The position numbers and the translations under genes are program-made. Source: Rhizobium sp. C1 (GTDB lineage: Bacteria > Pseudomonadota > Alphaproteobacteria > Rhizobiales > Rhizobiaceae). Taken from it: a stretch of 64,000 bases of DNA. The stretch lies in contig NZ_JAJNCY010000001.1 of assembly GCF_021026335.1 (NCBI RefSeq), positions 1,054,001-1,118,000 on the forward strand, given 5' to 3'. Position 1 is the first letter of the stretch. Each line of letters begins with the position of its first letter. Positions 1 to 64,000 of this stretch are shown in pieces. Below the pieces are notes generated by a model. That model saw nothing but the letters and a program-made list of their open reading frames with translations. It searched no databases and was not told the origin of the DNA.

Positions 1-347
1 TAACATTCAAAATTGCGGCCATTGAGACCGGAGCGATGGATGTTGACCGTTGGAGCAAGAAGTACGCGCGCGGATTTCGACTTCGCCTCCTCCGCCAGCG
101 CCTTGCCGATGGCGCGCGCCAGCGCGGGATCAAAGCTCGAACCGATGGAGATCGCGCAAGGAAAACAGGCCGATTTGATGCCGCCGACCAGCGAGCCGGC
201 GCCGCGTGCGCCATTGGGGCCGTCCGTCACCTTGATCTTCGGAATTTTAAGCCGCGGGATCGCAGCGGTGGTCCAGAAATCAGCGCCCGACAGCAGGGCG
301 ACCTGCTCTTCAAGTGTCATCTTTGCCAGCAGGTTATCAACGGCCAA
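1..347 (-). CDS. Beta-glucosidase, glycoside hydrolase family 3 (5' part only, runs off the window)
   Basis: Only the first ~115 codons lie in the window; the rest is to the left of base 1. The protein starts LTLEEQ-like, followed by LSGADFWTT, TDGPNGARG and LLAPTVNIHRSGLNGRNFE, which are hallmark N-terminal motifs of GH3 beta-glucosidases of the Agrobacterium cbg type; these hydrolyse aryl- or cello-beta-glucosides by a retaining mechanism. The catalytic Asp lies in the missing part. I chose the TTG at 347-345 because a strong GGAGG (353-357 on the complement) sits 5 bases upstream; an in-frame ATG at 320-318 is the alternative. A LacI-type palindrome lies about 45 bases upstream. The family call is firm; substrate is unknown. 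Confidence 0.85.
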   Translation of the reverse strand, partial: MAVDNLLAKMTLEEQVALLSGADFWTTAAIPRLKIPKIKVTDGPNGARGAGSLVGGIKSACFPCAISIGSSFDPALARAIGKALAEEAKSKSARVLLAPTVNIHRSGLNGRNFEC

Positions 348-391
348 GGCTACCTCCTGCCGCTTGCGCGGCTGTCGGTTCCAGCGTTCAG

Positions 392-405
392 CTGAAACGT
401 TTTAG
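392..405. promoter_or_regulatory. LacI/GalR-type operator upstream of the GH3 gene
   Basis: The 14 bases CTGAAACGTTTTAG form a near-perfect palindrome centred on AACGTT, the classic core of LacI/GalR-family operators. It lies 45 bases upstream of the beta-glucosidase start, a normal place for repression of a sugar-use gene. The regulator is not in the window. Inference from motif and position only. Confidence 0.45.
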
Positions 406-528
406 GGATGGACTGTTTAACCGTATCAACCTGCCATTTCAATCTTGTGGCGGAAGGCGATGCCTCGAAATTGACTTGGAGGCGGTGTCAAGCAATGCTC
501 AAACCCTTGAAGAATCGCGGAGAATGAG

Positions 529-918
529 ATGTCGGATACGGTCGGACCGAAGGGTGAATTGACGCTGAGAACGCTGGCCATGCCGGGCGATGCCAATGCT
601 GCCGGCGACATTTTCGGCGGCTGGGTGATGGCCCAGATGGACCTTGCCTGCGGCATTCGTGCGGCCGAGCGCGCCAAGGGCCGCGTGGTCACCGCCGCCG
701 TCAAGGAAATGGCCTTCGCCATGCCGGTGAAGATCGGCGACACGCTGTGCATCTATTCCCACATCCAGTCGGTCGGGCGCACTTCGATCACCCTGCAGGT
801 CGAAGCCTGGGCCCAGCGCTATCTCAGTGACCGGATGGAGCGCGTGACGGATGCCATCTTCATCATGGTGGCACTGGACAAGGACGGCAAGCCGACGCCG
901 GTTCCGCCGGAAGTCTGA
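529..918 (+). CDS. Acyl-CoA thioesterase, YciA/hotdog family
   Basis: A 129-residue single hotdog-fold protein. The segment DANAAGDIFGGWVMAQMD (about residues 21-38) matches the conserved YciA block that contains the catalytic Asp (here in GDIFGG), and VTAAVKEMAF follows as expected. Family members hydrolyse acyl-CoA to free acid and CoA in the cytoplasm. GGAG at 519-522 lies 6 bases before the ATG. The next gene, a cytochrome P450, begins 3 bases after the stop, so the two are almost surely co-transcribed; a shared lipid or fatty-acyl substrate is a reasonable guess but is not shown by sequence. Confidence 0.88.
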   Translation: MSDTVGPKGELTLRTLAMPGDANAAGDIFGGWVMAQMDLACGIRAAERAKGRVVTAAVKEMAFAMPVKIGDTLCIYSHIQSVGRTSITLQVEAWAQRYLSDRMERVTDAIFIMVALDKDGKPTPVPPEV

Positions 919-921
919 GAC

Positions 922-2166
922 ATGACCGTGCAAGAATTTCTGTCCATCGATCCGGCAACCGCCGAAGTCTCGCTCGATGCCCGTCATCCCGGTTTCTACC
1001 GCAACCCCAATCCGGCCTACGCTGCGCTGATCGACATCGGTCCGGCGTTTTACTGGCGCGAACAGAAGCAATGGTACTTCACGCGCTATGACGCGGTGAA
1101 CGCGCTTTTGCGCGACCGGCGCTTCGGCCGGCAGATCACACATATCATGAGCCGCGAAGACGCAGGGCTCGGGGCGGCAGATCCGAAGCTTGCGGATTTC
1201 GACCGCGCCGAATCGAAATCGCTGCTGGAGCTTGAGCCGCCGGAGCACACGCGGCTGCGCACCCTGGTCAACCGCGCCTTCGTCTCGCGCCATATCGAGA
1301 AGCTGCGTCCGGAGATCGCGGCGCTTGCGCATCAGCTGATCGAGGGGTTCGGGCCGAAGGGCGAAGTCGAGCTGCTCTCCGCCTTTGCCGAAATCGTGCC
1401 GGTGACGGTGATTGCCCGCATGATTGGCGTACCGGATGACATGTGCCGTCAATTGCTCGACTGGTCGCATGACTATGTCCGCATGTACCAGTTCGGCCGC
1501 ACGGCGGAGGACGAGGCGCGTGCCAACAGGGCCGCCAAGGAATTCGCCGATTATGTCGTCAAACTCGCGGCCGAGAAGCGTGCCAACCCTCAGGACGATC
1601 TGTTGAGCCTCATGCTGCAGCCGGCGCGCGACGGACAATATCTGACCGAAGAGGAGCTGGTGTCCACGACCATCGTGCTGCTGAATGCCGGCCATGAGGC
1701 GACCGTCCACCAGATCGGCAATGCGGTGAACATCATTCTGCAGAGCGGGCTCGACCCGAAGTCGCTGACACGTGACGAGACCGCGACCGAGCGGCTGGTG
1801 GAGGAATGCTTCCGCATCTCGGCGCCGGTGCATATCTTCGAGCGCTGGGCGCTGGAGGATGTCGAAGTACAGGGGCTGAGTTTCAGAAAGGGCGAGAAGA
1901 TCGGACTGATTCTCGCCGCTGCCAATCTCGACCCCGCGAAGTTTCGCGAGCCGCTGAGCTTCAAGCCGGAACGCGACGAGGGCCAGAACCTCTCCTTCGG
2001 GGCGGGCATCCATTTCTGCATCGGCGCGCCGCTGGCGCGGCTGGAGATGAACACAGTTCTGCCCATCCTCTTCGACCGGCTTCCCGGCTTACGCCTTGCA
2101 GAAGAGCCGCAGGTCAAGGATGTCTATCACTTCCACGGTCTGGAAACCTTGCGGCTTTCATGGTGA
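922..2166 (+). CDS. Cytochrome P450
   Basis: A 414-residue soluble bacterial P450. The heme-thiolate loop FGAGIHFCIG is present with Cys366 as axial ligand, and the ExxR helix appears as EECFR near residue 294. The I-helix reads AGHEAT (residues 256-261): the acid (Glu259) is kept, but the position that normally holds the proton-relay Thr is Ala260, with Thr one residue later. P450eryF is a known enzyme with Ala at this place, where the substrate helps deliver protons. The gene follows the thioesterase by 3 bases. Its 3' end overlaps the convergent LysR gene by 9 bases. No ferredoxin or reductase is encoded nearby, so redox partners must be elsewhere. Substrate unknown. Confidence 0.93.
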   Translation: MTVQEFLSIDPATAEVSLDARHPGFYRNPNPAYAALIDIGPAFYWREQKQWYFTRYDAVNALLRDRRFGRQITHIMSREDAGLGAADPKLADFDRAESKSLLELEPPEHTRLRTLVNRAFVSRHIEKLRPEIAALAHQLIEGFGPKGEVELLSAFAEIVPVTVIARMIGVPDDMCRQLLDWSHDYVRMYQFGRTAEDEARANRAAKEFADYVVKLAAEKRANPQDDLLSLMLQPARDGQYLTEEELVSTTIVLLNAGHEATVHQIGNAVNIILQSGLDPKSLTRDETATERLVEECFRISAPVHIFERWALEDVEVQGLSFRKGEKIGLILAAANLDPAKFREPLSFKPERDEGQNLSFGAGIHFCIGAPLARLEMNTVLPILFDRLPGLRLAEEPQVKDVYHFHGLETLRLSW

Positions 2167-3051
2167 CGCGTCGGGCATGGTGATCTCGCGCGCGAGATCC
2201 AGCCAGGCCTTGGCGGCAAAGGAAAGATAGCCGCCACGACGCCAAACCCAAGCCATATGCCAGTTCATTGCGGGCGAATGAACGGGAATGTGGACCACGC
2301 CCGGGCGTACGCGCAGGTCTGCGATCAGGCGCGGCAAGAAGCCGACGCCGAGGCCCGCGCCGACCAGTTCGACGATGAAATTGATCTGGCCGCTGCGCGC
2401 CGCAATGGCCGGTTCGAACCCCGCCTCGCGACAGCCCTCCAGGATGATGGGATTGAGCGCAAAGCCGCTGTCGAAGAAGATGAGCGGCATCTCCTTCAAT
2501 TCCGCCAGCGCAATTTCACGCCGTCCGGCCAGTGGATGGTTTTCGGCGATGAGGACGTGAAGCGGCTCGCGCGTGACCTCCTGCCAGTCGAGCGCACCCG
2601 GGACGGGCAGCAGTGACGCGCCGAGATCAACTTCGCCTGCCAGCACCATTTCCTCCAGCCGCCGGCTGCCATGCTCGACCAGTTGAATTTCGATGTCCGG
2701 GTGGCGGCTGCGATATTCCGCGAAGATCGGCGCAAACAGGATATCGCTGCCGATAGGCGGCAGACCAAGGCGCAGGGCGCCGCGCTTCAATCCCTTCAGT
2801 TCCGAAAGCTCCGTCAGAAGGTCCTCGCGCTGGGTGAGCATGGTCTGGGCGTGGCGAAAGGCCACCCGCCCCGCATCCGTGAGCGCCGGCTTGGGGCCCG
2901 ACCTGTCGATGAGCGGAAAGCCGAGTTCCTCCTCCAGTTGCCGCACGGACTTACTGATGGCCGATTGGGTGAGGAAGACCGTCTTGCCGGCCTGTGAAAA
3001 GCCGCCCTGCCGGATGACCTCGGTGAAGATGCGCAGCACTCGCAGATCCAT
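2158..3051 (-). CDS. LysR-family transcriptional regulator, CidR-like, divergent from lrgAB
   Basis: A 297-residue LysR protein: N-terminal winged helix-turn-helix (residues 1-60, with FSQAGKTVFLTQSAISKSVRQLEEELG) and a two-lobed effector-binding domain after about residue 90. It is transcribed away from the lrgA-lrgB pair, the usual arrangement for the LysR regulator of CidA/LrgA-type genes. A palindrome at 3062-3079 lies between the two starts and is a likely binding site, so it probably controls both itself and lrgAB. The effector cannot be read from sequence; for CidR homologues carbon overflow or acetate-related signals have been proposed. Confidence 0.85.
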   Translation of the reverse strand: MDLRVLRIFTEVIRQGGFSQAGKTVFLTQSAISKSVRQLEEELGFPLIDRSGPKPALTDAGRVAFRHAQTMLTQREDLLTELSELKGLKRGALRLGLPPIGSDILFAPIFAEYRSRHPDIEIQLVEHGSRRLEEMVLAGEVDLGASLLPVPGALDWQEVTREPLHVLIAENHPLAGRREIALAELKEMPLIFFDSGFALNPIILEGCREAGFEPAIAARSGQINFIVELVGAGLGVGFLPRLIADLRVRPGVVHIPVHSPAMNWHMAWVWRRGGYLSFAAKAWLDLAREITMPDASP

Positions 3052-3061
3052 ATCTATTCCA

Positions 3062-3079
3062 ATAAAGACTTATCTTTAT
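3062..3079. promoter_or_regulatory. Probable LysR operator between the lysR and lrgA genes
   Basis: ATAAAG-N6-CTTTAT is a perfect inverted repeat with 6-base arms. It sits 10 bases upstream of the LysR start and 69 bases upstream of lrgA, the normal place for a LysR autoregulatory and activating site. It fits the loose T-N11-A LysR pattern. Assignment is by position and symmetry only. Confidence 0.5.
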
Positions 3080-3148
3080 GACATCAATTCATTTTACTCA
3101 TATCGCAGTGCAACATATATTTCCAGCACGAAACAAGGAGCCACCCCG

Positions 3149-3571
3149 ATGACAACGCGCCAGATCACACTCTCCGTCCGCCGGATGATGCATGTCAGCG
3201 CCGTGATGCAGATCGCCCTGCTCATTCTCATCTGGCAGGCCGGCGAAGCCGTCGTCCATCTTTTCAATCTTCCGGTTCCGGGCAGCGTCATCGGGCTGTT
3301 TTTCGTTCTGGCTCTGCTTGCAACCGGCCGCATCAACATTGTCAGCCTGCGCAGCGGCGCGAAATTTCTTCTGGCTGAAATGCTGCTTTTCTTCATTCCG
3401 GCGGTTCTGGCCGTCCTCGACCACCGCGAATTCCTCGGCCTGCTCGGCCTGAAGATTTTTGCCGTGATTCTGGTCGGCGCGGCCACGGTCATGATCGTGA
3501 CGGCGCTTGCCGTCGATGTCAGCTACCGCCTGATGATGCGGTTTGGAGAAAGCCATGCCCGCGCTCATTGA
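3149..3571 (+). CDS. lrgA: CidA/LrgA family holin-like membrane protein
   Basis: A 140-residue membrane protein with four hydrophobic segments and the family block LPVPGSVIGLFFVLALLATG near residues 40-60. LrgA/CidA proteins are small holin-like inner-membrane proteins; recent work links them to export or uptake of small metabolites such as pyruvate as well as cell-lysis control. AAGGAG at 3135-3140 is 8 bases before the ATG at 3149. A much longer upstream reading frame exists but runs through the regulator, so this start is preferred. It overlaps lrgB by 17 bases, implying translational coupling and a joint complex. Confidence 0.87.
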   Translation: MTTRQITLSVRRMMHVSAVMQIALLILIWQAGEAVVHLFNLPVPGSVIGLFFVLALLATGRINIVSLRSGAKFLLAEMLLFFIPAVLAVLDHREFLGLLGLKIFAVILVGAATVMIVTALAVDVSYRLMMRFGESHARAH

Positions 3572-4256
3572 AACCATTCTGGCCAGCATGTTCTGGCCTG
3601 CCGCCACGATCGGTGTCTATCTCGCGGCACGTCAGGTCTATCGGCGCTGGCCGAGCCCCTGGCTGTCGCCGCTGCTGATCGCTCCGGTGGTTCTGATCGC
3701 GCTCGCGCTGGTCCTGAAGCAGAGCTACACGCAGTATATTCACGTCACGCATTGGCTGGTTGCCATGCTTGGGCCGGCGACGGTCGCCTTTGCCGTGCCG
3801 ATCTACGAGCAACGCGCCACGATCCGACGCTATTGGCCGGCGCTCGCTTTCGGCGTCGTCGTCGGCAGCACCACGGCCATGATCTCCGCCTGGGGACTTG
3901 CAAGTCTGCTGAGCATTGACGGCACCCTGCGGCTCAGCCTCATGGCGCGTTCGTTCAGCACACCCTTTGCCATGACCGTTTCCAAGGATATCGGCGGCGT
4001 CCCGGATCTGACGGCCATCTTCGTGGTCGTCACCGGCGTCCTGGGCGCTGCTTTGGGCGATCTTCTGATGAATGTCCTGCCGCTCAAATCCGCGATGGCA
4101 CGGGGCGCGCTCTTCGGCATGGGCGCGCACGGTGCAGGCGTTGCGCGCGCCAATCAGATCGGCAACGAAGAAGGCTCGATTGCCAGCCTCGTCATGGTTC
4201 TGGTCGGGTTGGTGAACGTGCTCTTCGCGCCGGTACTCAGCATTCTGCTGCGCTGA
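3555..4256 (+). CDS. lrgB: LrgB/CidB family membrane protein
   Basis: A 233-residue polytopic membrane protein. The motifs RSFSTPFAMTVSKDIGG (about residue 135) and FGMGAHGAGVARAN (about residue 195) are diagnostic for LrgB/CidB. It acts with LrgA in the inner membrane. The ATG at 3555 is preferred because GGAG at 3545-3548 lies 6 bases upstream; a TTG at 3543 is in frame but would overlap that site. The stop is 10 bases from the end of the convergent iron-permease-like gene, leaving no room for a separate terminator. Confidence 0.9.
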   Translation: MPALIETILASMFWPAATIGVYLAARQVYRRWPSPWLSPLLIAPVVLIALALVLKQSYTQYIHVTHWLVAMLGPATVAFAVPIYEQRATIRRYWPALAFGVVVGSTTAMISAWGLASLLSIDGTLRLSLMARSFSTPFAMTVSKDIGGVPDLTAIFVVVTGVLGAALGDLLMNVLPLKSAMARGALFGMGAHGAGVARANQIGNEEGSIASLVMVLVGLVNVLFAPVLSILLR

Positions 4257-4266
4257 GCCTTTGCGG

Positions 4267-4674
4267 CTAGCGGCGCAGGCCGATCTTTTCAGCAAGTTCC
4301 TCAGGTTCTTCGCCAATCTCTTCGGCCTGCGCCTCGATCTCCTTCTTGAGCTTGTCGAGCTCATGCTCATCCAGCTTTTCCGCGCCGATAAGGCGATTAT
4401 GGGCTGCCCCGACAAGAATCAGCTCATCGAGCTTTGCCTGAATCGCTTCGCTGTCGCGATTCTGGGAGTTTTGAAGAACGAAGATCATGAGAAATGTGAT
4501 GATCGTTGTCGAGGTGTTGATAACGAGCTGCCACACATCCGAGAAACCGAAGAGCGGTCCTGTGACCGCCCAAGCAACGACCAGCGTCACCGCAAGAACG
4601 AATGTCGCTGGCTTGCCGGCAAGTTTCGAGGTCTTTGTTGCGAATTTCGAAAACAGCTTTGTGACATCAGCCAT
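4267..4674 (-). CDS. Low-affinity iron permease family (PF04120) membrane protein
   Basis: A 135-residue protein with two closely spaced membrane helices (about residues 22-65, containing AVTGPLFGFSDVWQLVINTSTTIITFLM-type sequence) and an acidic, helical tail rich in Glu and Lys. The region around the conserved W-Q-L-V-I-N-T-T-I-F-L-M-V-F-L-Q-N-Q-R-D block is typical for the family. The name comes from yeast Fet4, but bacterial members are much smaller and iron transport is not proven for them. The ATG at 4674 is chosen for the GGGGAG 8-9 bases upstream. It ends next to lrgB, in the opposite orientation. Confidence 0.75.
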   Translation of the reverse strand: MADVTKLFSKFATKTSKLAGKPATFVLAVTLVVAWAVTGPLFGFSDVWQLVINTSTTIITFLMIFVLQNSQNRDSEAIQAKLDELILVGAAHNRLIGAEKLDEHELDKLKKEIEAQAEEIGEEPEELAEKIGLRR

Positions 4675-4746
4675 GTTGTGTTTCTCCCCGGTATAGGTCC
4701 AGGGAGAAACGTTTTGTTTATTAGCTTGTTCCAATGCGCAAGCGTA

Positions 4747-6042
4747 TCAGGCGGGCTGACTCGATAGCGTTCCCGGCTTGCGGCCGCGATTGATGCCGAG
4801 AACCACGAGCGCCGCAATCAGGCAGGCAAAGCCGGCGATATAGACGGCCGGCATGAAGGTCGCATAGTCGGTGCGGATAAAGCCCGCGCCGAAGGTGGCC
4901 GTGGCCGCGCCAATCTGGTGGGCGGCAAAAACCCAGCCGAACACGATGTTGGCCTGCTGGCGACCGAAATTCGCCACCGTCAGCTTGACCGTCGGCGGGA
5001 CGGTCGCAACCCAGTCGAGACCGTAGAAGACGGCAAAGAGCGACAGCGTGACATAGTCGAAGCCGGACATGGAGAGCGCGATCAGCGACAGGCCGCGCAG
5101 GCCATAGAACCAGAAGAGCAGCCAGCGATTGTCGAAACGGTCGGAGAGCCAGCCGGCGCCCAGCGTGCCGATGAAATCGAAAATGCCGATGGTTGCCAGC
5201 AGTCCGGCAGCCGCAACCGGCAGAATACCGAAATCGCCGCAGATCGAGATCCAGTGCGTCTGCACGAGCCCGTTGGTGCTGAGGCCGCAGACGAAGAACG
5301 AGAAGAACAGTGCCCAGAAGACCGGCTTGCCGATGGCGCCCTTGAGGACCACGAGCGGCGACATGATCAATTCGCCAAAGGAGGCCGCCCGGGCGGGCGG
5401 CGGTTCGATCGCCTTGCCGCCGAAGGGAGCCAGGCCGACATCCGCCGGATAGTTGCGCATGAAGGTGAGCATCAGCACGATGGAAAGCGCCAGCACGATC
5501 ACCATGAGGGAGAGCGCGGTGCGCCAGCCGTAATGCTCGGTGAGGCTTGCGAGAACCGGCAGGAAGATAAGCTGCCCCGTCGCATTGCTCACGGTCATGA
5601 GACCGACGACGAGGCCGCGGCGTGCCTCGAACCAGCGCGTGGCGACCGTCGCGCCGAGAACCAGTGCCGTAAGGCCCGTGCCAATGCCGACAAAAAGGCC
5701 CCAGAAGAGCATAAGCTGCCAGAGCTGCGTCATGAAGAGCGAACACAGAATGCCGAGCGAAATCAGACCGGCGGCGGTCGCGACGACCGCGCGGATGCCG
5801 AACTGGTTCATGAAGACCGCGGCAAACGGCCCGAGCAGGCCGAAGAGAACGAGGCGGATCGCCATGGCGGCGGAGATTTGTTCCGTCGTCCAGCCGAATT
5901 CGGCGCTCAGCGGGCGGATCAGAACGCCGGCGGAGCCCATCGCACCGGCCGTGGCCAGCATGGTCAGGAAGGTGATGCCGATGACCAGCCAACCATAGTG
6001 TATGCCTCTTGCCGCCAGAAATGCAGCCGCGCGCTTTGACAT
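4747..6042 (-). CDS. MFS transporter, likely monocarboxylate/efflux type, MarR-controlled
   Basis: A 431-residue major facilitator with twelve hydrophobic segments; it opens with RGIHYGWLVIGITF and has G-x-x-D/R-type loop residues after helix 2, similar to the oxalate/formate-monocarboxylate branch. AGGAGAG lies 6-7 bases before the ATG at 6042. The MarR gene ends 46 bases upstream on the same strand, and a copy of the MarR palindrome sits inside that gap (6058-6077). The simplest reading is an exporter or importer induced when the MarR ligand, perhaps its own substrate, is present. Substrate not identifiable. Confidence 0.85.
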   Translation of the reverse strand: MSKRAAAFLAARGIHYGWLVIGITFLTMLATAGAMGSAGVLIRPLSAEFGWTTEQISAAMAIRLVLFGLLGPFAAVFMNQFGIRAVVATAAGLISLGILCSLFMTQLWQLMLFWGLFVGIGTGLTALVLGATVATRWFEARRGLVVGLMTVSNATGQLIFLPVLASLTEHYGWRTALSLMVIVLALSIVLMLTFMRNYPADVGLAPFGGKAIEPPPARAASFGELIMSPLVVLKGAIGKPVFWALFFSFFVCGLSTNGLVQTHWISICGDFGILPVAAAGLLATIGIFDFIGTLGAGWLSDRFDNRWLLFWFYGLRGLSLIALSMSGFDYVTLSLFAVFYGLDWVATVPPTVKLTVANFGRQQANIVFGWVFAAHQIGAATATFGAGFIRTDYATFMPAVYIAGFACLIAALVVLGINRGRKPGTLSSQPA

Positions 6043-6057
6043 CTCGTCTCTCCTGTT

Positions 6058-6077
6058 ATGCGGGTATATGCCCGCAT
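6058..6077. promoter_or_regulatory. MarR operator copy 1, in front of the MFS gene
   Basis: ATGCGGG-N6-CCCGCAT: perfect 7-base arms around TATATG. It lies 15 bases upstream of the MFS start and 11 bases past the marR stop. A second copy (6494-6509) stands in front of marR itself. Two copies of the same unusual palindrome at the two starts strongly suggest a specific site for the MarR protein encoded between them. Confidence 0.75.
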
Positions 6078-6088
6078 CTGCGCAAAAA

Positions 6089-6490
6089 TTACAAGTCCCC
6101 AAGCGCCCCGAGGAGGCGATCGAATTCCGCAGCTTCGAGCTTGGTCTCGATGCGGGCCTGCACGTCATTCCAGATCGGCGTTGCCTGCTTCAGGAGCGCC
6201 CTGCCCTCGTCAGTCAAGGACAGCACGGTTTCACGCTGATCCTCTTCGGATGCCGCCATGGACACGAGGCCCATCCGATGCAGGACTTTCGTGTTGCGTC
6301 CGACCGTCGAACGATCCAGATCCTGAAGCGCGCCCAGTTCCGTCAGCGAGACCGGTTGCTTGTGCCGGATATGGCGCAACTGGCTGAACTGCGACACCGT
6401 GATGCCCAACGGCGCAAACGCCTCGTCGTAGACAGCGGTCAGACGACGGGAGAGTTTGCGCAACGCGATGCAGTAACACGAATGAGTCAT
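6089..6490 (-). CDS. MarR-family transcriptional regulator
   Basis: A 133-residue MarR protein with the winged-helix core SLTELGALQDLDRSTVGRNT (about residues 45-65) and C-terminal dimerisation helices. Two cysteines near the N-terminus (Cys5, Cys7) precede the first helix; some MarR/OhrR proteins sense oxidants through a Cys in this zone, but nothing more can be said here. I use the ATG at 6490 rather than an upstream frame extension because the operator palindrome begins 3 bases upstream of it, so the operator overlaps the leader. Autoregulation together with the downstream MFS gene is likely. Confidence 0.9.
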   Translation of the reverse strand: MTHSCYCIALRKLSRRLTAVYDEAFAPLGITVSQFSQLRHIRHKQPVSLTELGALQDLDRSTVGRNTKVLHRMGLVSMAASEEDQRETVLSLTDEGRALLKQATPIWNDVQARIETKLEAAEFDRLLGALGDL

Positions 6491-6493
6491 GAT

Positions 6494-6509
6494 GCGGGTA
6501 TATACCTGC
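6494..6509. promoter_or_regulatory. MarR operator copy 2, in front of marR
   Basis: GCGGGTATATACCTGC, the same site as copy 1 with one arm substitution, placed 3 bases upstream of the marR ATG. On the complement it reads GCAGGTATATACCCGC. Repression by steric block of transcription or translation start is expected. Confidence 0.7.
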
Positions 6510-6554
6510 AATTTAACGAATGCAAGCCGCGGCATTTCGCGGCCTGGCCGGGGC

Positions 6555-6899
6555 CTAAAGGCGGATGACGTAGTCCTTGCGGGTCGTCTCGACGACTTCC
6601 CATGTTCCGTTGAAGCCTGGGCGAACGATCATGCTGTCGCCGGCCTTGAGATGCACCGCTTCGCCGCCCTCTTGCGTCAGGATCGAATGACCCTCGAGAA
6701 TGTGGAAATATTCCCACTCCTCATAGACGACGCGCCACTTCCCGGGCGTTGCCTGCCAGACGCCGGCATAAATGCCGCCGTCAGCCTCTTCGAAATTCCA
6801 GGTCATGAAGCGCGGATCGCCGGAGATGAGCCGGTCGGGCGTGGGTGCGCCCTGCTCCGGCTCGATTGTCGAAAGGTCGAACTTATAGGCTTTCGTCAT
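6555..6899 (-). CDS. Cupin-domain protein, DUF861/EutQ-like
   Basis: A 114-residue single cupin. Sequence around YEEWEYFHILEGHSILTQEGG (about residues 58-78) and LKAGDSMIVRPGFNGTWEV (about residues 83-101) matches the (S)-ureidoglycine aminohydrolase/EutQ-like DUF861 cupins, which are compact beta barrels, often metal-binding or small-molecule-binding. GGAG lies 8 bases before the ATG at 6899. It follows metY by 25 bases on the same strand and is probably co-transcribed, so a link to sulfur amino-acid metabolism is possible but unproved. Confidence 0.8.
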   Translation of the reverse strand: MTKAYKFDLSTIEPEQGAPTPDRLISGDPRFMTWNFEEADGGIYAGVWQATPGKWRVVYEEWEYFHILEGHSILTQEGGEAVHLKAGDSMIVRPGFNGTWEVVETTRKDYVIRL

Positions 6900-6924
6900 G
6901 TCACTCTCCGGCGACTTCGTGGTT

Positions 6925-8208
6925 TCACACAGCCGCCAGCGACTGTTCGAGGTCGGCGACGATGTCGGCGACGTCCTCGATGCCGATCGACAAGCGAACG
7001 ACATCGGGACCCGCGCCGGCGGCAATCTGCTGGGCTTCCGTCAGCTGCTTGTGCGTGGTCGAAGCCGGGTGGATGACGAGCGAACGCGTGTCGCCGATAT
7101 TGGCGAGATGCGAGAAGAGCTTGAGGCCTTCCACAAAGGTCTTGCCGGCGGCATAACCACCCTTCAGGCCGAAGGTGAAGACCGCGCCGGCGCCCTTCGG
7201 CGCGTAGCGCTTCTGCAGCGCATTGTTCGGGTCGTCCGGCAGGCCGGAATAGGAGACCCAGCTGACCTTCTCATGGGCCTTCAGCCAGCTTGCGACCTGC
7301 AGGGCGTTTTCGCAATGGCGCTGCATGCGCAGCGGCAGCGTCTCGATGCCGGTCAGAAGCTGGAAGGCGTTGAAGGGCGAGATCGACGGGCCGAAATCGC
7401 GGAGGCCGAGAACGCGGGCGGCGATCGCGAAGGCGAAATTGCCGAAGACCTGATGGAGGATCATGCCGTTATATTCCGGGCGCGGCTCGGAGAGCATCGG
7501 ATAGTTGCCGGATTTCGACCAGTCAAACGTGCCGCCATCAACGAGGATACCACCCATGGAGTTGCCGTGGCCGCCCATGAACTTGGTGAGCGAATGCACG
7601 ACGATGTCTGCCCCATGTTCCAGCGGGCGCACGAGGTAAGGCGTCGCCATCGTGTTGTCGACGATGAGCGGCAGGCCGTGCCTGTGAGCGACTTCGGCGA
7701 TCGCGGCGATATCGACAAAGGTGCCGCCCGGGTTGGCAAGGCTTTCGATGAAGACGGCACGGGTATCGGCATCAATCTGGCGCTCGAGTTCGGCGAGATC
7801 GAAGGGATCGGCCCAGCGCACCTGCCAGCCGAAGCTCTTGAAAGCATGGCCGAACTGGTTGATCGAGCCGCCATAGAGGCGCTTGGCCGCGACGAAATTC
7901 TTGCCCGGCTGCATGATCGTATGGAAGATCAGAAGCTGCGCGGCATGGCCGGACGCCGTCGCAAGTGCCGCGGTACCACCTTCAAGGGCCGCTACCTTTT
8001 CTTCCAGAACCGCCTGGGTCGGGTTCATGATGCGGGTGTAAATATTGCCGAACTGCTGCAGCCCGAAGAGCGCTGCGGCATGATCCGCATCGTTAAAGAC
8101 AAAGCTGGTCGTCTGGTAGATCGGTGTGGTGCGCGCGCCCGTGGTCGGGTCAGGTTTGGCCCCGGCGTGAACGGCAAGCGTGGAAAATCCCGGAGTGGTG
8201 ACGGTCAT
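6925..8208 (-). CDS. metY: O-acetylhomoserine aminocarboxypropyltransferase (O-acetylhomoserine sulfhydrylase)
   Basis: A 427-residue Cys/Met-metabolism PLP enzyme. The pyridoxal phosphate site reads [18 protein letters not shown] with Lys209 as Schiff-base residue; the N-terminal [14 protein letters not shown] and the long C-terminal insert [16 protein letters not shown] are typical of the MetY branch rather than MetB/MetZ. It makes homocysteine (or methionine) directly from O-acetylhomoserine and sulfide (or methanethiol). GGGAGG precedes the ATG at 8208; an in-frame TTG 15 bases earlier overlaps that site and was rejected. The leader has a small hairpin (8230-8241), but I could not align it convincingly to a SAM-II riboswitch. 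Confidence 0.93.
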
Positions 8209-8229
8209 GCTTGATCCTCCCAAAGAGAC

Positions 8230-8241
8230 GTTTCTTGAAAC
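8230..8241. promoter_or_regulatory. Small hairpin/palindrome in the metY leader
   Basis: GTTTCTTGAAAC is a perfect 12-base inverted repeat 21 bases upstream of the metY start. It could be an operator half of a methionine regulator or part of a structured leader. Function unproved; alphaproteobacterial metY genes are often under SAM-dependent control. Confidence 0.25.
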
Positions 8242-8381
8242 CGATGCGTAACGGGTAGCAGGTCATTTCACGCGTCGCGAGGATTTATTGTCTAAAACAG
8301 CCGGCAGAATTGGAAAGCGACAGCAAGTCGGGGCGGCCCTGCTGAAATGGAGCGGCCGCGCCTCGTTCAACATGCCTGATC

Positions 8382-8395
8382 TTGATCAGGATCAA
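8382..8395. promoter_or_regulatory. FNR/FixK-type anaerobox
   Basis: TTGATCAGGATCAA matches the FNR/FixK/FnrN consensus TTGAT-N4-ATCAA at all ten defined bases. It lies 57 bases upstream of the DUF6455 start, a usual class II activation position relative to a transcription start around 8420-8430. This predicts induction under low oxygen. Confidence 0.75.
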
Positions 8396-8452
8396 GGCGG
8401 GACAGTTCCGCATCTGGGATCATGTCCGAATGAAAATCCCGGGGAGACGCCT

Positions 8453-8893
8453 ATGCCGCACACCATGGCCAAGCAGGAATACAATGTTTTTCACAGTCTG
8501 CGGGGCCGTGTTCGGACATGGTGGCAGGAGCGTCAGGAGATCGCGCGCGAACTCGGCGAGCTTTCTGCGCTGGGTGAACATGGGTTATCCGAACTCGCAA
8601 CCGATGTCGGCGTCAACACCCAGATGCTGCTGGCCGTCATCCGGAATGGTGCCGCCGCCGCAGATGACATGGAATATCTGATGCGCGCGCTGAATATCGA
8701 TCCGGACGCCGTTCATTACGACGAGCCCGGCCTTTATCGCGGCCTGCAGGCCTCATGCGCGCTTTGCGAGGACAAGGCGCGATGCCGCTCAGAACTCAAT
8801 GCGGGGACGATGCGCGAGAACTATACGCATTTCTGCCCCAACCATGAAACGATGAGCGAGCTGCGCGCGCATCCCGAATTCCAGACAGATTGA
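8453..8893 (+). CDS. DUF6455 family protein, cysteine-rich C-terminus, probably oxygen-regulated
   Basis: A 146-residue cytoplasmic protein of unknown function. The N-terminal half (LRGRVRTWWQERQEIARELGEL, ALGEHGLSELATDVGV) is helical and resembles a short helix-turn-helix-like or DUF1127-like segment; the C-terminal part carries CALCEDKARC followed by FCPN, a four-cysteine pattern C-x2-C-x5-C-x~17-C that could bind a metal or Fe-S cluster. GGGGAG lies about 7 bases before the ATG at 8453; the frame is open further upstream, but that part runs through the FNR box and was rejected. The perfect FNR box ties it to low-oxygen growth. Confidence 0.8.
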   Translation: MPHTMAKQEYNVFHSLRGRVRTWWQERQEIARELGELSALGEHGLSELATDVGVNTQMLLAVIRNGAAAADDMEYLMRALNIDPDAVHYDEPGLYRGLQASCALCEDKARCRSELNAGTMRENYTHFCPNHETMSELRAHPEFQTD

Positions 8894-8926
8894 TCGTCAG
8901 ACGGCCGTTTTCAGGGGCTGCCCCTT

Positions 8927-9355
8927 TCACAGACCAAGCCGGGGGATCTCGATCGCCGGACACCTGTCCATAATGACCGTCACGCCCCTCTCCTCAGCGC
9001 GCGCGGCAGCCGCGTCGTTGCGCACACCGAGCTGGCCCCAGATATATTTCGGAAGCGTTTTCATGCTGAAAACGTCATCCACCACGCTGTCCATCTCCGC
9101 GGGTGCACGAAAGACGTCGATCATGTCGACGGGAACATCGATATCGGAAAGCCGGGCGACCACAGTCTGGCCGTGAATATCCTTGCCCGCCTGACCGGGA
9201 TTGACCGGGATCACCGTGTAGCCATGCTTCAGAAGCGTCGCCATCACGCGATAACTCGGGCGTTCCGGCTTGGGCGACGCGCCGACAAGCGCAATGGTCC
9301 TTGTCGAGGTCAGGATGTCACGGATGAGCGTATCGGGATAATGATCGTGGGTCAT
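8927..9355 (-). CDS. CoA-binding Rossmann-fold protein, YccU-like
   Basis: A 142-residue protein of the CoA_binding (PF13380) family. TIALVGASPKPERPSYRVMATLLKHGYTVIPVNP is the nucleotide-binding beta-alpha-beta unit with the ADP/CoA loop GASPKPERPS (about residues 25-34); VWGQ-like IWGQLGVRNDAAA follows near residue 107. These proteins resemble the first domain of succinyl-CoA synthetase but lack a known reaction. GAGG lies 5 bases before the ATG at 9355. Convergent with the DUF6455 gene. Confidence 0.88.
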   Translation of the reverse strand: MTHDHYPDTLIRDILTSTRTIALVGASPKPERPSYRVMATLLKHGYTVIPVNPGQAGKDIHGQTVVARLSDIDVPVDMIDVFRAPAEMDSVVDDVFSMKTLPKYIWGQLGVRNDAAAARAEERGVTVIMDRCPAIEIPRLGL

Positions 9356-9456
9356 GTCTGCCTCTGACGGTGGAGTTTCTGTCACGCTTCAGGAACACTT
9401 TGGCGCCTCATTTCGTTCATATCGAAATTCGAGACTGTCTTTGAAAGGGCCGCCCC

Positions 9457-9795
9457 ATGATAAAGTTCATGCTTGCCGCGACCGCCGCCCTTGCCGCATC
9501 GCTGGCCGCCGGAGAGGCCGGCGCGATCTCACGCTATAATTCGACCGGAATGCGCTGCGAACGCATTCAAGGGATTCTAGCGCGCGAAAAGGCCGCGATT
9601 TTCCGTTACCCTTCCAAGCGTGTCGCGAACCTGCCGCTTTATGACCGCTATGTTCGCAGCGGCGCCTATTGCGGCCCGCATCAGGTTCCCGAAGAGGTCA
9701 CCATCCCCTCGGCAAACGGCCAGTGCCCGGTTCTGCATTGCATCGATGAACCGGACCCCTGCGATGATATCTTTTCCGTCTTCTGCCGCCCTTAA
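9457..9795 (+). CDS. Small secreted cysteine-rich protein, function unknown
   Basis: A 112-residue protein with a clear Sec signal peptide (MIKFMLAATAALAASLAAGEAGA, cleavage near residue 23) and a mature part of about 90 residues with six cysteines (CERIQG, YCGPHQ, QCPVLHC, PCDDIFSVFC), suggesting three disulfides in the periplasm. No family recognised; similar short proteins are scattered in Rhizobiaceae. It ends 2 bases before the convergent VOC gene. Confidence 0.75.
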   Translation: MIKFMLAATAALAASLAAGEAGAISRYNSTGMRCERIQGILAREKAAIFRYPSKRVANLPLYDRYVRSGAYCGPHQVPEEVTIPSANGQCPVLHCIDEPDPCDDIFSVFCRP

Positions 9796-9797
9796 GC

Positions 9798-10229
9798 TCA
9801 ATCCGCCAGGACCAGATGGCCAGACGCGTCTTGCTGCACAAAGGGATTGTAGGCGACTTCCCAAAGATGGCCGTCGGGATCGGCGAAATAGCCTGAATAG
9901 CCACCCCAGAAGACTTTCTCCGGCGGCTTGACCTGCGTGGCGCCGCAGGACAGTGCGAACTTGTAGACGGCATCCACACCGGTTTCGCTGGACACATTGT
10001 GGGCGAGCGTGACGCCGGAAAAACCTTTCGGAGTATTCTCCACATGCGCATCCTCTGCCAGCGAGGCGCGCGAAAACAGGGCGAGCACGGTCCCCTTCAA
10101 CTGGATGAAGGTGATGGCATCCTGAGACGCCGAACTCTTCTTCCAGCCCAGCCGCTCGTAGAACTCCGTCGAGCGCTCAACATCCTCCACCCCGAGGGTG
10201 ATGAGGGAAATACGCGGATCAAGAGACAA
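9798..10229 (-). CDS. VOC (glyoxalase/dioxygenase) superfamily protein
   Basis: A 143-residue protein with two beta-alpha-beta-beta-beta modules: ISLITLGVEDVERSTEFYERLGW at the start and VFWGGYSGYFADPDGHLWEVAYNPF near the end, the latter containing the usual metal-binding Glu. It starts at TTG 10229, since AAGGAG lies 6 bases upstream; the frame is open to 10286, but that part has no ribosome site and spans the palindrome at 10244-10259. Substrate unknown; members include glyoxalase I, fosfomycin-resistance and bleomycin-binding proteins. Confidence 0.82.
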   Translation of the reverse strand: MSLDPRISLITLGVEDVERSTEFYERLGWKKSSASQDAITFIQLKGTVLALFSRASLAEDAHVENTPKGFSGVTLAHNVSSETGVDAVYKFALSCGATQVKPPEKVFWGGYSGYFADPDGHLWEVAYNPFVQQDASGHLVLAD

Positions 10230-10243
10230 TTCGTTCTCCTTCT

Positions 10244-10259
10244 GTTCACATGCGTGAAC
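10244..10259. promoter_or_regulatory. Operator-like palindrome upstream of the VOC gene
   Basis: GTTCAC-N4-GTGAAC, perfect 6-base arms (extended by an outer T on one side), 15 bases upstream of the TTG start of the VOC gene. It has the size and symmetry of a helix-turn-helix dimer site. No cognate regulator is adjacent on this side. Confidence 0.4.
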
Positions 10260-10346
10260 CATAGAGCGAAGAGTCTCATCTTGCAAGACGGCAGAACGAC
10301 GGCGGGCAGATCGCCATCGTCCGCTGCCCTGTTCGTCTGTGTCACG

Positions 10347-10991
10347 TCAGGCCCGCGCCTCGGCCGCATGCTGCTCCGCCAACACGGCATCCTCGTTCCA
10401 GACCTTGGCGAAGGCCGGACGCGCGATGAGGCTATCACGATATTCGACGAAGCGCGGGCGCTCGGGCACGATGCCGAACATCATTGTCCATCGAAGCGCT
10501 ACGCCCCACTGGATATCGGCGAGGCTGAGGCGGTCGCCCAGAATATAAGGTCCGTTGGACAGCGCACCCTCCAGCGTGTCGAGCATCAGATCATAGCTTC
10601 CATAGACCGACTGCGTGATCGGGCCGGGATCGACATTGCGGAACTTGTCCATGAGCGCCGGCTCGAAGCAGGCGGCATAATAGACGAGCCAGCGCAGATA
10701 GGGGCCACGATCAGGAACGTCCACGGCCGGCGTCAGACCAGCCTGCGGGAAGAGATCGCCGAGATAAATCGCAATCGCGATCTGTTCCGTCACCAGCTTG
10801 CCGCGATGCTCGATGGCCGGCACCTTGCCGAGCGGATTGATCGACAGATAGCCGGGCTCGCGGTTTTCTCCCGCCTTCATATTCATGACATGCAGGTCAT
10901 AGGGCGCGCCGAGTTCTTCCAGAATGATGCGCGTGCCGGCGGCGCGGGTTTGCGGCATGTAGTGAAGCGTGACGCGGTCGGTGCTTGTCAT
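10347..10991 (-). CDS. Glutathione S-transferase family protein
   Basis: A 214-residue GST: thioredoxin-like N-terminal domain (VTLHYMPQTRAAGTRIILEELG, with cis-Pro segment GKVPAIEHRGKLVTEQIAIAIYL near residues 55-77) and an all-helical C-terminal domain (SLADIQWGVALRW). Family members conjugate or reduce electrophiles with glutathione in the cytosol. AGGAGAG lies about 9 bases before the ATG. It is divergent from the WYL regulator at 11103, which is probably its repressor. Confidence 0.88.
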   Translation of the reverse strand: MTSTDRVTLHYMPQTRAAGTRIILEELGAPYDLHVMNMKAGENREPGYLSINPLGKVPAIEHRGKLVTEQIAIAIYLGDLFPQAGLTPAVDVPDRGPYLRWLVYYAACFEPALMDKFRNVDPGPITQSVYGSYDLMLDTLEGALSNGPYILGDRLSLADIQWGVALRWTMMFGIVPERPRFVEYRDSLIARPAFAKVWNEDAVLAEQHAAEARA

Positions 10992-11044
10992 GGTGTCTCT
11001 CTCCTCGCTTGATTGACGATCATGTCAGGCTAGCGCCCCATACC

Positions 11045-11081
11045 TGTCAGAATATGTCATATTAGTCGGCGCATGATGACA
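11045..11081. promoter_or_regulatory. TGTCA repeat cluster between the GST and WYL-regulator genes
   Basis: TGTCA occurs at 11045-11049 and 11055-11059 (one helical turn apart) and its complement TGACA at 11077-11081, all within the 111-base divergent gap. Such phased repeats suggest the binding site of the divergent WYL regulator. Inference only. Confidence 0.4.
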
Positions 11082-11102
11082 AAAAATCGGAAGCCCTGAA
11101 CC

Positions 11103-12077
11103 ATGCGCGCCAGCCGCCTCATCAACATCCTCACAACGCTGCAGGCGCGTGGACTCGTGACGGCCACCGAACTCAGCGAGGAAAACGGTGTGTCGCTGCG
11201 CACGATCTATCGCGACATCGACCAGCTCTCGCTGGCCGGCATTCCGGTCTATAGCGAGCGCGGGCCGGACGGCGGCTATCGGCTGCTCGATGGCTATCGC
11301 GTGCGGCTGAACGGGCTTTCGACCAAGGAGGCGGAGGCGCTGTTCCTGAGCGGCCTCCCCGGCCCCGCCGCCGATCTCGGGCTCGGCGCGGTGATGGCGA
11401 GTGCGGAGAAGAAACTGGCGGTCGCCCTGCCCGAAGACCTGCGCAAGAGTGCGTCGGCCATGCGCAGCCGGTTTCATCTCGACACGGTGGCGTGGTTTGG
11501 CGAAGGCGAGCAGCCGGCGCATCTGGAAGCGATTACGGATGCGGTGTGGAATCACAAGGTTATCCGCATGCGCTATCAGACCTGGCGCAAGGAAAAGACG
11601 ATCGAGACGCAGCCGCTTGGTCTCGTGCTGAAAGGCGGCGCCTGGTATCTTGTCGCACGCTCCAGGGATGCCATGCTCAACTATCGCATCGCCCGCATCC
11701 TCGACCTGATCGTTACAGACGAGACCTTCGAGCCGCCGCGCGATTTCGATCTGGCCGCCCACTGGGGCGAAAGCACCGAGCGGCTGGATGCGGAGATGCA
11801 TCCGAATGTCGCCCGTGTCCGGCTGTCGAAATGGGGCGCGCAGATGCTGCCCTATTTCAACAGCGGCTATGCGAACCGTCGGATGGAGATGGGCGAGCCG
11901 GGCCCCGACGGCTGGCGTGAGGCGACCGTCCCCACCGGCTCGACGCGGCAGGCGGCGACCGAATTCCTGCGGCTGGGGCCCGAGATCGAAGTGCTCGAGC
12001 CACAGGAGCTGCGTGAGATGGTGGCCGAGATGGCCGCGAAGATGGTGGCGATTTATTCGCCGGTCCATTCCGGGTGA
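11103..12077 (+). CDS. YafY-type transcriptional regulator with HTH and WYL domains
   Basis: A 324-residue protein. Residues 1-60 form a DeoR/HTH_11 helix-turn-helix (RASRLINILTTLQARG, TATELSEENGVSLRTIYRDIDQLSLAG); residues 135-230 form a WYL domain with the signature region AWYLVARSRDAMLNYRIARI, thought to bind small ligands or nucleic acid ends; a WCX-like C-terminal part follows. It is divergent from the GST gene with TGTCA repeats between them. Its 3' end overlaps the convergent crotonase gene by 25 bases. Confidence 0.88.
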   Translation: MRASRLINILTTLQARGLVTATELSEENGVSLRTIYRDIDQLSLAGIPVYSERGPDGGYRLLDGYRVRLNGLSTKEAEALFLSGLPGPAADLGLGAVMASAEKKLAVALPEDLRKSASAMRSRFHLDTVAWFGEGEQPAHLEAITDAVWNHKVIRMRYQTWRKEKTIETQPLGLVLKGGAWYLVARSRDAMLNYRIARILDLIVTDETFEPPRDFDLAAHWGESTERLDAEMHPNVARVRLSKWGAQMLPYFNSGYANRRMEMGEPGPDGWREATVPTGSTRQAATEFLRLGPEIEVLEPQELREMVAEMAAKMVAIYSPVHSG

Positions 12078-12874
12078 CGCTTGTCGAGGAAGGCGCCGAT
12101 GCCCTCCTCCGCATCGCGGGCCAGCATGTTTTCCGTCATCACGCGGCCGGTATAGGCATAGGCCTCCTCCAGCGGCATATCGATCTGGCGGTAGAAGGCT
12201 TCCTTGCCGATCTTGAGCGTCAGCGGCGATTTGGAGGCGATGACGGCGGCATATTTGTCGACGACCTGGCGCAGATATTCCTTCGGCACGATGCGGTTGA
12301 CGAGGCCGAAATCCTTGGCGTTGCTGGCGTCGATCGTCTCGCCCGTCAGCAGCATTTCCATCGCCTGCTTGCGATGCGCGGCGCGCGAAACCGCGACCAT
12401 CGGCGTCGAGCAGAACAGACCGATATTGACGCCCGGCGTGCAGAAGGTGGCCTTGTCGGTGCAGATGGCGAGGTCACAGGTCGCGACGAGCTGGCAACCG
12501 GCGGCCGTTGCCAGTCCCTCGATTTCGGCGATGACCGGCTTCGGGCAATGGGTGATCGTCAGCATGAGGTCGGCGCAAAGTGCGAAGGTCTTCTCGAAGA
12601 AGGCCCGGCCCCGGTCGGCATCGGCGCGATGCGCAGTCATTTCCTTCAGGTCATGGCCGGCGCAGAAGACCTTGCCGCGTGCGGCGAGGATGATCACGCG
12701 GACCGCCTTGTCGGCCCCTGCCCGAAGGATCTCCGCCTTCAACGTTTCCATCATCGCAATGGAGAGCGCGTTGGCCGGCGGCGAATTCAGCGTCAGCCGC
12801 AAGATCCCGTCTGCCTCCTCGATGATCAGCGGGCTCGGAGCGCCATCGGCTTTCAGGGATACGACGTCTGCCAT
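12053..12874 (-). CDS. Crotonase-fold protein, ECHDC3-like, without the two canonical catalytic glutamates
   Basis: A 273-residue enoyl-CoA hydratase/isomerase fold. The first oxyanion-hole strand ARGKVFCAGHDLKEM (about residues 65-80) is well kept. In hydratases the catalytic glutamates lie in GGCELA and QPEI; here those places read AGCQLV and TPGV, so both are replaced (Gln and Gly). That pattern, with NIGLFCSTPMVAVSR, resembles ECHDC3-type proteins, which are crotonase-like but not proven hydratases. It is divergent from a PaaI-type thioesterase 79 bases away, and may act on the same acyl-CoA. I would not annotate it as a functional beta-oxidation hydratase. Confidence 0.82.
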   Translation of the reverse strand: MADVVSLKADGAPSPLIIEEADGILRLTLNSPPANALSIAMMETLKAEILRAGADKAVRVIILAARGKVFCAGHDLKEMTAHRADADRGRAFFEKTFALCADLMLTITHCPKPVIAEIEGLATAAGCQLVATCDLAICTDKATFCTPGVNIGLFCSTPMVAVSRAAHRKQAMEMLLTGETIDASNAKDFGLVNRIVPKEYLRQVVDKYAAVIASKSPLTLKIGKEAFYRQIDMPLEEAYAYTGRVMTENMLARDAEEGIGAFLDKRHPEWTGE

Positions 12875-12953
12875 AGGGTTCCTCCGGATATAATTGTTTA
12901 TAGTTGAACAAAAATCGCTTATGCATTTCTGTTATAAACCGGAGGAGACCGCA

Positions 12954-13379
12954 ATGACACCCGTGCTGACGGCCGAGCAGATCAACGAATTTCTGGAGCG
13001 GGAATTCCCGCAGGTGCACAGCCAGGGGCGCATCTTCGAGGTCATCAACGTGGCTTCCGGCACCGCGACCCTGCGGTTCACGCCGAACGAAATGCATCTG
13101 CGCCCCGGCGGCACGGTGAGCGGACCGGCCATGTTCGCGCTCGCCGATGTCGGCGCCTATGTCACGCTGCTCGCCCATATCGGTCCGGTCGCCATGGCGG
13201 TGACGGCGAACATGAATATCAACTTCCTCAGCCGCCCCGATCCGGTCCCGCTCGACGGCGTGGGCCGCGTGCTGAAGATCGGCAAGAGACTGTCGGTGAT
13301 CGAAATCGCCATCGAACGCGTGGACACCCGCGAACTCATCGCGCACGCCACGGCGACCTATTCGCAGCCCGGAAAGTAG
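12954..13379 (+). CDS. PaaI-type hotdog thioesterase
   Basis: A 141-residue hotdog protein of the PaaI/YbgC-YdiI side of the superfamily. MHLRPGGTVSGPAMFALADVGAYVTL (about residues 46-71) corresponds to the helix and substrate-binding region, with NINFLSRP following. Expected activity is hydrolysis of acyl- or aryl-acyl-CoA thioesters. GGAGGAG lies about 6 bases before the ATG at 12954. Divergent from the crotonase-like gene, sharing an AT-rich promoter gap. Confidence 0.85.
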   Translation: MTPVLTAEQINEFLEREFPQVHSQGRIFEVINVASGTATLRFTPNEMHLRPGGTVSGPAMFALADVGAYVTLLAHIGPVAMAVTANMNINFLSRPDPVPLDGVGRVLKIGKRLSVIEIAIERVDTRELIAHATATYSQPGK

Positions 13380-13418
13380 ACAGAACCTGGAACACAATCG
13401 GGGTTAGTCCAGAAGCCT

Positions 13419-13817
13419 TCAAATCCTTCGGTTGGGAAGCCTCAGTTCGATCCGATCCAGAATAATCTTATACGCGGAGTGACCACTCTCATCCTTTGAC
13501 ACAATGGAGAGATACAGGCGGTCGTCGCGATATCCGATTGTGACGTCTACCGTGGCGGACGAGCTATCGTTGAAGCTCCATTTGCCTTGGCCTGACGCCA
13601 GCATTCCGCCGGAATCCGGGGCGAGCAATAACATTGCCCAGCCAGCCTCACTAAAGAGCGCAACCGTCTCACCGTCTTGGACAACTCCAATCGACACAGG
13701 CTGCCCTTCGGAATTGTGCCATCGCCCTGTAAAGAGCTGCGCCGCACGGCCTGCAGAACTCATCGCGAAGACGAGCGTCAGGCTGATGAGAAAGGTCTTC
13801 CAGATTGAACTAGGCAC
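13419..13817 (-). CDS. Small exported protein, function unknown
   Basis: A 132-residue protein with a signal peptide (IWKTFLISLTLVFAMSSAGRAA, cleavage near residue 26). The mature part is a likely beta-rich domain (FTGRWHNSEGQPVSIGVVQDGETVALF...) that looks lipocalin-like in pattern but is not assignable. GTG start at 13817 with GGGAGAG 5 bases upstream. No family recognised. The lower GC and stand-alone position suggest it is not part of a neighbouring operon. Confidence 0.7.
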   Translation of the reverse strand: MPSSIWKTFLISLTLVFAMSSAGRAAQLFTGRWHNSEGQPVSIGVVQDGETVALFSEAGWAMLLLAPDSGGMLASGQGKWSFNDSSSATVDVTIGYRDDRLYLSIVSKDESGHSAYKIILDRIELRLPNRRI

Positions 13818-14089
13818 GAAAACTCTCCCAATATCCGCCTGTAACGCCAGAAACTCCTAACGGATCAAGTCCCGTTCTTGAACCTGACGTCTCGAATATA
13901 TTCTGTATTTGAAAGGCCTGCGTCGGGCGGCAGACCTGGATGAAAAATGCGGCTGCTACGCCCTTTGAAATTGAACAAAATAGTCAGCAATTCAGCGGGA
14001 AATCAGACCAATTATGTGGTAATATAATACCTTATATTTAACCAATTGATTTTATTTATTTATTTTTTCACTCCTCAGATTAACCCGTG
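13818..14089. other. Gene-free, AT-rich spacer upstream of rplM
   Basis: No reading frame here has a credible ribosome site or coding character. From about 13970 to 14075 the sequence is strikingly AT-rich (runs such as TTTATTTATTTATTTTTTC), unlike the rest of the window, which is typical for an upstream activating (UP-like) or curved region in front of a strong ribosomal-protein promoter. Confidence 0.6.
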
Positions 14090-14118
14090 TTGACGCCTCC
14101 TCCGCCCACAGATATAAG
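14090..14118 (+). promoter_or_regulatory. Sigma-70 promoter of rplM-rpsI
   Basis: TTGACG (14090-14095), 17-base spacer, TATAAG (14113-14118): a near-consensus housekeeping promoter just downstream of an AT-rich tract. It predicts transcription from about 14125 and a roughly 105-base leader before rplM. Confidence 0.7.
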
Positions 14119-14131
14119 CCCGCACAGAAAC

Positions 14132-14151
14132 GCGGTCCCGAATGGGGCCGC
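14132..14151 (+). promoter_or_regulatory. Leader hairpin of rplM-rpsI
   Basis: GCGGTCCC-GAAT-GGGGCCGC folds into an 8-bp stem with a tetraloop, immediately followed by TTTC. It begins within a few bases of the predicted transcript start. It may be a ribosomal-protein leader element (L13 is known to control its own operon in E. coli) or a weak attenuator. Structure is plain; function is inferred. Confidence 0.4.
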
Positions 14152-14231
14152 TTTCATTATTGGTGGCTTGCTGCCAATTCAAGCAACAAGAAACGCTCCG
14201 GTTTCCGGAGATCGAACGAAAGAGACCCGAT

Positions 14232-14696
14232 ATGTCTACCTTCATGCAGAAGCCTGCCGAGGTGGAGAAGAAGTGGATCCTGATCGACGCCGAAGGGCTT
14301 GTCGTCGGCCGCCTCGCCACCATCATTGCCATGCACCTCCGCGGCAAGACCAAGGCCACCTATACCCCCCATGTTGACGACGGCGACAACGTCATCGTCA
14401 TCAATGCCGAAAAGGCAGTCCTGACCGGCAAGAAGTACACCGACAAGAAGTACTACTGGCACACCGGCTACCCGGGCGGCATCAAGGAGCGTACGGCTCG
14501 CCAGATCATCGAAGGCAAGTTCCCGGAACGCGTCATCGAGAAGGCAGTTGAGCGCATGATCCCGCGCGGCCCGCTCGGCCGTCGCCAGATGAAGAACCTG
14601 CGCGTTTACGCCGGCACCAACCATCCGCACGAAGCACAGCAGCCCGTCACGCTTGACGTTGCCGCGCTGAATTCCAAGAACACCAGGAGCGCCTGA
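14232..14696 (+). CDS. rplM: 50S ribosomal protein L13
   Basis: 154 residues, normal for alphaproteobacterial L13. Signature features are [16 protein letters not shown] (about residues 15-30), [20 protein letters not shown] and [20 protein letters not shown]. It binds 23S rRNA early in 50S assembly. I use the ATG at 14232; a longer in-frame start at 14142 would read through the leader. The rpsI start follows 2 bases after the stop, the usual L13-S9 operon. Confidence 0.98.
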
Positions 14697-14698
14697 TC

Positions 14699-15169
14699 AT
14701 GGCTGACCTTTCTGCTCTCAAGTCCCTCGCAGGCTCTTCCGAGGCTGCTGCTGCTCCGGCACACGTCCGCAAGGTCGATGCTCAGGGCCGCTCCTATGCC
14801 ACCGGCAAGCGTAAGGACGCTGTTGCTCGCGTATGGGTCAAGGCCGGCTCCGGCAAGATCATCGTCAACGGCAAGGACTACAGCGCCTATTTCGCACGTC
14901 CGGTTCTGCAGATGATCCTGCAGCAGCCGCTCGTTGCTGCTGCCCGCGGCGGCCAGATCGACATCGTCGCCACGGTTGCTGGCGGTGGTCTTTCCGGTCA
15001 GGCCGGTGCCGTTCGTCACGGCATCTCTAAGGCGCTCACCTACTTCGAACCGGGCCTGCGCGCGGTTCTGAAGAAGGGCGGCTTCCTGACGCGCGACAGC
15101 CGCGTTGTTGAACGTAAGAAGTACGGTAAGGCCAAGGCCCGCCGTTCGTTCCAGTTCTCCAAGCGCTAA
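14699..15169 (+). CDS. rpsI: 30S ribosomal protein S9
   Basis: 156 residues. The core begins at [19 protein letters not shown] (about residues 30-48); an N-terminal extension of about 25 residues ([19 protein letters not shown]) is the norm in alphaproteobacteria. The C-terminus ends [11 protein letters not shown], the basic tail that reaches the tRNA in the P site. It is co-transcribed with rplM and followed by a strong terminator. Confidence 0.98.
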
Positions 15170-15193
15170 TCGCTTTCAAACATTCGACTTTCG

Positions 15194-15223
15194 AAAGGGC
15201 TGCCCCAGGGCGGCCCTTTTTTT
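15194..15223 (+). terminator. Rho-independent terminator of rplM-rpsI
   Basis: AAAGGGCTGCC / GGCGGCCCTTT forms an 11-bp stem with one T-G wobble and a CCAG loop, running straight into a seven-T tract. It starts 25 bases after the rpsI stop. Confidence 0.9.
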
Positions 15224-15307
15224 GTTATGCCTTTTCTTTGTGCGGGAATGGCCTGACGAAAGGTTCAACTGCGAAATTCTCATGAGTACCCATGGAGATT
15301 CGCACGC

Positions 15308-15931
15308 GTGCAGGCGGAAGACGTCAAGATCATCCTCGTTCTGGCTTCCTGGAGTTCGGGCTCCACATCGGTGGCTGGCTATCTCGACAAATGCGGGGCC
15401 TATTCCTGCCCACCGCATGTTCACACCGTCGACGAGCGCACGCCGAATGCCTATGAGCCGGCCGAATACAAGCAGGTGCTCGGCCTTTGCATTGATGAAG
15501 ACACGCTGCAGCCGACACCGCGGGCGAGCGCCTTCGAGCCCTTCTTCGCAGGCTGGATCGCCAAGCAGCGGCAGAAGGCCGCAGAAGCGGGGCACCGCTT
15601 CATTGTGCTCAAGCACGCGCTGCAATCCTTCATGCTGCCGGTCATCATGAAGATCGAGCCGGACTGCCGCATCGTCGTCGTGAGTCGCCCCTTCGAGAAG
15701 ATCGAGGCGACCCGCGCGCGGCGCAACTGGGCCCAGTCCTATGGCGAGGCCGGCGCGCGGCTGGTCTATGGCATGACCTATACGTGGCTGCATGAAAACA
15801 ACTACGGCTATCTCGTCGTTCCATACGAGCGGCTGCGCAGCGAGCCCGAACTGCGCGACGAGATGCTGACCTATCTGGGCGTCATGCCCTCGCCGCAGCA
15901 ACGCGCGGCGGCCGATGCTTTCCTCAAGTGA
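15308..15931 (+). CDS. P-loop sulfotransferase-like protein
   Basis: A 207-residue protein. VKIILVLASWSSGSTSVAGYLDKCG at the N-terminus resembles the 5'-phosphosulfate-binding loop of sulfotransferases (normally xxPRSGTT; here SWSSGSTSV), and DCRIVVVSRPFEKIEATRARRNW (about residue 120) resembles the 3'-phosphate-binding RDP...S region. Thus it is likely a PAPS-dependent or PAPS-fold protein, although the loop is atypical and activity is uncertain. GTG start at 15308 with GGAG 10 bases upstream. No sulfate activation genes lie nearby. A monooxygenase-like gene follows by 13 bases. Confidence 0.65.
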   Translation: MQAEDVKIILVLASWSSGSTSVAGYLDKCGAYSCPPHVHTVDERTPNAYEPAEYKQVLGLCIDEDTLQPTPRASAFEPFFAGWIAKQRQKAAEAGHRFIVLKHALQSFMLPVIMKIEPDCRIVVVSRPFEKIEATRARRNWAQSYGEAGARLVYGMTYTWLHENNYGYLVVPYERLRSEPELRDEMLTYLGVMPSPQQRAAADAFLK

Positions 15932-15944
15932 CCGGCGAGAGCGG

Positions 15945-16280
15945 ATGACCAATCACGCCCAGCTTCCCGAGCCGCCCTATTATGTGGTCTGCTTCTCCTC
16001 GCAGCGCACCGAAGGCGATCGTGGCTATGGCGAGATGGCGGATGCCATGGAGCGCCTGGCGCATGAGCAGCCGGGTTTTCTCGGCGTGGAGAGCGCGCGT
16101 GGCGCGGATGGGTTCGGGATTACGAACTCGTACTGGAAGGATGAAGACTCAATCCGGGCCTGGAAGCGCAATGTCGATCATCTCGTCGCACAGAAGCTCG
16201 GGCGGCAGGACTGGTATCGAACATACGAAATGCGGATCGCCCGGGTCGAGCGCGCTTACGGGTTCAGCAGGGCAGACTGA
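15945..16280 (+). CDS. Antibiotic biosynthesis monooxygenase (ABM) domain protein
   Basis: A 111-residue single ferredoxin-like (ABM/Dabb-type) protein: PYYVVCFSSQRT..GYGEMADAMERLAHEQPGFLGVESARGADGFGITNSYWKDEDSIRAWKRN has the strand-helix-strand pattern and the typical PGFLGVES and W-K/R-W-K motifs. Such proteins range from small oxygenases to heme or quinone handlers. It follows the sulfotransferase-like gene closely and is probably in the same transcript. Confidence 0.82.
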   Translation: MTNHAQLPEPPYYVVCFSSQRTEGDRGYGEMADAMERLAHEQPGFLGVESARGADGFGITNSYWKDEDSIRAWKRNVDHLVAQKLGRQDWYRTYEMRIARVERAYGFSRAD

Positions 16281-16365
16281 GACGCCGGCTTCGCTCAAAT
16301 GCCTCGTATCGGCTTCAGTATTTGCTTACGGAGATTGGCTATCATGATACGGATCAAAGCTCCGG

Positions 16366-16722
16366 ATGTCAGCCATGAGTTCCATTTCCGCCGCCATGAA
16401 CACCGCTCTTTCGGGCATGCTCGCACAGCAGCAGCGCGCCGCCTCGACCGCGAACAACGTGGCGAATGCGCTCACGCCCGGCTATGACCGGCTGGTGACA
16501 AGCACGAAGAGCAATGCGGGCGGCGGGGTCACTGCTTCGACGGCAAAGTCGGGCACGGGCACTTCGCCTGACAGTTCCAATGTCGATCTGGCGCAGGAAG
16601 CCGTGGACATGATCGAAACGACCACAGCCTACAAGGCCAATGTCTCGGTCTTCGAAGCTGGCGCCGACATGTGGGAGGCGCTCTCAACCATGGTACGCGA
16701 CAACGACGGCGACCACCGGTAG
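16366..16722 (+). CDS. Small stand-alone flagellar basal-body rod-like protein
   Basis: A 118-residue protein that combines the two terminal motifs of flagellar rod/hook proteins. Near the N-terminus [25 protein letters not shown] matches the Flg_bb_rod signature (ANNxANxxTxGY), and the C-terminus [34 protein letters not shown] matches the FlgC/FlgE-type coiled-coil end. The central region found in FlgB/FlgC/FlgG is nearly absent. No other flagellar gene is in the window. ATG 16375 is an alternative start; neither has a strong ribosome site. It could be an auxiliary rod or secretion-related protein. Confidence 0.7.
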
Positions 16723-16767
16723 CCGCAATCATTCTCATTCGCCATGCATCCATTCACATGAGCGCCA

Positions 16768-16796
16768 TTGTCGCCCTGTAGAAGGCGCTATATATC
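16768..16796 (+). promoter_or_regulatory. Probable sigma-70 promoter of argC
   Basis: TTGTCG (16768-16773), 17-base spacer and TATATC (16791-16796), 57 bases upstream of the argC ATG. An inverted repeat AGCGCC/GGCGCT (16761-16766, 16784-16789) brackets it and may be an operator. Confidence 0.45.
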
Positions 16797-16852
16797 AGGC
16801 CGACGCGGTGCTATTGCGCCGCAACGGTTTCTTCAAGCGCAGGACGGACAAG

Positions 16853-17785
16853 ATGGCACCGAAGATCTTCATTGATGGCGAACACGGCACGACGGGCTTG
16901 CAGATCCGCCAGCGTCTGGCCGAGCGCCGCGATCTTCAGATGCTCTCCATTCCGGAAGCCGAGCGGCGCAATGCCGCGATGCGCGAGGACATGCTGAACT
17001 CGGCAGACATCGCAATCCTCTGCCTGCCCGACGATGCCTCCATTGAGGCTGCGAAGATGACCGAGGGCAATAACAGCGTGCGGCTTCTCGATGCCTCGAC
17101 CGCCTTCCGCGTCGATCCGGCCTGGGCCTATGGCTTTGCCGAAATGGACAAGGCGCAGGCCGACAAGATCAAGACGGCGCGGCATGTCTCCAATCCCGGC
17201 TGCTATCCGACGGGCGCCATCGGGCTCATCCGTCCGCTGCGCGCTGCGGGCATCCTTCCCGACGGCTATCCGGTCAGCGTGAACGCTGTTTCCGGTTATA
17301 CCGGCGGCGGCAAGGCGATGATCGCGCAGATGGAAGACGCTTCGCGCGAAGATCACATCGCCTCGCCAAACTTCGTCTATGGCCTGACGCTGAAGCACAA
17401 GCATGTGCCGGAAATGAAGGTTCATGGCCTGCTTGACCGCCCGCCGCTGTTCTCGCCCTCCGTTGGACGTTTCCCACAGGGCATGATCGTGCAGGTTCCG
17501 CTGTTCCTCGAAGACCTGAAGGGCGGCCAGACGGTCGAGACGATCCACAAGGTTCTCGTCGAACACTATGCCGGCCAGTCGATCGTTGAGGTCGTTCCGC
17601 TTGAGGTCTCCTCCAAGCTGCCGCGCGTCGATGCGGTCGAGCTCGCCGGCAAGGACACGATGAAGCTCTTTGTTTTCGGAACGCCAGGCCAGCCGCATGT
17701 CAACCTCGTGGCGCTGCTCGACAATCTTGGCAAAGGCGCCTCGGGTGCCGCCGTGCAGAACATGGATCTGATGCTCGCGGCCTGA
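16853..17785 (+). CDS. argC: N-acetyl-gamma-glutamyl-phosphate reductase, type 2
   Basis: A 310-residue reductase of the short type 2 class common in alphaproteobacteria. It opens with the NADP-binding [17 protein letters not shown]; the catalytic cysteine is Cys117 in [12 protein letters not shown], and GYTGGGK follows. It reduces N-acetylglutamyl phosphate to the semialdehyde, the third step of arginine synthesis. The upstream reading frame overlaps the flagellar-like gene, so the ATG at 16853 is chosen. Confidence 0.96.
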
Positions 17786-17821
17786 TCGCGGCGGAATAGG
17801 CATCTTGGGAGGGGCGCCTCG

Positions 17822-18211
17822 ATGATCGATCATATGGGAATATCCGTGTCCGACTTCGCGACGTCGAAGGCCTTTTATGACGCCGTCATGCCGACGCTCG
17901 GGGCAGCCCGCTGCATGGACGTGACGGCGGAGCAGACCGGCGGCACCTATGAAGGCGCCGGCTATGGCGTCGGTGGCAAACCGTCCTTCTGGATCGGCAT
18001 TGGTGGCGCGCTTCAGGGCCGGCTGCACGTCGCCTTCACGGCGAATGATCGTGCCTCTGTGAACGCCTTTTATGAGGCAGCCATCAAGGCCGGCGCGACG
18101 GACAATGGGCCGCCCGGCATTCGCGCGCATTATCACCCGAACTACTACGGCGCCTTCGTGCTTGATCCGGATGGCCATAATATCGAGGCGGTCTGCCATC
18201 GCCCCGAATGA
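17822..18211 (+). CDS. VOC superfamily protein (glyoxalase-like)
   Basis: A 129-residue VOC protein with IDHMGISVSDFATSKAFYDAVM at the start and HPNYYGAFVLDPDGHNIEAVCH at the end, including the expected His and Glu ligand positions (His4-like and terminal Glu). GGGAGGGG lies about 8 bases before the ATG. Located 36 bases after argC; may be read through from it. The substrate is unknown. Confidence 0.87.
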   Translation: MIDHMGISVSDFATSKAFYDAVMPTLGAARCMDVTAEQTGGTYEGAGYGVGGKPSFWIGIGGALQGRLHVAFTANDRASVNAFYEAAIKAGATDNGPPGIRAHYHPNYYGAFVLDPDGHNIEAVCHRPE

Positions 18212-18301
18212 AGATTGTACGCAATCTTCGAACGATCCATCCAATAAATCTCCGTAGCGAAGACAATCGAAATCCCTATATTGATCTCAACAGAGGGGTC
18301 A

Positions 18302-18345
18302 GGCGTATTCGGCAGTGGCCGATTACGCCCGACCGCTGATTTTTT
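18302..18345 (+). terminator. Terminator with a competing hairpin, between the VOC and LigB genes
   Basis: Two mutually exclusive folds share bases. One is GGCGTA..TCGGC/GCCGA..TACGCC (18302-18329), with one internal mismatch. The other is CAGTGG.CG/CG.CCGCTG (18313-18338) followed directly by ATTTTTT, a rho-independent terminator shape. It most simply ends the VOC transcript, but the alternative pairing is the layout of an attenuator for the LigB gene 60 bases further on. Confidence 0.5.
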
Positions 18346-18348
18346 AAC

Positions 18349-18392
18349 GCAATTCCTGACGCGAAACCGTTTTCCACTTTCGCTGGAATTGC
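18349..18392. repeat. Rhizobial-type interspersed palindromic repeat, copy 1
   Basis: GCAATTCC and GGAATTGC bound a 44-base element. A second copy, 35 of 44 bases identical by my count, lies at 19747-19790. I recall very similar elements as common in Agrobacterium/Rhizobium intergenic regions. This copy ends 15 bases before the LigB-type start. Confidence 0.7.
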
Positions 18393-18407
18393 TTGAGAGG
18401 TGCTACG

Positions 18408-19223
18408 ATGTCTCAGAAGCAGCCGGTATATTTCATTCCCCATGGCGGTGGCCCCTGGCACGTGATGGACGGAAACACACGCTTCGGCAATTGGGCCGAT
18501 CTTCGGGCGTTTCTCGAATCGGTTCAGGGCGAGCTTCCGGAAAAGCCGAAGGCCATTCTCGCCATCACGGCGCATTGGGATGATGTCGGCACCGTCACCA
18601 TTTCGACGGCCGAAAAGCCCGGCATGTATTACGACTATTACGGCTTCCCGCCGCATACCTATGAGATCAAGTACCCGGCCCCGGGCGCGCCGGACATTGC
18701 GGAACATGTGCGCAAGGTTCTGGCCGATGCGGGCATTCCAACAGAAACGGATTCGGTGCGCGGCTATGACCACGGCACTTTCGTGCCGCTGATGGTGGCC
18801 TTTCCCGAGGCCGAAATCCCCGTCATCCAGATGTCGATCCGGAAAGATCTCGACCCGGCTTTCCATATTGCGCTGGGCCGTGCACTGGCACCGCTTCGTG
18901 ACGAGGGCATTCTGATCGTCGGCAGCGGTCTCTCCTACCACAACATGCGGGGGTTCGGCTCGACCGAGCCCGGTCATGTCGCTCAGGCAAAGGCATTCGA
19001 CGGCTGGCTGAAGGAAACACTGGAAACTGCAGACACGGCCGAACGCGACAAGCGCCTCGCGCACTGGTGGGACAATCCCGACGCCCGCGCCTGCCACTTC
19101 CCGACGCCGGAGCATTTCCTGCCGGTCATGGTCGCAGCCGGCGCCGGTAATGGCGAACCGGGTCATCAGGTCTTCCAGGGGATCGTGCTGGAGAAGCCCT
19201 ATTCGGGATACCGCTGGGGCTGA
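18408..19223 (+). CDS. LigB-type extradiol ring-cleavage dioxygenase (4,5-DOPA dioxygenase family)
   Basis: A 271-residue class III extradiol dioxygenase. Likely metal-binding and catalytic histidines appear in PHGGGPWH (about residue 12), TAHWDD (about residue 56), YDHGTFVPL (about residue 125) and the C-terminal SYHNMRGF (about residue 180). The family cleaves catechol-type substrates, but many bacterial members (YgiD-like) use DOPA-like or unknown substrates, with Zn or Fe. GAGAGG lies 7 bases before the ATG at 18408. Stand-alone gene. Confidence 0.88.
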   Translation: MSQKQPVYFIPHGGGPWHVMDGNTRFGNWADLRAFLESVQGELPEKPKAILAITAHWDDVGTVTISTAEKPGMYYDYYGFPPHTYEIKYPAPGAPDIAEHVRKVLADAGIPTETDSVRGYDHGTFVPLMVAFPEAEIPVIQMSIRKDLDPAFHIALGRALAPLRDEGILIVGSGLSYHNMRGFGSTEPGHVAQAKAFDGWLKETLETADTAERDKRLAHWWDNPDARACHFPTPEHFLPVMVAAGAGNGEPGHQVFQGIVLEKPYSGYRWG

Positions 19224-19248
19224 GCCGCACGCCAAGCCCATTTGAGGA

Positions 19249-19270
19249 CCCGGGCGTTTATTCGCCCGGG
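19249..19270. terminator. GC-rich hairpin between convergent LigB and small membrane-protein genes
   Basis: CCCGGGCG-N6-CGCCCGGG is a perfect 8-bp stem. It lies 26 bases past the LigB stop and overlaps the last codons of the 41-residue gene on the other strand. It lacks a T tract, so it may act as a bidirectional or rho-assisted terminator or transcript-end stabiliser. Confidence 0.45.
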
Positions 19271-19383
19271 TGCATTCGGCGATGGCGACGATCATTCCAA
19301 TCGTTCAATAAAACGATGCCCCATCCCAAAGCTGCGATCAAAAAAGGCAATATATAGAGATAGAACACGATAGTGTCGCTCAT
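19258..19383 (-). CDS. 41-residue single-pass membrane protein, second gene of a coupled pair
   Basis: Too short for usual gene finding. It begins at the ATG whose last bases form the stop of the 75-residue gene upstream (ATGA overlap at 19380-19383), with a good AGGAAGG about 8 bases before it. The product, starting MSDTIVFYLYILPF, has one membrane helix (about residues 5-25) and a short basic tail (WNDRRHRRMHPGE), predicting N-out/C-in topology. No family recognised. The coupled start, ribosome site and coherent topology are the reasons for calling it a gene. Confidence 0.6.
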   Translation of the reverse strand: MSDTIVFYLYILPFLIAALGWGIVLLNDWNDRRHRRMHPGE

Positions 19384-19607
19384 GATTGCAACCTTCCTAG
19401 AACGTGTCTAGCTCCGAAATGTAATGCGACAGCAGCAAAAAGCCAAGCGATCGTCGCGAATATCGCAAGCATCGAAACGTGAACGCTCGCACTTCCGACG
19501 GATGCCGCGACAGCCGGCGCGATAAATCCCGCAGCTGCACAGGCAGTGGATGCGCGGTCCAGCGCGTTGGCGAGGAGTTTTGTGCGTTCGTTTCGGATCA
19601 GGCTCAT
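19380..19607 (-). CDS. 75-residue two-helix membrane protein, function unknown
   Basis: A small protein with two hydrophobic segments (about residues 20-37 and 44-66) and the basic N-terminus MSLIRNERTKLLANALDRAS. GGAAGG lies 2-8 bases ahead of the ATG. Its stop overlaps the start of the 41-residue gene, so both are probably made together and may form a complex. It lies downstream of ctaA on the same strand, 162 bases after its stop, with a palindromic repeat in between, so it likely has its own promoter or is read through from ctaA. Confidence 0.65.
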   Translation of the reverse strand: MSLIRNERTKLLANALDRASTACAAAGFIAPAVAASVGSASVHVSMLAIFATIAWLFAAVALHFGARHVLGRLQS

Positions 19608-19746
19608 GGCCTTCCCATAGCACAGCCCGATACAACCGTCACGCGATCAGCGTTTTTCAGAAGGATACACTTGCGTTGCTTGCCGCGTCGGGAAACGTTC
19701 CAAGCTTCAAAGGAAGCGCTAATACGCTCTATCGTCTCGTCTTTAC

Positions 19747-19790
19747 GCAACTCTGGACGCAAAACCCTTTTAGACTTTCGCTGGAATCTC
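19747..19790. repeat. Rhizobial-type interspersed palindromic repeat, copy 2, overlapping the 3' end of ctaA
   Basis: This 44-base element matches copy 1 (18349-18392) at 35 of 44 positions, including the shared ACTTTCGCTGGAAT core. It overlaps the coding end of ctaA: the stop codon and the last seven or so codons (REIPAKV) are read from the repeat. Confidence 0.65.
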
Positions 19791-20852
19791 TCGAGGATAT
19801 TCCCCCACAAAGCCGCGCCAATGGGCGATGGCGAAGCCAAGCACGATCAGCGCGCCGATCTGATGGGTGAGTGCCGCATGCAGATCAACCTGGGTCAGAA
19901 GGGTTGCGATGCCAAGGCCGGCCTGTATGGTGACCAGCAGGAGGAAAACGATCCCGCGCCGGCAATGGGTAGAACCCCGCGCAACGCGGAAGAGCCAGAT
20001 GGCCTGGATCAATGCCGCGGCAAAAAGCACATAGGCGCCGCAGCGATGGACGAACTGCACCGTCTTCGGATTTTCGAAGAGGTTGATCCACCACGGCTTC
20101 TGGATGAAGAGATCGCCGGGGACGAGTGCGCCATCCATCAGCGGCCAGGTATTGTAGCTCATGCCCGCATGGAGACCGGCGACAAGCGCGCCGAGATAGA
20201 TCTGGAAGAGCGCCAGGAACGCGATCACGCCCGCGAAGAGCGCCCCTCCCCCTGGTGCCTCGTCAGAGGAATGCGGGGTCAGGCCGCGCATGATCCAGAT
20301 CGTCGACGAGAAGATCAGACAGGCCATGACCAGATGCACGGCCAGCCGGTATTGACTCACGCTGGTCAGCTCCGTGAGTCCGGAAGCGACCATCCACCAG
20401 CCGATCGCCCCCTGAAGGCCACCGAGAAGGAAGATGCCCAGCAGCGGCAGGCGCAGGCGCTTCTCGATTTTGCCCTTCGCCAGGAAATAGAGAAACGGCA
20501 GGAAGAACAGGATGCCGATGGAGCGGGCAAGCAGCCGGTGCGCCCATTCCCACCAGTAGATGTTCTTGAAGCCCTCCAGCGTCATGTCCGAATTCATCTT
20601 CTGATATTGCGGGATGCGCTTGTAGAGGTCGAACTCTTCCTGCCACTGTTGCTCGTTCAGCGGCGGAACGACGCCATGGATCGGTTTCCATTCGGTGATT
20701 GAAAGGCCAGACTGGGTGAGCCGTGTTGCGCCGCCGACCATGACCAGCGCGAAAAGAGCCAGGACGACGAGGCCCAGCCAAATCCGCAACGGCCGCCGGT
20801 CGTCTCTCCCGGATTTCATCGTTTCCTGTCGTATCGCCGTGACATGCGCCAT
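19770..20852 (-). CDS. ctaA: Heme A synthase (COX15/CtaA family)
   Basis: A 360-residue polytopic membrane enzyme with eight hydrophobic helices. The paired four-helix modules carry the heme-ligand histidine regions: WEWAHRLLARSIG, AVHLVMACLIF, FVHRCGAYVLF and ALTHQIGALIVLGFAIAHW. It converts heme O to heme A for aa3-type oxidases. Length is normal for the alphaproteobacterial type. The last residues come from a repeat element that has fused to the gene end. It is divergent from the DUF2842 gene, its common neighbour in Hyphomicrobiales. Confidence 0.95.
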   Translation of the reverse strand: MAHVTAIRQETMKSGRDDRRPLRIWLGLVVLALFALVMVGGATRLTQSGLSITEWKPIHGVVPPLNEQQWQEEFDLYKRIPQYQKMNSDMTLEGFKNIYWWEWAHRLLARSIGILFFLPFLYFLAKGKIEKRLRLPLLGIFLLGGLQGAIGWWMVASGLTELTSVSQYRLAVHLVMACLIFSSTIWIMRGLTPHSSDEAPGGGALFAGVIAFLALFQIYLGALVAGLHAGMSYNTWPLMDGALVPGDLFIQKPWWINLFENPKTVQFVHRCGAYVLFAAALIQAIWLFRVARGSTHCRRGIVFLLLVTIQAGLGIATLLTQVDLHAALTHQIGALIVLGFAIAHWRGFVGEYPREIPAKV

Positions 20853-20990
20853 CGATCATCACCTTTATGAAACCAGAGTTGATTTGCCTGTAAAGGCGGT
20901 GCATTACAAGCGCCAAAGGGTCGCATGGACGCCGGTTCTCCAAGCCTGCCGTCGCTCCGTGTGGGAGGAACGCTTGAAACGAGGAAGCAG

Positions 20991-21209
20991 ATGCCCCTGA
21001 GACTGAGAAAACTGATCGGCATGATCGCGTTGATCGTCTTCATCGGCGTCTATATCGTCATCGTTCTTTCGGTTGCCTCGGTGCGATTTGCAGATGCGCC
21101 GTGGTGGTCTCACCTCATCTTTTTTGCCGTTGGCGGTCTTCTCTGGGTTCCGCCGGCCATGGCCATCATCAAATGGATGGAGCGGCCGGTCGACGACGGA
21201 CGTCGTTAA
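20991..21209 (+). CDS. DUF2842 small membrane protein
   Basis: A 72-residue protein with two membrane helices (LIGMIALIVFIGVYIVIVLSVA and WWSHLIFFAVGGLLWVPPAMAIIKWM), ending in a short tail RPVDDGRR. This matches DUF2842, an alphaproteobacterial family usually placed beside ctaA. GAGGAAG lies about 4-8 bases before the ATG at 20991. A role linked to terminal oxidase assembly is a guess from synteny only. Confidence 0.85.
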   Translation: MPLRLRKLIGMIALIVFIGVYIVIVLSVASVRFADAPWWSHLIFFAVGGLLWVPPAMAIIKWMERPVDDGRR

Positions 21210-21383
21210 GACTGCGCTAACCCAATACGGAAAATCCACCCGCAGCGGTTTCAAAATAAACCAATCCTTGGTGGCGGCCCTGCATCATCGACTGAACTGC
21301 CGAGAAGAGCAGGAGGGCGACGTGTTTCGAGCCCATTCCGACGCCTTCCCTGCCCGACCGCGAACAAGGACGCCCCGACGCGC

Positions 21384-22586
21384 ATGAATGCCATCACGAT
21401 GGAAGTTGCGGCATCCAAAGCGCGCCTCGCGCCGGATATCTGCGTCTATCACAGCTTCGAACCGGTCGAACGCGAATGGTCCATGCTGGAGGCTGGCCGT
21501 CACGTTTCGCTGCACCATTCGCTTGCCTGGTGCAGAGCCTGGGCGAAGAACATGAACCCGGAGCTCGCCATCGTGGTAGGCCGCGTGCGTGGGCGCACCG
21601 TCTTCATTCTGCCTCTGGAAATCCTGTCGACCGATCTTGGCCGGATCGCCCGCTTCATCGGCGCGCGCCACTCCAATCTCAATACCGGGCTCTTCAATGA
21701 AAGCTTTGCGCTCAGCCTCAGCGCGGCGGACCTGAAGGCGATTTTCGCCGCGATTCGGCGACAGCTGGCTGGCCGCGCTGACCTCATCCAGTTCACCAAC
21801 ATGCCCCAAAGCTGGCGCGGTGTCTCCGTTCCCTGGCTCCTTGCCGGCGCGATCGAGAATCAGAACAAGGCCTATCAGCTGCCGATCCGGGCCACGATGG
21901 ACAAGACGCTGGAGCAGGTTCACGCCAAGCGGAAACGCAAGCTCTACCGCAGATCGATCCGCCAATTCGAGGAGGCCGGCGGCTACGAGCATATCGTGGC
22001 GCAAACACCGGAGGAAAAGGACGCGCTTCTGTCGCTGTTCTTCCGGCAAAAGGCCGAGAGACTGCAGGCGATGCACCTGCCGAACCCGTTTCGCGATGAG
22101 GCGACCAGAAGCTTTTTCCGCGACGCCGCCCTTTCGGCGCAGGAGGCGCCCAATGTCGCGCTCAGCCTGCATGCGTTGAGGCTGAACGACGAAAAGCGGA
22201 CGATTGCCGCCATTGCCGGCCTGTCGCGCAAGGGCGATCACATCATCTGCCAGTTCGGGTCGGTCGAAAGCGATAGCGTACGCGGCGCAAGCCCCGGCGA
22301 ATTTCTCTTCTATCTCATGATCGAACAAGCCTGCGAGAGCCGGGTGGCCCTTTTCGATTTCGGCATCGGCTACCAGCTTTACAAGAAGAACTGGTGCCCG
22401 GTGGAGACGCAGCACTATGATGTACTGGTTCCTGTCAGCCTGCGCGGCCGCGTCGGCGCATTCGCGATCTCGGCGGCAACGCGCCTGAAGGCAGCCATCA
22501 AGCGTAACCGGCCGCTTTATGCGCTGATCCAAAAACTCAGGGCGGACAAGCAAAGCTCGCCCGCCCCGTCGTCAGAGACTGATTGA
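21384..22586 (+). CDS. GNAT acyltransferase of the BioF2/CelD type, polysaccharide-associated
   Basis: A 400-residue protein with two GNAT-like halves (PF13480, formerly 'cellulose biosynthesis protein CelD'). The C-terminal half contains KRKRKLYRRSIRQFEEAGGYE, GEFLFYLMIEQACESRVALFDFGIG and YKKNWCPVETQHYD, typical family blocks. Such enzymes are thought to acylate polysaccharide precursors or transfer from acyl-CoA or aminoacyl-tRNA donors. It stands at the left edge of the surface polysaccharide locus and converges on the ExoP-like gene (3-base gap). It is the probable decorating enzyme of the pathway. Confidence 0.82.
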   Translation: MNAITMEVAASKARLAPDICVYHSFEPVEREWSMLEAGRHVSLHHSLAWCRAWAKNMNPELAIVVGRVRGRTVFILPLEILSTDLGRIARFIGARHSNLNTGLFNESFALSLSAADLKAIFAAIRRQLAGRADLIQFTNMPQSWRGVSVPWLLAGAIENQNKAYQLPIRATMDKTLEQVHAKRKRKLYRRSIRQFEEAGGYEHIVAQTPEEKDALLSLFFRQKAERLQAMHLPNPFRDEATRSFFRDAALSAQEAPNVALSLHALRLNDEKRTIAAIAGLSRKGDHIICQFGSVESDSVRGASPGEFLFYLMIEQACESRVALFDFGIGYQLYKKNWCPVETQHYDVLVPVSLRGRVGAFAISAATRLKAAIKRNRPLYALIQKLRADKQSSPAPSSETD

Positions 22587-22589
22587 CCT

Positions 22590-25196
22590 TCAGGCGACCT
22601 GGCTGTCGCCATTCCCGGCCGGCGGCAACGGATTGTTGCTCATAAGGATCACCTCATCGCGACCCGTGGCTTCGAAGGACGCGAGAATGCGGGCGATCTT
22701 CTCCTCGCTGGCGCCCGGCATGGACAGCACGATTTCCGCGTTGTCGTTGCGGGTCAGGCGTTCGGCGCTGCGGCCGTCGATCGGACCACATTCGATCAGT
22801 ACCTTTTCGTAGGCTTCGCTCAAAGCACCGACAATCATGGTCAGACGGTCCGCGCCGCGCATCGCCCGCGCCGGATCGGCCGTGCCATGCGGAATGAAAT
22901 GCGCCTCCGAATATTTGTCGCCATGGATGCAGCTGGCAATCGATGACTTGCCTGCGAGGATATCCGTAATCCCCTGGAGATTGGCGCTGTCGCCCATGAG
23001 GCGCGAGGGAAGCGCGGAACCCGTCATGTCGATGATGATGGCGCGGAAGCCGAGGCCGGATATCCGGCGCACCAGCTCAACGGAGGCTGTCGAGCCATCG
23101 TCACCGGTCGGAGATATGCAGGCGACGATGCGCTTGTCGGAGGTCGCGAGGTAGCGTGCAACCGAGGCGACGGAAAAATCGTTGCCGTCGGCCTCTTCAT
23201 CGAGCGAGGGAATTGCCGCACCATCATATCCGTCAATGGCGGCTTCTGCAGCGGCCTCGACCGGTTCGGCCGGCTCGACGGGCGATGCAGGATGTTCAGT
23301 TGAGGGCTGGCCCTGCTGGCCATCTTCTGCAGCGCCTGTGCGGGCCTGCTCCAGACGGGCCATGATGCGGCTTGCAAAGGCAGGCATCTCCTCGACCGGC
23401 TTTTCCGAGAGAGCCTCGGCGGGGGCTTCCGAATGCTGTGGCTTGACAGCTTCCTGTGCGGACGGTTCGCCCGCGGCGGTTTCGCTGTGCGCCGTTTCGG
23501 CGTTTGCCAGCGGCTCTGCCTCAACCTCGTTCGTCCCGGTGTGGTGCTCATCATGCAGCGTTGCAGTTGCGGAGGTTTCGGCGGTGGCCGCTTCATCCCG
23601 GAGCGCTTCTGCGGACGCTGCGGCAACGGCCGCTGTTGCGACGACGGACGTCGCCGGCAGGGCCGGTGTGGCGTTTTCGACCTGCCTTGCCTTAACCCGC
23701 CGCGAGCGGAAGGACCGCAGCAGACGCGCCGGGCGCGCCTCAGGCTGCCGATGATCGGCAAACGAGGCTTCAGCCTCCGGCGCATAGGCGGGATCGATCG
23801 TCTTCCAGGCGCGGCCGCTGAAAAGCTCGGCGAGCATGATGAAAGCGGCACTCAGCAGGAATGCGGCAAAGGCGGCGACGGAGACGATCGGCACAACCTT
23901 CGGGAAGTAGATTTCCGTCGGAACGATGGCGCTCGAAATGATGCGTGCATCGGCGGGTGCGGCATTCTTGCCGGCGCGCGAAGATGCCTCGCGGTAGCGC
24001 GCGAGATAGGTCTGCAGAAGGTCACGCTGCGCTGCGGCTTCGCGCTCGAGCGCATTCAGGCCGACCTGCTGTTCGTCGGCCTTCGAGGAGGCGGACTTGG
24101 CCTTGTTCAGCTGCGCCATAAGCTGGCTCTGCCGAAGCTTGGCGACTTCCGCCTCGTTTTCCAGGCTCTTGAGAATCTTGCGGGTCTCGACATTGATCTG
24201 TTCGCGAACACCGGCGAGCTGGGCGCGCAGTCCCTTGAGGCGCGGATGGCCATCAAGCAGCGTCATGGACAGATCGGCGATCTGATTCTGGATCTGCGCT
24301 TCCTGCGTTTTCAACTGCTGAATGGTCGGCGAAGCGATCACATCGGAAATTGTATCGACCGGACCGCCGGACTTCAGCGCCTGCCGAACGGCTTCGGCCC
24401 GCGCGTTGGCGTTGCCGAACTCGGCCTGAACGCGAGCAAGCTCCGTCGAGACATTGTTCAGCTGCTGCGCGGCAAAGGTCTGATCCTGGCCGGTGCGCAG
24501 AAGGTCCGTCGAGGCGCGATAATCAGCGACCTTCTTTTCAGCCTCGCTCACCTTCTCGCGCAGCGACGCAATTTCAGGCTCAAGCCAGCGCGCGGCCTCC
24601 GAATCGGTGTCCAGCTTCGCACCGCTCTGCATGGCGAGATAGACCGCCGCGATCTTGTTGGGGATCGCTGCTGCGAGCTTGGGATCTTCGGAGGTGAAAT
24701 TGACGCCGATGACGCGGGATTTGTCGACCTGATAGACCTGCAGCTTCTCGCGGAAGGTCTTCAACACCCGCTCCTCGGGCGAAACGTCGAGAGGATTCTT
24801 GACAATACCGAAGGAAATCAGGAGGCGCTTGAAGAACGACGTATTGACGGCGGGATCGAATTCCTGTCGCTCCGACAGCTTGAGGTCCTTCGCGACCTGC
24901 TTGATCAGGTCGGTCGATTGCAGCACCTGAACCTGACTGGCGATGCCGAGATCATCGAGGATAGGGTCCGCATTGGTGTTGGCTGGCTGGGTGCGTTCGG
25001 AAAAGTCAGGCGTCCGCAGCTCGATCAGAACCTGCGCCTCACCCTTGTATTCGGGCGCAACCATGCGTGTGCCAATGAATGCCACAACCGCAACGCCGGC
25101 CGTGACGGCAGCCAATCTCAGCCGCCGTTCCCACAGGGCCCGGAACAATCGACCGAGATCAATATCCACGTCCTGACCTGGCTTCGCGCCCGACAT
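22590..25196 (-). CDS. ExoP/GumC-type polysaccharide co-polymerase with a degenerate tyrosine-kinase domain
   Basis: An 868-residue inner-membrane protein. Order: Wzz domain (about 10-110) with first membrane helix near residue 30; long periplasmic coiled coil (about 190-400); second helix (PIVSVAAFAAFLLSAAFIML, about 435-460); an Ala/Glu-rich linker (about 500-660); then a BY-kinase-like domain (about 675-865). In that domain the Walker A reads SPTGDDGSTA without the essential Lys, Walker A' reads IIIDMTGS and Walker B reads VLIECGP; there is no C-terminal tyrosine cluster. So it can set chain length but probably cannot autophosphorylate. ATG at 25196 has GGAG 6 bases upstream. It is divergent from the export gene. 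Confidence 0.88.
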   Translation of the reverse strand: MSGAKPGQDVDIDLGRLFRALWERRLRLAAVTAGVAVVAFIGTRMVAPEYKGEAQVLIELRTPDFSERTQPANTNADPILDDLGIASQVQVLQSTDLIKQVAKDLKLSERQEFDPAVNTSFFKRLLISFGIVKNPLDVSPEERVLKTFREKLQVYQVDKSRVIGVNFTSEDPKLAAAIPNKIAAVYLAMQSGAKLDTDSEAARWLEPEIASLREKVSEAEKKVADYRASTDLLRTGQDQTFAAQQLNNVSTELARVQAEFGNANARAEAVRQALKSGGPVDTISDVIASPTIQQLKTQEAQIQNQIADLSMTLLDGHPRLKGLRAQLAGVREQINVETRKILKSLENEAEVAKLRQSQLMAQLNKAKSASSKADEQQVGLNALEREAAAQRDLLQTYLARYREASSRAGKNAAPADARIISSAIVPTEIYFPKVVPIVSVAAFAAFLLSAAFIMLAELFSGRAWKTIDPAYAPEAEASFADHRQPEARPARLLRSFRSRRVKARQVENATPALPATSVVATAAVAAASAEALRDEAATAETSATATLHDEHHTGTNEVEAEPLANAETAHSETAAGEPSAQEAVKPQHSEAPAEALSEKPVEEMPAFASRIMARLEQARTGAAEDGQQGQPSTEHPASPVEPAEPVEAAAEAAIDGYDGAAIPSLDEEADGNDFSVASVARYLATSDKRIVACISPTGDDGSTASVELVRRISGLGFRAIIIDMTGSALPSRLMGDSANLQGITDILAGKSSIASCIHGDKYSEAHFIPHGTADPARAMRGADRLTMIVGALSEAYEKVLIECGPIDGRSAERLTRNDNAEIVLSMPGASEEKIARILASFEATGRDEVILMSNNPLPPAGNGDSQVA

Positions 25197-25365
25197 ATCA
25201 CACTCCATAGATGTATCAATTGCGCCGAAGCGTAAACGGGTATGGTAACTCTTTCGTTAATCGGGGATTTTTCCGCAATCAGCAGCCCATCCCGTACCTG
25301 CACTTAGGATTGAGAAAAAACGCGAAGGCAATGCCTCCGGTTTACCCGGTATTAACCCTAATCGA

Positions 25366-25396
25366 CCGATAAGATTTGCAACCTCAATCTTATCGG
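25366..25396. promoter_or_regulatory. 31-bp inverted repeat in front of the polysaccharide export gene
   Basis: CCGATAAGATT and AATCTTATCGG are perfect 11-base arms separated by 9 bases. The right arm ends inside the probable ribosome site (CGGAG, 25394-25398) of the gene at 25410. It could be a dimer operator for both this gene and the divergent ExoP-like gene, or an RNA hairpin that limits translation. Confidence 0.65.
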
Positions 25397-25409
25397 AGCT
25401 ATCCCCGGG

Positions 25410-25985
25410 ATGCCTCTCGACCTCAATAGACGCAAATTCATCTTCACATCCCTGGCTCTGGCGGTTCCGCTGGCTGCATGCAGCACGACACCGCCCGCCT
25501 CCGGCATTTTCATTCAATCCCTTTCAGCTCCCTACAGGCTCGATTCGGGTGATCGCCTTCGCATCACCGTTTTCGATCAGCCCAGCCTCACCAACACCTA
25601 CAATGTCGATCAGTCCGGCTATCTCGCCTTCCCGCTGATCGGCTCTGTGATGGCGCGCGGCAAGACGCTCAAGGAGCTTGAGGTCGCCATAGCGAGCCAG
25701 CTGCGCAAAGGCTATCTCCGCGACCCGGATGTCACCGTCGAAGTCGATCGCTATCGCCCGATCTATCTGATGGGTGAAGTCGGGCAGCCGGGACAATATT
25801 CCTACGCACCCGGCATGACCGTACAGAGCGCTATTGCTGCGGCCGGTGGTTTCACGCCGCGCGCGCTGCAGACGGGTGCGGATATCAGCCGCAAGATCAA
25901 CGGCCAGGTCGTAACGGGTCGCGTGGCAATCACCGATGCGATCCTTGCCGGCGACACGATCTATGTCCGTGAACGTCTGTTCTGA
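25410..25985 (+). CDS. Wza/ExoF-type polysaccharide export lipoprotein
   Basis: A 191-residue protein. A signal peptide with lipobox ends at about residue 24 (LALAVPLAACS). The Poly_export domain follows (YRLDSGDRLRITVFDQPSLTNTYNVDQSGYLAFPLIG) and then one SLBB domain (IYLMGEVGQPGQYSYAPGMTVQSAIAAAGGFT). It would form or join the outer-membrane/periplasmic exit channel for the polysaccharide, working with the ExoP-like protein. Shorter than E. coli Wza because it lacks the C-terminal membrane helix. It starts the five-gene rightward operon. Confidence 0.9.
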   Translation: MPLDLNRRKFIFTSLALAVPLAACSTTPPASGIFIQSLSAPYRLDSGDRLRITVFDQPSLTNTYNVDQSGYLAFPLIGSVMARGKTLKELEVAIASQLRKGYLRDPDVTVEVDRYRPIYLMGEVGQPGQYSYAPGMTVQSAIAAAGGFTPRALQTGADISRKINGQVVTGRVAITDAILAGDTIYVRERLF

Positions 25986-26006
25986 TGCATGGTCAGGACC
26001 GACAAG

Positions 26007-27140
26007 ATGCGCATCATTCATTGTTTCCGCTCGCCTGTCGGCGGGATATTCCGGCATGTGCGTGATCTTGCGGTCGAGCACAGCAGGGCGGGACATGAGG
26101 TTGGCATCGTTTGCGACAGCATAACGGGTGGCGCCTACGAGGATGCGCTTTTCGACCAGATTCGCCCCTATCTCGCTCTCGGTCTGACACGCATTCCCAT
26201 CAATCGCGCCATCAGTCCATCCGACTTTGGCGCTTTCATGAAGAGCTATCAACAAATCAGGAGTTTGCAGCCGGATGTCTTGCACGGGCACGGCGCCAAA
26301 GGTGGCGCGATTGCCCGGGTCATCGGCTCATTGTTGCGGGTCAACAGGTATTGCGTAGCCCGCATTTATTCCCCCCATGGCGGCAGTCTGCATTTCCGGC
26401 CGGGCGTTCCGGGCTCCACGGTCTTCATGCTGGAGCGCATTCTGGAGCGCATGGGTGACGCCACCGTCTTTGTCTGCGAATTCGAACGCAACGCCTATCT
26501 GGAAAAGATCGGCCGCCCGGCAAGAAGAACAGTCGTCAACTACAATGGCATCGATAGTGCCGAGTTCATTTCGCCGGGTCTGGTGGAGGAGCCCCGCGAC
26601 TTCGAATATATCGGCATGATGCGCGATCTGAAGGGCGGCGATCTTTTTATCCGCGCCTTCGCGGAGGCCGAACGCATCGTCGGCCACCCGATGTCGGCGC
26701 TGATGATCGGGGATGGACCCGATCAGCACAAGTATGCCGACCTGATGGTGCAGCTGGGCCTGGGAAAGCGCATTACCATGCTTCCGGCGATGAAGCAGCG
26801 CGAGGCTTTCCGTATGGCGCGGACGCTGGTCGTGCCCTCTCGAGCGGAGGCCATGCCCTATGTCGTTCTGGAAGCCGTGGCCGCTGGAAAGCCCATCATC
26901 GCGACGCGTGTTGGCGGCATTCCCGAGGCCTTGGGCGCCAGAAATCCGGCACTCACGCCGCCTGACGACTGGGAGAGCCTAGCCCAGGTAATGGCGCGCG
27001 CCGCAACGGAGCCCGACTGGTTCAAAACGACACAGCCCGACATGGATACGTTCGAAAGCACATTTTCCAGCCGCGCCATGGGCCAGCGCATGATCGAACT
27101 TTACCATTCCATTCAAGACGAAGTTTGCGGCCGTCATTAA
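26007..27140 (+). CDS. Glycosyltransferase, GT4 family
   Basis: A 377-residue GT-B fold enzyme. The N-terminal donor-independent half opens with MRIIHCFRSPVGGIFRHVRDLA; HGHGAKGGAIAR (about residue 97) is the usual acceptor-side motif; the C-terminal half has MMRDLKGGDLFIRAFAEA, VPSRAEAMPYVVLEAVAAGKPIIATRVGGIPE, the EX7E retaining motif. It probably adds a hexose to the lipid-linked repeat unit in the cytosol. ATG 26007 is chosen (AGGA upstream); ATG 25989 in frame is possible. It follows the export gene closely. Confidence 0.9.
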   Translation: MRIIHCFRSPVGGIFRHVRDLAVEHSRAGHEVGIVCDSITGGAYEDALFDQIRPYLALGLTRIPINRAISPSDFGAFMKSYQQIRSLQPDVLHGHGAKGGAIARVIGSLLRVNRYCVARIYSPHGGSLHFRPGVPGSTVFMLERILERMGDATVFVCEFERNAYLEKIGRPARRTVVNYNGIDSAEFISPGLVEEPRDFEYIGMMRDLKGGDLFIRAFAEAERIVGHPMSALMIGDGPDQHKYADLMVQLGLGKRITMLPAMKQREAFRMARTLVVPSRAEAMPYVVLEAVAAGKPIIATRVGGIPEALGARNPALTPPDDWESLAQVMARAATEPDWFKTTQPDMDTFESTFSSRAMGQRMIELYHSIQDEVCGRH

Positions 27141-27248
27141 CGGCCCGTTGACCATACATGTTAAAATCCGCCGGTTGCATTAGCGCGTAAACAATAATTT
27201 CAATGGTGGTGTTATGATTTTTGAAAATCCCGGTGATGGGTGGCAGTC

Positions 27249-28805
27249 ATGAACCAGATCGAGCGTTCCGATCACTTCGACATCGACAAGATCCGCAAAC
27301 AGATTTCGGACGTGAACCACGTGGCCGAGACGCCATCGGCCGCCCTGTCGAAGCCGCTGAACCCCTATGCAGCCCAGATCGCCAAGCAGTTCGCGCTCGA
27401 TAGCAACAAGCCCAGCATCGTTGCCGGCCTGATCCGGATCGGCGAAGCCCTGCTGGTCGCCGCCACGTGTCTGGGCATTTATGCCGCCACGCCTGAGGCG
27501 CATGCGCTCCGCATCCCCGGCATCATCATACTTCCCCTGCTCGCGGGCTTTCTGGCGACGCTCATCATCCAGGTCTGCGACGGCTATCTTTTCCCGATTT
27601 TGCGGTCGCCGCGCCGCGGGTTGCCGCGCGTGACCGGCGCCTTCGCAGGCGCAGTATTGCTCTTCTGTCTCATCGTTATCTTTCGGGGCGGCAGCGCGAT
27701 GGCACTTCTGGCGAGCGGCATGATCGGTGTGCTCTCGATGACAGCGATTGTCACGCTTGAGCGCATGCTTGTCGCCCACGCCATCCGCCGCTGGGCGCGC
27801 AACGGCTTCATGGAGCGGCGCGCCGTGATTATCGGCGGCGGCGCACCGGCGCGCGACCTGATCCGCGAGATGGAAAGCATCAGCGATAACGACATTCGGA
27901 TCTGCGGGATTTTCGACGATCGCGACGACCGCCGCTCGCCGGAGGTTGTCGCCGGCTACCCCAAGCTCGGCACTTTCGATGAGCTGGTGGAATTCGCCCG
28001 CGCTGCGCGCATCGACATCCTGATCATCGCCCTGCCCCTCTCCGCGGAAGCGCGCATCCTCGACCTGCTGCGCAAGCTCTGGGTCCTGCCTCTGGATATC
28101 CGCATCGCGGCGCATTCCAGCAAACTGCGTTTCCGCCCGCGCGCCTATTCACGGATCGGCAAGGTGTCCATGCTTGACGTCTTCGACAAGCCGATCGCCG
28201 ACTGGGACTCGGTGGCCAAGCGCGCCTTCGATATCTTTTTCTCGCTCCTTGCGATTGCACTCCTGTGGCCGATCATGCTGGGAGCCGCACTTGCCGTAAA
28301 ACTCACCTCCAAGGGACCGATCATTTTCCGGCAGCAGCGGCACGGCTTCAACAACGAGATCGTCGAGATCTACAAGTTCCGCTCGATGTATGCCGAGATG
28401 AGCGATCCGACGGCGCGCAAGGCCGTGACCAAGAACGATCCGCGCGTGACGCCGGTCGGCCGTTTCATCCGCAAGACATCCATTGACGAATTGCCGCAGT
28501 TGTTCAACGTGCTGCAAGGACGCCTGTCGCTTGTTGGTCCGCGCCCGCATGCAGTGACGGCGCAAACGAAGAACCGCGTCTATGCAGAGGTTGTGGACAG
28601 TTATTTCGCCCGCCATCGCGTCAAGCCCGGCGTCACCGGCTGGGCCCAGATCAATGGCTGGCGCGGCGAGATCGACACCGACGACAAGATACGTGGCCGT
28701 ATCGCGGCCGATCTTTACTATATCGAGAACTGGTCGCTCTGGCTCGATCTCAAGATCCTGTTCCTGACGCCCATTCGTCTCCTGAATATGGAAAACGCCT
28801 ATTGA
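27249..28805 (+). CDS. Polyprenyl-phosphate hexose-1-phosphate transferase (WcaJ/ExoY-type initiating enzyme)
   Basis: A 518-residue enzyme that starts repeat-unit synthesis by moving a sugar-1-phosphate from a nucleotide sugar to undecaprenyl phosphate. Four N-terminal membrane helices (about 60-180), a Rossmann-like CoA_binding_3 domain (RRAVIIGGGAPARDLIREME, about 195-300), then a membrane re-entrant helix and the catalytic bacterial sugar transferase domain (KRAFDIFFSLLAIALLWPIM; KFRSMYAEM; RKTSIDELPQLFNVLQGRLSLVGPRP; VKPGVTGWAQINGWRGE). ATG 27249 is preferred; a GTG 9 bases earlier is possible. It is the committing step of the locus. Confidence 0.93.
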   Translation: MNQIERSDHFDIDKIRKQISDVNHVAETPSAALSKPLNPYAAQIAKQFALDSNKPSIVAGLIRIGEALLVAATCLGIYAATPEAHALRIPGIIILPLLAGFLATLIIQVCDGYLFPILRSPRRGLPRVTGAFAGAVLLFCLIVIFRGGSAMALLASGMIGVLSMTAIVTLERMLVAHAIRRWARNGFMERRAVIIGGGAPARDLIREMESISDNDIRICGIFDDRDDRRSPEVVAGYPKLGTFDELVEFARAARIDILIIALPLSAEARILDLLRKLWVLPLDIRIAAHSSKLRFRPRAYSRIGKVSMLDVFDKPIADWDSVAKRAFDIFFSLLAIALLWPIMLGAALAVKLTSKGPIIFRQQRHGFNNEIVEIYKFRSMYAEMSDPTARKAVTKNDPRVTPVGRFIRKTSIDELPQLFNVLQGRLSLVGPRPHAVTAQTKNRVYAEVVDSYFARHRVKPGVTGWAQINGWRGEIDTDDKIRGRIAADLYYIENWSLWLDLKILFLTPIRLLNMENAY

Positions 28806-30067
28806 CCACGTTTGACGCCATGCAAGGCGGGACCTTTCGCCCGCAGATCGCGACGTTCCGGCTTATCGGTTCGTCCGCTCTGGCGCTTGGGGTTTTCCTG
28901 ACCGGTTTCGTCATCCATGAACCAGCGCCGACGGACGCCGTCATCGCGCTGCTGCTCGGCATCTGGTTCATTCTCGGACTGAAGGTAACGCGCGGAACCG
29001 GCCCGCTCGCCATTCTGCTCGTCGCCGTCGAGACCGGTTGCCTTCTGTCGCTGACGCAGATGGCGAACCTGGAAACAGGCTTGTCCTATTTCGGCGTGAG
29101 CGCATTCCTGGCTTTGACGGCCATCTTCTACGCGGCGATCTTTGAAGATCGGTACGACCGGATGGGGCTGGTGTTCAAAGCCTGGACCGCCGCTGCCGTT
29201 ATTACGTCGCTTCTGGGCATTCTCGGCTATTTCCACGCCTTCCCGGGCTCGGAAGTCTTCACGCGCTACGACCGCGCCATGGGTGCCTTCAAGGACCCGA
29301 ACGTTTTTGGACCCTACATCGTCGGCCCCGCCCTCTATCTGATCCACGGGATCCTCACGGGGAAGACCTATCACCTGCCAATCCGGGTTCTGGCGCTGCT
29401 GGTCATCACGCTTGGCGAACTGCTGTCTTTCTCGCGCGCGGCCTGGGGGCTTTACATCTTCGCCGCCATGGCGCTGGTCTTCATCATGCTGTTGAAGGAA
29501 CGTACGTCTGCCTTCCGGCTGAAAATCCTGATCATCGCGATTGCGGGGGCGGCACTACTGATTGCAGCCGTGATGATTGCGCTTCAGTTTCAGAAGGTCG
29601 CGGACCTCTTTTCGACGCGCTCGCAGCTCGTCCAGTCCTACGACGGCGGCCATCTCGGCCGCTTCGAACGGCACCGGCTCGGTTTCCTCATGTCCATGGA
29701 AAAACCGCTCGGGATCGGGCCCATGGTGTTCAGCACGATCTTTCCTGAAGACGAGCACAACATCTGGCTGAAGATGCTGACCAGCTACGGATGGCTCGGC
29801 TTTGTCAGCTACGTCACGCTGATGGCCTGGACGATTGCGGCAGGCTTCCGCATTCTTTTGCGCAACAGGCCCTGGCAGCCCTATCTGATGATCGCCTGGA
29901 TCATGCTTCTTGGACATGTCGGCATCGGCAACGTCATCGATACGGACCACTGGCGCCACTTCTACCTGATCCTCGGCATCATCTGGGCATGTCGCGCGCT
30001 GGAAATGAACTACCAAAGGCAGAAGGTCCCGGAGCAAGCGCCGGACGCAGTGGCAACGCATGCGTGA
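28802..30067 (+). CDS. Wzy-polymerase/O-antigen-ligase-like membrane protein
   Basis: A 421-residue membrane protein with about ten hydrophobic helices and one large periplasmic loop (about residues 250-330) holding RFERHRLGFLMSMEKPLGIG and EDEHNIWLKMLTSYGWLGF, the usual Wzy_C pattern. It likely polymerises the polysaccharide repeat unit at the periplasmic face. TTG start overlaps the previous stop (TTGA), implying coupling; ATG 28820 is an alternative. The next gene overlaps its end by 8 bases. Confidence 0.85.
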   Translation: MTTFDAMQGGTFRPQIATFRLIGSSALALGVFLTGFVIHEPAPTDAVIALLLGIWFILGLKVTRGTGPLAILLVAVETGCLLSLTQMANLETGLSYFGVSAFLALTAIFYAAIFEDRYDRMGLVFKAWTAAAVITSLLGILGYFHAFPGSEVFTRYDRAMGAFKDPNVFGPYIVGPALYLIHGILTGKTYHLPIRVLALLVITLGELLSFSRAAWGLYIFAAMALVFIMLLKERTSAFRLKILIIAIAGAALLIAAVMIALQFQKVADLFSTRSQLVQSYDGGHLGRFERHRLGFLMSMEKPLGIGPMVFSTIFPEDEHNIWLKMLTSYGWLGFVSYVTLMAWTIAAGFRILLRNRPWQPYLMIAWIMLLGHVGIGNVIDTDHWRHFYLILGIIWACRALEMNYQRQKVPEQAPDAVATHA

Positions 30068-31211
30068 CGACCATCGGCGCCTGCGCATCCTGCAGGTTCT
30101 GGAGCCCAGCGGTGGCGGGTCGGGCCGGCATTTCATCGACCTTTGCGCCGGGCTTGCGGCACGCGGCCACCGCGTCACGGCCGTCTATTCGCCCCTGCGA
30201 GCCGAGCCGCGCTTCGTTGCCGAGCTGCAGGCGCTGAGGCTGGAGGCCGTGCACAGCGTTGCGATGCGGCGCGCACCCCACCCCACCGACCTGTCAGCTC
30301 TTTTCGCGATCCGGCGCATCGTCCGCAAGGGCGGGCCTTTCGATATCATCCACGGGCATTCGAGCAAGGCCGGCTATCTCATTCGCCTGCCCATGCCCGG
30401 TCTGCCGCACATTCCCCGCATCTACACCCCACATGCCTTCCGCACCATGGATCCGACACTCGGTCTTGCGGGCAAGGCGGTCTTCGGAACGGTCGAGGCT
30501 TTACTGGGCCGCGCGATGTCGGACAAGATCATCTGCGTGTCGAAGGACGAGCACCGCCACGCGCTGCGCGCCCTGCACCTCCCCGAGAGCAGGCTCGCAA
30601 CGGTCGTGAACGGGGTCGCGACACCCCCGGGCGACCGACGCGACGCCCTGCGCCGCCAGCTTGGCTTTGCCGCCGACAATTTCGTCTTCGGCTTCATCGG
30701 CCGGCTCTCCTTGCAGAAGGCTCCCGAACGGCTTGTCTCCGCCTTTGCCGCCATCGCTGCGGGTTTTCCGTCCGCGCGGCTGTTGATGATCGGCTTCGGT
30801 GAACTGGAGGCGGCGACCCGCGGACAGATCAACGATCTCGGCATGAGCGGGAAGATCGTCCTGACCTCCGACATCACCGGACCGGAAGCCATACAGGCCA
30901 TGGACGCACTGGTGATGCCGAGCCGCTATGAGGCTATGGCCTACGCGATGCTGGAAGCGGCTGCCGCTGCAAAACCGATGGTTCTCACGGAGGTTGGCGG
31001 CGCATCGACCGTGGTCGAGGACGGAGCAAACGGCCGGCTGGTCAAAAATTCCGATGAAACAAGCCCATTGGCCGCCGCCATGAACGAGTTCGCGGATCCG
31101 GTTCGGGCACGGCGCTATGCCGAGTGCGCGGCCACACGCGCCGACCGCTACAGCCTGGACGTCATGATCGACCAGACCATGAACGTCTACCGTAACGTTA
31201 TCCTGCGTTAA
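30060..31211 (+). CDS. Glycosyltransferase, GT4 family
   Basis: A 383-residue GT-B enzyme, last gene of the polysaccharide operon. Typical motifs are LQVLEPSGGGSGRHFIDLCAGLAARGH, DIIHGHSSKAGYL, GFIGRLSLQKAPERLVSAFA and the EX7E region RYEAMAYAMLEAAAAAKPMVLTEVGG. Related to the first GT4 (26007) but clearly distinct, so two different linkages are expected. A tRNA gene on the opposite strand follows 40 bases later. Confidence 0.9.
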   Translation: MRDDHRRLRILQVLEPSGGGSGRHFIDLCAGLAARGHRVTAVYSPLRAEPRFVAELQALRLEAVHSVAMRRAPHPTDLSALFAIRRIVRKGGPFDIIHGHSSKAGYLIRLPMPGLPHIPRIYTPHAFRTMDPTLGLAGKAVFGTVEALLGRAMSDKIICVSKDEHRHALRALHLPESRLATVVNGVATPPGDRRDALRRQLGFAADNFVFGFIGRLSLQKAPERLVSAFAAIAAGFPSARLLMIGFGELEAATRGQINDLGMSGKIVLTSDITGPEAIQAMDALVMPSRYEAMAYAMLEAAAAAKPMVLTEVGGASTVVEDGANGRLVKNSDETSPLAAAMNEFADPVRARRYAECAATRADRYSLDVMIDQTMNVYRNVILR

Positions 31212-31250
31212 AGAGCACTCGATAAATCTTTGGAAATTCAGGGGAATAAA

Positions 31251-31327
<77 letters not shown>

Positions 31328-31435
31328 ACCTGCCTTCATTGAAAGCACGCACTCCATAGCCGCGTCGCATGGCAAGCGCAAGAGGCAGGCGGAATAAATC
31401 GGCAGGAAGAGAGCGCCGGTCCCGGCTAAATGATG

Positions 31436-31966
31436 TCAGCGAACCTGATCCAGCAGCCGCTTGCATTCCAGAAGATCGTAAAGCGCTTCCTGCAGCAAGG
31501 CGCGATCTTCCTTGCCGACGCCGGCGGCATCCATTTCGGGCTCCTGATTCGTGGCTCCAAAGCCGAAGAAGCGGCGCGTCGACGGCGGCTTGGCCTTGCC
31601 GACGATCTGGTCCTCTTCCAGAGACGGCGGCTGGACCTTCGCGGCAGCCTGTTCCGCGGCCGCGGCCTGCGACAGGGCCTCGACGGCGTCCATGTCGCCG
31701 GCGCCGATGGCGATGACGAATTTGTTGCCGTTCGATTTCAGGAGCTTCTGAACGCCCTTGATCGTGTAGCCATGGTCATAAAGAAGATGCCGGATGCCCT
31801 TGAGAAGATCGACATCTTCCGGGCGATAGTAGCGGCGACCGCCGCCACGTTTCATCGGCTTGATCTGCGGGAAACGCGTTTCCCAGAACCTCAGCACATG
31901 CTGCGGAAGATCGAGATCGTCTGCGACCTCGCTGATCGTCCGGAATGCGTCTGGGCTCTTTTCCAT
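31436..31966 (-). CDS. MerR-family transcriptional regulator
   Basis: A 176-residue protein with an N-terminal MerR winged helix ([51 protein letters not shown]) and a variable C-terminal half rich in Ala/Gln with a helical end ([21 protein letters not shown]). It lacks an obvious metal-binding cysteine set. In alphaproteobacteria this MerR protein regularly sits next to ihfA in the fabH-ihfA-merR order, as here. Its targets are not known to me. Confidence 0.88.
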
Positions 31967-32033
31967 CTTAAGTCTTCCTGCAAGCCTCGATCACGGCCAC
32001 ACCGTCCGCCCTGTCCTGCCTGCGTCGGCGTGA

Positions 32034-32372
32034 TCAGGATGCCGGAGCGGCCGGCTTCTGCTTGGCCTTACGCTGCTGATGTGACTTCAGGATACGCTGC
32101 TTGAGCACATTGGACGCCTTGAAGGTCATGACGCGGCGCGGCGAAATCGGCACTTCCTCACCCGTCTTGGGGTTGCGGCCGATACGCTCGTTCTTGTCGC
32201 GGACCTGGAAGGTGGCGAAGGACGACAGCTTGACGCTCTCGCCGCGGACGATCGCATTGCAGATTTCATCGATAATCGTTTCGACAAGCTCGGCAGACTC
32301 AGCGCGCGATAGCCCCACCTTGCGGAAGACCGACTCAGCAAGATCGGCGCGTGTCACAGTTTTCCCTGTCAT
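32034..32372 (-). CDS. ihfA: Integration host factor subunit alpha
   Basis: A 112-residue HU/IHF-fold DNA-bending protein: [37 protein letters not shown] (helices), [33 protein letters not shown] (beta arm with the R-x-G-R-N-P-x-T-G-E intercalating Pro) and a basic C-terminal tail longer than in E. coli ([17 protein letters not shown]), common in rhizobia. Start ATG 32372. It sits between fabH and merR. Confidence 0.95.
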
Positions 32373-32575
32373 TTTCCCCGCTCTTATCAAAGCTTGTTGT
32401 TGATCCGGGCTCCACGAACGGGCGCCTCGTTCAGACGTTTCTCAAGCAACGCGTCGCCTGCCCATACTCCTCACAGCCAGCATCGCGCAACTCAAGCAAA
32501 ACGAGACTATTTCCCTTGCCGTTAACGGTCAAGCGTTGAAAAGCAAAGAAAATTAGATTTCAAACTGAGACGGTC

Positions 32576-33547
32576 CTACCAGCGCAGGAGCACCGAACCC
32601 CAGGTAAACCCGCCGCCCATGGCTTCCAGCAGGACGAGGTCGCCTTCCTTGATCCGCCCGTCGCCGGCCGCCTGCGCCAGCGCCAGCGGGATCGAAGCAG
32701 CCGACGTGTTGCCATGCCGATCGACCGTGACGACGACCTTTTCCATCGGAATGCCGAGCTTCTTGGCCGAGCCTTCGATGATGCGGATATTGGCCTGATG
32801 GGGCACGAGCCAATCGAGATCTTCGATCGAAAGCTTCGTGGCGTCGAAGGCGGCAACGATCACGTCGGTGATCATGCCCACGGCGTGCTTGAAGACTTCC
32901 CTGCCCTGCATGCGCAGATGCCCGACCGTGCCGGTCGTGGAAGGTCCGCCATCCACAAAGAGCTTTTCCTTGTGCGAACCGTCGGAGCGCAGATGCGCGG
33001 TCAGAATGCCGCGATCGGATATATCGCCCTTGCCTTCGACGGCCTCCAGAACGACAGCGCCGGCGCCATCGCCGAAGAGAACGCAGGTCGTCCGGTCTTC
33101 CCAGTCGAGCAGCCGCGAGAACGTTTCGGCGCCGATGACGATGGCGCGCTTGGCCAATCCGCCGCGCAGATAGGCGTCGGCGGTAGCCATGGCGTAAACG
33201 AAACCGGTGCACACGGCCTGCATGTCGAATGCAGCGCCATGGTTCATGCCAAGACGATGCTGGATTTCGACTGCGGTCGCCGGGAAGGTGTTGTTCGGCG
33301 TCGAGGTTGCCAGAATGATGAGGTCGATGTCATCGGGCGTCAGCCCGGCGCGGTCGAGCGCGGCCTGCGCGGCGGCGGCGCCGAGCGAAGCAGTCGTCTC
33401 CCCCTCGCCTGCGATATAGCGCTGACGAATCCCTGTCCGCTGAACGATCCACTCGTCAGAAGTCTCAACCTGGCCTTCGAGCTCGCGGTTGGTCACCACG
33501 CGAGCCGGCAGCGAGGCTCCAAAGCCTCTCACCACGGAACGGATCAT
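32576..33547 (-). CDS. fabH: Beta-ketoacyl-[ACP] synthase III
   Basis: A 323-residue thiolase-fold enzyme starting fatty acid synthesis from acetyl-CoA and malonyl-ACP. The triad is visible: Cys113 in AVCTGFVYA, His in VPHQANIRI (about residue 249) and Asn in [11 protein letters not shown] (about residue 279). It follows plsX by 5 bases, the usual plsX-fabH operon linking phospholipid and fatty acid synthesis. ihfA comes after a 203-base gap. Confidence 0.97.
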
Positions 33548-33552
33548 AAATG

Positions 33553-34608
33553 TCAAACCCCGTCGTCATCCGCATCGACCTTTGCAGGAAGACGCCTGGA
33601 ATGAAAATTCTTCAGATCGTTTTCGATCTTCTCGTTCAATTTGTTGCGGGCCATGTCATAGCCCACTTCAACAGCCGCCGCGAAGCCTTCCGCATCGGTG
33701 CCGCCATGGCTCTTGATCACGATGCCGTTGAGGCCCAGGAACACCGCCCCGTTGACCTTGCGCGGGTCCATCTTGTCACGCAGCATGTCGAAGGCGCTCT
33801 TGGCGAACAGATAGCCGATCTTGGCAAGCAGCGTACGCGACATGGCCGTGCGGAGATAGGTCGCCAGCTGCCGCGCCGTGCCCTCGGCGGCCTTGAGCGC
33901 GATATTGCCGGTAAAGCCCTCGCTGACGACGACATCCACCGTTCCCTTGCCCAGATCGTCGCCTTCGACGAAGCCGGAGTACTGGATCGATTCGAAATTG
34001 GATTCGCGCAGGATGCGGCCCGCTTCCTTGACCTCTTCCTGGCCCTTCACCTCTTCGACGCCCACATTGAGCAGGCCGACGGAGGGGCGCTTCAACTCGA
34101 AGAGCGCGCGCGCCATCGCGCCGCCCATGAGGGCGAAATCGACGAGCTGCTGGGCATCCGCACCGATGGTTGCGCCAACGTCGAGAACGATGCTTTCACC
34201 TTTCAGCGTGGGCCAGATGCCGGCCAGCGCCGGACGTTCGATATTGGCCATGGTGCGCAGGCAAAACAGCGCCATCGCCATCAGCGCGCCGGTATTTCCA
34301 GCGGAGACCGCAACATCGGCCTCCTTGAGCTTCACGGCCTCAATGGCCTTCCACATCGAGGATTTGTAGCGGCCACGGCGCAAGGCCTGGCTCGGCTTTT
34401 CTTCCATGCTGATGGCGATATCAACGGCATGAAACTCGGACTTCGCCTTGAGCGCCGGATATTTGTTCAGAATCGGAAGGCAGTCGGCCTCGATGCCATA
34501 GATGGCGAAGCGCATGTCCGGATGCCGCTCCAGCGCGCGCGCCGCTCCGGGAATGGCGACGCTGGGACCGAAGTCGCCGCCCATTGCATCAAGTGAAATT
34601 GTTACCAC
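33553..34608 (-). CDS. plsX: Phosphate acyltransferase PlsX
   Basis: A 351-residue acyl-ACP:phosphate transacylase making acyl-phosphate for PlsY. Motifs: [19 protein letters not shown] at the N-terminus, [15 protein letters not shown] (about residue 100) and [15 protein letters not shown] (about residue 240). GTG at 34608 fits the family length and lies just after an AGGGT site; a frame extension to 34701 adds 31 residues unlike the family. A structured leader (34732-34775) lies upstream. Confidence 0.95.
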
Positions 34609-34731
34609 GCGATACCCTGTCCTGCTGTTCGCTTCCGCATTTCTGCGGGCCGGCGAAATTGCGGTCAAAATACCCGTTTTCGAACCGCGTACAACTGCCA
34701 TTGCGGATTTTCAAACGGATTTGCCTACCGG

Positions 34732-34775
34732 CCGGAGCGACGTGCATATTTCACAATGCACAAGAGACGCTCCGG
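34732..34775 (-). promoter_or_regulatory. Two-stem structured element in the plsX leader
   Basis: Outer arms CCGGAGCG (34732-34739) and CGCTCCGG (34768-34775) enclose an inner stem GTGCAT (34742-34747)/ATGCAC (34756-34761). All arms are perfect. There is no T tract on either side, so a plain terminator is unlikely. It may be a regulatory RNA fold or processing site between DUF177 and plsX. Confidence 0.45.
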
Positions 34776-34882
34776 AACCTTCAATCTGCGTATCATGCGT
34801 TGGGGAAATCAATTCCGCCGTCCGCACCGATCCGCGGCTCAAGGCACATAGAAAAAAGGCAAATTTGGCGCGGCGGCCAAGA

Positions 34883-35452
34883 TCATTCAGGTTTTTTCCA
34901 GTCCTTCAGGACGGCGAAAGGCGACGGCTTGCGGTCATCCGCCTCCGTGGACTCGACATGATCGGCGAACTCCACGCCCGGTTTGCGCGGATAAGGATCG
35001 ATCGCCAGCGCCACCGCCTCGCAGACCGCATCGCCCGCGTCGATCGTGTCGCCGCTGAACTGTTCGGGAATATCCTCGCCTTCGGGATCGAGCACCATTT
35101 CGCCACGGTCGTCGAGAACCAGACGCGCAAGACGCGATCCTTCAGGCACATAGATCCGGTCGATCTCTTCGGAAATGGCGGTCTCGACGGGCTCCAGCGT
35201 CACCACGCAGGACTGGACAATGTCCGCCTCCACATGGCCGCGGATACGCACACCGTCCTTTTTCCAGCGCGCGACCTGCAACTCGCTGTCGAGCCGCTTC
35301 ACGGCCTCGACCTTCCAGAGCCTGGCGAGCCCGACAAGCTCCGCAGGATCCGCCGAAAGCTTCACCGTGACCGGGTTTGCCGAAATATGCCCGACCTTGA
35401 CCTTATAGGAGAAAGGCGCGTCTTCTTTTTCTTTGATGGGCTGCATCGTCAT
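34883..35452 (-). CDS. DUF177 (YceD family) protein
   Basis: A 189-residue protein: PFSYKVKVGHISANPVTVKLSADPAEL, the mid-part GHVEADIVQSCVVTLEPVETAISEEIDRIYVPE with the single conserved Cys, and an acidic end GDTIDAGDAVCEAVALAIDPYPRKPGVEF match YceD, implicated in 23S rRNA processing and plsX/rpmF-linked operons. The ATG at 35452 overlaps the upstream stop (ATGA); ATG 35446 has the better-spaced AAGGA and could be used instead. In contrast to gammaproteobacteria, rpmF does not follow it. Confidence 0.87.
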   Translation of the reverse strand: MTMQPIKEKEDAPFSYKVKVGHISANPVTVKLSADPAELVGLARLWKVEAVKRLDSELQVARWKKDGVRIRGHVEADIVQSCVVTLEPVETAISEEIDRIYVPEGSRLARLVLDDRGEMVLDPEGEDIPEQFSGDTIDAGDAVCEAVALAIDPYPRKPGVEFADHVESTEADDRKPSPFAVLKDWKKPE

Positions 35453-35997
35453 GTCCTTCCAATTGGCTGCGGCTGAGGCATCGCGAGCGCCCCCACCGCA
35501 ATCTCATCTTCCGATATCGACTTCAACGCCGTCTCTGTGTGCATCATATAGTGCGCAAGCGCGGCCATATCAGGCGCATCGGCCTCGTCGGGGCGGATGT
35601 TGCGGCGGAGCGCGTTGCGCAGCGCCTCTTCGTCGCCCCGGTCAAGCGCCCCCGCATAGGATTCCAGCCGGCCGTAATACATGCGGGCAAACTTCTTCAC
35701 GCGTTTCGGCACGCCGGTATCGCCCACGCCCAGTTCGCGGATCGAGTGATCGATATCCTCGAAAAAGTAATCGATGATCTCCTGCGCAATTTCCTGGCCG
35801 CTCCGATCAGAGCCGGCGGTGCGGCGGAAGTAGAGAATCAATACGATGGTCAGCATCTCGAAACGGCCAAGCACCGTATCTGGAACGCCCATGTCGGAAT
35901 AGAAAAGCGGCCGGCGCGCCGCCTGAGTCAGATGCTCGTATTGCCGGGTGACGATGGCTTGATTGTTATTTTTTTTCCTGAACAGCCCGAATATCAT
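35449..35997 (-). CDS. Ubiquinol-cytochrome c chaperone family protein (CBP3/UQCC1-like)
   Basis: A 182-residue protein of the Ubiq_cyt_C_chap family. Conserved stretches are LYSDMGVPDTVLGRFEMLTIVLILYFRR (here FYSDMGVPDT...), QEIAQEIIDYFFEDIDHSIRELGVGDTGVPKRVKKFARMYYGRLESY. The mitochondrial homologue helps cytochrome b synthesis and bc1 assembly; the bacterial role is presumed similar. Its stop overlaps the DUF177 start, so the two are coupled, a usual alphaproteobacterial arrangement. It is divergent from bamE. Confidence 0.88.
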   Translation of the reverse strand: MIFGLFRKKNNNQAIVTRQYEHLTQAARRPLFYSDMGVPDTVLGRFEMLTIVLILYFRRTAGSDRSGQEIAQEIIDYFFEDIDHSIRELGVGDTGVPKRVKKFARMYYGRLESYAGALDRGDEEALRNALRRNIRPDEADAPDMAALAHYMMHTETALKSISEDEIAVGALAMPQPQPIGRT

Positions 35998-36142
35998 GAA
36001 AAAGCCCGGTATTGATTATTTGTCCACGCTGGAAGCGCGGTCCCGCCGCGGACCATGTTGCATCATCGCTAAAGCTGGTTTACCCAAGCAGGCACGAATT
36101 GCAACGCGTATTTGCCCCGCGCTTCACGGGAAAGGAATTACT

Positions 36143-36646
36143 TTGGCTATCGTGTCAAAACTCAACATCGCGCGGTCGTCACTGCTTGCAGCCATGGCTG
36201 CGACCACGATCATCACGTCCGGCTGCATGAGCATGGGCACAAAGGAAGTCATCAACAACGGTTTCATCGCCGATGAGCAGACGCTGAAGCTGGTTCCGGT
36301 CGGTTCCAGCCGCGAGCAGGTTTTGCTGTCGCTCGGCACACCATCGGCAACCGCGACCTTCGATCGTGAAGTCTTCTACTACATCTCCCAGAAGCGTGAG
36401 CGGACGTTCGAATTCATGAAGCCGACGCTCGTTTCGCAGAGCGTACTGGCTGTTTATTTTGACAAGAACGGCACGGTGGCCAAGCTGTCGAACTATTCGA
36501 TGCAGGATGGCAAGGTTGTCGACATGATTTCGCGCACGACCCCGACGGGCGGCACGGAACTCACCTTCCTCCAGCGCATTCTCTCCGGCGGCGCATCGGG
36601 CGCAGCAGCCGCCAAGAGCCTGCTGGGCGGCGGCAACAAATACTGA
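36143..36646 (+). CDS. bamE: Outer membrane assembly lipoprotein BamE (SmpA/OmlA)
   Basis: A 167-residue lipoprotein; the signal peptide ends at a lipobox ITSGC near residue 28. The SmpA/OmlA domain includes KLVPVGSSREQVLLSLGTPSATATFDREVFYYISQKRE, the usual 'V..G.s...v...lG.Ps....f....wyYv' pattern. BamE supports the BamA complex that inserts beta-barrel proteins. TTG at 36143 is chosen for the AAAGGA 6 bases upstream. The Gly/Ala-rich tail is typical in rhizobia. A strong terminator follows. Confidence 0.9.
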   Translation: MAIVSKLNIARSSLLAAMAATTIITSGCMSMGTKEVINNGFIADEQTLKLVPVGSSREQVLLSLGTPSATATFDREVFYYISQKRERTFEFMKPTLVSQSVLAVYFDKNGTVAKLSNYSMQDGKVVDMISRTTPTGGTELTFLQRILSGGASGAAAAKSLLGGGNKY

Positions 36647-36687
36647 TCGCCAGCGGCCCGGACACAGACCGGGTACACGGAACTCAA

Positions 36688-36723
36688 GAAAACGCCCGCG
36701 GCGCATTGTCCGCGGGCGTTTTC
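36688..36723. terminator. Bidirectional terminator between bamE and hppA
   Basis: GAAAACGCCCGCGG and CCGCGGGCGTTTTC make a perfect 14-bp stem with an 8-base loop; A/T ends give a T run on either strand. It serves convergent bamE and hppA. Confidence 0.9.
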
Positions 36724-36735
36724 GTTTCGGATCTG

Positions 36736-38871
36736 TCAGGCCAGCACGGCGAGCAGCAGCAGCGCCACGATATTGGTGATCTTGATCGCCGGGTTGACGG
36801 CGGGACCTGCCGTATCCTTGTAAGGATCGCCGACCGTGTCGCCGGTGACGGAGGCCTTGTGGGCTTCCGACCCCTTGAGGTGGCGAACGCCATCCTTGTC
36901 GACGAAACCGTCTTCGAAGGACTTCTTGGCATTGTCCCATGCGCCACCGCCCGACGTCATCGAGATGGCGACGAAGAGGCCGTTGACGATCACGCCGAGA
37001 AGCGAAGCGCCGAGCGCGGCAAAGGCCGAGGCCTTGGAGCCCGAAATCAGCAAGACGCCGAAATAGACCACAAGCGGCGCCAGAACCGGCAGAAGCGAGG
37101 GCACGATCATCTCGCGGATGGCCGCCTTGGTCAGGATGTCGACCGCGCGTCCGTAGTCGGGCTTCTCAGTTCCCGCCATAATGCCCGGCTTTGCCTTGAA
37201 CTGGCTGCGCACCTCCTCGACAATCGAGCCTGCGGCACGCCCCACGGCTGTCATCGCAATCCCGCCGAAGAGATAGGGGATCAGACCGCCGAAGATCAGG
37301 CCGGCCACGACGTAAGGGTTGGAGAGATCGAACGAGATTTTCCCGACATCGGCAAAGTAGGGATACTTGTCCGCATGGCTTGCGAAATATTGCAGGTCAT
37401 TGGAATAGGCCGCGAAGAGAACCAGCGCGCCGAGACCGGCCGACCCAATGGCATAGCCCTTGGTGACCGCCTTGGTCGTGTTGCCGACGGCATCGAGCGC
37501 GTCCGTCACCTTGCGCACCTCAGGCGGCAGTTCGGACATTTCAGCAATCCCGCCGGCATTGTCAGTGACAGGCCCGAAGGCGTCGAGCGCCACGATCATG
37601 CCGGCAAGGCCGAGCATGGCGGTGACGGCGATGCCGGTGCCGAAAAGGCCGCCAAGCTGGTAGGTGGCGATGATGCCGCCGACGATGACGATGGCCGGCA
37701 GCGCGGTGGATTCCAGCGATACCGCAAGGCCCTGGATCACGTTGGTGCCGTGACCGGTCACGGAGGCCTGCGAGATCGAGTTGACCGGGCGCTTGTTGGT
37801 GCCGGTATAGTATTCGGTTATGACCACGATCAAAGCTGTCACCACAAGCCCGACGAGGCCCGAGATGAACAGGTTCTTGCCCGTGATCACGACGCCGTTG
37901 ACGGTGCCGAGTTCGCCCCAGCCGATGGTGAGCGAGGTTGCTGCACCGAGGCTGATGATCGAGAGAATGCCGGTCACGATCAGCCCCTTGTAGAGAGCGC
38001 CCATGATCGAATTGCTGGAGCCGAGCTTCACGAAGAAGGTCCCGACGATCGAGGTGATGATCGAGCCGGCGCAGATAGCCAGCGGATAGATCATCGCGGT
38101 GGCGAGCATCTGGCTTCCGGCAAAGAAGATCGCAGCGAGCACCATGGTTGCCACGACCGAGACCGCATAGGTCTCGAAGAGATCGGCCGCCATGCCGGCG
38201 CAGTCGCCGACATTGTCGCCGACGTTGTCGGCAATGGTGGCCGGGTTGCGCGGATCGTCTTCCGGAATGCCGGCCTCGACCTTGCCGACGAGATCGCCGC
38301 CGACGTCTGCTCCCTTGGTGAATATGCCGCCGCCGAGGCGCGCGAAGATGGAGATGAGCGACGCTCCGAAGCCGAGTGCGACAAGCGCATCGATGACGTT
38401 GCGCGAGCCCGGCTCGTAATGCATCGGGCCGGTCAGGATGTAGTAATAGACCGAGACGCCGAGAAGTGCGAGGCCGGCCACCAGCATGCCGGTGATGGCG
38501 CCCGACTTGAAGGCGATGTCGAGACCGCCGGCAAGGCTTCTCGACGAGGCCTGGGCGGTGCGCACATTGGCGCGCACGGACACATGCATGCCGATGAAGC
38601 CGGCCGCGCCCGAAAGCACCGCGCCGATGAGGAACCCGATGGCGGCCGCCCCAGACAGGAGCAACCAGGCCGCAATGAACACAATGACGCCCACAATGGC
38701 GATCGTCTTGTACTGCCGTGTCAGATAGGCTTGCGCCCCTTCGCGGATGTAGCCCGCGATTTCGCGCATTCTTTCATTGCCCTGGTCAGCAGCCAGAACC
38801 GATTGGGTGGCCCATATCGCATAGACCACAGACAACAAACCACATGCAATCACGCCGAATAGTATCGTCAT
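36736..38871 (-). CDS. hppA: Proton-translocating pyrophosphatase, K+-independent type
   Basis: A 711-residue integral membrane pump with about 16 helices that couples PPi hydrolysis to H+ export or acidocalcisome-type compartments. Substrate motifs [35 protein letters not shown] and the acidic C-terminal set [15 protein letters not shown] are present. The residue that sorts the two classes is Lys467 in GNTTKA (K+-dependent enzymes have Ala), so K+-independent. ATG 38871 has GGAGGA 8 bases upstream; a TTG two codons earlier overlaps the spacing. Single-gene unit. Confidence 0.96.
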
Positions 38872-39077
38872 TCGCAAGTTCCTCCTTCAGCGCTTCGCCT
38901 CCCAACGTCGCGCCCTCGCATTGTTGCACGTCGAGAGTGCGCGGTGCGACAGGATGCGTCAAGGCCCGCCCGAATGAGCGCGCGCTTAATTTTGCAGCTT
39001 GGAGAAAACCCGCCTTGAGGTCGATCAAGCGCCCGGAAAACCTTTTGCCCTGAAACCGGGAATGCCGTGAAGGGCGG

Positions 39078-40304
39078 TTATTCGGCGCGGGTCCGCGGCG
39101 GCGTCTTGCGCACCAGCATGGCGAGGGCGACAAGGCAGATCAGGCAGACGGGCCAAATCGTATAGGCCATCACCGTCCAGCCCTCGCTGTTGAAAACCTT
39201 GCCCGACGAGAGCGAGGCCAGCGCGACCACGGTGAACAGGAAGATATCATGGAAGCCCTGCACCTTGTCGGCCTCTTCCGGACGATAGCTGGAGGCGACA
39301 ATGGCGGTGGAGCCGATGAAGCCGAAATTCCAGCCGATGCCCAGAAGGATCAGCGAACCCCAGAAATTCCAGATCGCCGTGCCCGCCGCGGCCACAACGG
39401 CGCAGGCCATCAGGATGACAAGACCAGTGGCAACGACCTTCTCGACGCCCAAGCGGGTGATCAGGTGGCCCGTGAAAAAGCTCGGGCCGAACATCGCCAG
39501 CACATGCCACTGGATGCCCAGCGTCGAGACCTCGGGCGAGTAGCCGCAGCCGACGACCATGGCGAGCGGCGCACCCGTCATCATGAAGGTCATCAGCGCG
39601 TAGGAGCCGATGCCGCAGAGCATGCCGGTGATGAAGCGCTGGGTGCCGATGATTTCCGTCAGCGGCCTGGCCGGCTTGCTGTCGGCGTGTTTCTGGCCGG
39701 TATTCGGCAATCGCAGCATGGTCAGGACGGCGATGCTGGCGAGCGCCAGAGGAATGATGGCAAGGAACGCGCCGGCGAAGGGAATGCCCGGCAGGCTGTC
39801 GCGCAGCCAGATGACGATCTGCGGTCCAATGACGGCTGAAACGACGCCGCCGACGAGGATCCAGGAAATGGCCTTGGGTTTGTAGAAGGAAGGCGAGACA
39901 TCGGCGGCCGCAAAGCGGAACTTCTGAACGAAGCCGGCGGACATGCCGAGCAGGAGAAGCGCTGCGGCGAAAAGCCAGAAGCTGCCCCTGATCAACGCCG
40001 TCGCAGCCAGCAACGCGCCGGTCGATGCGATTATGCCGCCGAGGATGAAACTCATCTTGCGGCCCGCATAGCGCGATACGAGGGCAATCAGTGCCGCCCC
40101 CACCGCGGTGCCCACGTTGAAACCCGTGGCGGGCGCGGTTGCCAGAGACTTGTCGGTGGCCAGCAATTGATAGCCGGCCAGCGCCGCCAGCGAAATCGAG
40201 ATGGGAGAAACGGCACCCTGAATCGCCTGCGCGACCGTCAGGATCGCGACATTGCGCCTTGCGGACGCAAGCGCTTTTTCCAGACTGTCAACCGCGGCAT
40301 CCAT
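39078..40304 (-). CDS. MFS transporter
   Basis: A 408-residue major facilitator with twelve hydrophobic helices. Opening region RRNVAILTVAQAIQGAVSPISISLAALAGYQLL and ALVSRYAGRKMSFILGG (loop 2-3) fit the family; the branch resembles YfkF/Bcr-type drug exporters but substrate is unknown. GGGAGG lies about 8 bases before the ATG at 40304. It is downstream of nusB on the same strand with a 72-base gap, and could be read together with the rib-nusB genes. Confidence 0.85.
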   Translation of the reverse strand: MDAAVDSLEKALASARRNVAILTVAQAIQGAVSPISISLAALAGYQLLATDKSLATAPATGFNVGTAVGAALIALVSRYAGRKMSFILGGIIASTGALLAATALIRGSFWLFAAALLLLGMSAGFVQKFRFAAADVSPSFYKPKAISWILVGGVVSAVIGPQIVIWLRDSLPGIPFAGAFLAIIPLALASIAVLTMLRLPNTGQKHADSKPARPLTEIIGTQRFITGMLCGIGSYALMTFMMTGAPLAMVVGCGYSPEVSTLGIQWHVLAMFGPSFFTGHLITRLGVEKVVATGLVILMACAVVAAAGTAIWNFWGSLILLGIGWNFGFIGSTAIVASSYRPEEADKVQGFHDIFLFTVVALASLSSGKVFNSEGWTVMAYTIWPVCLICLVALAMLVRKTPPRTRAE

Positions 40305-40376
40305 GCAGCCCCCTCCCGACCCCTTGCCTGCCTTCAAGCATTTCCGGACGAGAAAGCGGCTGCCGTCAATGCTTCC

Positions 40377-40850
40377 TCAGTTCGGCCTCACCTGCTTGGC
40401 GATCCGATCGAGCACCGCGTTGACGAGGCGCGGCTCTTCCTCTTCGAAGAAAGCCTGCGCAATCTCGACATACTCATTGACGATGACGGCGATCGGTACG
40501 TCCTTGCGCTCGATCAATTCGAACGTGCCGGAACGCAGAATGGCCCGCACGGTGCTGTCGAGACGCGAGAGCGTCCAGCCTTCCTGCAGGGCCTTCGTGA
40601 TCATGGGATCGAGCTTCAGCTGATCGCGCACGACGCCGGAGACGATCGAGCGGAACCACGAGGGATCGGCCTTGAGATACTGGTCGCCGTCGATTTCCTG
40701 GCCGAGCCTGTAGGTCTCGTATTCCGAGACCACTTCGAGCACGCCGGAGCCGCCGACATCCATCTGATAAAGTGCCTGAACGGCCGCCAGACGCGCTGCG
40801 CCACGCTGATTTGCCGGTTTAACGGATTTTGCGGAACTGTCGTTCGTCAT
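40377..40850 (-). CDS. nusB: Transcription antitermination protein NusB
   Basis: A 157-residue all-helical protein. [16 protein letters not shown] (about residue 16) and the C-terminal [50 protein letters not shown] are typical. It binds boxA RNA with NusE/S10 in rRNA antitermination. The start is 2 bases after the ribH stop, the common ribH-nusB operon. Confidence 0.96.
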
Positions 40851-40852
40851 GG

Positions 40853-41308
40853 TCAACCGCCGAATTTTTCCTTCAGCGCGATCATGGTCAATGCCGCGCG
40901 CGCTGCAAAGCCGCCCTTGTCGAGTTCGGACTTGCGAACCCGCGCCCAGGCCTGTTCATCGTTCTCGACCGTCAGGATGCCGTTGCCGAGCGGCAGGGAC
41001 TCGCTGACAGCGAGGTCCATGAGCGCACGGGAAGACTCGTTCGAGACGACGTCGAAATGATAGGTCTCGCCGCGGATCACGATGCCGAGCGCGACGAAGC
41101 CGTCATAGACAACCCCGCCCGAATCGCCGCCATCCAGCGCCATGGCGATGGCTGCCGGAATTTCCAGCGCACCGGGAACGGTCACCACGTCAAACGTCGC
41201 GCCTGCTTCTTTCAGCGCTGACGTCGCGCCTTCCAGAAGCGCGTTGGAAAGATCGTCGTAAAAGCGTGCCTCGACGATGAGGAGATGAGGCGTGATATCC
41301 TCGGTCAT
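40853..41308 (-). CDS. ribH: 6,7-dimethyl-8-ribityllumazine synthase
   Basis: A 151-residue lumazine synthase condensing the pyrimidine and 3,4-dihydroxy-2-butanone 4-phosphate in riboflavin synthesis. [61 protein letters not shown] (with the catalytic His) are visible. ATG 41308 is chosen; TTG 12 bases earlier is weaker. Transcribed with nusB. No FMN riboswitch is seen upstream. Confidence 0.96.
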
Positions 41309-41741
41309 GGGGCTATCCAATCTGAATATTTCGGTGAATTATGGCCGGTCAAACCATGCCGCGCCTCTCTTGGCAAGCGAATTCGGGAAATTTTCGACCT
41401 GCCCCCTTCAGCCCAAGGATCGGAACCGCCCAAGCCGGGCTGGCACTACCGCTATGCGCGAAACACGCGCGCGGCCTGCAACGCCCTGAATTGGGGCGGA
41501 ATTGTGTTGATCAAGGTGAAATAAGTTTAACATATTCAGCCACTTAATTACAGGCATTTAAGTTGAACGGGGCACGATCGAGACATAGTTTCGACGCATG
41601 AAAGGCGACAGAAAACAAAGAGATCGCCTTTCACGGACAGGTTCACGTCCAAATGCGCCTCATGGGGAGGTGTAGCGCGGAACCAGTCCCGGCGAGCGCC
41701 GCAGCGGGCGGCGAAACGCCAGTGCATTATGGAGATCGACC
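41309..41741. other. 433-base gene-free spacer with an inverted repeat
   Basis: No credible protein gene on either strand. It holds the divergent promoters of ribH and the small exported protein at 41742, an AT-rich patch near 41505-41565, and a perfect 10-base inverted repeat TGAAAGGCGA/TCGCCTTTCA (41599-41608, 41624-41633) with a 15-base A-rich loop. Confidence 0.6.
41599..41633 (+). promoter_or_regulatory. 10-bp inverted repeat in the leader of the exported-protein gene
   Basis: TGAAAGGCGA and TCGCCTTTCA flank a 15-base loop rich in A, 108 bases upstream of the ATG at 41742. It has no trailing T run. It could be a long-leader hairpin that controls mRNA stability or a small-RNA 5' domain; a DNA operator is also possible. 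Confidence 0.4.
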
Positions 41742-42149
41742 ATGAATACCAAGCTCAAGAATATCGGTACGCTTGCCTTCGCAGCTCTTCTGGCCGGCAC
41801 GACCGCCTTCGGCGTCGCCGGTGCTGCAAACGCTCAGCCGCACAAGCAGAAGGCGGCTGCGGCCACCGTAACCGAACAGGCACCGCCGGCTGGTGACAAT
41901 GCCATCGACGAGGCCATTCGCGCCTCGAACGGTTCGGACTTTGCCATCGTCTCGCAGGCTCAGCTGTCCTCCGGTCTTTCGGCCGATATCAAGTCGACCA
42001 CCTCGGCAAGCGAGCTTCAGGGCATCCGTGCCGCCATCAGCGCCAACCCGGCTCTTGCCTCCAAGATCACCGGCCAGAACATCGAAATCAAGGAAATCAC
42101 CGGCGCGACGAAGGCCGCTGACGGCAGCCTGGTGTTCTACACGATGTAA
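41742..42149 (+). CDS. Small secreted Ala-rich protein, function unknown
   Basis: A 135-residue protein with a signal peptide (KNIGTLAFAALLAGTTAFGVAGAANA, cleaved near residue 31). The mature part has a Lys/Ala/Pro-rich start and a compact domain (ASNGSDFAIVSQAQLSSGLSADIKSTTSASELQGIRAAISANP). No family recognised. GGAG lies about 8 bases before the ATG. It has a long leader with a hairpin and its own double terminator, so it is an independent and probably well-expressed unit. Confidence 0.75.
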   Translation: MNTKLKNIGTLAFAALLAGTTAFGVAGAANAQPHKQKAAAATVTEQAPPAGDNAIDEAIRASNGSDFAIVSQAQLSSGLSADIKSTTSASELQGIRAAISANPALASKITGQNIEIKEITGATKAADGSLVFYTM

Positions 42150-42155
42150 TCGTCT

Positions 42156-42220
42156 CCTGTCCGGCCCGCCCGCCGGACAGGACGCAAAATCCTCCCGTGA
42201 CTCCAGCACGGGGGGATTTT
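42156..42220. terminator. Tandem hairpins ending the exported-protein gene and ribE
   Basis: First, CCTGTCCGGC/GCCGGACAGG (42156-42181), a perfect 10-bp stem. Second, AAAATCCTCCCGTG/CACGGGGGGATTTT (42186-42220), 14 bp with one T-G wobble, then TTTGTTTTT. The second works for the plus-strand gene and, with its A-rich left side, for convergent ribE. Confidence 0.85.
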
Positions 42221-42233
42221 TGTTTTTGAGGGC

Positions 42234-42839
42234 CTATTTGAACTCGGCAAGGCGCGCGGCGTAGCGCGCCATCGTATCGATCTCGAAATTGACCTTGTCG
42301 CCGACCTTTCGCTCACCCCAGGTGGTGACTTCGAGCGTGTGACGGATCAGGAGGATGTCGAAGTCGCAGCCGGAGACGGCGTTGACCGTCAAAGACGTTC
42401 CGTCGAGCGCAACGGAGCCCTTCGGCGCAACGAACCGTGCGAACGCCTCGGGCACGCGCAGCCGGAAGCGGGTCGCATCGCCCTCGAGCTCGATCGCCAC
42501 GATCTCCGCCATGCCATCGACATGCCCGGAGACGATATGGCCGCCGAGTTCGTCGCCGATCTTGAGGGCTCGCTCCAGATTGACGCGCGCGCCTTCCTTC
42601 CAGCTGCTGATGGTTGTCAGGCGCAGGGCTTCTTCCCAGGCTTCCACCTCGTACCATCGCTCGTTCGAGCCGGCTTCGGGCAATGTCACCACAGTGAGAC
42701 AGACGCCGGAATGCGAAATCGAGGCGCCGATATCGATCGTCTTCGGATCGTAGGCGGTGGCAACCCGCAGCCTGATCCCTTCGGCAAGGGGCGTGATCCT
42801 GTCTACCTTGCCGACATCCGTGACGATACCCGTGAACAT
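42234..42839 (-). CDS. ribE: Riboflavin synthase, alpha subunit
   Basis: A 201-residue protein of two lumazine-binding repeats: MFTGIVTDVGKVDRI..ISHSGVCLTVV (about 1-60) and the second ending SVALDGTSLTVNAVSGCDFDILLIRHTLEVTTWG. Dismutates two dimethyl-ribityllumazines to riboflavin. ATG 42839 follows the ribD stop by 1 base. The ribH paralogue lies about 0.9 kb away, with a foreign gene between. Confidence 0.96.
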   Translation of the reverse strand: MFTGIVTDVGKVDRITPLAEGIRLRVATAYDPKTIDIGASISHSGVCLTVVTLPEAGSNERWYEVEAWEEALRLTTISSWKEGARVNLERALKIGDELGGHIVSGHVDGMAEIVAIELEGDATRFRLRVPEAFARFVAPKGSVALDGTSLTVNAVSGCDFDILLIRHTLEVTTWGERKVGDKVNFEIDTMARYAARLAEFK

Positions 42840-42840
42840 C

Positions 42841-43938
42841 TCATTGCGTCCTTTCAAAAATTTCCAGCCGATCCTCGCCGATCGCCTCGCTGGAGACAAG
42901 GGTAAAGCCGTCGGGCGGACCTGCCGGCTTCAGCGGCGAAGGGATCCCCGCTTCGCCCACGGCGTTCGGGCCTTCAAACAGCCAGATCCGGTCCACAAGT
43001 CCGGCCTTGAGGAAATCGTCGGCGACGCGGGCGCCGCCCTCCACCATCACAGAGCTCAATCCGCGGCCTGCGAGCTGGCGCAGCAGATCGAGAGGAGAAT
43101 CGGTCTCGACAATCTCCACGCCGGCCTGCGACAGCGATGCGCGGCGGGCCTGCCACGCCTCATCCCGCGCCGTTTCATCCTTGGACGTTACCGCCATCAC
43201 CGGCACCTTCCGGGCGCTCTGGACGAGCTTCGATGACGAGGGCAATTGCAGTGCGCGGTCGAGCACCAGCCGGAGCGGCGAGCGCTCCTCCAGCCCGGGC
43301 AGACGGCAGGTGAGCTCCGGGTCGTCGGCCAGCGCCGTGCCGATGCCGACGAGGATCGCGTCACTTTCGGCGCGCAGGTGCTGGACCGCCTCCCGCGACT
43401 GCGCCCCGGTGATGCGCACCTGCCCTTCGCCGCGTCGTCCGAGCATGCCGTCGCTGGAGACCGCGAGCTTGAGGGTGACATGCGCCCTGCCCTCGATCTG
43501 CCGCGTGAGATAGGCGGCGAGGCCGCGCCGGGCGGCCTCTTCCATCAGCCCGGTTTCGACCGTCACTCCGCCTTCACGCAACATGCGGATGCCGTTGCCG
43601 CTGACGCGCGGATCTGGATCGGTGACGGCGACGACTACGCGGGCGACGCCGGCGGCCATCAGCGCGTTGACGCAAGGGGGCGTCTTGCCGAAATGGGAAC
43701 AGGGTTCGAGCGTGACATAAGCGGTTGCGCTCCGCGCCAGGTCTCCGGCTTCGGCCAGCGCCTGCGGTTCGGCATGGGGCCGACCGGATCTGGCGGTCAC
43801 GCCACGCCCGACAATCGCGCCGTCGCGGACGATCACACAGCCGACGGAGGGATTTGTGCCGGTCTGGCCTATATGGGTCGCGGCCAAGGCAATCGCCTCC
43901 GCCATGAACTCCTCATCAGCGGAATGGCATTGAGACAT
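42841..43938 (-). CDS. ribD: Bifunctional diaminohydroxyphosphoribosylaminopyrimidine deaminase/reductase
   Basis: A 365-residue two-domain enzyme for the second and third steps of riboflavin synthesis. Deaminase (about 1-145): HAE in SGRPHAEPQAL and PCSHFGKTPPC zinc ligands. Reductase (about 150-360): HVTLKLAVSSDGMLGRRG and SVMVEGGARVADDF. It starts 3 bases after nrdR and runs into ribE. Confidence 0.96.
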   Translation of the reverse strand: MSQCHSADEEFMAEAIALAATHIGQTGTNPSVGCVIVRDGAIVGRGVTARSGRPHAEPQALAEAGDLARSATAYVTLEPCSHFGKTPPCVNALMAAGVARVVVAVTDPDPRVSGNGIRMLREGGVTVETGLMEEAARRGLAAYLTRQIEGRAHVTLKLAVSSDGMLGRRGEGQVRITGAQSREAVQHLRAESDAILVGIGTALADDPELTCRLPGLEERSPLRLVLDRALQLPSSSKLVQSARKVPVMAVTSKDETARDEAWQARRASLSQAGVEIVETDSPLDLLRQLAGRGLSSVMVEGGARVADDFLKAGLVDRIWLFEGPNAVGEAGIPSPLKPAGPPDGFTLVSSEAIGEDRLEIFERTQ

Positions 43939-43941
43939 CCG

Positions 43942-44418
43942 TCAATGGTCCCCGGGATCGCGTGCGATCTTGGCGTTCACCTCCGAGAGAACCTGCGTGA
44001 AATCCTCGATATGGGTGAAGTCGCGATAGACCGAGGCGTAGCGGATGAAGCCCACGTCATCGAGCGACTTCAGCGATTCCAGCACCTGCAGGCCGATTTC
44101 TTCAGATGGGATTTCGGTGTCGCCGGAGCTTTCAAGCCGGCGGACGATGCCGGAGACGGCACGCTCGATGCGGTCGCGATCGACGGGGCGCTTGCGCAGC
44201 GCGATCTCGAAGGAGCGGACCAGCTTCTCGCGGTCGAAGGGAACCTTGCGGCCGGTCTTCTTGATGACCATGAGTTCGCGCAGCTGAACGCGCTCGAATG
44301 TCGTGAACCGTCCGCCGCAATCGGGGCAGATACGGCGGCGGCGAATGGCGGAGGAATCCTCCGCCGGCCGCGAGTCCTTCACCTGGCTGTCCAGCGATCC
44401 GCAATAGGGGCATCGCAT
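43942..44418 (-). CDS. nrdR: Transcriptional repressor NrdR
   Basis: A 158-residue protein: zinc ribbon Cys3, Cys6, Cys31 and Cys34 followed by the [18 protein letters not shown] stretch, then an ATP-cone ([30 protein letters not shown], about 50-140). It represses ribonucleotide reductase genes when dATP/ATP bind. GAGGAG about 8 bases upstream of ATG 44418. glyA-nrdR-ribD is a common alphaproteobacterial order. Confidence 0.97.
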
Positions 44419-44440
44419 AGGGCGGCTCCTCGAAAATTGA

Positions 44441-44475
44441 AATGGCTCCGCGCCAGAATCAGGCGCGGAGCCATT
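44441..44475. terminator. Terminator between glyA and nrdR
   Basis: AATGGCTCCGCGCC/GGCGCGGAGCCATT, perfect 14-bp stem with 7-base loop, 3 bases beyond the glyA stop. It is followed on the glyA strand by TCAATTTT. It must be passed for any glyA-nrdR readthrough. Confidence 0.8.
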
Positions 44476-44478
44476 CTA

Positions 44479-45771
<1,293 letters not shown>

Positions 45772-46033
45772 GAGCAGCCTCTCGATTAAAGCAGCGGAAA
45801 TCGTTGAAGGCCAGTCTCTTAAAGCCCTTGGCGCCTCAGGGCAAGTCGGGATTGCGCCACCGCCTGTCAAGAGCGCGTCAGGGGCGCGCCAAGCCCCAAG
45901 ATTGTCACAAAACTTTCTTTCAATCGTAATATTCGGGCCTCGTGACCGCAATCGCGGTTGGAATGGCGCATTCGGAACTGCGCTTCGTCAGAACTGCGCT
46001 CTAAAAGGTGACGCCTTGCCCCCTCTCCCCGGA

Positions 46034-47251
46034 ATGCCTGACGCCCGACTGGAAATCTTCTATTTCGACGCCGGCGGCGGACATCGCAATGCCATGACGG
46101 CGCTGACGCGGCTGATCGAGAAGGAAAAGCCCGGCTGGCAGGTGACGCCCGTCGATCTGCAAGCGCTTCTCGAGCCCATCGATCCCGTCTACAAGCTGAC
46201 ACGACGGGTCACAGGCTCCCTGAAGAGGCTGCTGCGCCCCGTGGCACCCGGCCTGAGCGCCATCGAGCCATGGCAGGCGCAGGACATCTACAACAGCGCG
46301 CTCAAACGCGGGGTGACGACCGGCATGGGCGCGATCCTGCCGGTACTGCAGCGCTTCATCGCCCGCTATGCCACCGAGATCGAGCCGCTGCTGGCGAAGC
46401 GCTGGAAGGATCCGGCCACCCCTCGCCCCGATCTCGTCGTTTCGGTCATTCCGAACTTCAACTGGGTTCTCTATGGCGCGCTCCGGCGTGCGTTGCCGAA
46501 TGTTCCCTATGCCACCGTCATCACCGACTTTGCGGATTGCCCGCCGCATTTCTGGATGGAGGATCAGGACCAGATCGTCATCTGCGGCACGGACATGGCC
46601 TATCGGCAGGCGGTGGCGACCGGGTTCTACAGGCCGCACGACATCCATCTCGTTTCGGGCATGATCCTGAAGGAAAACTTCTACACGCCGCCGCCGGCGG
46701 ACGCACCGACCCGCCAGAGCCTCGGGCTTTCCGACAGTGGCCCGGTCGCCCTCATCATGTTTGGGGGCAATGGCGCCTCAAGCGCGACGAACTACATCCT
46801 GAACCAGCTGGACAAGACCGCGCTTGGCATCGAATCGATCGTGATGTGCGGGCGCAACGCAGCCCTTCTGAAGACGCTGGAGGGCCGTCCCGGCTGCCGC
46901 CCGGTCGGCTTCGTCAACAATGTCGCCGACTATATGCGGCTTGCGGATTTCTTTATCGGCAAACCCGGTCCCGGCAGCGTGGCGGAAGCGATCCATATGG
47001 GCCTGCCAGTGATCGTCGAGCAGAATAGCAACACGATGCCGCAGGAGCGGCCCAATCCGGAATGGGTGCGCGACAAGGGCGTCGGCGTGGTGATTTCAAG
47101 CTTCAAGAAGGACACCGGCAACGCAGCCAGGCAGGTGCTGGCGAACCTGAAGCATTTGCAGGACAATATTCGCAGCAACGTCCCGGAAAATCGGGCCGTC
47201 TACGAAACAGTCGCAATTTTCGAGCGCTACCTCGAACAGGGGCGGACCTGA
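46034..47251 (+). CDS. GT28-like glycosyltransferase (MurG/MGDG-synthase fold), probable glycolipid synthase
   Basis: A 405-residue GT-B protein. The N-terminus IFYFDAGGGHRNAMTAL is the G-G-G-H lipid-glycosyltransferase motif of MGDG synthases; the C-terminal half has VALIMFGGNGASSATNYIL and GKPGPGSVAEAIHMGLPVIVEQN, the donor-sugar site. It likely puts a sugar on diacylglycerol or a similar lipid at the inner membrane. ATG 46034 is used; TTG 46016, just after AAAAGGTGA, is an alternative. Exact sugar and acceptor unknown. Confidence 0.8.
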   Translation: MPDARLEIFYFDAGGGHRNAMTALTRLIEKEKPGWQVTPVDLQALLEPIDPVYKLTRRVTGSLKRLLRPVAPGLSAIEPWQAQDIYNSALKRGVTTGMGAILPVLQRFIARYATEIEPLLAKRWKDPATPRPDLVVSVIPNFNWVLYGALRRALPNVPYATVITDFADCPPHFWMEDQDQIVICGTDMAYRQAVATGFYRPHDIHLVSGMILKENFYTPPPADAPTRQSLGLSDSGPVALIMFGGNGASSATNYILNQLDKTALGIESIVMCGRNAALLKTLEGRPGCRPVGFVNNVADYMRLADFFIGKPGPGSVAEAIHMGLPVIVEQNSNTMPQERPNPEWVRDKGVGVVISSFKKDTGNAARQVLANLKHLQDNIRSNVPENRAVYETVAIFERYLEQGRT

Positions 47252-47289
47252 AACCGCCAGGGTTCTGCCGAAGGCGGCAAAGCCTTGCC

Positions 47290-47895
47290 TCACATCGTTC
47301 CAAGCGCCCAGGCGACCAGCGCGCCCGAAACCTGACCGAAGGCGGCGTTGAGCGCCGCGATATAGGCCTTGTTGCCGGAACCGGAAACCGGCACGGCAGC
47401 GCGGAAGTTCTTCGAGGCGCGCACCTGACCGTTGCGGTCGTTCAGAAGCCGCGCCGTGATGTCGACAACCGCCATATTCTCCGAGGCGGAGATCTCGAAT
47501 GTGTTGATCGTCGTCTGGATCTGCTCATCGATGGCAAGTCCCTCGCCCGGAAGACCGGCACCGCCGACCTTGCCGGAGTTCTGGAAGGCCTGCGCCAGCT
47601 TCAACTGCACCAGTTTCGGGAGCCGGTCCGACCATTGGCTGTCGCCGAGGAACTGATATTCTTGGCCGGAAACGCGGACCACGACATTCTGGCTGTCGAG
47701 CATCTGGGTTGCCACCGGGTTTGCGATCAGCACCTGACGGCCCTTGCGTACCGGCCCGGGCGCACTCGAGACTGCGGACAGCCCGAACAGATCCTTCGGC
47801 GCCGAGGTCGCACAGGCCGACAGCGCCAGGGTTGCAGCCATCATGAAAGCCGTCGCGGATTTCGTAGCCCGATTTCTTGTCGTCAAAGCCTGCAC
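47290..47895 (-). CDS. ABC-type lipid transport auxiliary lipoprotein (PqiC/DUF330-like)
   Basis: A 201-residue lipoprotein with lipobox LALSACA near residue 28. The mature part (LFGLSAVSSAP..RKGRQVLIANPVATQMLDSQNVVVRVSGQEYQFLGDSQWSDRLPKLVQLKLAQAFQNSG) matches ABC_trans_aux. It is the outer-membrane partner of the MCE protein in the same operon. GTG start with GAGG 7 bases upstream. Last gene of the mla-like operon. Confidence 0.88.
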   Translation of the reverse strand: MQALTTRNRATKSATAFMMAATLALSACATSAPKDLFGLSAVSSAPGPVRKGRQVLIANPVATQMLDSQNVVVRVSGQEYQFLGDSQWSDRLPKLVQLKLAQAFQNSGKVGGAGLPGEGLAIDEQIQTTINTFEISASENMAVVDITARLLNDRNGQVRASKNFRAAVPVSGSGNKAYIAALNAAFGQVSGALVAWALGTM

Positions 47896-47916
47896 AACTC
47901 TACCTCACTCTTGCTT

Positions 47917-49287
47917 TCAGCGACGGGTGCGTCCGTCAAACGTCTTCACCTGATCGCCGCCGAAAATCAGCCGCTGCGGATCGCTGTCGAAATTGGTGAT
48001 CGTGCGGTTGAGATTATCGACCGCCTGACGCATGTCGCCCACCAGCGCCTGAATGCCGCCGAGGCCTTGCGAGGAGAAACGCGACAGATTGTCGGCGATC
48101 GGGCCGATCCTCGCGTTGATCGTAACGGCGACCTCCTTGTAGGCGGCCAGCGTTTCCTTGGCCTGCGCCATCAACGACGAACTGTCGCCGGAGCCCAGCA
48201 TGTTGTCCACCTTGGCCAGAATGCCGTCAACGCGGTTCGAAGCCTTGTTCAACTTGGAGGCAAGCTCGGTGGCGTCGTTGATGGCCTGATCGATCTGCTG
48301 GCGTCGGTTGTTGATATCGTTGGTGATGGACTTGATATCCTGCACGGCAGACCGCGCATTGGCGACCGTCTGGGAGATATCCTCGACCGATCCCTGGATC
48401 TTGTCAGGATCGATGGCCGCGATCAGCTTGTCAGCCTTTGCCACCGTGGAATTGGCGGAGGCTGCGAGCGTTGCGATATTGTCGGCGGCCTTGTTGAACT
48501 TCTCAAGCGAGACCTTGATCTCGCCGGAGCTCGCGGCAAAATTCGCGCTTACGGTATTCGCATTGGCCAGGATGCTGTCGATCTTCTTCGGATCCACCGC
48601 CTTGATCAGCGAGTCGACAGAAGCCAGCGTGCCATCGAGGCGGCCGGAGAGACCGTTGACCGTGTCGGACAGCTTGCCGACGCTGGCGAGGAATTTGTTG
48701 ATGCCGTCGGCATTGTCGGCCAGCGCCTTGCTGAAGGTCTCGGCGTTCCTGACCGTGTTCGTCAGCGGCGCGCGCGAGTCGTTGGCGAAGGTCTGGATCT
48801 GAGCGACAGCCTCGTCGGCGCGTTTCAGGATCTTGTCGGCGGTTGCCAGAAGGTTCGTCACGCTCGACTGATCTGCCAGCAGCATCGGCGCACGACCTGT
48901 CTTGCGAGCTTCTTCGAGGAGGTTCACGCCGCCGGGCTTGCCGCCGGACAGCTCGATATAGGCAGCACCCGTCAGACCCTGGATGCCGAGCACGGCCTTG
49001 GTCGATTCATAGATCGGGGCGTCGGCGTTGACCTGGGTGAAGGCGACAGAATAGTTGGGGTCGGTGGCATCGATTGCGAGCGTTTTCACCGATCCGATCT
49101 GAATACCGTTGAACCGCACCGCAGAGCCAACGGACAGGCCGTTGGCAGAGCCGGGAATACGGATGATCAGGTCCGACATCGGCCCCTGACGCCCATATTG
49201 TGACATCCAGAAGACGAAGGCAAACGCCGCGGCGACGACTGCCACCGTGAAGAATCCGACTATTGCATAGTTCGCTTTGGTTTCCAT
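47917..49287 (-). CDS. MCE-domain periplasmic lipid-binding protein (MlaD-like)
   Basis: A 456-residue protein: one N-terminal membrane helix (YAIVGFFTVAVVAAAFAFVFWM, about 7-29), a single MCE domain (RIPGSANGLSVGSAVRFNGIQIGSVKTLAID..AVLGIQGLTGAAYIEL, about 40-120), then a long alpha-helical, apolipoprotein-like coiled coil (about 150-420). Longer than E. coli MlaD, resembling the plant TGD2 and rhizobial form. It would form the ring or tunnel carrying phospholipids between membranes. Confidence 0.93.
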   Translation of the reverse strand: METKANYAIVGFFTVAVVAAAFAFVFWMSQYGRQGPMSDLIIRIPGSANGLSVGSAVRFNGIQIGSVKTLAIDATDPNYSVAFTQVNADAPIYESTKAVLGIQGLTGAAYIELSGGKPGGVNLLEEARKTGRAPMLLADQSSVTNLLATADKILKRADEAVAQIQTFANDSRAPLTNTVRNAETFSKALADNADGINKFLASVGKLSDTVNGLSGRLDGTLASVDSLIKAVDPKKIDSILANANTVSANFAASSGEIKVSLEKFNKAADNIATLAASANSTVAKADKLIAAIDPDKIQGSVEDISQTVANARSAVQDIKSITNDINNRRQQIDQAINDATELASKLNKASNRVDGILAKVDNMLGSGDSSSLMAQAKETLAAYKEVAVTINARIGPIADNLSRFSSQGLGGIQALVGDMRQAVDNLNRTITNFDSDPQRLIFGGDQVKTFDGRTRR

Positions 49288-49324
49288 TGTCCGGCCAATC
49301 GGGCGTTGAAGCCCGTTTCAAATT

Positions 49325-50122
49325 TCATCCATGCCCGCTTGCGGCAGGCTTCACAATCGTTCTTGCCCTTTTTCCCCGGAAATAGGCCTGTACCCATTCG
49401 TCATCGAAGGCGAGCATATCTTCGACCGTGCCCGTCACCATGACGCGTTTCTGCCCCAGCACCGCTATACGGTCGCAGACCGAAAACAGACTATCGAGAT
49501 CGTGCGTCACCATGTAGACGGTCAGGCCGAGCGTATCGCGCAGACGTGCGATCAGCTCGTCGAATTCAGCTGCACCGATCGGGTCGAGACCGGATGTCGG
49601 CTCGTCGAGGAAGACGAGGTCCGGGTCGAGCGCGAGTGCACGCGCCAGCGCCGCGCGCTTGATCATGCCGCCCGACAGTTCCGAGGGAAACTTGTCCGCC
49701 GCATCGGGCTGCAAGCCCACCAGCTCGATCTTCAGCCTGGCGAATTCATCCATCATCGACTGCGGAAGATCGAGATATTCGCGCATCGGCAGCTGGATAT
49801 TCTCCTTCACCGTCAGCGCCGAGAAGAGCGCGCCGTGCTGGAAGAGGACGCCAAGCCGCGTATCCATCTCGACGCGTTCCTTGGCATCGAGCGTGTCGTA
49901 ATCGTGGCCGAGGATCGAGATCGTGCCCGACTTGCGCGGCACCAGCTTCAGGATCGTGCGCATGAGCACCGACTTGCCGGTGCCGGACGCGCCGACGAAG
50001 CCCAGGATTTCGCCGCGCCGCACGTCGAGATCGAGATTGTCGAGCACGACCTTGTCGCCAAAGGCCACGGTCACGCCCTTGACCGAGAGGATGATGTCGT
50101 CGTTTTTCGTTTCGTCCGCCAT
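49325..50122 (-). CDS. ABC transporter ATP-binding protein (MlaF-like)
   Basis: A 265-residue ATPase with Walker A GASGTGKS (residues 44-51), Q-loop FQHGALFSALTV, signature LSGGMIKR and Walker B DLVFLDEP. Its partners are the MlaE-like permease upstream (8 bases) and the MCE protein downstream. GAGG lies about 8 bases before ATG 50122; the upstream open frame overlaps the permease and was rejected. Confidence 0.93.
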   Translation of the reverse strand: MADETKNDDIILSVKGVTVAFGDKVVLDNLDLDVRRGEILGFVGASGTGKSVLMRTILKLVPRKSGTISILGHDYDTLDAKERVEMDTRLGVLFQHGALFSALTVKENIQLPMREYLDLPQSMMDEFARLKIELVGLQPDAADKFPSELSGGMIKRAALARALALDPDLVFLDEPTSGLDPIGAAEFDELIARLRDTLGLTVYMVTHDLDSLFSVCDRIAVLGQKRVMVTGTVEDMLAFDDEWVQAYFRGKRARTIVKPAASGHG

Positions 50123-50130
50123 CCCCGACC

Positions 50131-51273
50131 TCAAAACTTTATGGCCGCGTAGAACATGGCGAAGAGCCCGTCCACGAGGATGACGACGAAGATGGCCCGC
50201 ACGACCGAAGCCGTGACGTGCTTGCCGAGCGATTCGGCGCTGCCGCCGACCTTCAAACCCTCCACCGCAGCCACAACGCCGATGATCAGCGCCATGAAAG
50301 GCGCCTTCAGCAAGCCGGCAATGATGGTGGAATAATCGATTGCATGCCGCAGGCGCGACAGGAAGACTTCGAACGTGATGCCCGAATAGGCCCATGTGAC
50401 GACCGCAGCCCCGGCAAGCGCCGCAAAATTGGCGATAATGGTCAGCAGCGGCAGCGATATGACGAGCGCGATAAGCCGGGGCAGAATGAGTACGCCGACC
50501 GGGTTGAGCCCCATCACCGTCAGCGCGTCGATTTCCTCGCGCATCTTCATCGAGCCGACTTCCGCCGTGATGGCGCTGCCCGAGCGGCCGGCGATCATGA
50601 TGGCGGTCAGAAGAACGCCGATCTCACGCAGTTGCAGGATGCCGACAAGATCGACCACGAAGATTTCCGCGCCGAAATAGCGCAACTGGAACGCCCCCTG
50701 CTGGGCGATGATCGCGCCGATGAGAAAGCTCATGAGCAGCATGATCGGCACCGCGCCGACGCCCATGCGGTCGATCTGGTTAACGATCGAGGCCGGCGAT
50801 ACGCCTGACGTGCGACCAAGCTTCAACTGCGCGCCGCTGACGGCAGAGCCCAGAATGTGCATGGCGAGCAGCACATCCTTCCAGAGATCGACCATGATGA
50901 CGCCCACCGGCGCGAAAAGCCTCGCGAAAAGCGAATCGCGCGGGCGTTTCGGGGTCTGATCTTCCTTGAGCCGTTCCGGCAGCGAACTGATGAGGTCGAG
51001 ATGGGTCTGGCCGGCATTGACGATTTCGGTATCGCCCTCAGCGGCGGTGATCAGCCGGCGGATGAGCCAGGCGCCCGAGGTATCGAGGCCGGCGACGGCC
51101 TCCATATCGATGGTGGTGCGGCCGGAAAAGGGCTCGCGCTCCAGCGCCATCATCTGCTCGCCGGCACGACGCAACGACGCCTGCCGCCAGTCGCCCGACA
51201 ACGTCAGGACGCGCTGGGAACCGGAGTCACGCTGTTCGACCTCAAATGCGGCCTGATCTGCCGACAAGAACAT
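50131..51273 (-). CDS. STAS-MlaE fusion lipid-transport permease
   Basis: A 380-residue protein: an N-terminal STAS-like domain (about 1-115; LTLSGDWRQASLRRAGEQMMALE, DMEAVAGLDTSGAWLIRRL) joined to a full MlaE permease (about 140-380; VNQIDRMGVGAVPIMLLMSFLIGAIIAQQGAFQLRYFGA, EVGSMKMREEIDALTVMGLNP). In E. coli the STAS part is a separate protein, MlaB; here the fusion replaces it. ATG 51273 is taken with AAGGGTG upstream. First gene of the operon. Confidence 0.92.
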   Translation of the reverse strand: MFLSADQAAFEVEQRDSGSQRVLTLSGDWRQASLRRAGEQMMALEREPFSGRTTIDMEAVAGLDTSGAWLIRRLITAAEGDTEIVNAGQTHLDLISSLPERLKEDQTPKRPRDSLFARLFAPVGVIMVDLWKDVLLAMHILGSAVSGAQLKLGRTSGVSPASIVNQIDRMGVGAVPIMLLMSFLIGAIIAQQGAFQLRYFGAEIFVVDLVGILQLREIGVLLTAIMIAGRSGSAITAEVGSMKMREEIDALTVMGLNPVGVLILPRLIALVISLPLLTIIANFAALAGAAVVTWAYSGITFEVFLSRLRHAIDYSTIIAGLLKAPFMALIIGVVAAVEGLKVGGSAESLGKHVTASVVRAIFVVILVDGLFAMFYAAIKF

Positions 51274-51417
51274 CACCCTTATGAACGCTTCCCTTGCGGG
51301 ACAAATTTTCAACGGACGCCACAGTTCTGGCGTCCTGCAAATTACTCTTATATAGACCAGGCTCCCGCCGTCGACAGTCCTGCCACACCATTCACTTCTT
51401 TCGAGCGAGGCAAAATC

Positions 51418-52401
51418 ATGATCCGTTACGCCGAAGCCACAATCGAGAGCTTTCCGATTGCCGGCAGCTTTACCATTTCTCGCGGCTCCAAAACCTCGGC
51501 TGATGTTGTTGTCTGCACCATTCGCGAGGGCGGTAACGCGGGACGGGGCGAATGTGTTCCCTATCGCCGGTACGGAGAGACGATCGAGAGCGTCATGGCC
51601 GAGATCAACGCCATCCTGCCGATGGTGGTCGAAGGGATGGATCGCAGCGTTCTGCAGTCGCTGATGAAGCCGGGCGCGGCCCGCAATGCGGTCGATTGTG
51701 CGCTGTGGGATCTGGAAGCGAAGAAGCGCGGGCTGACGGTCATGGAGGGCATGGGCCTGAGCATCGCCCGGCCGCTTGTGACCGCCTACACGATTTCGCT
51801 CGGCTCTGCAGAAGAGATGGCGGCACAGACGGCGAAATGGGCGCATCGCAAGCTCCTCAAGGTCAAGGTCGGCACGGAAGACGACGAATCACGCATACGG
51901 GCGGTGCGGGCTGCGGCCCCTGATAGCGCGATCGTGATCGATGCCAATGAAGGCTGGACCGCCGACAATCTGACGCATCATCTGAATGTCGCTGCCGAAT
52001 GCGGCATCGGCCTGATCGAGCAGCCGCTTCCCGCCGGTCAGGACGACTTGCTGGCGCGCATCCCGCATCCCGTGCCGATCTGTGCTGACGAAAGCGCGCA
52101 TGAGGCGGAGGGGCTGGAACTGCTGCGCGACCGCTACGATGCGATCAACATCAAGCTCGACAAGGCGGGCGGGCTGACTGAAGCGCTGAAAATGAAGAAC
52201 CGCGCCCGCGAGCTTGGCTATGAGGTGATGATCGGCTGCATGGTCGGAACGTCGCTCGCCATGGCGCCCGCCGTGCTTCTGGCGCAGGACGCCGATTTCG
52301 TCGACCTGGACGGCCCTCTCCTGCTCGCCCGCGACCGGACCCCGGGCCTCGTCTACGACGCCTCGTTCGTCCTGCCGCCAGCGCCGGCCCTGTGGGGCTG
52401 A
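51418..52401 (+). CDS. Dipeptide epimerase (enolase superfamily), L-Ala-D/L-Glu-like
   Basis: A 327-residue enolase-superfamily racemase. Catalytic bases are read as the lysine of KVKVG (about residue 145) and the lysine of NIKLDKAGG (about residue 246); metal ligands Asp in VIDANEGW, Glu in LIEQPLP and Asp in CADESAH. Together with the capping-domain layout this fits YcjG/YkfB-type dipeptide epimerases that recycle murein peptides. The 3' end overlaps the next gene by 49 bases tail to tail. Specificity not read from sequence. Confidence 0.86.
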   Translation: MIRYAEATIESFPIAGSFTISRGSKTSADVVVCTIREGGNAGRGECVPYRRYGETIESVMAEINAILPMVVEGMDRSVLQSLMKPGAARNAVDCALWDLEAKKRGLTVMEGMGLSIARPLVTAYTISLGSAEEMAAQTAKWAHRKLLKVKVGTEDDESRIRAVRAAAPDSAIVIDANEGWTADNLTHHLNVAAECGIGLIEQPLPAGQDDLLARIPHPVPICADESAHEAEGLELLRDRYDAINIKLDKAGGLTEALKMKNRARELGYEVMIGCMVGTSLAMAPAVLLAQDADFVDLDGPLLLARDRTPGLVYDASFVLPPAPALWG

Positions 52402-53573
52402 GACAGCCAGCCGGCGAGAACGGAGAGCGTGCCGGCAATGGCGAGTACGCACATGAACAGGAAGCTGACGCCGCCGAAACGGTTGAAGACGAAGCCGCAA
52501 AAGAAGGTCGACACAGCCAGGAAGACGTTGCTGTAGAAGAAATACAGCCCCTGCGCCGTCGCCTCCTGATGGCCCGGCACGCGCTGCGTGATCAGCCGCT
52601 GCAGGCCAAGATGGGCCGTGGCGAAGGTGAAGGCGTGGAGGATCTGCAGTGGAATGAAGCTGTAGAAATCGCTCGCCAGCGGAAACGCCGCCCAGCGCAC
52701 GATCGACATCAGCGTTCCTGCAAAGATGAGCTGCCAGATCGAGAAGCGGCGCAGCAGCCAGCTCGACCACAGGAAGACGCAGACTTCCGCAGCGACACCC
52801 GCGCCCCAGAGAAGACCGATCTGCGACCCGGGAATCCCGATCTGCTCCCAATAGAGCGACGAGAACGTGTAGAGCATGGCATGGCTGGAGCCAGATAGCG
52901 TCACGCCGATCAGGACGAACAGGAAGTCCGGCTTGCGGAAGACGCGCTCTTCGGGGACCACCGTGGGCTCCGTGATCGGCTTCAGCCGGCTCACACCCGT
53001 CTTCGGCGCAATCAGGCCGCCGACGACGGTCAGGAAAAAGCCAAACGTGATGGCAGGCAGAACCGAGGATGCACCATGCGCGCCGACCAGATAGCCACCC
53101 GCCAGTGTGGCGACGATGAAGAGGATGGAGCCCCACATGCGCATGTGGCCATACTGGTAACCCCAGCGTCGCGCGCCGGTCATCAGCAGTGATTCGGCAA
53201 CCGGTGAATACGGGGAGTAGAACGCGCCCAACAGGCCATAGATCAGCAGAACCGGCCAGAAGGCGACCGAATAGAACATGGCGCAGCAGGTGATGAGCGA
53301 GGTGAGCCCCGACCAGAAGAGCACCGTGGCGCGCTCGCCGATCTGGTCCGAAAGCGCCGAAACCACCGGCGCGACGATCACCCGCACGATCAGGGGAACA
53401 CCCGTGATCAGACCGATCTGCCAGTCGGCCAGATGCAGCGACTGAAGCCAGACCGGAAAATACGGCATCAGCAAAGCATTGGTGATCATGGGCGCGCAGA
53501 ACGTCATCGCGGCCCGCGTTCTGTAATAGAACGGCGCTTGCCCGAACTGGGCATCCGAAAGAACAGTGGTCAT
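52353..53573 (-). CDS. MFS transporter, HcaT/PPP-like
   Basis: A 406-residue protein with twelve hydrophobic segments. YYRTRAAMTFCAPMITNALLMPYFPVWLQSLHLADWQIG and PVVSALSDQIGERATVLF are typical for the 3-phenylpropionate permease-like group (LacY-related). AGGT lies 5 bases before ATG 53573. The last 16 codons overlap the epimerase coding strand. Substrate unknown; the overlapping epimerase hints at peptide or aromatic acid uptake, but only by position. Confidence 0.85.
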   Translation of the reverse strand: MTTVLSDAQFGQAPFYYRTRAAMTFCAPMITNALLMPYFPVWLQSLHLADWQIGLITGVPLIVRVIVAPVVSALSDQIGERATVLFWSGLTSLITCCAMFYSVAFWPVLLIYGLLGAFYSPYSPVAESLLMTGARRWGYQYGHMRMWGSILFIVATLAGGYLVGAHGASSVLPAITFGFFLTVVGGLIAPKTGVSRLKPITEPTVVPEERVFRKPDFLFVLIGVTLSGSSHAMLYTFSSLYWEQIGIPGSQIGLLWGAGVAAEVCVFLWSSWLLRRFSIWQLIFAGTLMSIVRWAAFPLASDFYSFIPLQILHAFTFATAHLGLQRLITQRVPGHQEATAQGLYFFYSNVFLAVSTFFCGFVFNRFGGVSFLFMCVLAIAGTLSVLAGWLSQPHRAGAGGRTNEAS

Positions 53574-53708
53574 TGTCTACCTGGGGGCGAGTGTCCGCGG
53601 AAAATGCCGGGACTCACAGATTGCTATCACGCTCTTATGAGGTACGCCAATCAGCCTTTTTAATGGGCTGATCAATTCCGTGAAAACACGGTTGCCTGTG
53701 TGACTTTT

Positions 53709-54029
53709 TTATCGACTTCTGAGTGCGGCGCCGAGCGCGGTGCGGGCGAGTGACGCCATCTCATCCGGGTCGTCCCAGCCGATCTCGGGCATCGACCAAT
53801 AGGGCATCTTGACGTCCTTGCCGGTCTTGTTGTGCTGATAGGTCCATTGCACGCCGCCCTGCGCCTCGTACTGGGCCGAACATTCCGCATCACCCTTAAG
53901 CAACATGCGGTCGCGCAGCCAGATCGCGATGATTTCGCCATCGCTATAGATACCCTTGCCGCCGAACATGCGGCGGATGGAGATGGGGGCAACGGCCTGA
54001 AACATCTCCTCGAGCTGCTCGTTGTCCAT
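53709..54029 (-). CDS. TfoX/Sxy N-terminal domain protein
   Basis: A 106-residue single-domain protein: LEEMFQAVAPISIRRMFGGKGIYSDGEIIAIWLRDRMLLKGD matches TfoX_N, including RRMFGG. Full TfoX/Sxy proteins regulate competence; short rhizobial members lack the C-terminal domain, and their role is not known. It lies 4 bases after the molybdopterin-related gene, likely co-transcribed by chance. Confidence 0.87.
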   Translation of the reverse strand: MDNEQLEEMFQAVAPISIRRMFGGKGIYSDGEIIAIWLRDRMLLKGDAECSAQYEAQGGVQWTYQHNKTGKDVKMPYWSMPEIGWDDPDEMASLARTALGAALRSR

Positions 54030-54033
54030 CGCC

Positions 54034-55647
54034 CTACCCTTTCAGAACCCCGCCGGCCGCTTCGATCGCCTCGATCGTGTCGACATCGAGATGGGCGGCC
54101 TCGCCGATCTCCACATCGATGACCGGCAAGCCGCTTTTCTCGATGATATGCCGCGCGCCGACATCGCCCTCAAGACGCAGGAGCGCGGGATAAAGCGTCT
54201 TCGGCAGAATGACCGGATTGCCGCGCTTGCCGGCGGAAACGGCACGGACGACGGCATTGCCGCCTTCGCGCAGGAAAGCCTCGATCAGCCTGGTGTAATC
54301 CTCCGCAGTGACGCCCGGCATGTCGGCAAGCGCGATGACGATGCCATCCGTTTCGTGCAGCGCCTCGACCCCGACGCGAATCGAGGATGCCATGCCCGAG
54401 GCGAAATCGGGATTGCGGATGGTTCGGATCTCAAGCCCCGCCAGCGCCCGCTCGATCTCCTCGGCGCGGTGACCGGTGACGACTGCGACCTGCACTGCTC
54501 CGGCTGACAGAGCCTCGGCAACACTGCGACGCACCAGCGGCTCGCCTGAGAATTCGGCCAGAAGCTTGTGCTTCTCTCCGCCCATGCGACTGGCGCGACC
54601 GGCGGCGAGAACCGCAATGCCGACCCTCGGGCGATGCGGCTCTTGCGTTGCCTTTTCGCGCGGCAGCGGGCGAAGCGGAATTTCCATGAGAAGTCCACCG
54701 ACGCCCAGGCTCGCTGCATCCTTTTGTGTTGGTCGCTCGCCGGCGAGAATGCGGTTCAATATCCAGTCGAAGCCGTTTTCCTTTGGGCTTCGCGCGCAGC
54801 CTGGCGCGCCGAGGACCGGAACGCCGTGGACATAGCCGAGAACAAGGAGATTGCCCGGATCGACCGGCATGCCGGCAATCGCGAGTTCCCCGCCGGCCAA
54901 GCGGATGGCGGCAGGGATGACATCGCCTTCGTCTGTCATGGCGGAGGCGCCGAAAACGACGACGAGGCCGTAACGCTGTACAAAATCAGCAATATGGGCT
55001 GCGACAGCCTGTGCATCGTGCTGACAGCGGGCCTCCTCGGCAATGCGGCTGCCGCTGGGTCGCAGGCGATCCTCCGTGAGACGCCTCGTCTTGTCCATGA
55101 CGGAAGGCTTAAGCGAAGGCAAAACGGTTGCAATCAGGCCGGCAGTCAGGCTTGCGAAGGGCTTGACCGAAAAGGCAGACCCCGATGCCAGCAGCGCCCT
55201 TCCCTTCTCCGCCAGTTCGGCCGACACGGCGAGCGGGATGATCTTGACGGTCGCCACCAGATCGCCTTTGCGGACAGGAGCACGGTCGGCCAGCGTGGCC
55301 AACGTCAAGGCAGGGTGGATGGCGTTGAAGGCGTCGATCAGCGCGCGGTCGGCGCGGAAGAGACCGTTCGTCTCGGCATGGAAATTGACGCGGCCGGTGG
55401 CGGCGGGCGATGCGCGGAAGCCATCCGCAACCAGCGCCCCCGCGATCAGCGCAGCGGCTTCGTCCTCGCCGATATCGCCGGGCTCCAATCGCGCAGCGAT
55501 CACCGAGGCGACACCGGCGCTGCTTAACGTTACGATATCCTCTTCCGTTACGACATGTCCCTTCGGCAGCCGCCCGCCCTCGAACATCACGGAGTGGGCG
55601 AGCACGCAAGTCTTCGCCTCGGCAACGGGGACCGCGCCGAAGATCAT
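54034..55647 (-). CDS. Molybdopterin-binding/nucleotidyltransferase fusion protein (MoeA-like + MobA/MocA-like)
   Basis: A 537-residue two-part protein. Residues 1-330 form a MoeA/MogA-like molybdopterin-binding domain (VVVFGASAMTDEGDVIPAAIRLAGGE, FMGMPVDPGNLLVLG-type segment). Residues 345-535 form a MobA-like nucleotidyltransferase (VGIAVLAAGRASRMGGEKHKLLAEFSGEPLVRRSV; ADMPGVTAEDYTRL; KRGNPVILP). It would cytidylate (MCD) or otherwise tailor the Mo cofactor for a molybdenum hydroxylase. It overlaps XdhC by 4 bases. Such fusions occur beside CoxD/CoxE/XdhC genes in rhizobia. Confidence 0.87.
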   Translation of the reverse strand: MIFGAVPVAEAKTCVLAHSVMFEGGRLPKGHVVTEEDIVTLSSAGVASVIAARLEPGDIGEDEAAALIAGALVADGFRASPAATGRVNFHAETNGLFRADRALIDAFNAIHPALTLATLADRAPVRKGDLVATVKIIPLAVSAELAEKGRALLASGSAFSVKPFASLTAGLIATVLPSLKPSVMDKTRRLTEDRLRPSGSRIAEEARCQHDAQAVAAHIADFVQRYGLVVVFGASAMTDEGDVIPAAIRLAGGELAIAGMPVDPGNLLVLGYVHGVPVLGAPGCARSPKENGFDWILNRILAGERPTQKDAASLGVGGLLMEIPLRPLPREKATQEPHRPRVGIAVLAAGRASRMGGEKHKLLAEFSGEPLVRRSVAEALSAGAVQVAVVTGHRAEEIERALAGLEIRTIRNPDFASGMASSIRVGVEALHETDGIVIALADMPGVTAEDYTRLIEAFLREGGNAVVRAVSAGKRGNPVILPKTLYPALLRLEGDVGARHIIEKSGLPVIDVEIGEAAHLDVDTIEAIEAAGGVLKG

Positions 55648-56339
55648 ACGCCAGCCCCGATCACGCGCTTTCGCAGCGCCTGGATGATGTCGCCGAGGAT
55701 CGCGACGGCGATTTCGCCGGGCGTGGATGCGCCGATGTCCAAGCCGATCGGGGCGGAAATGCGGGCGATCTGCGCGTCCGTGCAGCCGGCCTCCTTGAGC
55801 CGCTCGACGCGCTTCGCATGTGTCTTGCGGCTACCCAGTGCACCGATATAGAAGCAGCCGGTTTTCAGCGCCGAAACAAGCGGATAGTCGTCGATCTTTG
55901 GATCGTGAGTCACCGCGACAAGCGCCGTGAAGGCATCGAGCGGTGCATCCTTCAGCACGTCCTCCGGCCAGTCGGCAGTCAGCTTCACGCCTGCAAAGCG
56001 CTCGGGCGTGGCGAATGCGGTGCGCGGATCGATGATCTCCAGATCAAAGCCGGCGGCGGGGGCCATGGCGGCCAGCGCCTGGCTGATATGGACCGCGCCG
56101 ATCACGACAATGCGCGGCGGGGGGACATGGACATTGAGGAAGAGGCTCCTGCCCTCCTCCTCCACCAGACCGGACTTCCCGGAAAGGAAGGCCCTGGTGA
56201 GCGTCTCCGGCGAAACGCCTGCCAACGTATCGCCTTCCAGCGCCAGCCGGTCCTCGCCGATTGCCAGATCGGTCACAAGGATGGCGGCGCGGCGGGCGCG
56301 CTTGGCGTCGTTCAGCTGTTTCAGAATCTCTAAGCGCAT
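55644..56339 (-). CDS. XdhC-family maturation protein, C-terminal (Rossmann) part
   Basis: A 231-residue protein holding the XdhC C-terminal domain: VHVPPPRIVVIGAVHISQALAAMAPAAGFDLEIIDPRTAFATPERF (NAD-like fold) and GALGSRKTHAKRVERLKEAGCTDAQIARISAPIGLDIGASTPGEIAVAILGDI. XdhC binds sulfurated molybdopterin and protects it until loading into the hydroxylase. In many bacteria this is fused to the CoxI-like N-terminal part; here they are separate, joined by a 1-base TGATG overlap. Confidence 0.9.
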   Translation of the reverse strand: MRLEILKQLNDAKRARRAAILVTDLAIGEDRLALEGDTLAGVSPETLTRAFLSGKSGLVEEEGRSLFLNVHVPPPRIVVIGAVHISQALAAMAPAAGFDLEIIDPRTAFATPERFAGVKLTADWPEDVLKDAPLDAFTALVAVTHDPKIDDYPLVSALKTGCFYIGALGSRKTHAKRVERLKEAGCTDAQIARISAPIGLDIGASTPGEIAVAILGDIIQALRKRVIGAGV

Positions 56340-56668
56340 CAGTCAACCTTCTCGACATAGACGCGGATGCGGCCGCCGCAGGAGAGGCCGACGCGCCAGG
56401 CCGTCTCGTCCGCCACGCCGAATTCCAGCATGCGCGCGCTGCCCGAACCGATGACGTCCATCGCCTCGGTGATCACCGCGCCTTCGACGCAGCCACCGGA
56501 GACGGAGCCATGGAAATTGCCCTCGCCGTCGATCACCAGGTGGCTGCCGACCGGACGCGGCGCGGAGCCCCATGTCTCGATCACGGTTGCCAACGCCACA
56601 TCGCGGCCCTCGCTTTTCCAGCCTTCCGCGATGAGAAGCGGATCGTCAAAACCGGCCATGTCGTTCAT
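56339..56668 (-). CDS. XdhC/CoxI-family maturation protein, N-terminal part
   Basis: A 109-residue protein equal to the XdhC_CoxI domain: VALATVIETWGSAPRPVGSHLVIDGEGNFHGSVSGGCVEGAVITEA with the conserved Cys, and RVGLSCGGRIRVYVE with a second. The cysteines are thought to contact the molybdenum cofactor. The split format matches the Cox and Pao-type systems. First gene after the repeat-rich spacer. Confidence 0.9.
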   Translation of the reverse strand: MNDMAGFDDPLLIAEGWKSEGRDVALATVIETWGSAPRPVGSHLVIDGEGNFHGSVSGGCVEGAVITEAMDVIGSGSARMLEFGVADETAWRVGLSCGGRIRVYVEKVD

Positions 56669-56726
56669 GCGTGCCTCCGTTCATTTTATCATTGGGGCGT
56701 CACACCCTCTCTTGCAAAATCTATGA

Positions 56727-56743
56727 CTTAGCCTTTGGCTAAG
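56727..56743. repeat. Hairpin inside the coxE-xdhC repeat mosaic
   Basis: CTTAGCC-TTT-GGCTAAG, extended outward by AAAATC..ATGA / TCAT..GATTTT with small bulges. This shape is a typical rhizobial repetitive palindrome and not a terminator followed by T-run. Confidence 0.55.
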
Positions 56744-56806
56744 ATCATGATTTTGCTTTCTCTCCCACCAAAGGGGAGATTGGAGCCTGAGCCGTTGCCT
56801 CTCCCG

Positions 56807-56896
56807 GCCGTCATCCTCGGGCCTGTCCCGAGGATCTACTGAGCGAGCGGGTGGCTCAACGTAGCAGATGGTCGGGACAGGCCCGACCATGACGGC
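56807..56896. repeat. 90-base palindromic REP-like element
   Basis: Bounded by GCCGTCAT and ATGACGGC. Inner inverted segments TCGGGCCTGTCCCGA and TCGGGACAGGCCCGA are mutually complementary, so it can form a long hairpin or two smaller ones. Similar 'CGGGACAGGCCCGA' repeats are common between rhizobial genes. It is non-coding and divides the coxE and xdhC transcripts. Confidence 0.75.
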
Positions 56897-56915
56897 GTTG
56901 AACGTACTGCCAGCA

Positions 56916-58154
56916 TCAAACCCGCCCGAGATACCGCCGCGGATCGGCCTTGCGCCCACCACCCTCGCCCGACAGCGCCGCCACCAGATCCCCGATCGCT
57001 TCCAGATTATGCACTGGCCGGAACTCATCAACATGGGGCAGCATGGCGCGCACGCCGCGGGCTCTCGCCTCGAACCCATCAAAACGTAGGAGTGGATTGA
57101 GCCAAATCAAGCGGCGGCAGGAGCGGTGCAGCCGGTCCATCTCCGTTTCCAGCTCCTCGATATTGTCGCGCTCGAGCCCGTCGGTGATGAGCAGCACGCT
57201 GGCGCCCTGCCCCAGCACGCGACGCGCCCAGAGGCGGTTGAACTCGCGCAGCGTCTCAGCGATGCGGGTGCCGCCCGACCAGTCGGTGACTGCCGCCGAG
57301 CAGGCGTCGAGCGCTTCGTCCGGGTCCTTGTGGCGCATCTGGCGGGTGACGTTGGTCAGCCGCGTGCCGAAGAGGAAGGTGTGCACCCGCCGGCGCTTTT
57401 CCGTCATGGCGTGGAGGAGATGCAGGAAGATGCGGGTGTACTGGCTCATCGAGCCGGAAATATCGGCAAGGATGACCAGCGGCGGATGGATCGTCCGCTG
57501 CTCCCTGAATTTCGGCAGCAGCAGATCGCCGCCGGTCTTCATGCTGGCGCGCATGGTCTGGCGGGCGTCGAAGATTTTCGGGCGGTTGGACGGGCGGAAA
57601 CGGCGGGTGCGGACCTCGTCGAAGGGCAACTGGATACGGGCGATCTCCGCCTTGGCGATGGCCAGCTCCTTGGCCGACATCTGGGCGAAATCCATCTTTC
57701 GCAGCACTTCCGAGCCCGACATCGTGAAGCGCGCGTCGAACTCGATTTCGGGTTCTTCCGGCTTGGCGCTGCGGCGATCCTTCTCGGCGACCAGCGCGTC
57801 TGCGGCGCGCGACTGGCCAGCGCGGCTTTTCTCCTTCTGGCCGATGTTGGGCGTGCCGGGCAGCATCATCTGCATCATCTTGGCGATCAACTCGCGCGAG
57901 CGCCAGAACAGGCGGAAGGCCTCGTCGAAGACTGCCTTGTCCTCGTGGCGCTTGACGAAGACGGCGAAGAGCGCGGTGTAGAATTCCTCGCGCGAGCCAA
58001 TGCCGATGGCCTCGACGGCCTCCACCGCATCGATCACCGCGCCGGGGCCGATCTTCAGCCCCGCCTTGCGCAGCGCGCGGGCGAAATAGGTAATGTTGTC
58101 GGCAAGCCTGCCGTCACCTCTTCCGCCGCCCGCAATTTCGCCCGAGACATCCAT
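56916..58154 (-). CDS. CoxE-type protein with von Willebrand A domain
   Basis: A 412-residue protein. The N-terminal half (ITYFARALRKAGLKIGPGAVIDAVEAVEAIGIGSREEFYTALFAVFVKRHEDKAVFDEAFRLFW) and a C-terminal VWA fold with MIDAS DISGSMS (about residue 230) and D-x-x-x-D motif (LLITDGLERD) match CoxE. It pairs with the MoxR ATPase to mature CO dehydrogenase-like enzymes by inserting the Cu or Mo-S group. It starts 4 bases after the MoxR-type gene. Confidence 0.9.
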   Translation of the reverse strand: MDVSGEIAGGGRGDGRLADNITYFARALRKAGLKIGPGAVIDAVEAVEAIGIGSREEFYTALFAVFVKRHEDKAVFDEAFRLFWRSRELIAKMMQMMLPGTPNIGQKEKSRAGQSRAADALVAEKDRRSAKPEEPEIEFDARFTMSGSEVLRKMDFAQMSAKELAIAKAEIARIQLPFDEVRTRRFRPSNRPKIFDARQTMRASMKTGGDLLLPKFREQRTIHPPLVILADISGSMSQYTRIFLHLLHAMTEKRRRVHTFLFGTRLTNVTRQMRHKDPDEALDACSAAVTDWSGGTRIAETLREFNRLWARRVLGQGASVLLITDGLERDNIEELETEMDRLHRSCRRLIWLNPLLRFDGFEARARGVRAMLPHVDEFRPVHNLEAIGDLVAALSGEGGGRKADPRRYLGRV

Positions 58155-58158
58155 CGTG

Positions 58159-59088
58159 TCAGCCTGCGGCCAGAAGTTCGGCCTTCACCTCGGAGAGGAT
58201 CTTGGTCCCCTCGCCGCCCTGAATGCGCGAAATGTCGTCCTGATATTTGAGCAGCGTGCCGAGCGTATCGGCGATCGTCTCCGGGTCGAGGGCGACGCGG
58301 TCGAGTTCGGTCAACGCCGTTGCCCAGTCGATCGTTTCGGCGACGCCGGGGTTCTTGAAGAGATCGACCTCGCGCAGCTTCTGCACATAGGCGACAACCT
58401 GGCGCGCCAGCGTGTCGTTGCAGCCCGGCACCTTGCGGGAGACGATTTCCAGCTCCTGCTTCGAATCCGGATAGCCGACCCAGTGGTAGAGGCAGCGGCG
58501 CTTGAGCGCATCATGCACCTCGCGGGTGCGGTTCGTCGTGATGATGACGATCGGCGGCTCTTCGGCGCGGATCGTTCCGTATTCGGGGATCGTCACCTGG
58601 AAATCGGACAGCACTTCGAGCAGGAAGGCCTCGAAGGCCTCGTCGGTCCGGTCGAGTTCGTCGATCAGGAAAACCGGCGCGCGACCGGCGGGTGCGGAAA
58701 TCGCCTGCAGGACCGGACGGCGTATCAGGTGTTTTTCGGAGAAGATGCCTGCTTCCATCTCGCCGCGATCCGTCGCGCCAGAGGCTTCCGACAGGCGGAT
58801 TTCGAGCATCTGCGCGGGATAGTTCCACTCGTAGACCGCAGAGGAAATATCAAGGCCTTCATAGCATTGCAGGCGGATCAGCGGCCGGTCGAGCGCCTTG
58901 GCCAGAACCTTGGCCACCTCGGTCTTGCCGACGCCGGCATCCCCTTCGAGGAAGAGCGGACGCTTCAGCTTGAGCGCAAGGAAGAGCACCGTCGCGAGCG
59001 AGCGCGAGGCGAGATAGTCGTGGCTTTCGAGAAGGCTGGCGGTCTCGTCGATGGATTGCGGCAGCGGCCGCGCAGTCATGCCGGTCAT
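58159..59088 (-). CDS. CoxD/MoxR-family AAA+ ATPase
   Basis: A 309-residue ATPase: Walker A GDAGVGKT (49-56), Walker B VFLIDELDR, sensor 1 IITTNRTRE and the CoxD-typical EVHDALKRRCLYHWVGYPD. MoxR ATPases with their VWA partners act as chaperones that activate metalloenzymes. ATG 59088; ATG 59079 is possible. It leads the Cox-like operon. Confidence 0.93.
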   Translation of the reverse strand: MTGMTARPLPQSIDETASLLESHDYLASRSLATVLFLALKLKRPLFLEGDAGVGKTEVAKVLAKALDRPLIRLQCYEGLDISSAVYEWNYPAQMLEIRLSEASGATDRGEMEAGIFSEKHLIRRPVLQAISAPAGRAPVFLIDELDRTDEAFEAFLLEVLSDFQVTIPEYGTIRAEEPPIVIITTNRTREVHDALKRRCLYHWVGYPDSKQELEIVSRKVPGCNDTLARQVVAYVQKLREVDLFKNPGVAETIDWATALTELDRVALDPETIADTLGTLLKYQDDISRIQGGEGTKILSEVKAELLAAG

Positions 59089-59123
59089 AAACTCTGGAGT
59101 CTCCTCATCTCATGAGGAGAAGT

Positions 59124-59618
59124 CTATATCGCGTGATAGCTCCGGTCCATATAAACAAGAGACTGATCTTTGGAGCCGAGACGCAACCCCACGACTTCGC
59201 CGAAGAAGATGTTGTGGGTCGAGACAGACTTCGTATCGACGATGCGGCAGTCGTAGGTGGCGATCGAGTCCTTCAGCGTCGGCGCGCCCGTCACCAGCTC
59301 GTCCCACTCGCCCATGGCAAAGCGTTCTTCGACTGGAAGCTTGGCGAATCCCGCGAAGGCATCGGCCAGCCCCTTGTGATGCGCCGCCAGCGTGTTCAGG
59401 GCGAAGACGCCGCTTTCGAGGAAGATATTGTTGCTCTCGTTATGCCGGTTGAGGCAGACGAGAACCATGGCAGGATTGTCGGAGACCGAGCAGGCGGCGG
59501 TAATGGTCACGCCGCGGCGCACGCCCTCATGCGCCGTCGTGACGATCTGCACATGGCCGGCATAGCGCGCCATGGCGTCGCGATAGAGCTTCGGATCGAT
59601 CCCGGGTGCGCTCAACAC
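59124..59618 (-). CDS. Flavin reductase-like protein, HpaC type
   Basis: A 164-residue split-barrel FMN-binding protein. YRDAMARYAGHVQIVTTAHEGVRRGVTITAACSVSDNPAMVLVCLNRHNESN is the usual flavin reductase domain; HNIFFGEVVGLRLG is near the end. It reduces FMN/FAD for a two-component monooxygenase not in the window. GTG 59618 is chosen for CGGAG 6 bases upstream, dropping 11 residues of open frame. Confidence 0.85.
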   Translation of the reverse strand: MLSAPGIDPKLYRDAMARYAGHVQIVTTAHEGVRRGVTITAACSVSDNPAMVLVCLNRHNESNNIFLESGVFALNTLAAHHKGLADAFAGFAKLPVEERFAMGEWDELVTGAPTLKDSIATYDCRIVDTKSVSTHNIFFGEVVGLRLGSKDQSLVYMDRSYHAI

Positions 59619-59782
59619 TTCATTCTCCGTTGTGCTTCCTTGAAAAGACAAGATAATCGCCGATTGTTAAAATTCCGCGCCCTCAAACAGACAATTTGCG
59701 GCCTTGTCGCGACATTCCGTTTGAGGCAGACGATATGGGTCACTATTCTTTTCAAGACGATACGAGACGGAACGCGCCCCGG

Positions 59783-60886
59783 ATGAAAACAATCGCCCTG
59801 ACGACCCTCACCCTCATGAGCCTGCTGACGGCCGGTCCTGCCGCGGCACGGGGGCTGACGATCGGTGTGGTCGCGCCGCTTGACGGGCCCTTCGCCATTC
59901 TCGGCAAGCAGGTCATGGCGGGCGCGAAGGCGCAGGCGGAGGCAGCGGGCAACAAGATTTTGCCAGTGCCGGAATCCTGCGCACCGGACTCGGGCGTCGA
60001 TGTGGCCAGCCGGCTGATCGCGGGCGGCGCAACGGCGGCGATCGGCTTTCTCTGCGCCGATTCCCTGATCGGCAGCGCGCAGGCGCTGAAAGAGGCCGCC
60101 ATTCCCGTCATCACGCTTTCCGCCCGCTCCAAGGTTCTGTTCGAAGACGCGGCCAAGCATGGCTGGCCGATCTATTCGCTCAGCCCCCGCCCCGGCGAAG
60201 AGGCAAGCGCAACGGCCGGCTTTATCGCGGGCATATGGCCTGGCTCGGCCATCGCGCTTCTGGATGACGGCACGCTCAATGCGCATGAACTGGCCGCCAA
60301 TATCCGCCTGGATCTGGAGACAAAGGGCATCAAGCCCGTCATGGCCGACACATTCCGCCCCGGCCTCGACAATCAGAAAATCCTGGTGCGGCGCCTGCAG
60401 AAGGCGGGCGTTACGAATGTCTATATTGCCGGCGGGCGCAGCGATGTCGCCACCATTGCCCGCGACGCGGCCGGAACCGGCATAGCGCTGATGGGCAGCG
60501 ACCAGCTTCTGGCTTCCGACGATGGCGTGGCGCTGCCCGATGGCGTTCTGGCCGTGCTTCCGGAAAGCTGGCGCGAGCAGCCCGGTGCATCCGGCCTGGT
60601 CCATGCGCTGGCGGAACAGGATATCGTGGCAGAGGGATATGTGCTTCCGGCGCATGCCGCCGCCCAGATCATCGACAAGGCGGAAGCAGCAGTCAATGAC
60701 AAGCAGGATCTGGCTGCCACGATTGCCGGCGGGACCTTCGAAACGGCAGTCGGAACGGTGAGCTTCGGTAAGGACCATTTCCGCGCCGAGGACACATACC
60801 GGCTGATGGAATGGCGGAACGGCGCGTTTCAGCCGCCCGTTCCTCCGGCGGGGCAACCGGCCGCGAAATCCGGCAAGACACAATAA
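59783..60886 (+). CDS. Periplasmic substrate-binding protein, branched-chain amino-acid (Peripla_BP_6) type
   Basis: A 367-residue protein with a signal peptide ([17 protein letters not shown], cleaved near residue 22) and a two-lobe binding fold: [32 protein letters not shown] at the start, [25 protein letters not shown] in the middle. No permease or ATPase gene is nearby, so it is an orphan that may serve a transporter or sensor elsewhere. ATG 59783; an in-frame ATG at 59735 would add 16 residues before the signal. Confidence 0.85.
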
Positions 60887-61034
60887 TATCGGTTTAAACG
60901 GACCGGGGCCTGCCGCGTACCATTGCCGCGCCTGCCGCGCGATGTTAGGGGCGCGACAACCGACGTTACTTTATCTCATGTCTCGCAACACGACTACGCC
61001 CGGCGTAGCGCGACATGCTTCAGGAGGCAGTCTC

Positions 61035-61709
61035 ATGAAACCCATTCGTATCGCCCCTTCGATCCTGGCTTCAGACTTTTCCAGGCTCGGGCAGGAAGTG
61101 CGCGACGTCGTTTCCGCAGGTGCCGACTGGATCCATCTCGACGTCATGGACGGGCATTTCGTCCCGAACATCACCTTCGGGCCGGATGTCATCAAGTCGC
61201 TGCGCCCGCACACGGATGCGGTGTTCGACTGCCACCTCATGATCTCGCCGGCCGATCCCTATCTCGAAGCCTTCGCCAAGGCCGGCTGCGATTACATCAC
61301 CGTGCATGCCGAGGCAGGTCCGCATCTGCATCGTTCGCTGCAGGCTATCCGGGCGCTCGGCAAGAAGGCCGGCGTTTCGATCAACCCGGCGACGCATGAG
61401 AGCGTGCTGGAATACATTCTCGACGACGTCGATCTCATCCTGCTGATGAGCGTGAACCCCGGCTTCGGCGGACAGAAATACATTCCTGCCGTCACCGAAA
61501 AGGCGAAGCGCATCCATGCCATGATCGGCAACCGGCCGATCGAGCTGGAAGTCGATGGCGGTATCACGCCGGAAACGGCGCCGGCCGTGGCAGCGGCCGG
61601 CGTCAACGCCTTCGTCGCCGGCTCGGCCGTCTTCAAGGGCGGCAGCGTCGAGAGCTATCGCGCCAACATTTCGGCCATCCGCGCAGCCGCAGAAAAGGGC
61701 CGCGCGTAA
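61035..61709 (+). CDS. rpe: Ribulose-phosphate 3-epimerase
   Basis: A 224-residue TIM-barrel enzyme: [41 protein letters not shown], the metal and acid residues in DVMDGHF and [19 protein letters not shown], and [12 protein letters not shown]. Interconverts ribulose 5-phosphate and xylulose 5-phosphate in the pentose phosphate or Calvin cycle. AGGAGG at 61022-61027 lies 7 bases before the ATG. Confidence 0.97.
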
Positions 61710-61738
61710 GCGTCCCACACCGATAGTTTGTGCCTAGC

Positions 61739-61765
61739 GGCCGGCATCCGTTGAGATTGCCGGCC
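61739..61765 (+). terminator. Hairpin after rpe
   Basis: GGCCGGCA/TGCCGGCC, perfect 8-bp stem with an 11-base loop, followed by ATGTTTGCT, a poor T tract. It lies 29 bases past the rpe stop and 52 bases before purB; partial termination is likely. Confidence 0.45.
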
Positions 61766-61817
61766 ATGTTTGCTATGGCGCGGCCAACGAATTTCCAACA
61801 CGCAAAGGCGAAGGCTG

Positions 61818-63125
61818 ATGATCCCGCGCTATTCCCGCCCCGAAATGGTGTCCATCTGGTCGCAGGAGACCAAGTTCCGCATCTGGTTCGAGATCGAGGC
61901 GCATGCCTGTTTCGCACTCGCCGACCTCGGCGTGATCCCGAAGGAAGCCGCGCAGAACATCTGGGACAAGGGTTCGGCCGCCGAATTCGACGTTGCCAAG
62001 ATCGACGAGATCGAGGCCGTCACCAAGCATGACGTCATCGCCTTCCTGACCCATCTAGCCGAATTCATCGGCCCTGACTCGCGCTTCGTGCATCAGGGCA
62101 TGACCTCGTCGGACGTGCTGGACACGACTTTCAACATACAGCTCGTGCGCGCCGCCGACATCCTGATCGCCGACATGGACAAGGTTCTCGCCGCACTCAA
62201 GAAGCGCGCCTTCGAGCACAAGGACACGGTTCGCATCGGCCGCTCGCATGGCATTCATGCCGAACCGACGACGATGGGCCTGACCTTTGCCCGCTTCTAT
62301 GCCGAGATGAGCCGCAACCGCGACCGCCTGGTTGCCGCCCGCGCCGAAGTCGCGACCGGCGCGATCTCCGGCGCCGTCGGCACGTTTGCCAATATCGATC
62401 CGAGCGTGGAAGAACATGTCTGCGAGAAGCTCGGCCTCAAGCCGGAGCCGATCTCGACGCAGGTCATCCCGCGCGACCGTCATGCCATGTTCTTCGCGAC
62501 GCTTGGCGTCATTGCCTCTTCGATCGAAAACGTCGCCATTGAAATCCGCCACATGCAGCGCACGGAAGTTCTGGAAGCGGAAGAGTTCTTCTCGCCCGGC
62601 CAGAAGGGTTCGTCCGCCATGCCCCACAAGCGCAACCCGGTGCTGACCGAGAACCTGACGGGTCTCGCCCGCCTCGTGCGCATGTCGGTCGTTCCGGCGC
62701 TGGAAAACGTGGCGCTCTGGCATGAGCGCGACATCTCGCACTCTTCCGTCGAACGCGGCATCGGCCCGGATACGACGATTACGCTGGACTTCGCCCTGAA
62801 CCGGCTCGCCGGCGTCATCGACAAGCTGGTGATCTATCCGGAAAACATGCTCAAGAACATGAACAAGTTCAAGGGCCTGGTCATGAGCCAGCGCGTTCTT
62901 CTGGCCCTCACCCAGGCCGGCGTTTCGCGCGAGGACAGCTATCGCCTCGTTCAGCGCAACGCCATGAAGGTCTGGGAAAAGGGTGCGGACTTCCTGGAAG
63001 AACTGCTCGGTGACGAAGAGGTTCGTAAGGCGCTGTCGGAAGAAGAAATCCGCGAGAAGTTCGACCTCGGCTATCACACCAAGCATGTGGACACGATCTT
63101 CCGCCGGGTTTTCGGCGAAGCGTAA
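61818..63125 (+). CDS. purB: Adenylosuccinate lyase
   Basis: A 435-residue fumarase/aspartase superfamily enzyme acting twice in purine synthesis. MIPRYSRPEMVSIWSQETKFRIWFEIEAHA, FVHQGMTSSDVLDT, HGIHAEPTTMGL (catalytic His) and the signature SSAMPHKRNP are intact. ATG 61818 gives normal length. Probably has its own promoter between rpe and here. Confidence 0.97.
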   Translation: MIPRYSRPEMVSIWSQETKFRIWFEIEAHACFALADLGVIPKEAAQNIWDKGSAAEFDVAKIDEIEAVTKHDVIAFLTHLAEFIGPDSRFVHQGMTSSDVLDTTFNIQLVRAADILIADMDKVLAALKKRAFEHKDTVRIGRSHGIHAEPTTMGLTFARFYAEMSRNRDRLVAARAEVATGAISGAVGTFANIDPSVEEHVCEKLGLKPEPISTQVIPRDRHAMFFATLGVIASSIENVAIEIRHMQRTEVLEAEEFFSPGQKGSSAMPHKRNPVLTENLTGLARLVRMSVVPALENVALWHERDISHSSVERGIGPDTTITLDFALNRLAGVIDKLVIYPENMLKNMNKFKGLVMSQRVLLALTQAGVSREDSYRLVQRNAMKVWEKGADFLEELLGDEEVRKALSEEEIREKFDLGYHTKHVDTIFRRVFGEA

Positions 63126-63149
63126 TCTCTTGCATCGACGCTAGAATAT

Positions 63150-63178
63150 GAAGCCGGTAGCGCCAAGCTGCCGGCTTC
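63150..63178 (+). terminator. Terminator of purB
   Basis: GAAGCCGGTAGC/GCTGCCGGCTTC, 12-bp stem with one T-G wobble and a 5-base loop, followed by TTTCGTTT, 25 bases after the stop. Confidence 0.8.
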
Positions 63179-63241
63179 TTTCGTTTGACGACTCGTCTGA
63201 ACTTCCTATCGTGCCGTTCAGTTCAAGACGGAGTCACTGAC

Positions 63242-64000
63242 ATGGCAGGACGTCTCGCAGGCAAGGTCGCAATCGTTTCAGGCGGAGCCACGGGCATGGG
63301 CGGGGCCTCGTCCAGCCTGTTTGCGGCGGAGGGCGCGAAGGTCGCGATCATCGACCGCAATGCGGAGGCCGGTGCGGCCAAGGTTGCGGAGATCGAAGCA
63401 GCCGGCGGCGTGGCTATGTTCCAGCAGGCGGATGTGTCGAAGACCGATGAGGTCAGTGCCGCGGTGAAGGCGATCGAGGCGGCGTTTGGCCCTGTGACGG
63501 TGCTGTTCAACCATGCCGGCACGATCGTCATCAAGCCGTTCCTGGAAACGACAGAGGAGGAATGGGACTGGCTGCACGATGTCAACGTGAAGTCCATGTA
63601 TCTGATGACCAAGGCGGTCCTTCCGGGCATGATTGCGGCAGGTGGCGGCTCGATCGTCTGCACCTCCTCCATCTCAGCCGTCGCGGCAACGCCGATGGAA
63701 GTGCTCTACGACACGACGAAGGGCGCGGTGCATATGTTCGCCCGCGCCATCGCGGTCGAATTCCGCGACCGCAACATCCGCTGCAACGCCGTCTGCCCCG
63801 GCTTCGTGCGCACGCCGCATGGGCTTCGGGAAGTCAAAGATCTGCAGGCGCTCGGCGTCGATGTGTCGGAAGCGGCGCTCGCCGCCCAGCAGGGGCGCAT
63901 CTGCGAGCCGGAGGAAGTGGCCAAGGCCGCCCTCTTCCTCGCCTCCGACGATGCCAGCTTCGTCAATGGCGCGCATCTCTTTGTCGATAACGGATTTACG
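63242..64000 (+). CDS. Short-chain dehydrogenase/reductase (3' end beyond the window)
   Basis: 253 codons are visible with no stop by base 64000, and the C-terminal FVNGAHLFVDNGFT shows that only a few residues are missing. Classical SDR: cofactor loop GGATGMGG (about residues 14-21), NHAGT near residue 90, catalytic Ser in CTSSISAVAATP, Tyr-x3-Lys in VLYDTTKGAVHMFARAIAVEF and NAVCPGFVRTP. An acidic residue after beta-2 (IIDRN) suggests NAD rather than NADP. ATG 63242; substrate unknown. Confidence 0.92.
   Translation, partial: MAGRLAGKVAIVSGGATGMGGASSSLFAAEGAKVAIIDRNAEAGAAKVAEIEAAGGVAMFQQADVSKTDEVSAAVKAIEAAFGPVTVLFNHAGTIVIKPFLETTEEEWDWLHDVNVKSMYLMTKAVLPGMIAAGGGSIVCTSSISAVAATPMEVLYDTTKGAVHMFARAIAVEFRDRNIRCNAVCPGFVRTPHGLREVKDLQALGVDVSEAALAAQQGRICEPEEVAKAALFLASDDASFVNGAHLFVDNGFT

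Follow-up and report, generated by a model that had tools for sequence, protein, structure and literature searches.

A promoter-like signal inside a protein-coding gene in a family of little-annotated small membrane protein pairs of Alphaproteobacteria

Introduction

In Rhizobium sp. C1, two very short and overlapping reading frames for membrane proteins lie beside ctaA, raising the question of whether they are genes at all and, if so, what such a pair of peptides is for. A first-pass annotation of the window, that is, of the whole 64,000-nucleotide stretch of DNA analysed here, had described them as a coupled pair of 75 and 41 residues, which we call A and B. By calculation we establish the two genes, their pairing, the selection acting on them, a constraint on the DNA of A with the layout of a promoter, a start and a ribosome site, and the occurrence of tandem and orphan copies of B. 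The main interest lies in what appears to be the footprint of a promoter inside A and in the size of a little-annotated family. A toxin/antidote or holin/antiholin-like role of the pair is the best mechanism we can offer, and it is unproven.

Results

The gene pair and its family

Both reading frames are present on the minus strand as described, joined by an ATGA overlap (Table 1). The predicted two helices of A and single helix of B agree with AlphaFold2 models computed on family alignments, which fold A into a helical hairpin (residues 2-36 and 46-70; pLDDT 88.7 for the best model and 68-74 for the other four) and B into one helix (residues 2-35, pLDDT 89.5). The ribosome site of its own with which B had been credited could be placed at a GGAAGG 8 nt before its ATG. 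Within the helix of B a Pro is invariant in a 39-sequence alignment, and the basic tail of the protein ends in HPGE. The perfect hairpin at this end shows paired changes in close relatives (by eye), and a terminator scan called no terminator there; a conserved terminator or hairpin was ruled out, as the structure is present in the closest relatives of the window only, and HPGE is therefore read as a protein feature. Ahead of A, 28 bp (19617-19644) are nearly invariant in three genomes, and the spacer before these 28 bp is hard to align.

Table 1. Features of the A-B locus, in window coordinates.
Feature	Position	Strand	Remarks
Perfect hairpin spanning the B stop codon	19249..19270	-	Similar hairpins in close relatives, not family-wide
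Gene B	19258..19383	-	41 aa, ATG start, one predicted membrane helix
ATGA stop/start overlap of A and B	19380..19383	-	Equal -1 offset in 151/168 homologous loci
Gene A	19380..19607	-	75 aa, ATG start, two predicted membrane helices, N-terminal NERTKLLANALDR signature
GGAAGG, Shine-Dalgarno-like site of B, inside A	19392..19397	-	8 nt ahead of the B ATG
Inferred region where transcription of B starts	19409..19412	-	Base A enriched at synonymous sites in the family
TACATT, -10-like hexamer inside A	19418..19423	-	Spelled by TTA-CAT-T (Leu-His); spacer from the -35-like hexamer exactly 17 bp
TTGGCT, -35-like hexamer inside A	19441..19446	-	T + Trp codon TGG + CT
GGGAAGG, Shine-Dalgarno-like site of A	19610..19616	-	Read from sequence
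Possible promoter of A	19617..19644	-	Conserved, by eye, in three same-genus genomes with the pair at this site

The pair belongs to a family of widespread, largely unannotated gene pairs of Alphaproteobacteria. A pattern scan of GTDB genome contigs returned 148 stretches, 126 of them confirmed and 80 kept, from Rhizobium, Neorhizobium, Brucella, Phyllobacterium, Mesorhizobium, Devosia, Xanthobacter, Methylobacterium, Azospirillum, Skermanella, Roseomonas, Paracoccus and others. With a family-profile search, A was present in 107 of 394 sampled genomes of the same bacterial family, and in 5 of 385 genomes of a class draw and 9 of 299 of a phylum draw, own genome counted in both; B was found in 67 of the 394 at E <= 0.01, and chance probably accounts for a few of the most marginal matches. 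One genome gave 11 matches to the A profile and another 8. The window genome itself holds a second, diverged pair (G000:C1:411462-411784; L002, L148), consisting of A', 46% identical to A, and a 38-aa B', which carries the same embedded motif and lies behind a trypsin-PDZ (DegP-like) protease gene.

Pairing was assessed on a curated set of loci. From 185 A loci first taken as distinct, nine outside 60-90 aa were set aside (L082 and L186, which are one locus, L087, L226 and L172, all broken; L200 and L233, fused; L229, cut by a contig end; and L109, an intact A set aside through a start-coordinate slip), giving 176; subtracting five hidden duplicates gave 171, with the His anchor in 167, and subtracting the disrupted L083, L228 and L231 gave 168 intact loci. 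In L200 and L233, A and B form a single in-frame fused ORF, possibly through simple frameshifts, and both were left out of the analysis; such fusions would conflict with the topology that the charges suggest. A B start follows A in 164 of the 168 intact loci, at an offset of -1 (NTGA overlap) in 151 and of +2 in 10. The four As scored without B are L089, whose B has an early stop, L230, the divergent L239, which lacks B, and the doubtful L163; L230 was scored by script yet has a B in another frame by eye, and L163 may lie outside the family.

Both proteins are under purifying selection, with dN/dS of 0.119 for A and 0.129 for B in 26 close pairs, some with a common member, when pooled over the comparisons with unsaturated dS. 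The first-pass annotation had been ready to give up the pair if the 41-codon frame lacked conservation in relatives or showed no purifying selection; since B accompanies A at 164 of 168 loci and both ratios are low, that outcome did not arise. A and B are real, co-inherited genes, and a reading of them as spurious ORFs is ruled out by the same ratios and pairing.

Known families gave no lead. Neither window protein had a match above cut-off in Pfam or NCBIfam, weak Pfam names (IncE, E 0.14) being disregarded, nor a match in PADLOC or the PHROGs, and no toxin, holin or antitoxin family in these four collections was matched. For A, no homologue was found in 50,697 phage records (two queries), no sequence relative in the PDB, and no match at E <= 0.001 in fold searches. 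The window region gave no Rfam match at E up to 5. A literature search at the level of abstracts, with PMC10117765 and PMC5082802 covered through search terms, found no paper on the pair.

A promoter-like signal inside A

On the coding strand of A, from 19446 to 19418, the sequence reads TTGGCT-(17)-TACATT, followed by GGAAGG and the ATG of B. This signal was absent from the first-pass annotation, as were the paralogous pair and the tandem and orphan Bs. To judge from its conservation it looks like a promoter for B embedded in A, and very probably it is transcribed. Of 142 non-redundant loci (representatives drawn from an earlier set of 171 anchored loci, near-identical ones collapsed, similarity below 0.85), 110 have the two boxes in exact register, compared with 5 matches in 1.05 million flank positions, and 32 lack one or both. 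The pattern TTGSMT-N17-TACATT occurs three times in the 4.5 Mb of the own genome, two of these occurrences being in A and A'.

Reading frame and promoter-like signal appear to shape each other. Among the 167 anchored homologues, TTA or CTA encodes the Leu that precedes the conserved His in 135 of 156 cases, versus 185 of the 1742 remaining Leu codons in these genes (Fisher p about 1e-92); within the 142 representatives, the Leu codon under the -10-like box is TTA or CTA in 113 of 132 versus 163 of 1481 elsewhere. Other conserved Leu columns have these codons in 4/86, 16/162, 18/148 and 12/143 cases, and seven ORFs of the window in none of their 231 Leu codons. At the -35-like box the codon is TGG in 119 of 167 loci and TGC or TGT in 38 of 167, a Trp/Cys alternation that arises because TTG is kept. 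The frame sets limits of its own: by sequence logic, TTGA in the -35-like box and TATAAT in the -10-like box would each create a stop.

A scan of synonymous sites, in which third positions were compared with the codon usage of the rest of A and read for forward-strand signal only, located the constraint. Chi-square values were 257 and 148 at the edges of the -35-like box, and 137, 905 and 75 just before and within the -10-like box. The expected start site scored 143 and 69; at the ribosome site, where synonymous sites are purine-biased across the family, the values were 86 and 54. The remaining offsets from -60 to +33 stayed at 1-20, apart from two that reached 25 and 27, and the final codon of A (+36) scored 192, shaped by the ATG overlap.

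Presence of the boxes goes with presence of B. All 131 loci with both boxes have B, and the four 'no B' loci, one of them a scoring miss, are all among the 35 without one or both boxes (p = 0.0017), 31 of which keep B. The named loci without the -10-like box are from Methylobacterium, Azospirillum, Skermanella, two Mesorhizobium relatives and two Hyphomicrobiales MAGs. A generic promoter scanner made no call at the TTGGCT/TACATT motif, because the hexamers agree with TTGACA/TATAAT at only 8 of 12 positions.

Tandem, orphan and plasmid copies

Two or three Bs stand in a row at 8 of the 19 loci of the two copy-richest genomes (by inspection), and arrays of different Bs behind one A were seen at L129, L130, L132, L135, L136, L139, L141 and L147, as well as at L180; the leader of some second Bs is a decayed remnant of the 3' end of A. 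Strict mobility of the copies was rejected, and part of the copy number is attributed to old duplication, since some copies look orthologous between the two copy-richest genomes by eye.

The pair also occurs on plasmids of Komagataeibacter, Novacetimonas, Microvirga and Methylobacterium, in one case with three Bs. Two diverged members used as queries in the plasmid search gave 8 and 10 records; the window protein gave no match there. The expectation that B would easily be overlooked by annotation was borne out in four plasmid records, which list B in none and A in one, the gene table being incomplete. Brn toxin or antitoxin genes lie in two of the four plasmid neighbourhoods read: both are Komagataeibacter plasmids (L179, L180), where genes for the BrnT toxin or the BrnA antitoxin lie within roughly 0.5-2 kb of A and B, and one of the two loci sits in a conjugation gene region. 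On plasmid pC of Methylobacterium sp. FF17 (L178:2228-2733), a small regulator gene, recognised by a PADLOC 'control protein' model (E 2.4e-10), overlaps A with its end, and regulator, A and B may form a three-gene operon.

B may outlast A more often than the reverse. B is intact with A broken or absent at 13 loci (four of them forming two ortholog pairs, with L083 and L226 borderline), and A is intact with B broken or absent at 2-3, the two counts coming from searches of unequal sensitivity. With gene length allowed for and loci treated as independent, this asymmetry is not significant (p = 0.064) and is therefore only a hint. The promoter-like signal is also gone in 9 of the 13 broken-A loci, with B persisting. 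Orphan Bs are under selection in the two ortholog pairs compared, with dN/dS of 0.12 and 0.23, which means that B is of some use even when its own A is missing. One of these pairs (L248 and L251, from two genomes of the window's genus) has the selected orphan B ~110 nt behind a phage holin-like gene, which in L248, where it was tested, has a PHROG holin match (E 4.8e-7).

Genomic neighbourhood

The first-pass annotation had considered an oxidase-linked role from the position beside ctaA, which comparison with other genomes did not support. The pair adjoins ctaA in the window genome and two relatives (G002, G005); two genomes of the same genus (G001, G004) have ctaA with the site empty, and the less similar G003 has no pair at the ctaA site either. 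Among the upstream ORFs scanned (93 of 100) there was only one CtaA (L021, same genus), the commonest families being MurB (7), MaoC (6), ArgC-type dehydrogenase (3), trigger factor (3) and lumazine-binding (3). Because the site is filled in some genomes of the genus and empty in others, and neighbours elsewhere are diverse, ctaA is an address and not a partner. A and B as cytochrome oxidase accessory genes were accordingly rejected on synteny, there being no conserved linkage to oxidase or haem A genes. A gene for a DUF2842 small membrane protein (window 20925-21209, plus strand; Pfam E 1.5e-20) is divergent from ctaA.

By a codon-position G+C score, 77 of 97 loci have their nearest upstream ORF on the strand of the pair, and convergent genes flank 51 of the 97 pairs; where an upstream gene shares the strand, its median distance is 47 nt. 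Among tandem neighbours, same-strand outnumbers opposite-strand by 25 to 11 with this score (p = 0.029) and by 23 to 13 with a cruder longest-ORF pick (p = 0.13); both schemes are rough gene calls, and the longest-ORF pick put the upstream gene of the paralogue on the wrong strand.

Discussion

We tentatively read A and B as a two-gene membrane module in which B is made beyond A, A is harmful alone and B is its restraining partner. A would be translated from transcripts that run on from the preceding gene or that start at a promoter belonging to A. B would be translated in two ways, through coupling to A via the ATGA and from a short message of its own with a leader of about 26 nt, which would start at the promoter within the last 22 codons of A; two such routes would leave B in excess of A. 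The layout of the signals looks as if the cell needs more B than A, and we infer that B is made in excess and that A and B touch in the membrane. Unpartnered, A, a two-helix membrane protein, would be harmful in a holin-like or toxin-like manner, and B, with its single helix, would be the partner that keeps A in check. To see A as harmful and as held by B is the best reading because the two are membrane peptides, patchy in distribution, multicopy and independent of their neighbours; taken by itself, the claim that A is harmful and B its antidote is possible and open to considerable doubt. A wider proposal is that these are a new class of membrane-only poison/antidote modules behind housekeeping genes, with A expressed via read-through, B secured by the promoter in the codons of A, and antidotes amplified and diversified in tandem. 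This we regard as rather unlikely. On this proposal, the placement of the promoter would mean that the 3' codons of A could not persist without B staying switched on.

The main rival, nearly as likely as a harmful A with B as antidote, is that the two are subunits of an ordinary small membrane complex, or accessories of a transporter or envelope enzyme, with B present in more copies and no toxicity involved. Such a complex of unequal stoichiometry would equally account for the strong pairing, the purifying selection on both proteins, the tandem Bs and the embedded promoter-like signal. A patchy occurrence (107/394 family genomes), no conserved neighbour, 11 matches to A in one genome and plasmid copies in four genera would, however, be unusual for a fixed housekeeping subunit.

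It is improbable that the function lies with B, as a small single-helix protein regulating some other membrane protein, with A a dispensable companion or promoter carrier. The promoter-like signal that B would own, its tandem duplications, the selected orphan Bs and the more frequent loss of A (13 loci versus 2-3) are what one would expect of such a regulator, but A is equally constrained (dN/dS 0.12) and keeps an N-terminal NERxKLxA region that lies far from the promoter.

Still less probable is that the constraint within A marks some other signal, such as a regulator site or an RNA element, which the imperfect hexamers (8 of 12 consensus positions) and the negative generic scan would allow. 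A spacing of 17 bp, a start-site A 8-9 bases past the -10-like box and a ribosome site at the right distance speak for a promoter instead; moreover, there is no Rfam match at E up to 5, and the motif is not palindromic by eye. That A and B are small oxidase subunits linked to ctaA, which they adjoin in the window and two relatives, is hardly credible, as synteny contradicts it: ctaA stands without the pair in two genomes of the same genus, neighbours elsewhere are unrelated and the paralogue in the same genome follows a protease gene.

In its sequences the family shows what appears to be a clear trace, left by evolution, of a promoter lying within coding sequence. If the preferred reading of a harmful A restrained by B is true, the pair is a membrane-only module that safeguards its antidote supply in a way of its own; even if it is false, dual coding can be tested easily on this family, and many small proteins deserve a name.

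Three kinds of known system invite comparison. Small respiratory subunits of the CydX and CcoS type are single-helix proteins of about 30-45 aa whose genes overlap or abut a membrane gene, and they sit in their oxidase operons. B resembles them as a small single-helix protein overlapping a membrane gene, but the A-B pair has no fixed partner gene. Class II holins have 65-95 aa and two membrane helices, and the 75-aa helical hairpin of A fits both their size and their build, with B as a single-helix partner in the manner of an antiholin; one orphan-B lineage also lies behind a gene of the PHROG holin group. In contrast to holins, A has no phage match and the window proteins no PHROG match, and the loci are chromosomal, behind housekeeping genes; we have not filed the pair as a holin because phage relatives were not found.

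Toxin-first toxin-antitoxin operons with internal antitoxin promoters include higBA and hicAB, and in the mqsRA system MqsR has an RNase fold. A and B differ from mqsRA in that both are membrane peptides with no RNase fold, and in that B, with one membrane helix and no domain matches, lacks a DNA-binding domain; an antitoxin of the mqsRA type has one, with which it autoregulates. No sequence relation of A or B to mqsRA-type systems was found in Pfam, NCBIfam or PADLOC. Toxin-antitoxin systems of type I pair a membrane peptide with an antisense RNA. Two adjacent, co-inherited small genes, as expected of a toxin-antitoxin system, are found at 164 of 168 loci, and the pair is not filed as one because B has no DNA-binding domain and the toxicity of A is only proposed. 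A measured precedent for an excess of the second product is that internal promoters uncouple the antitoxin mqsA from the toxin mqsR, as reported in PMC6918082. The likeness is one of layout: mqsRA and A-B are each two short adjacent genes, the second of which has internal promoter(s) in mqsRA and can outrun the first (PMC6918082), and has a predicted one in A-B.
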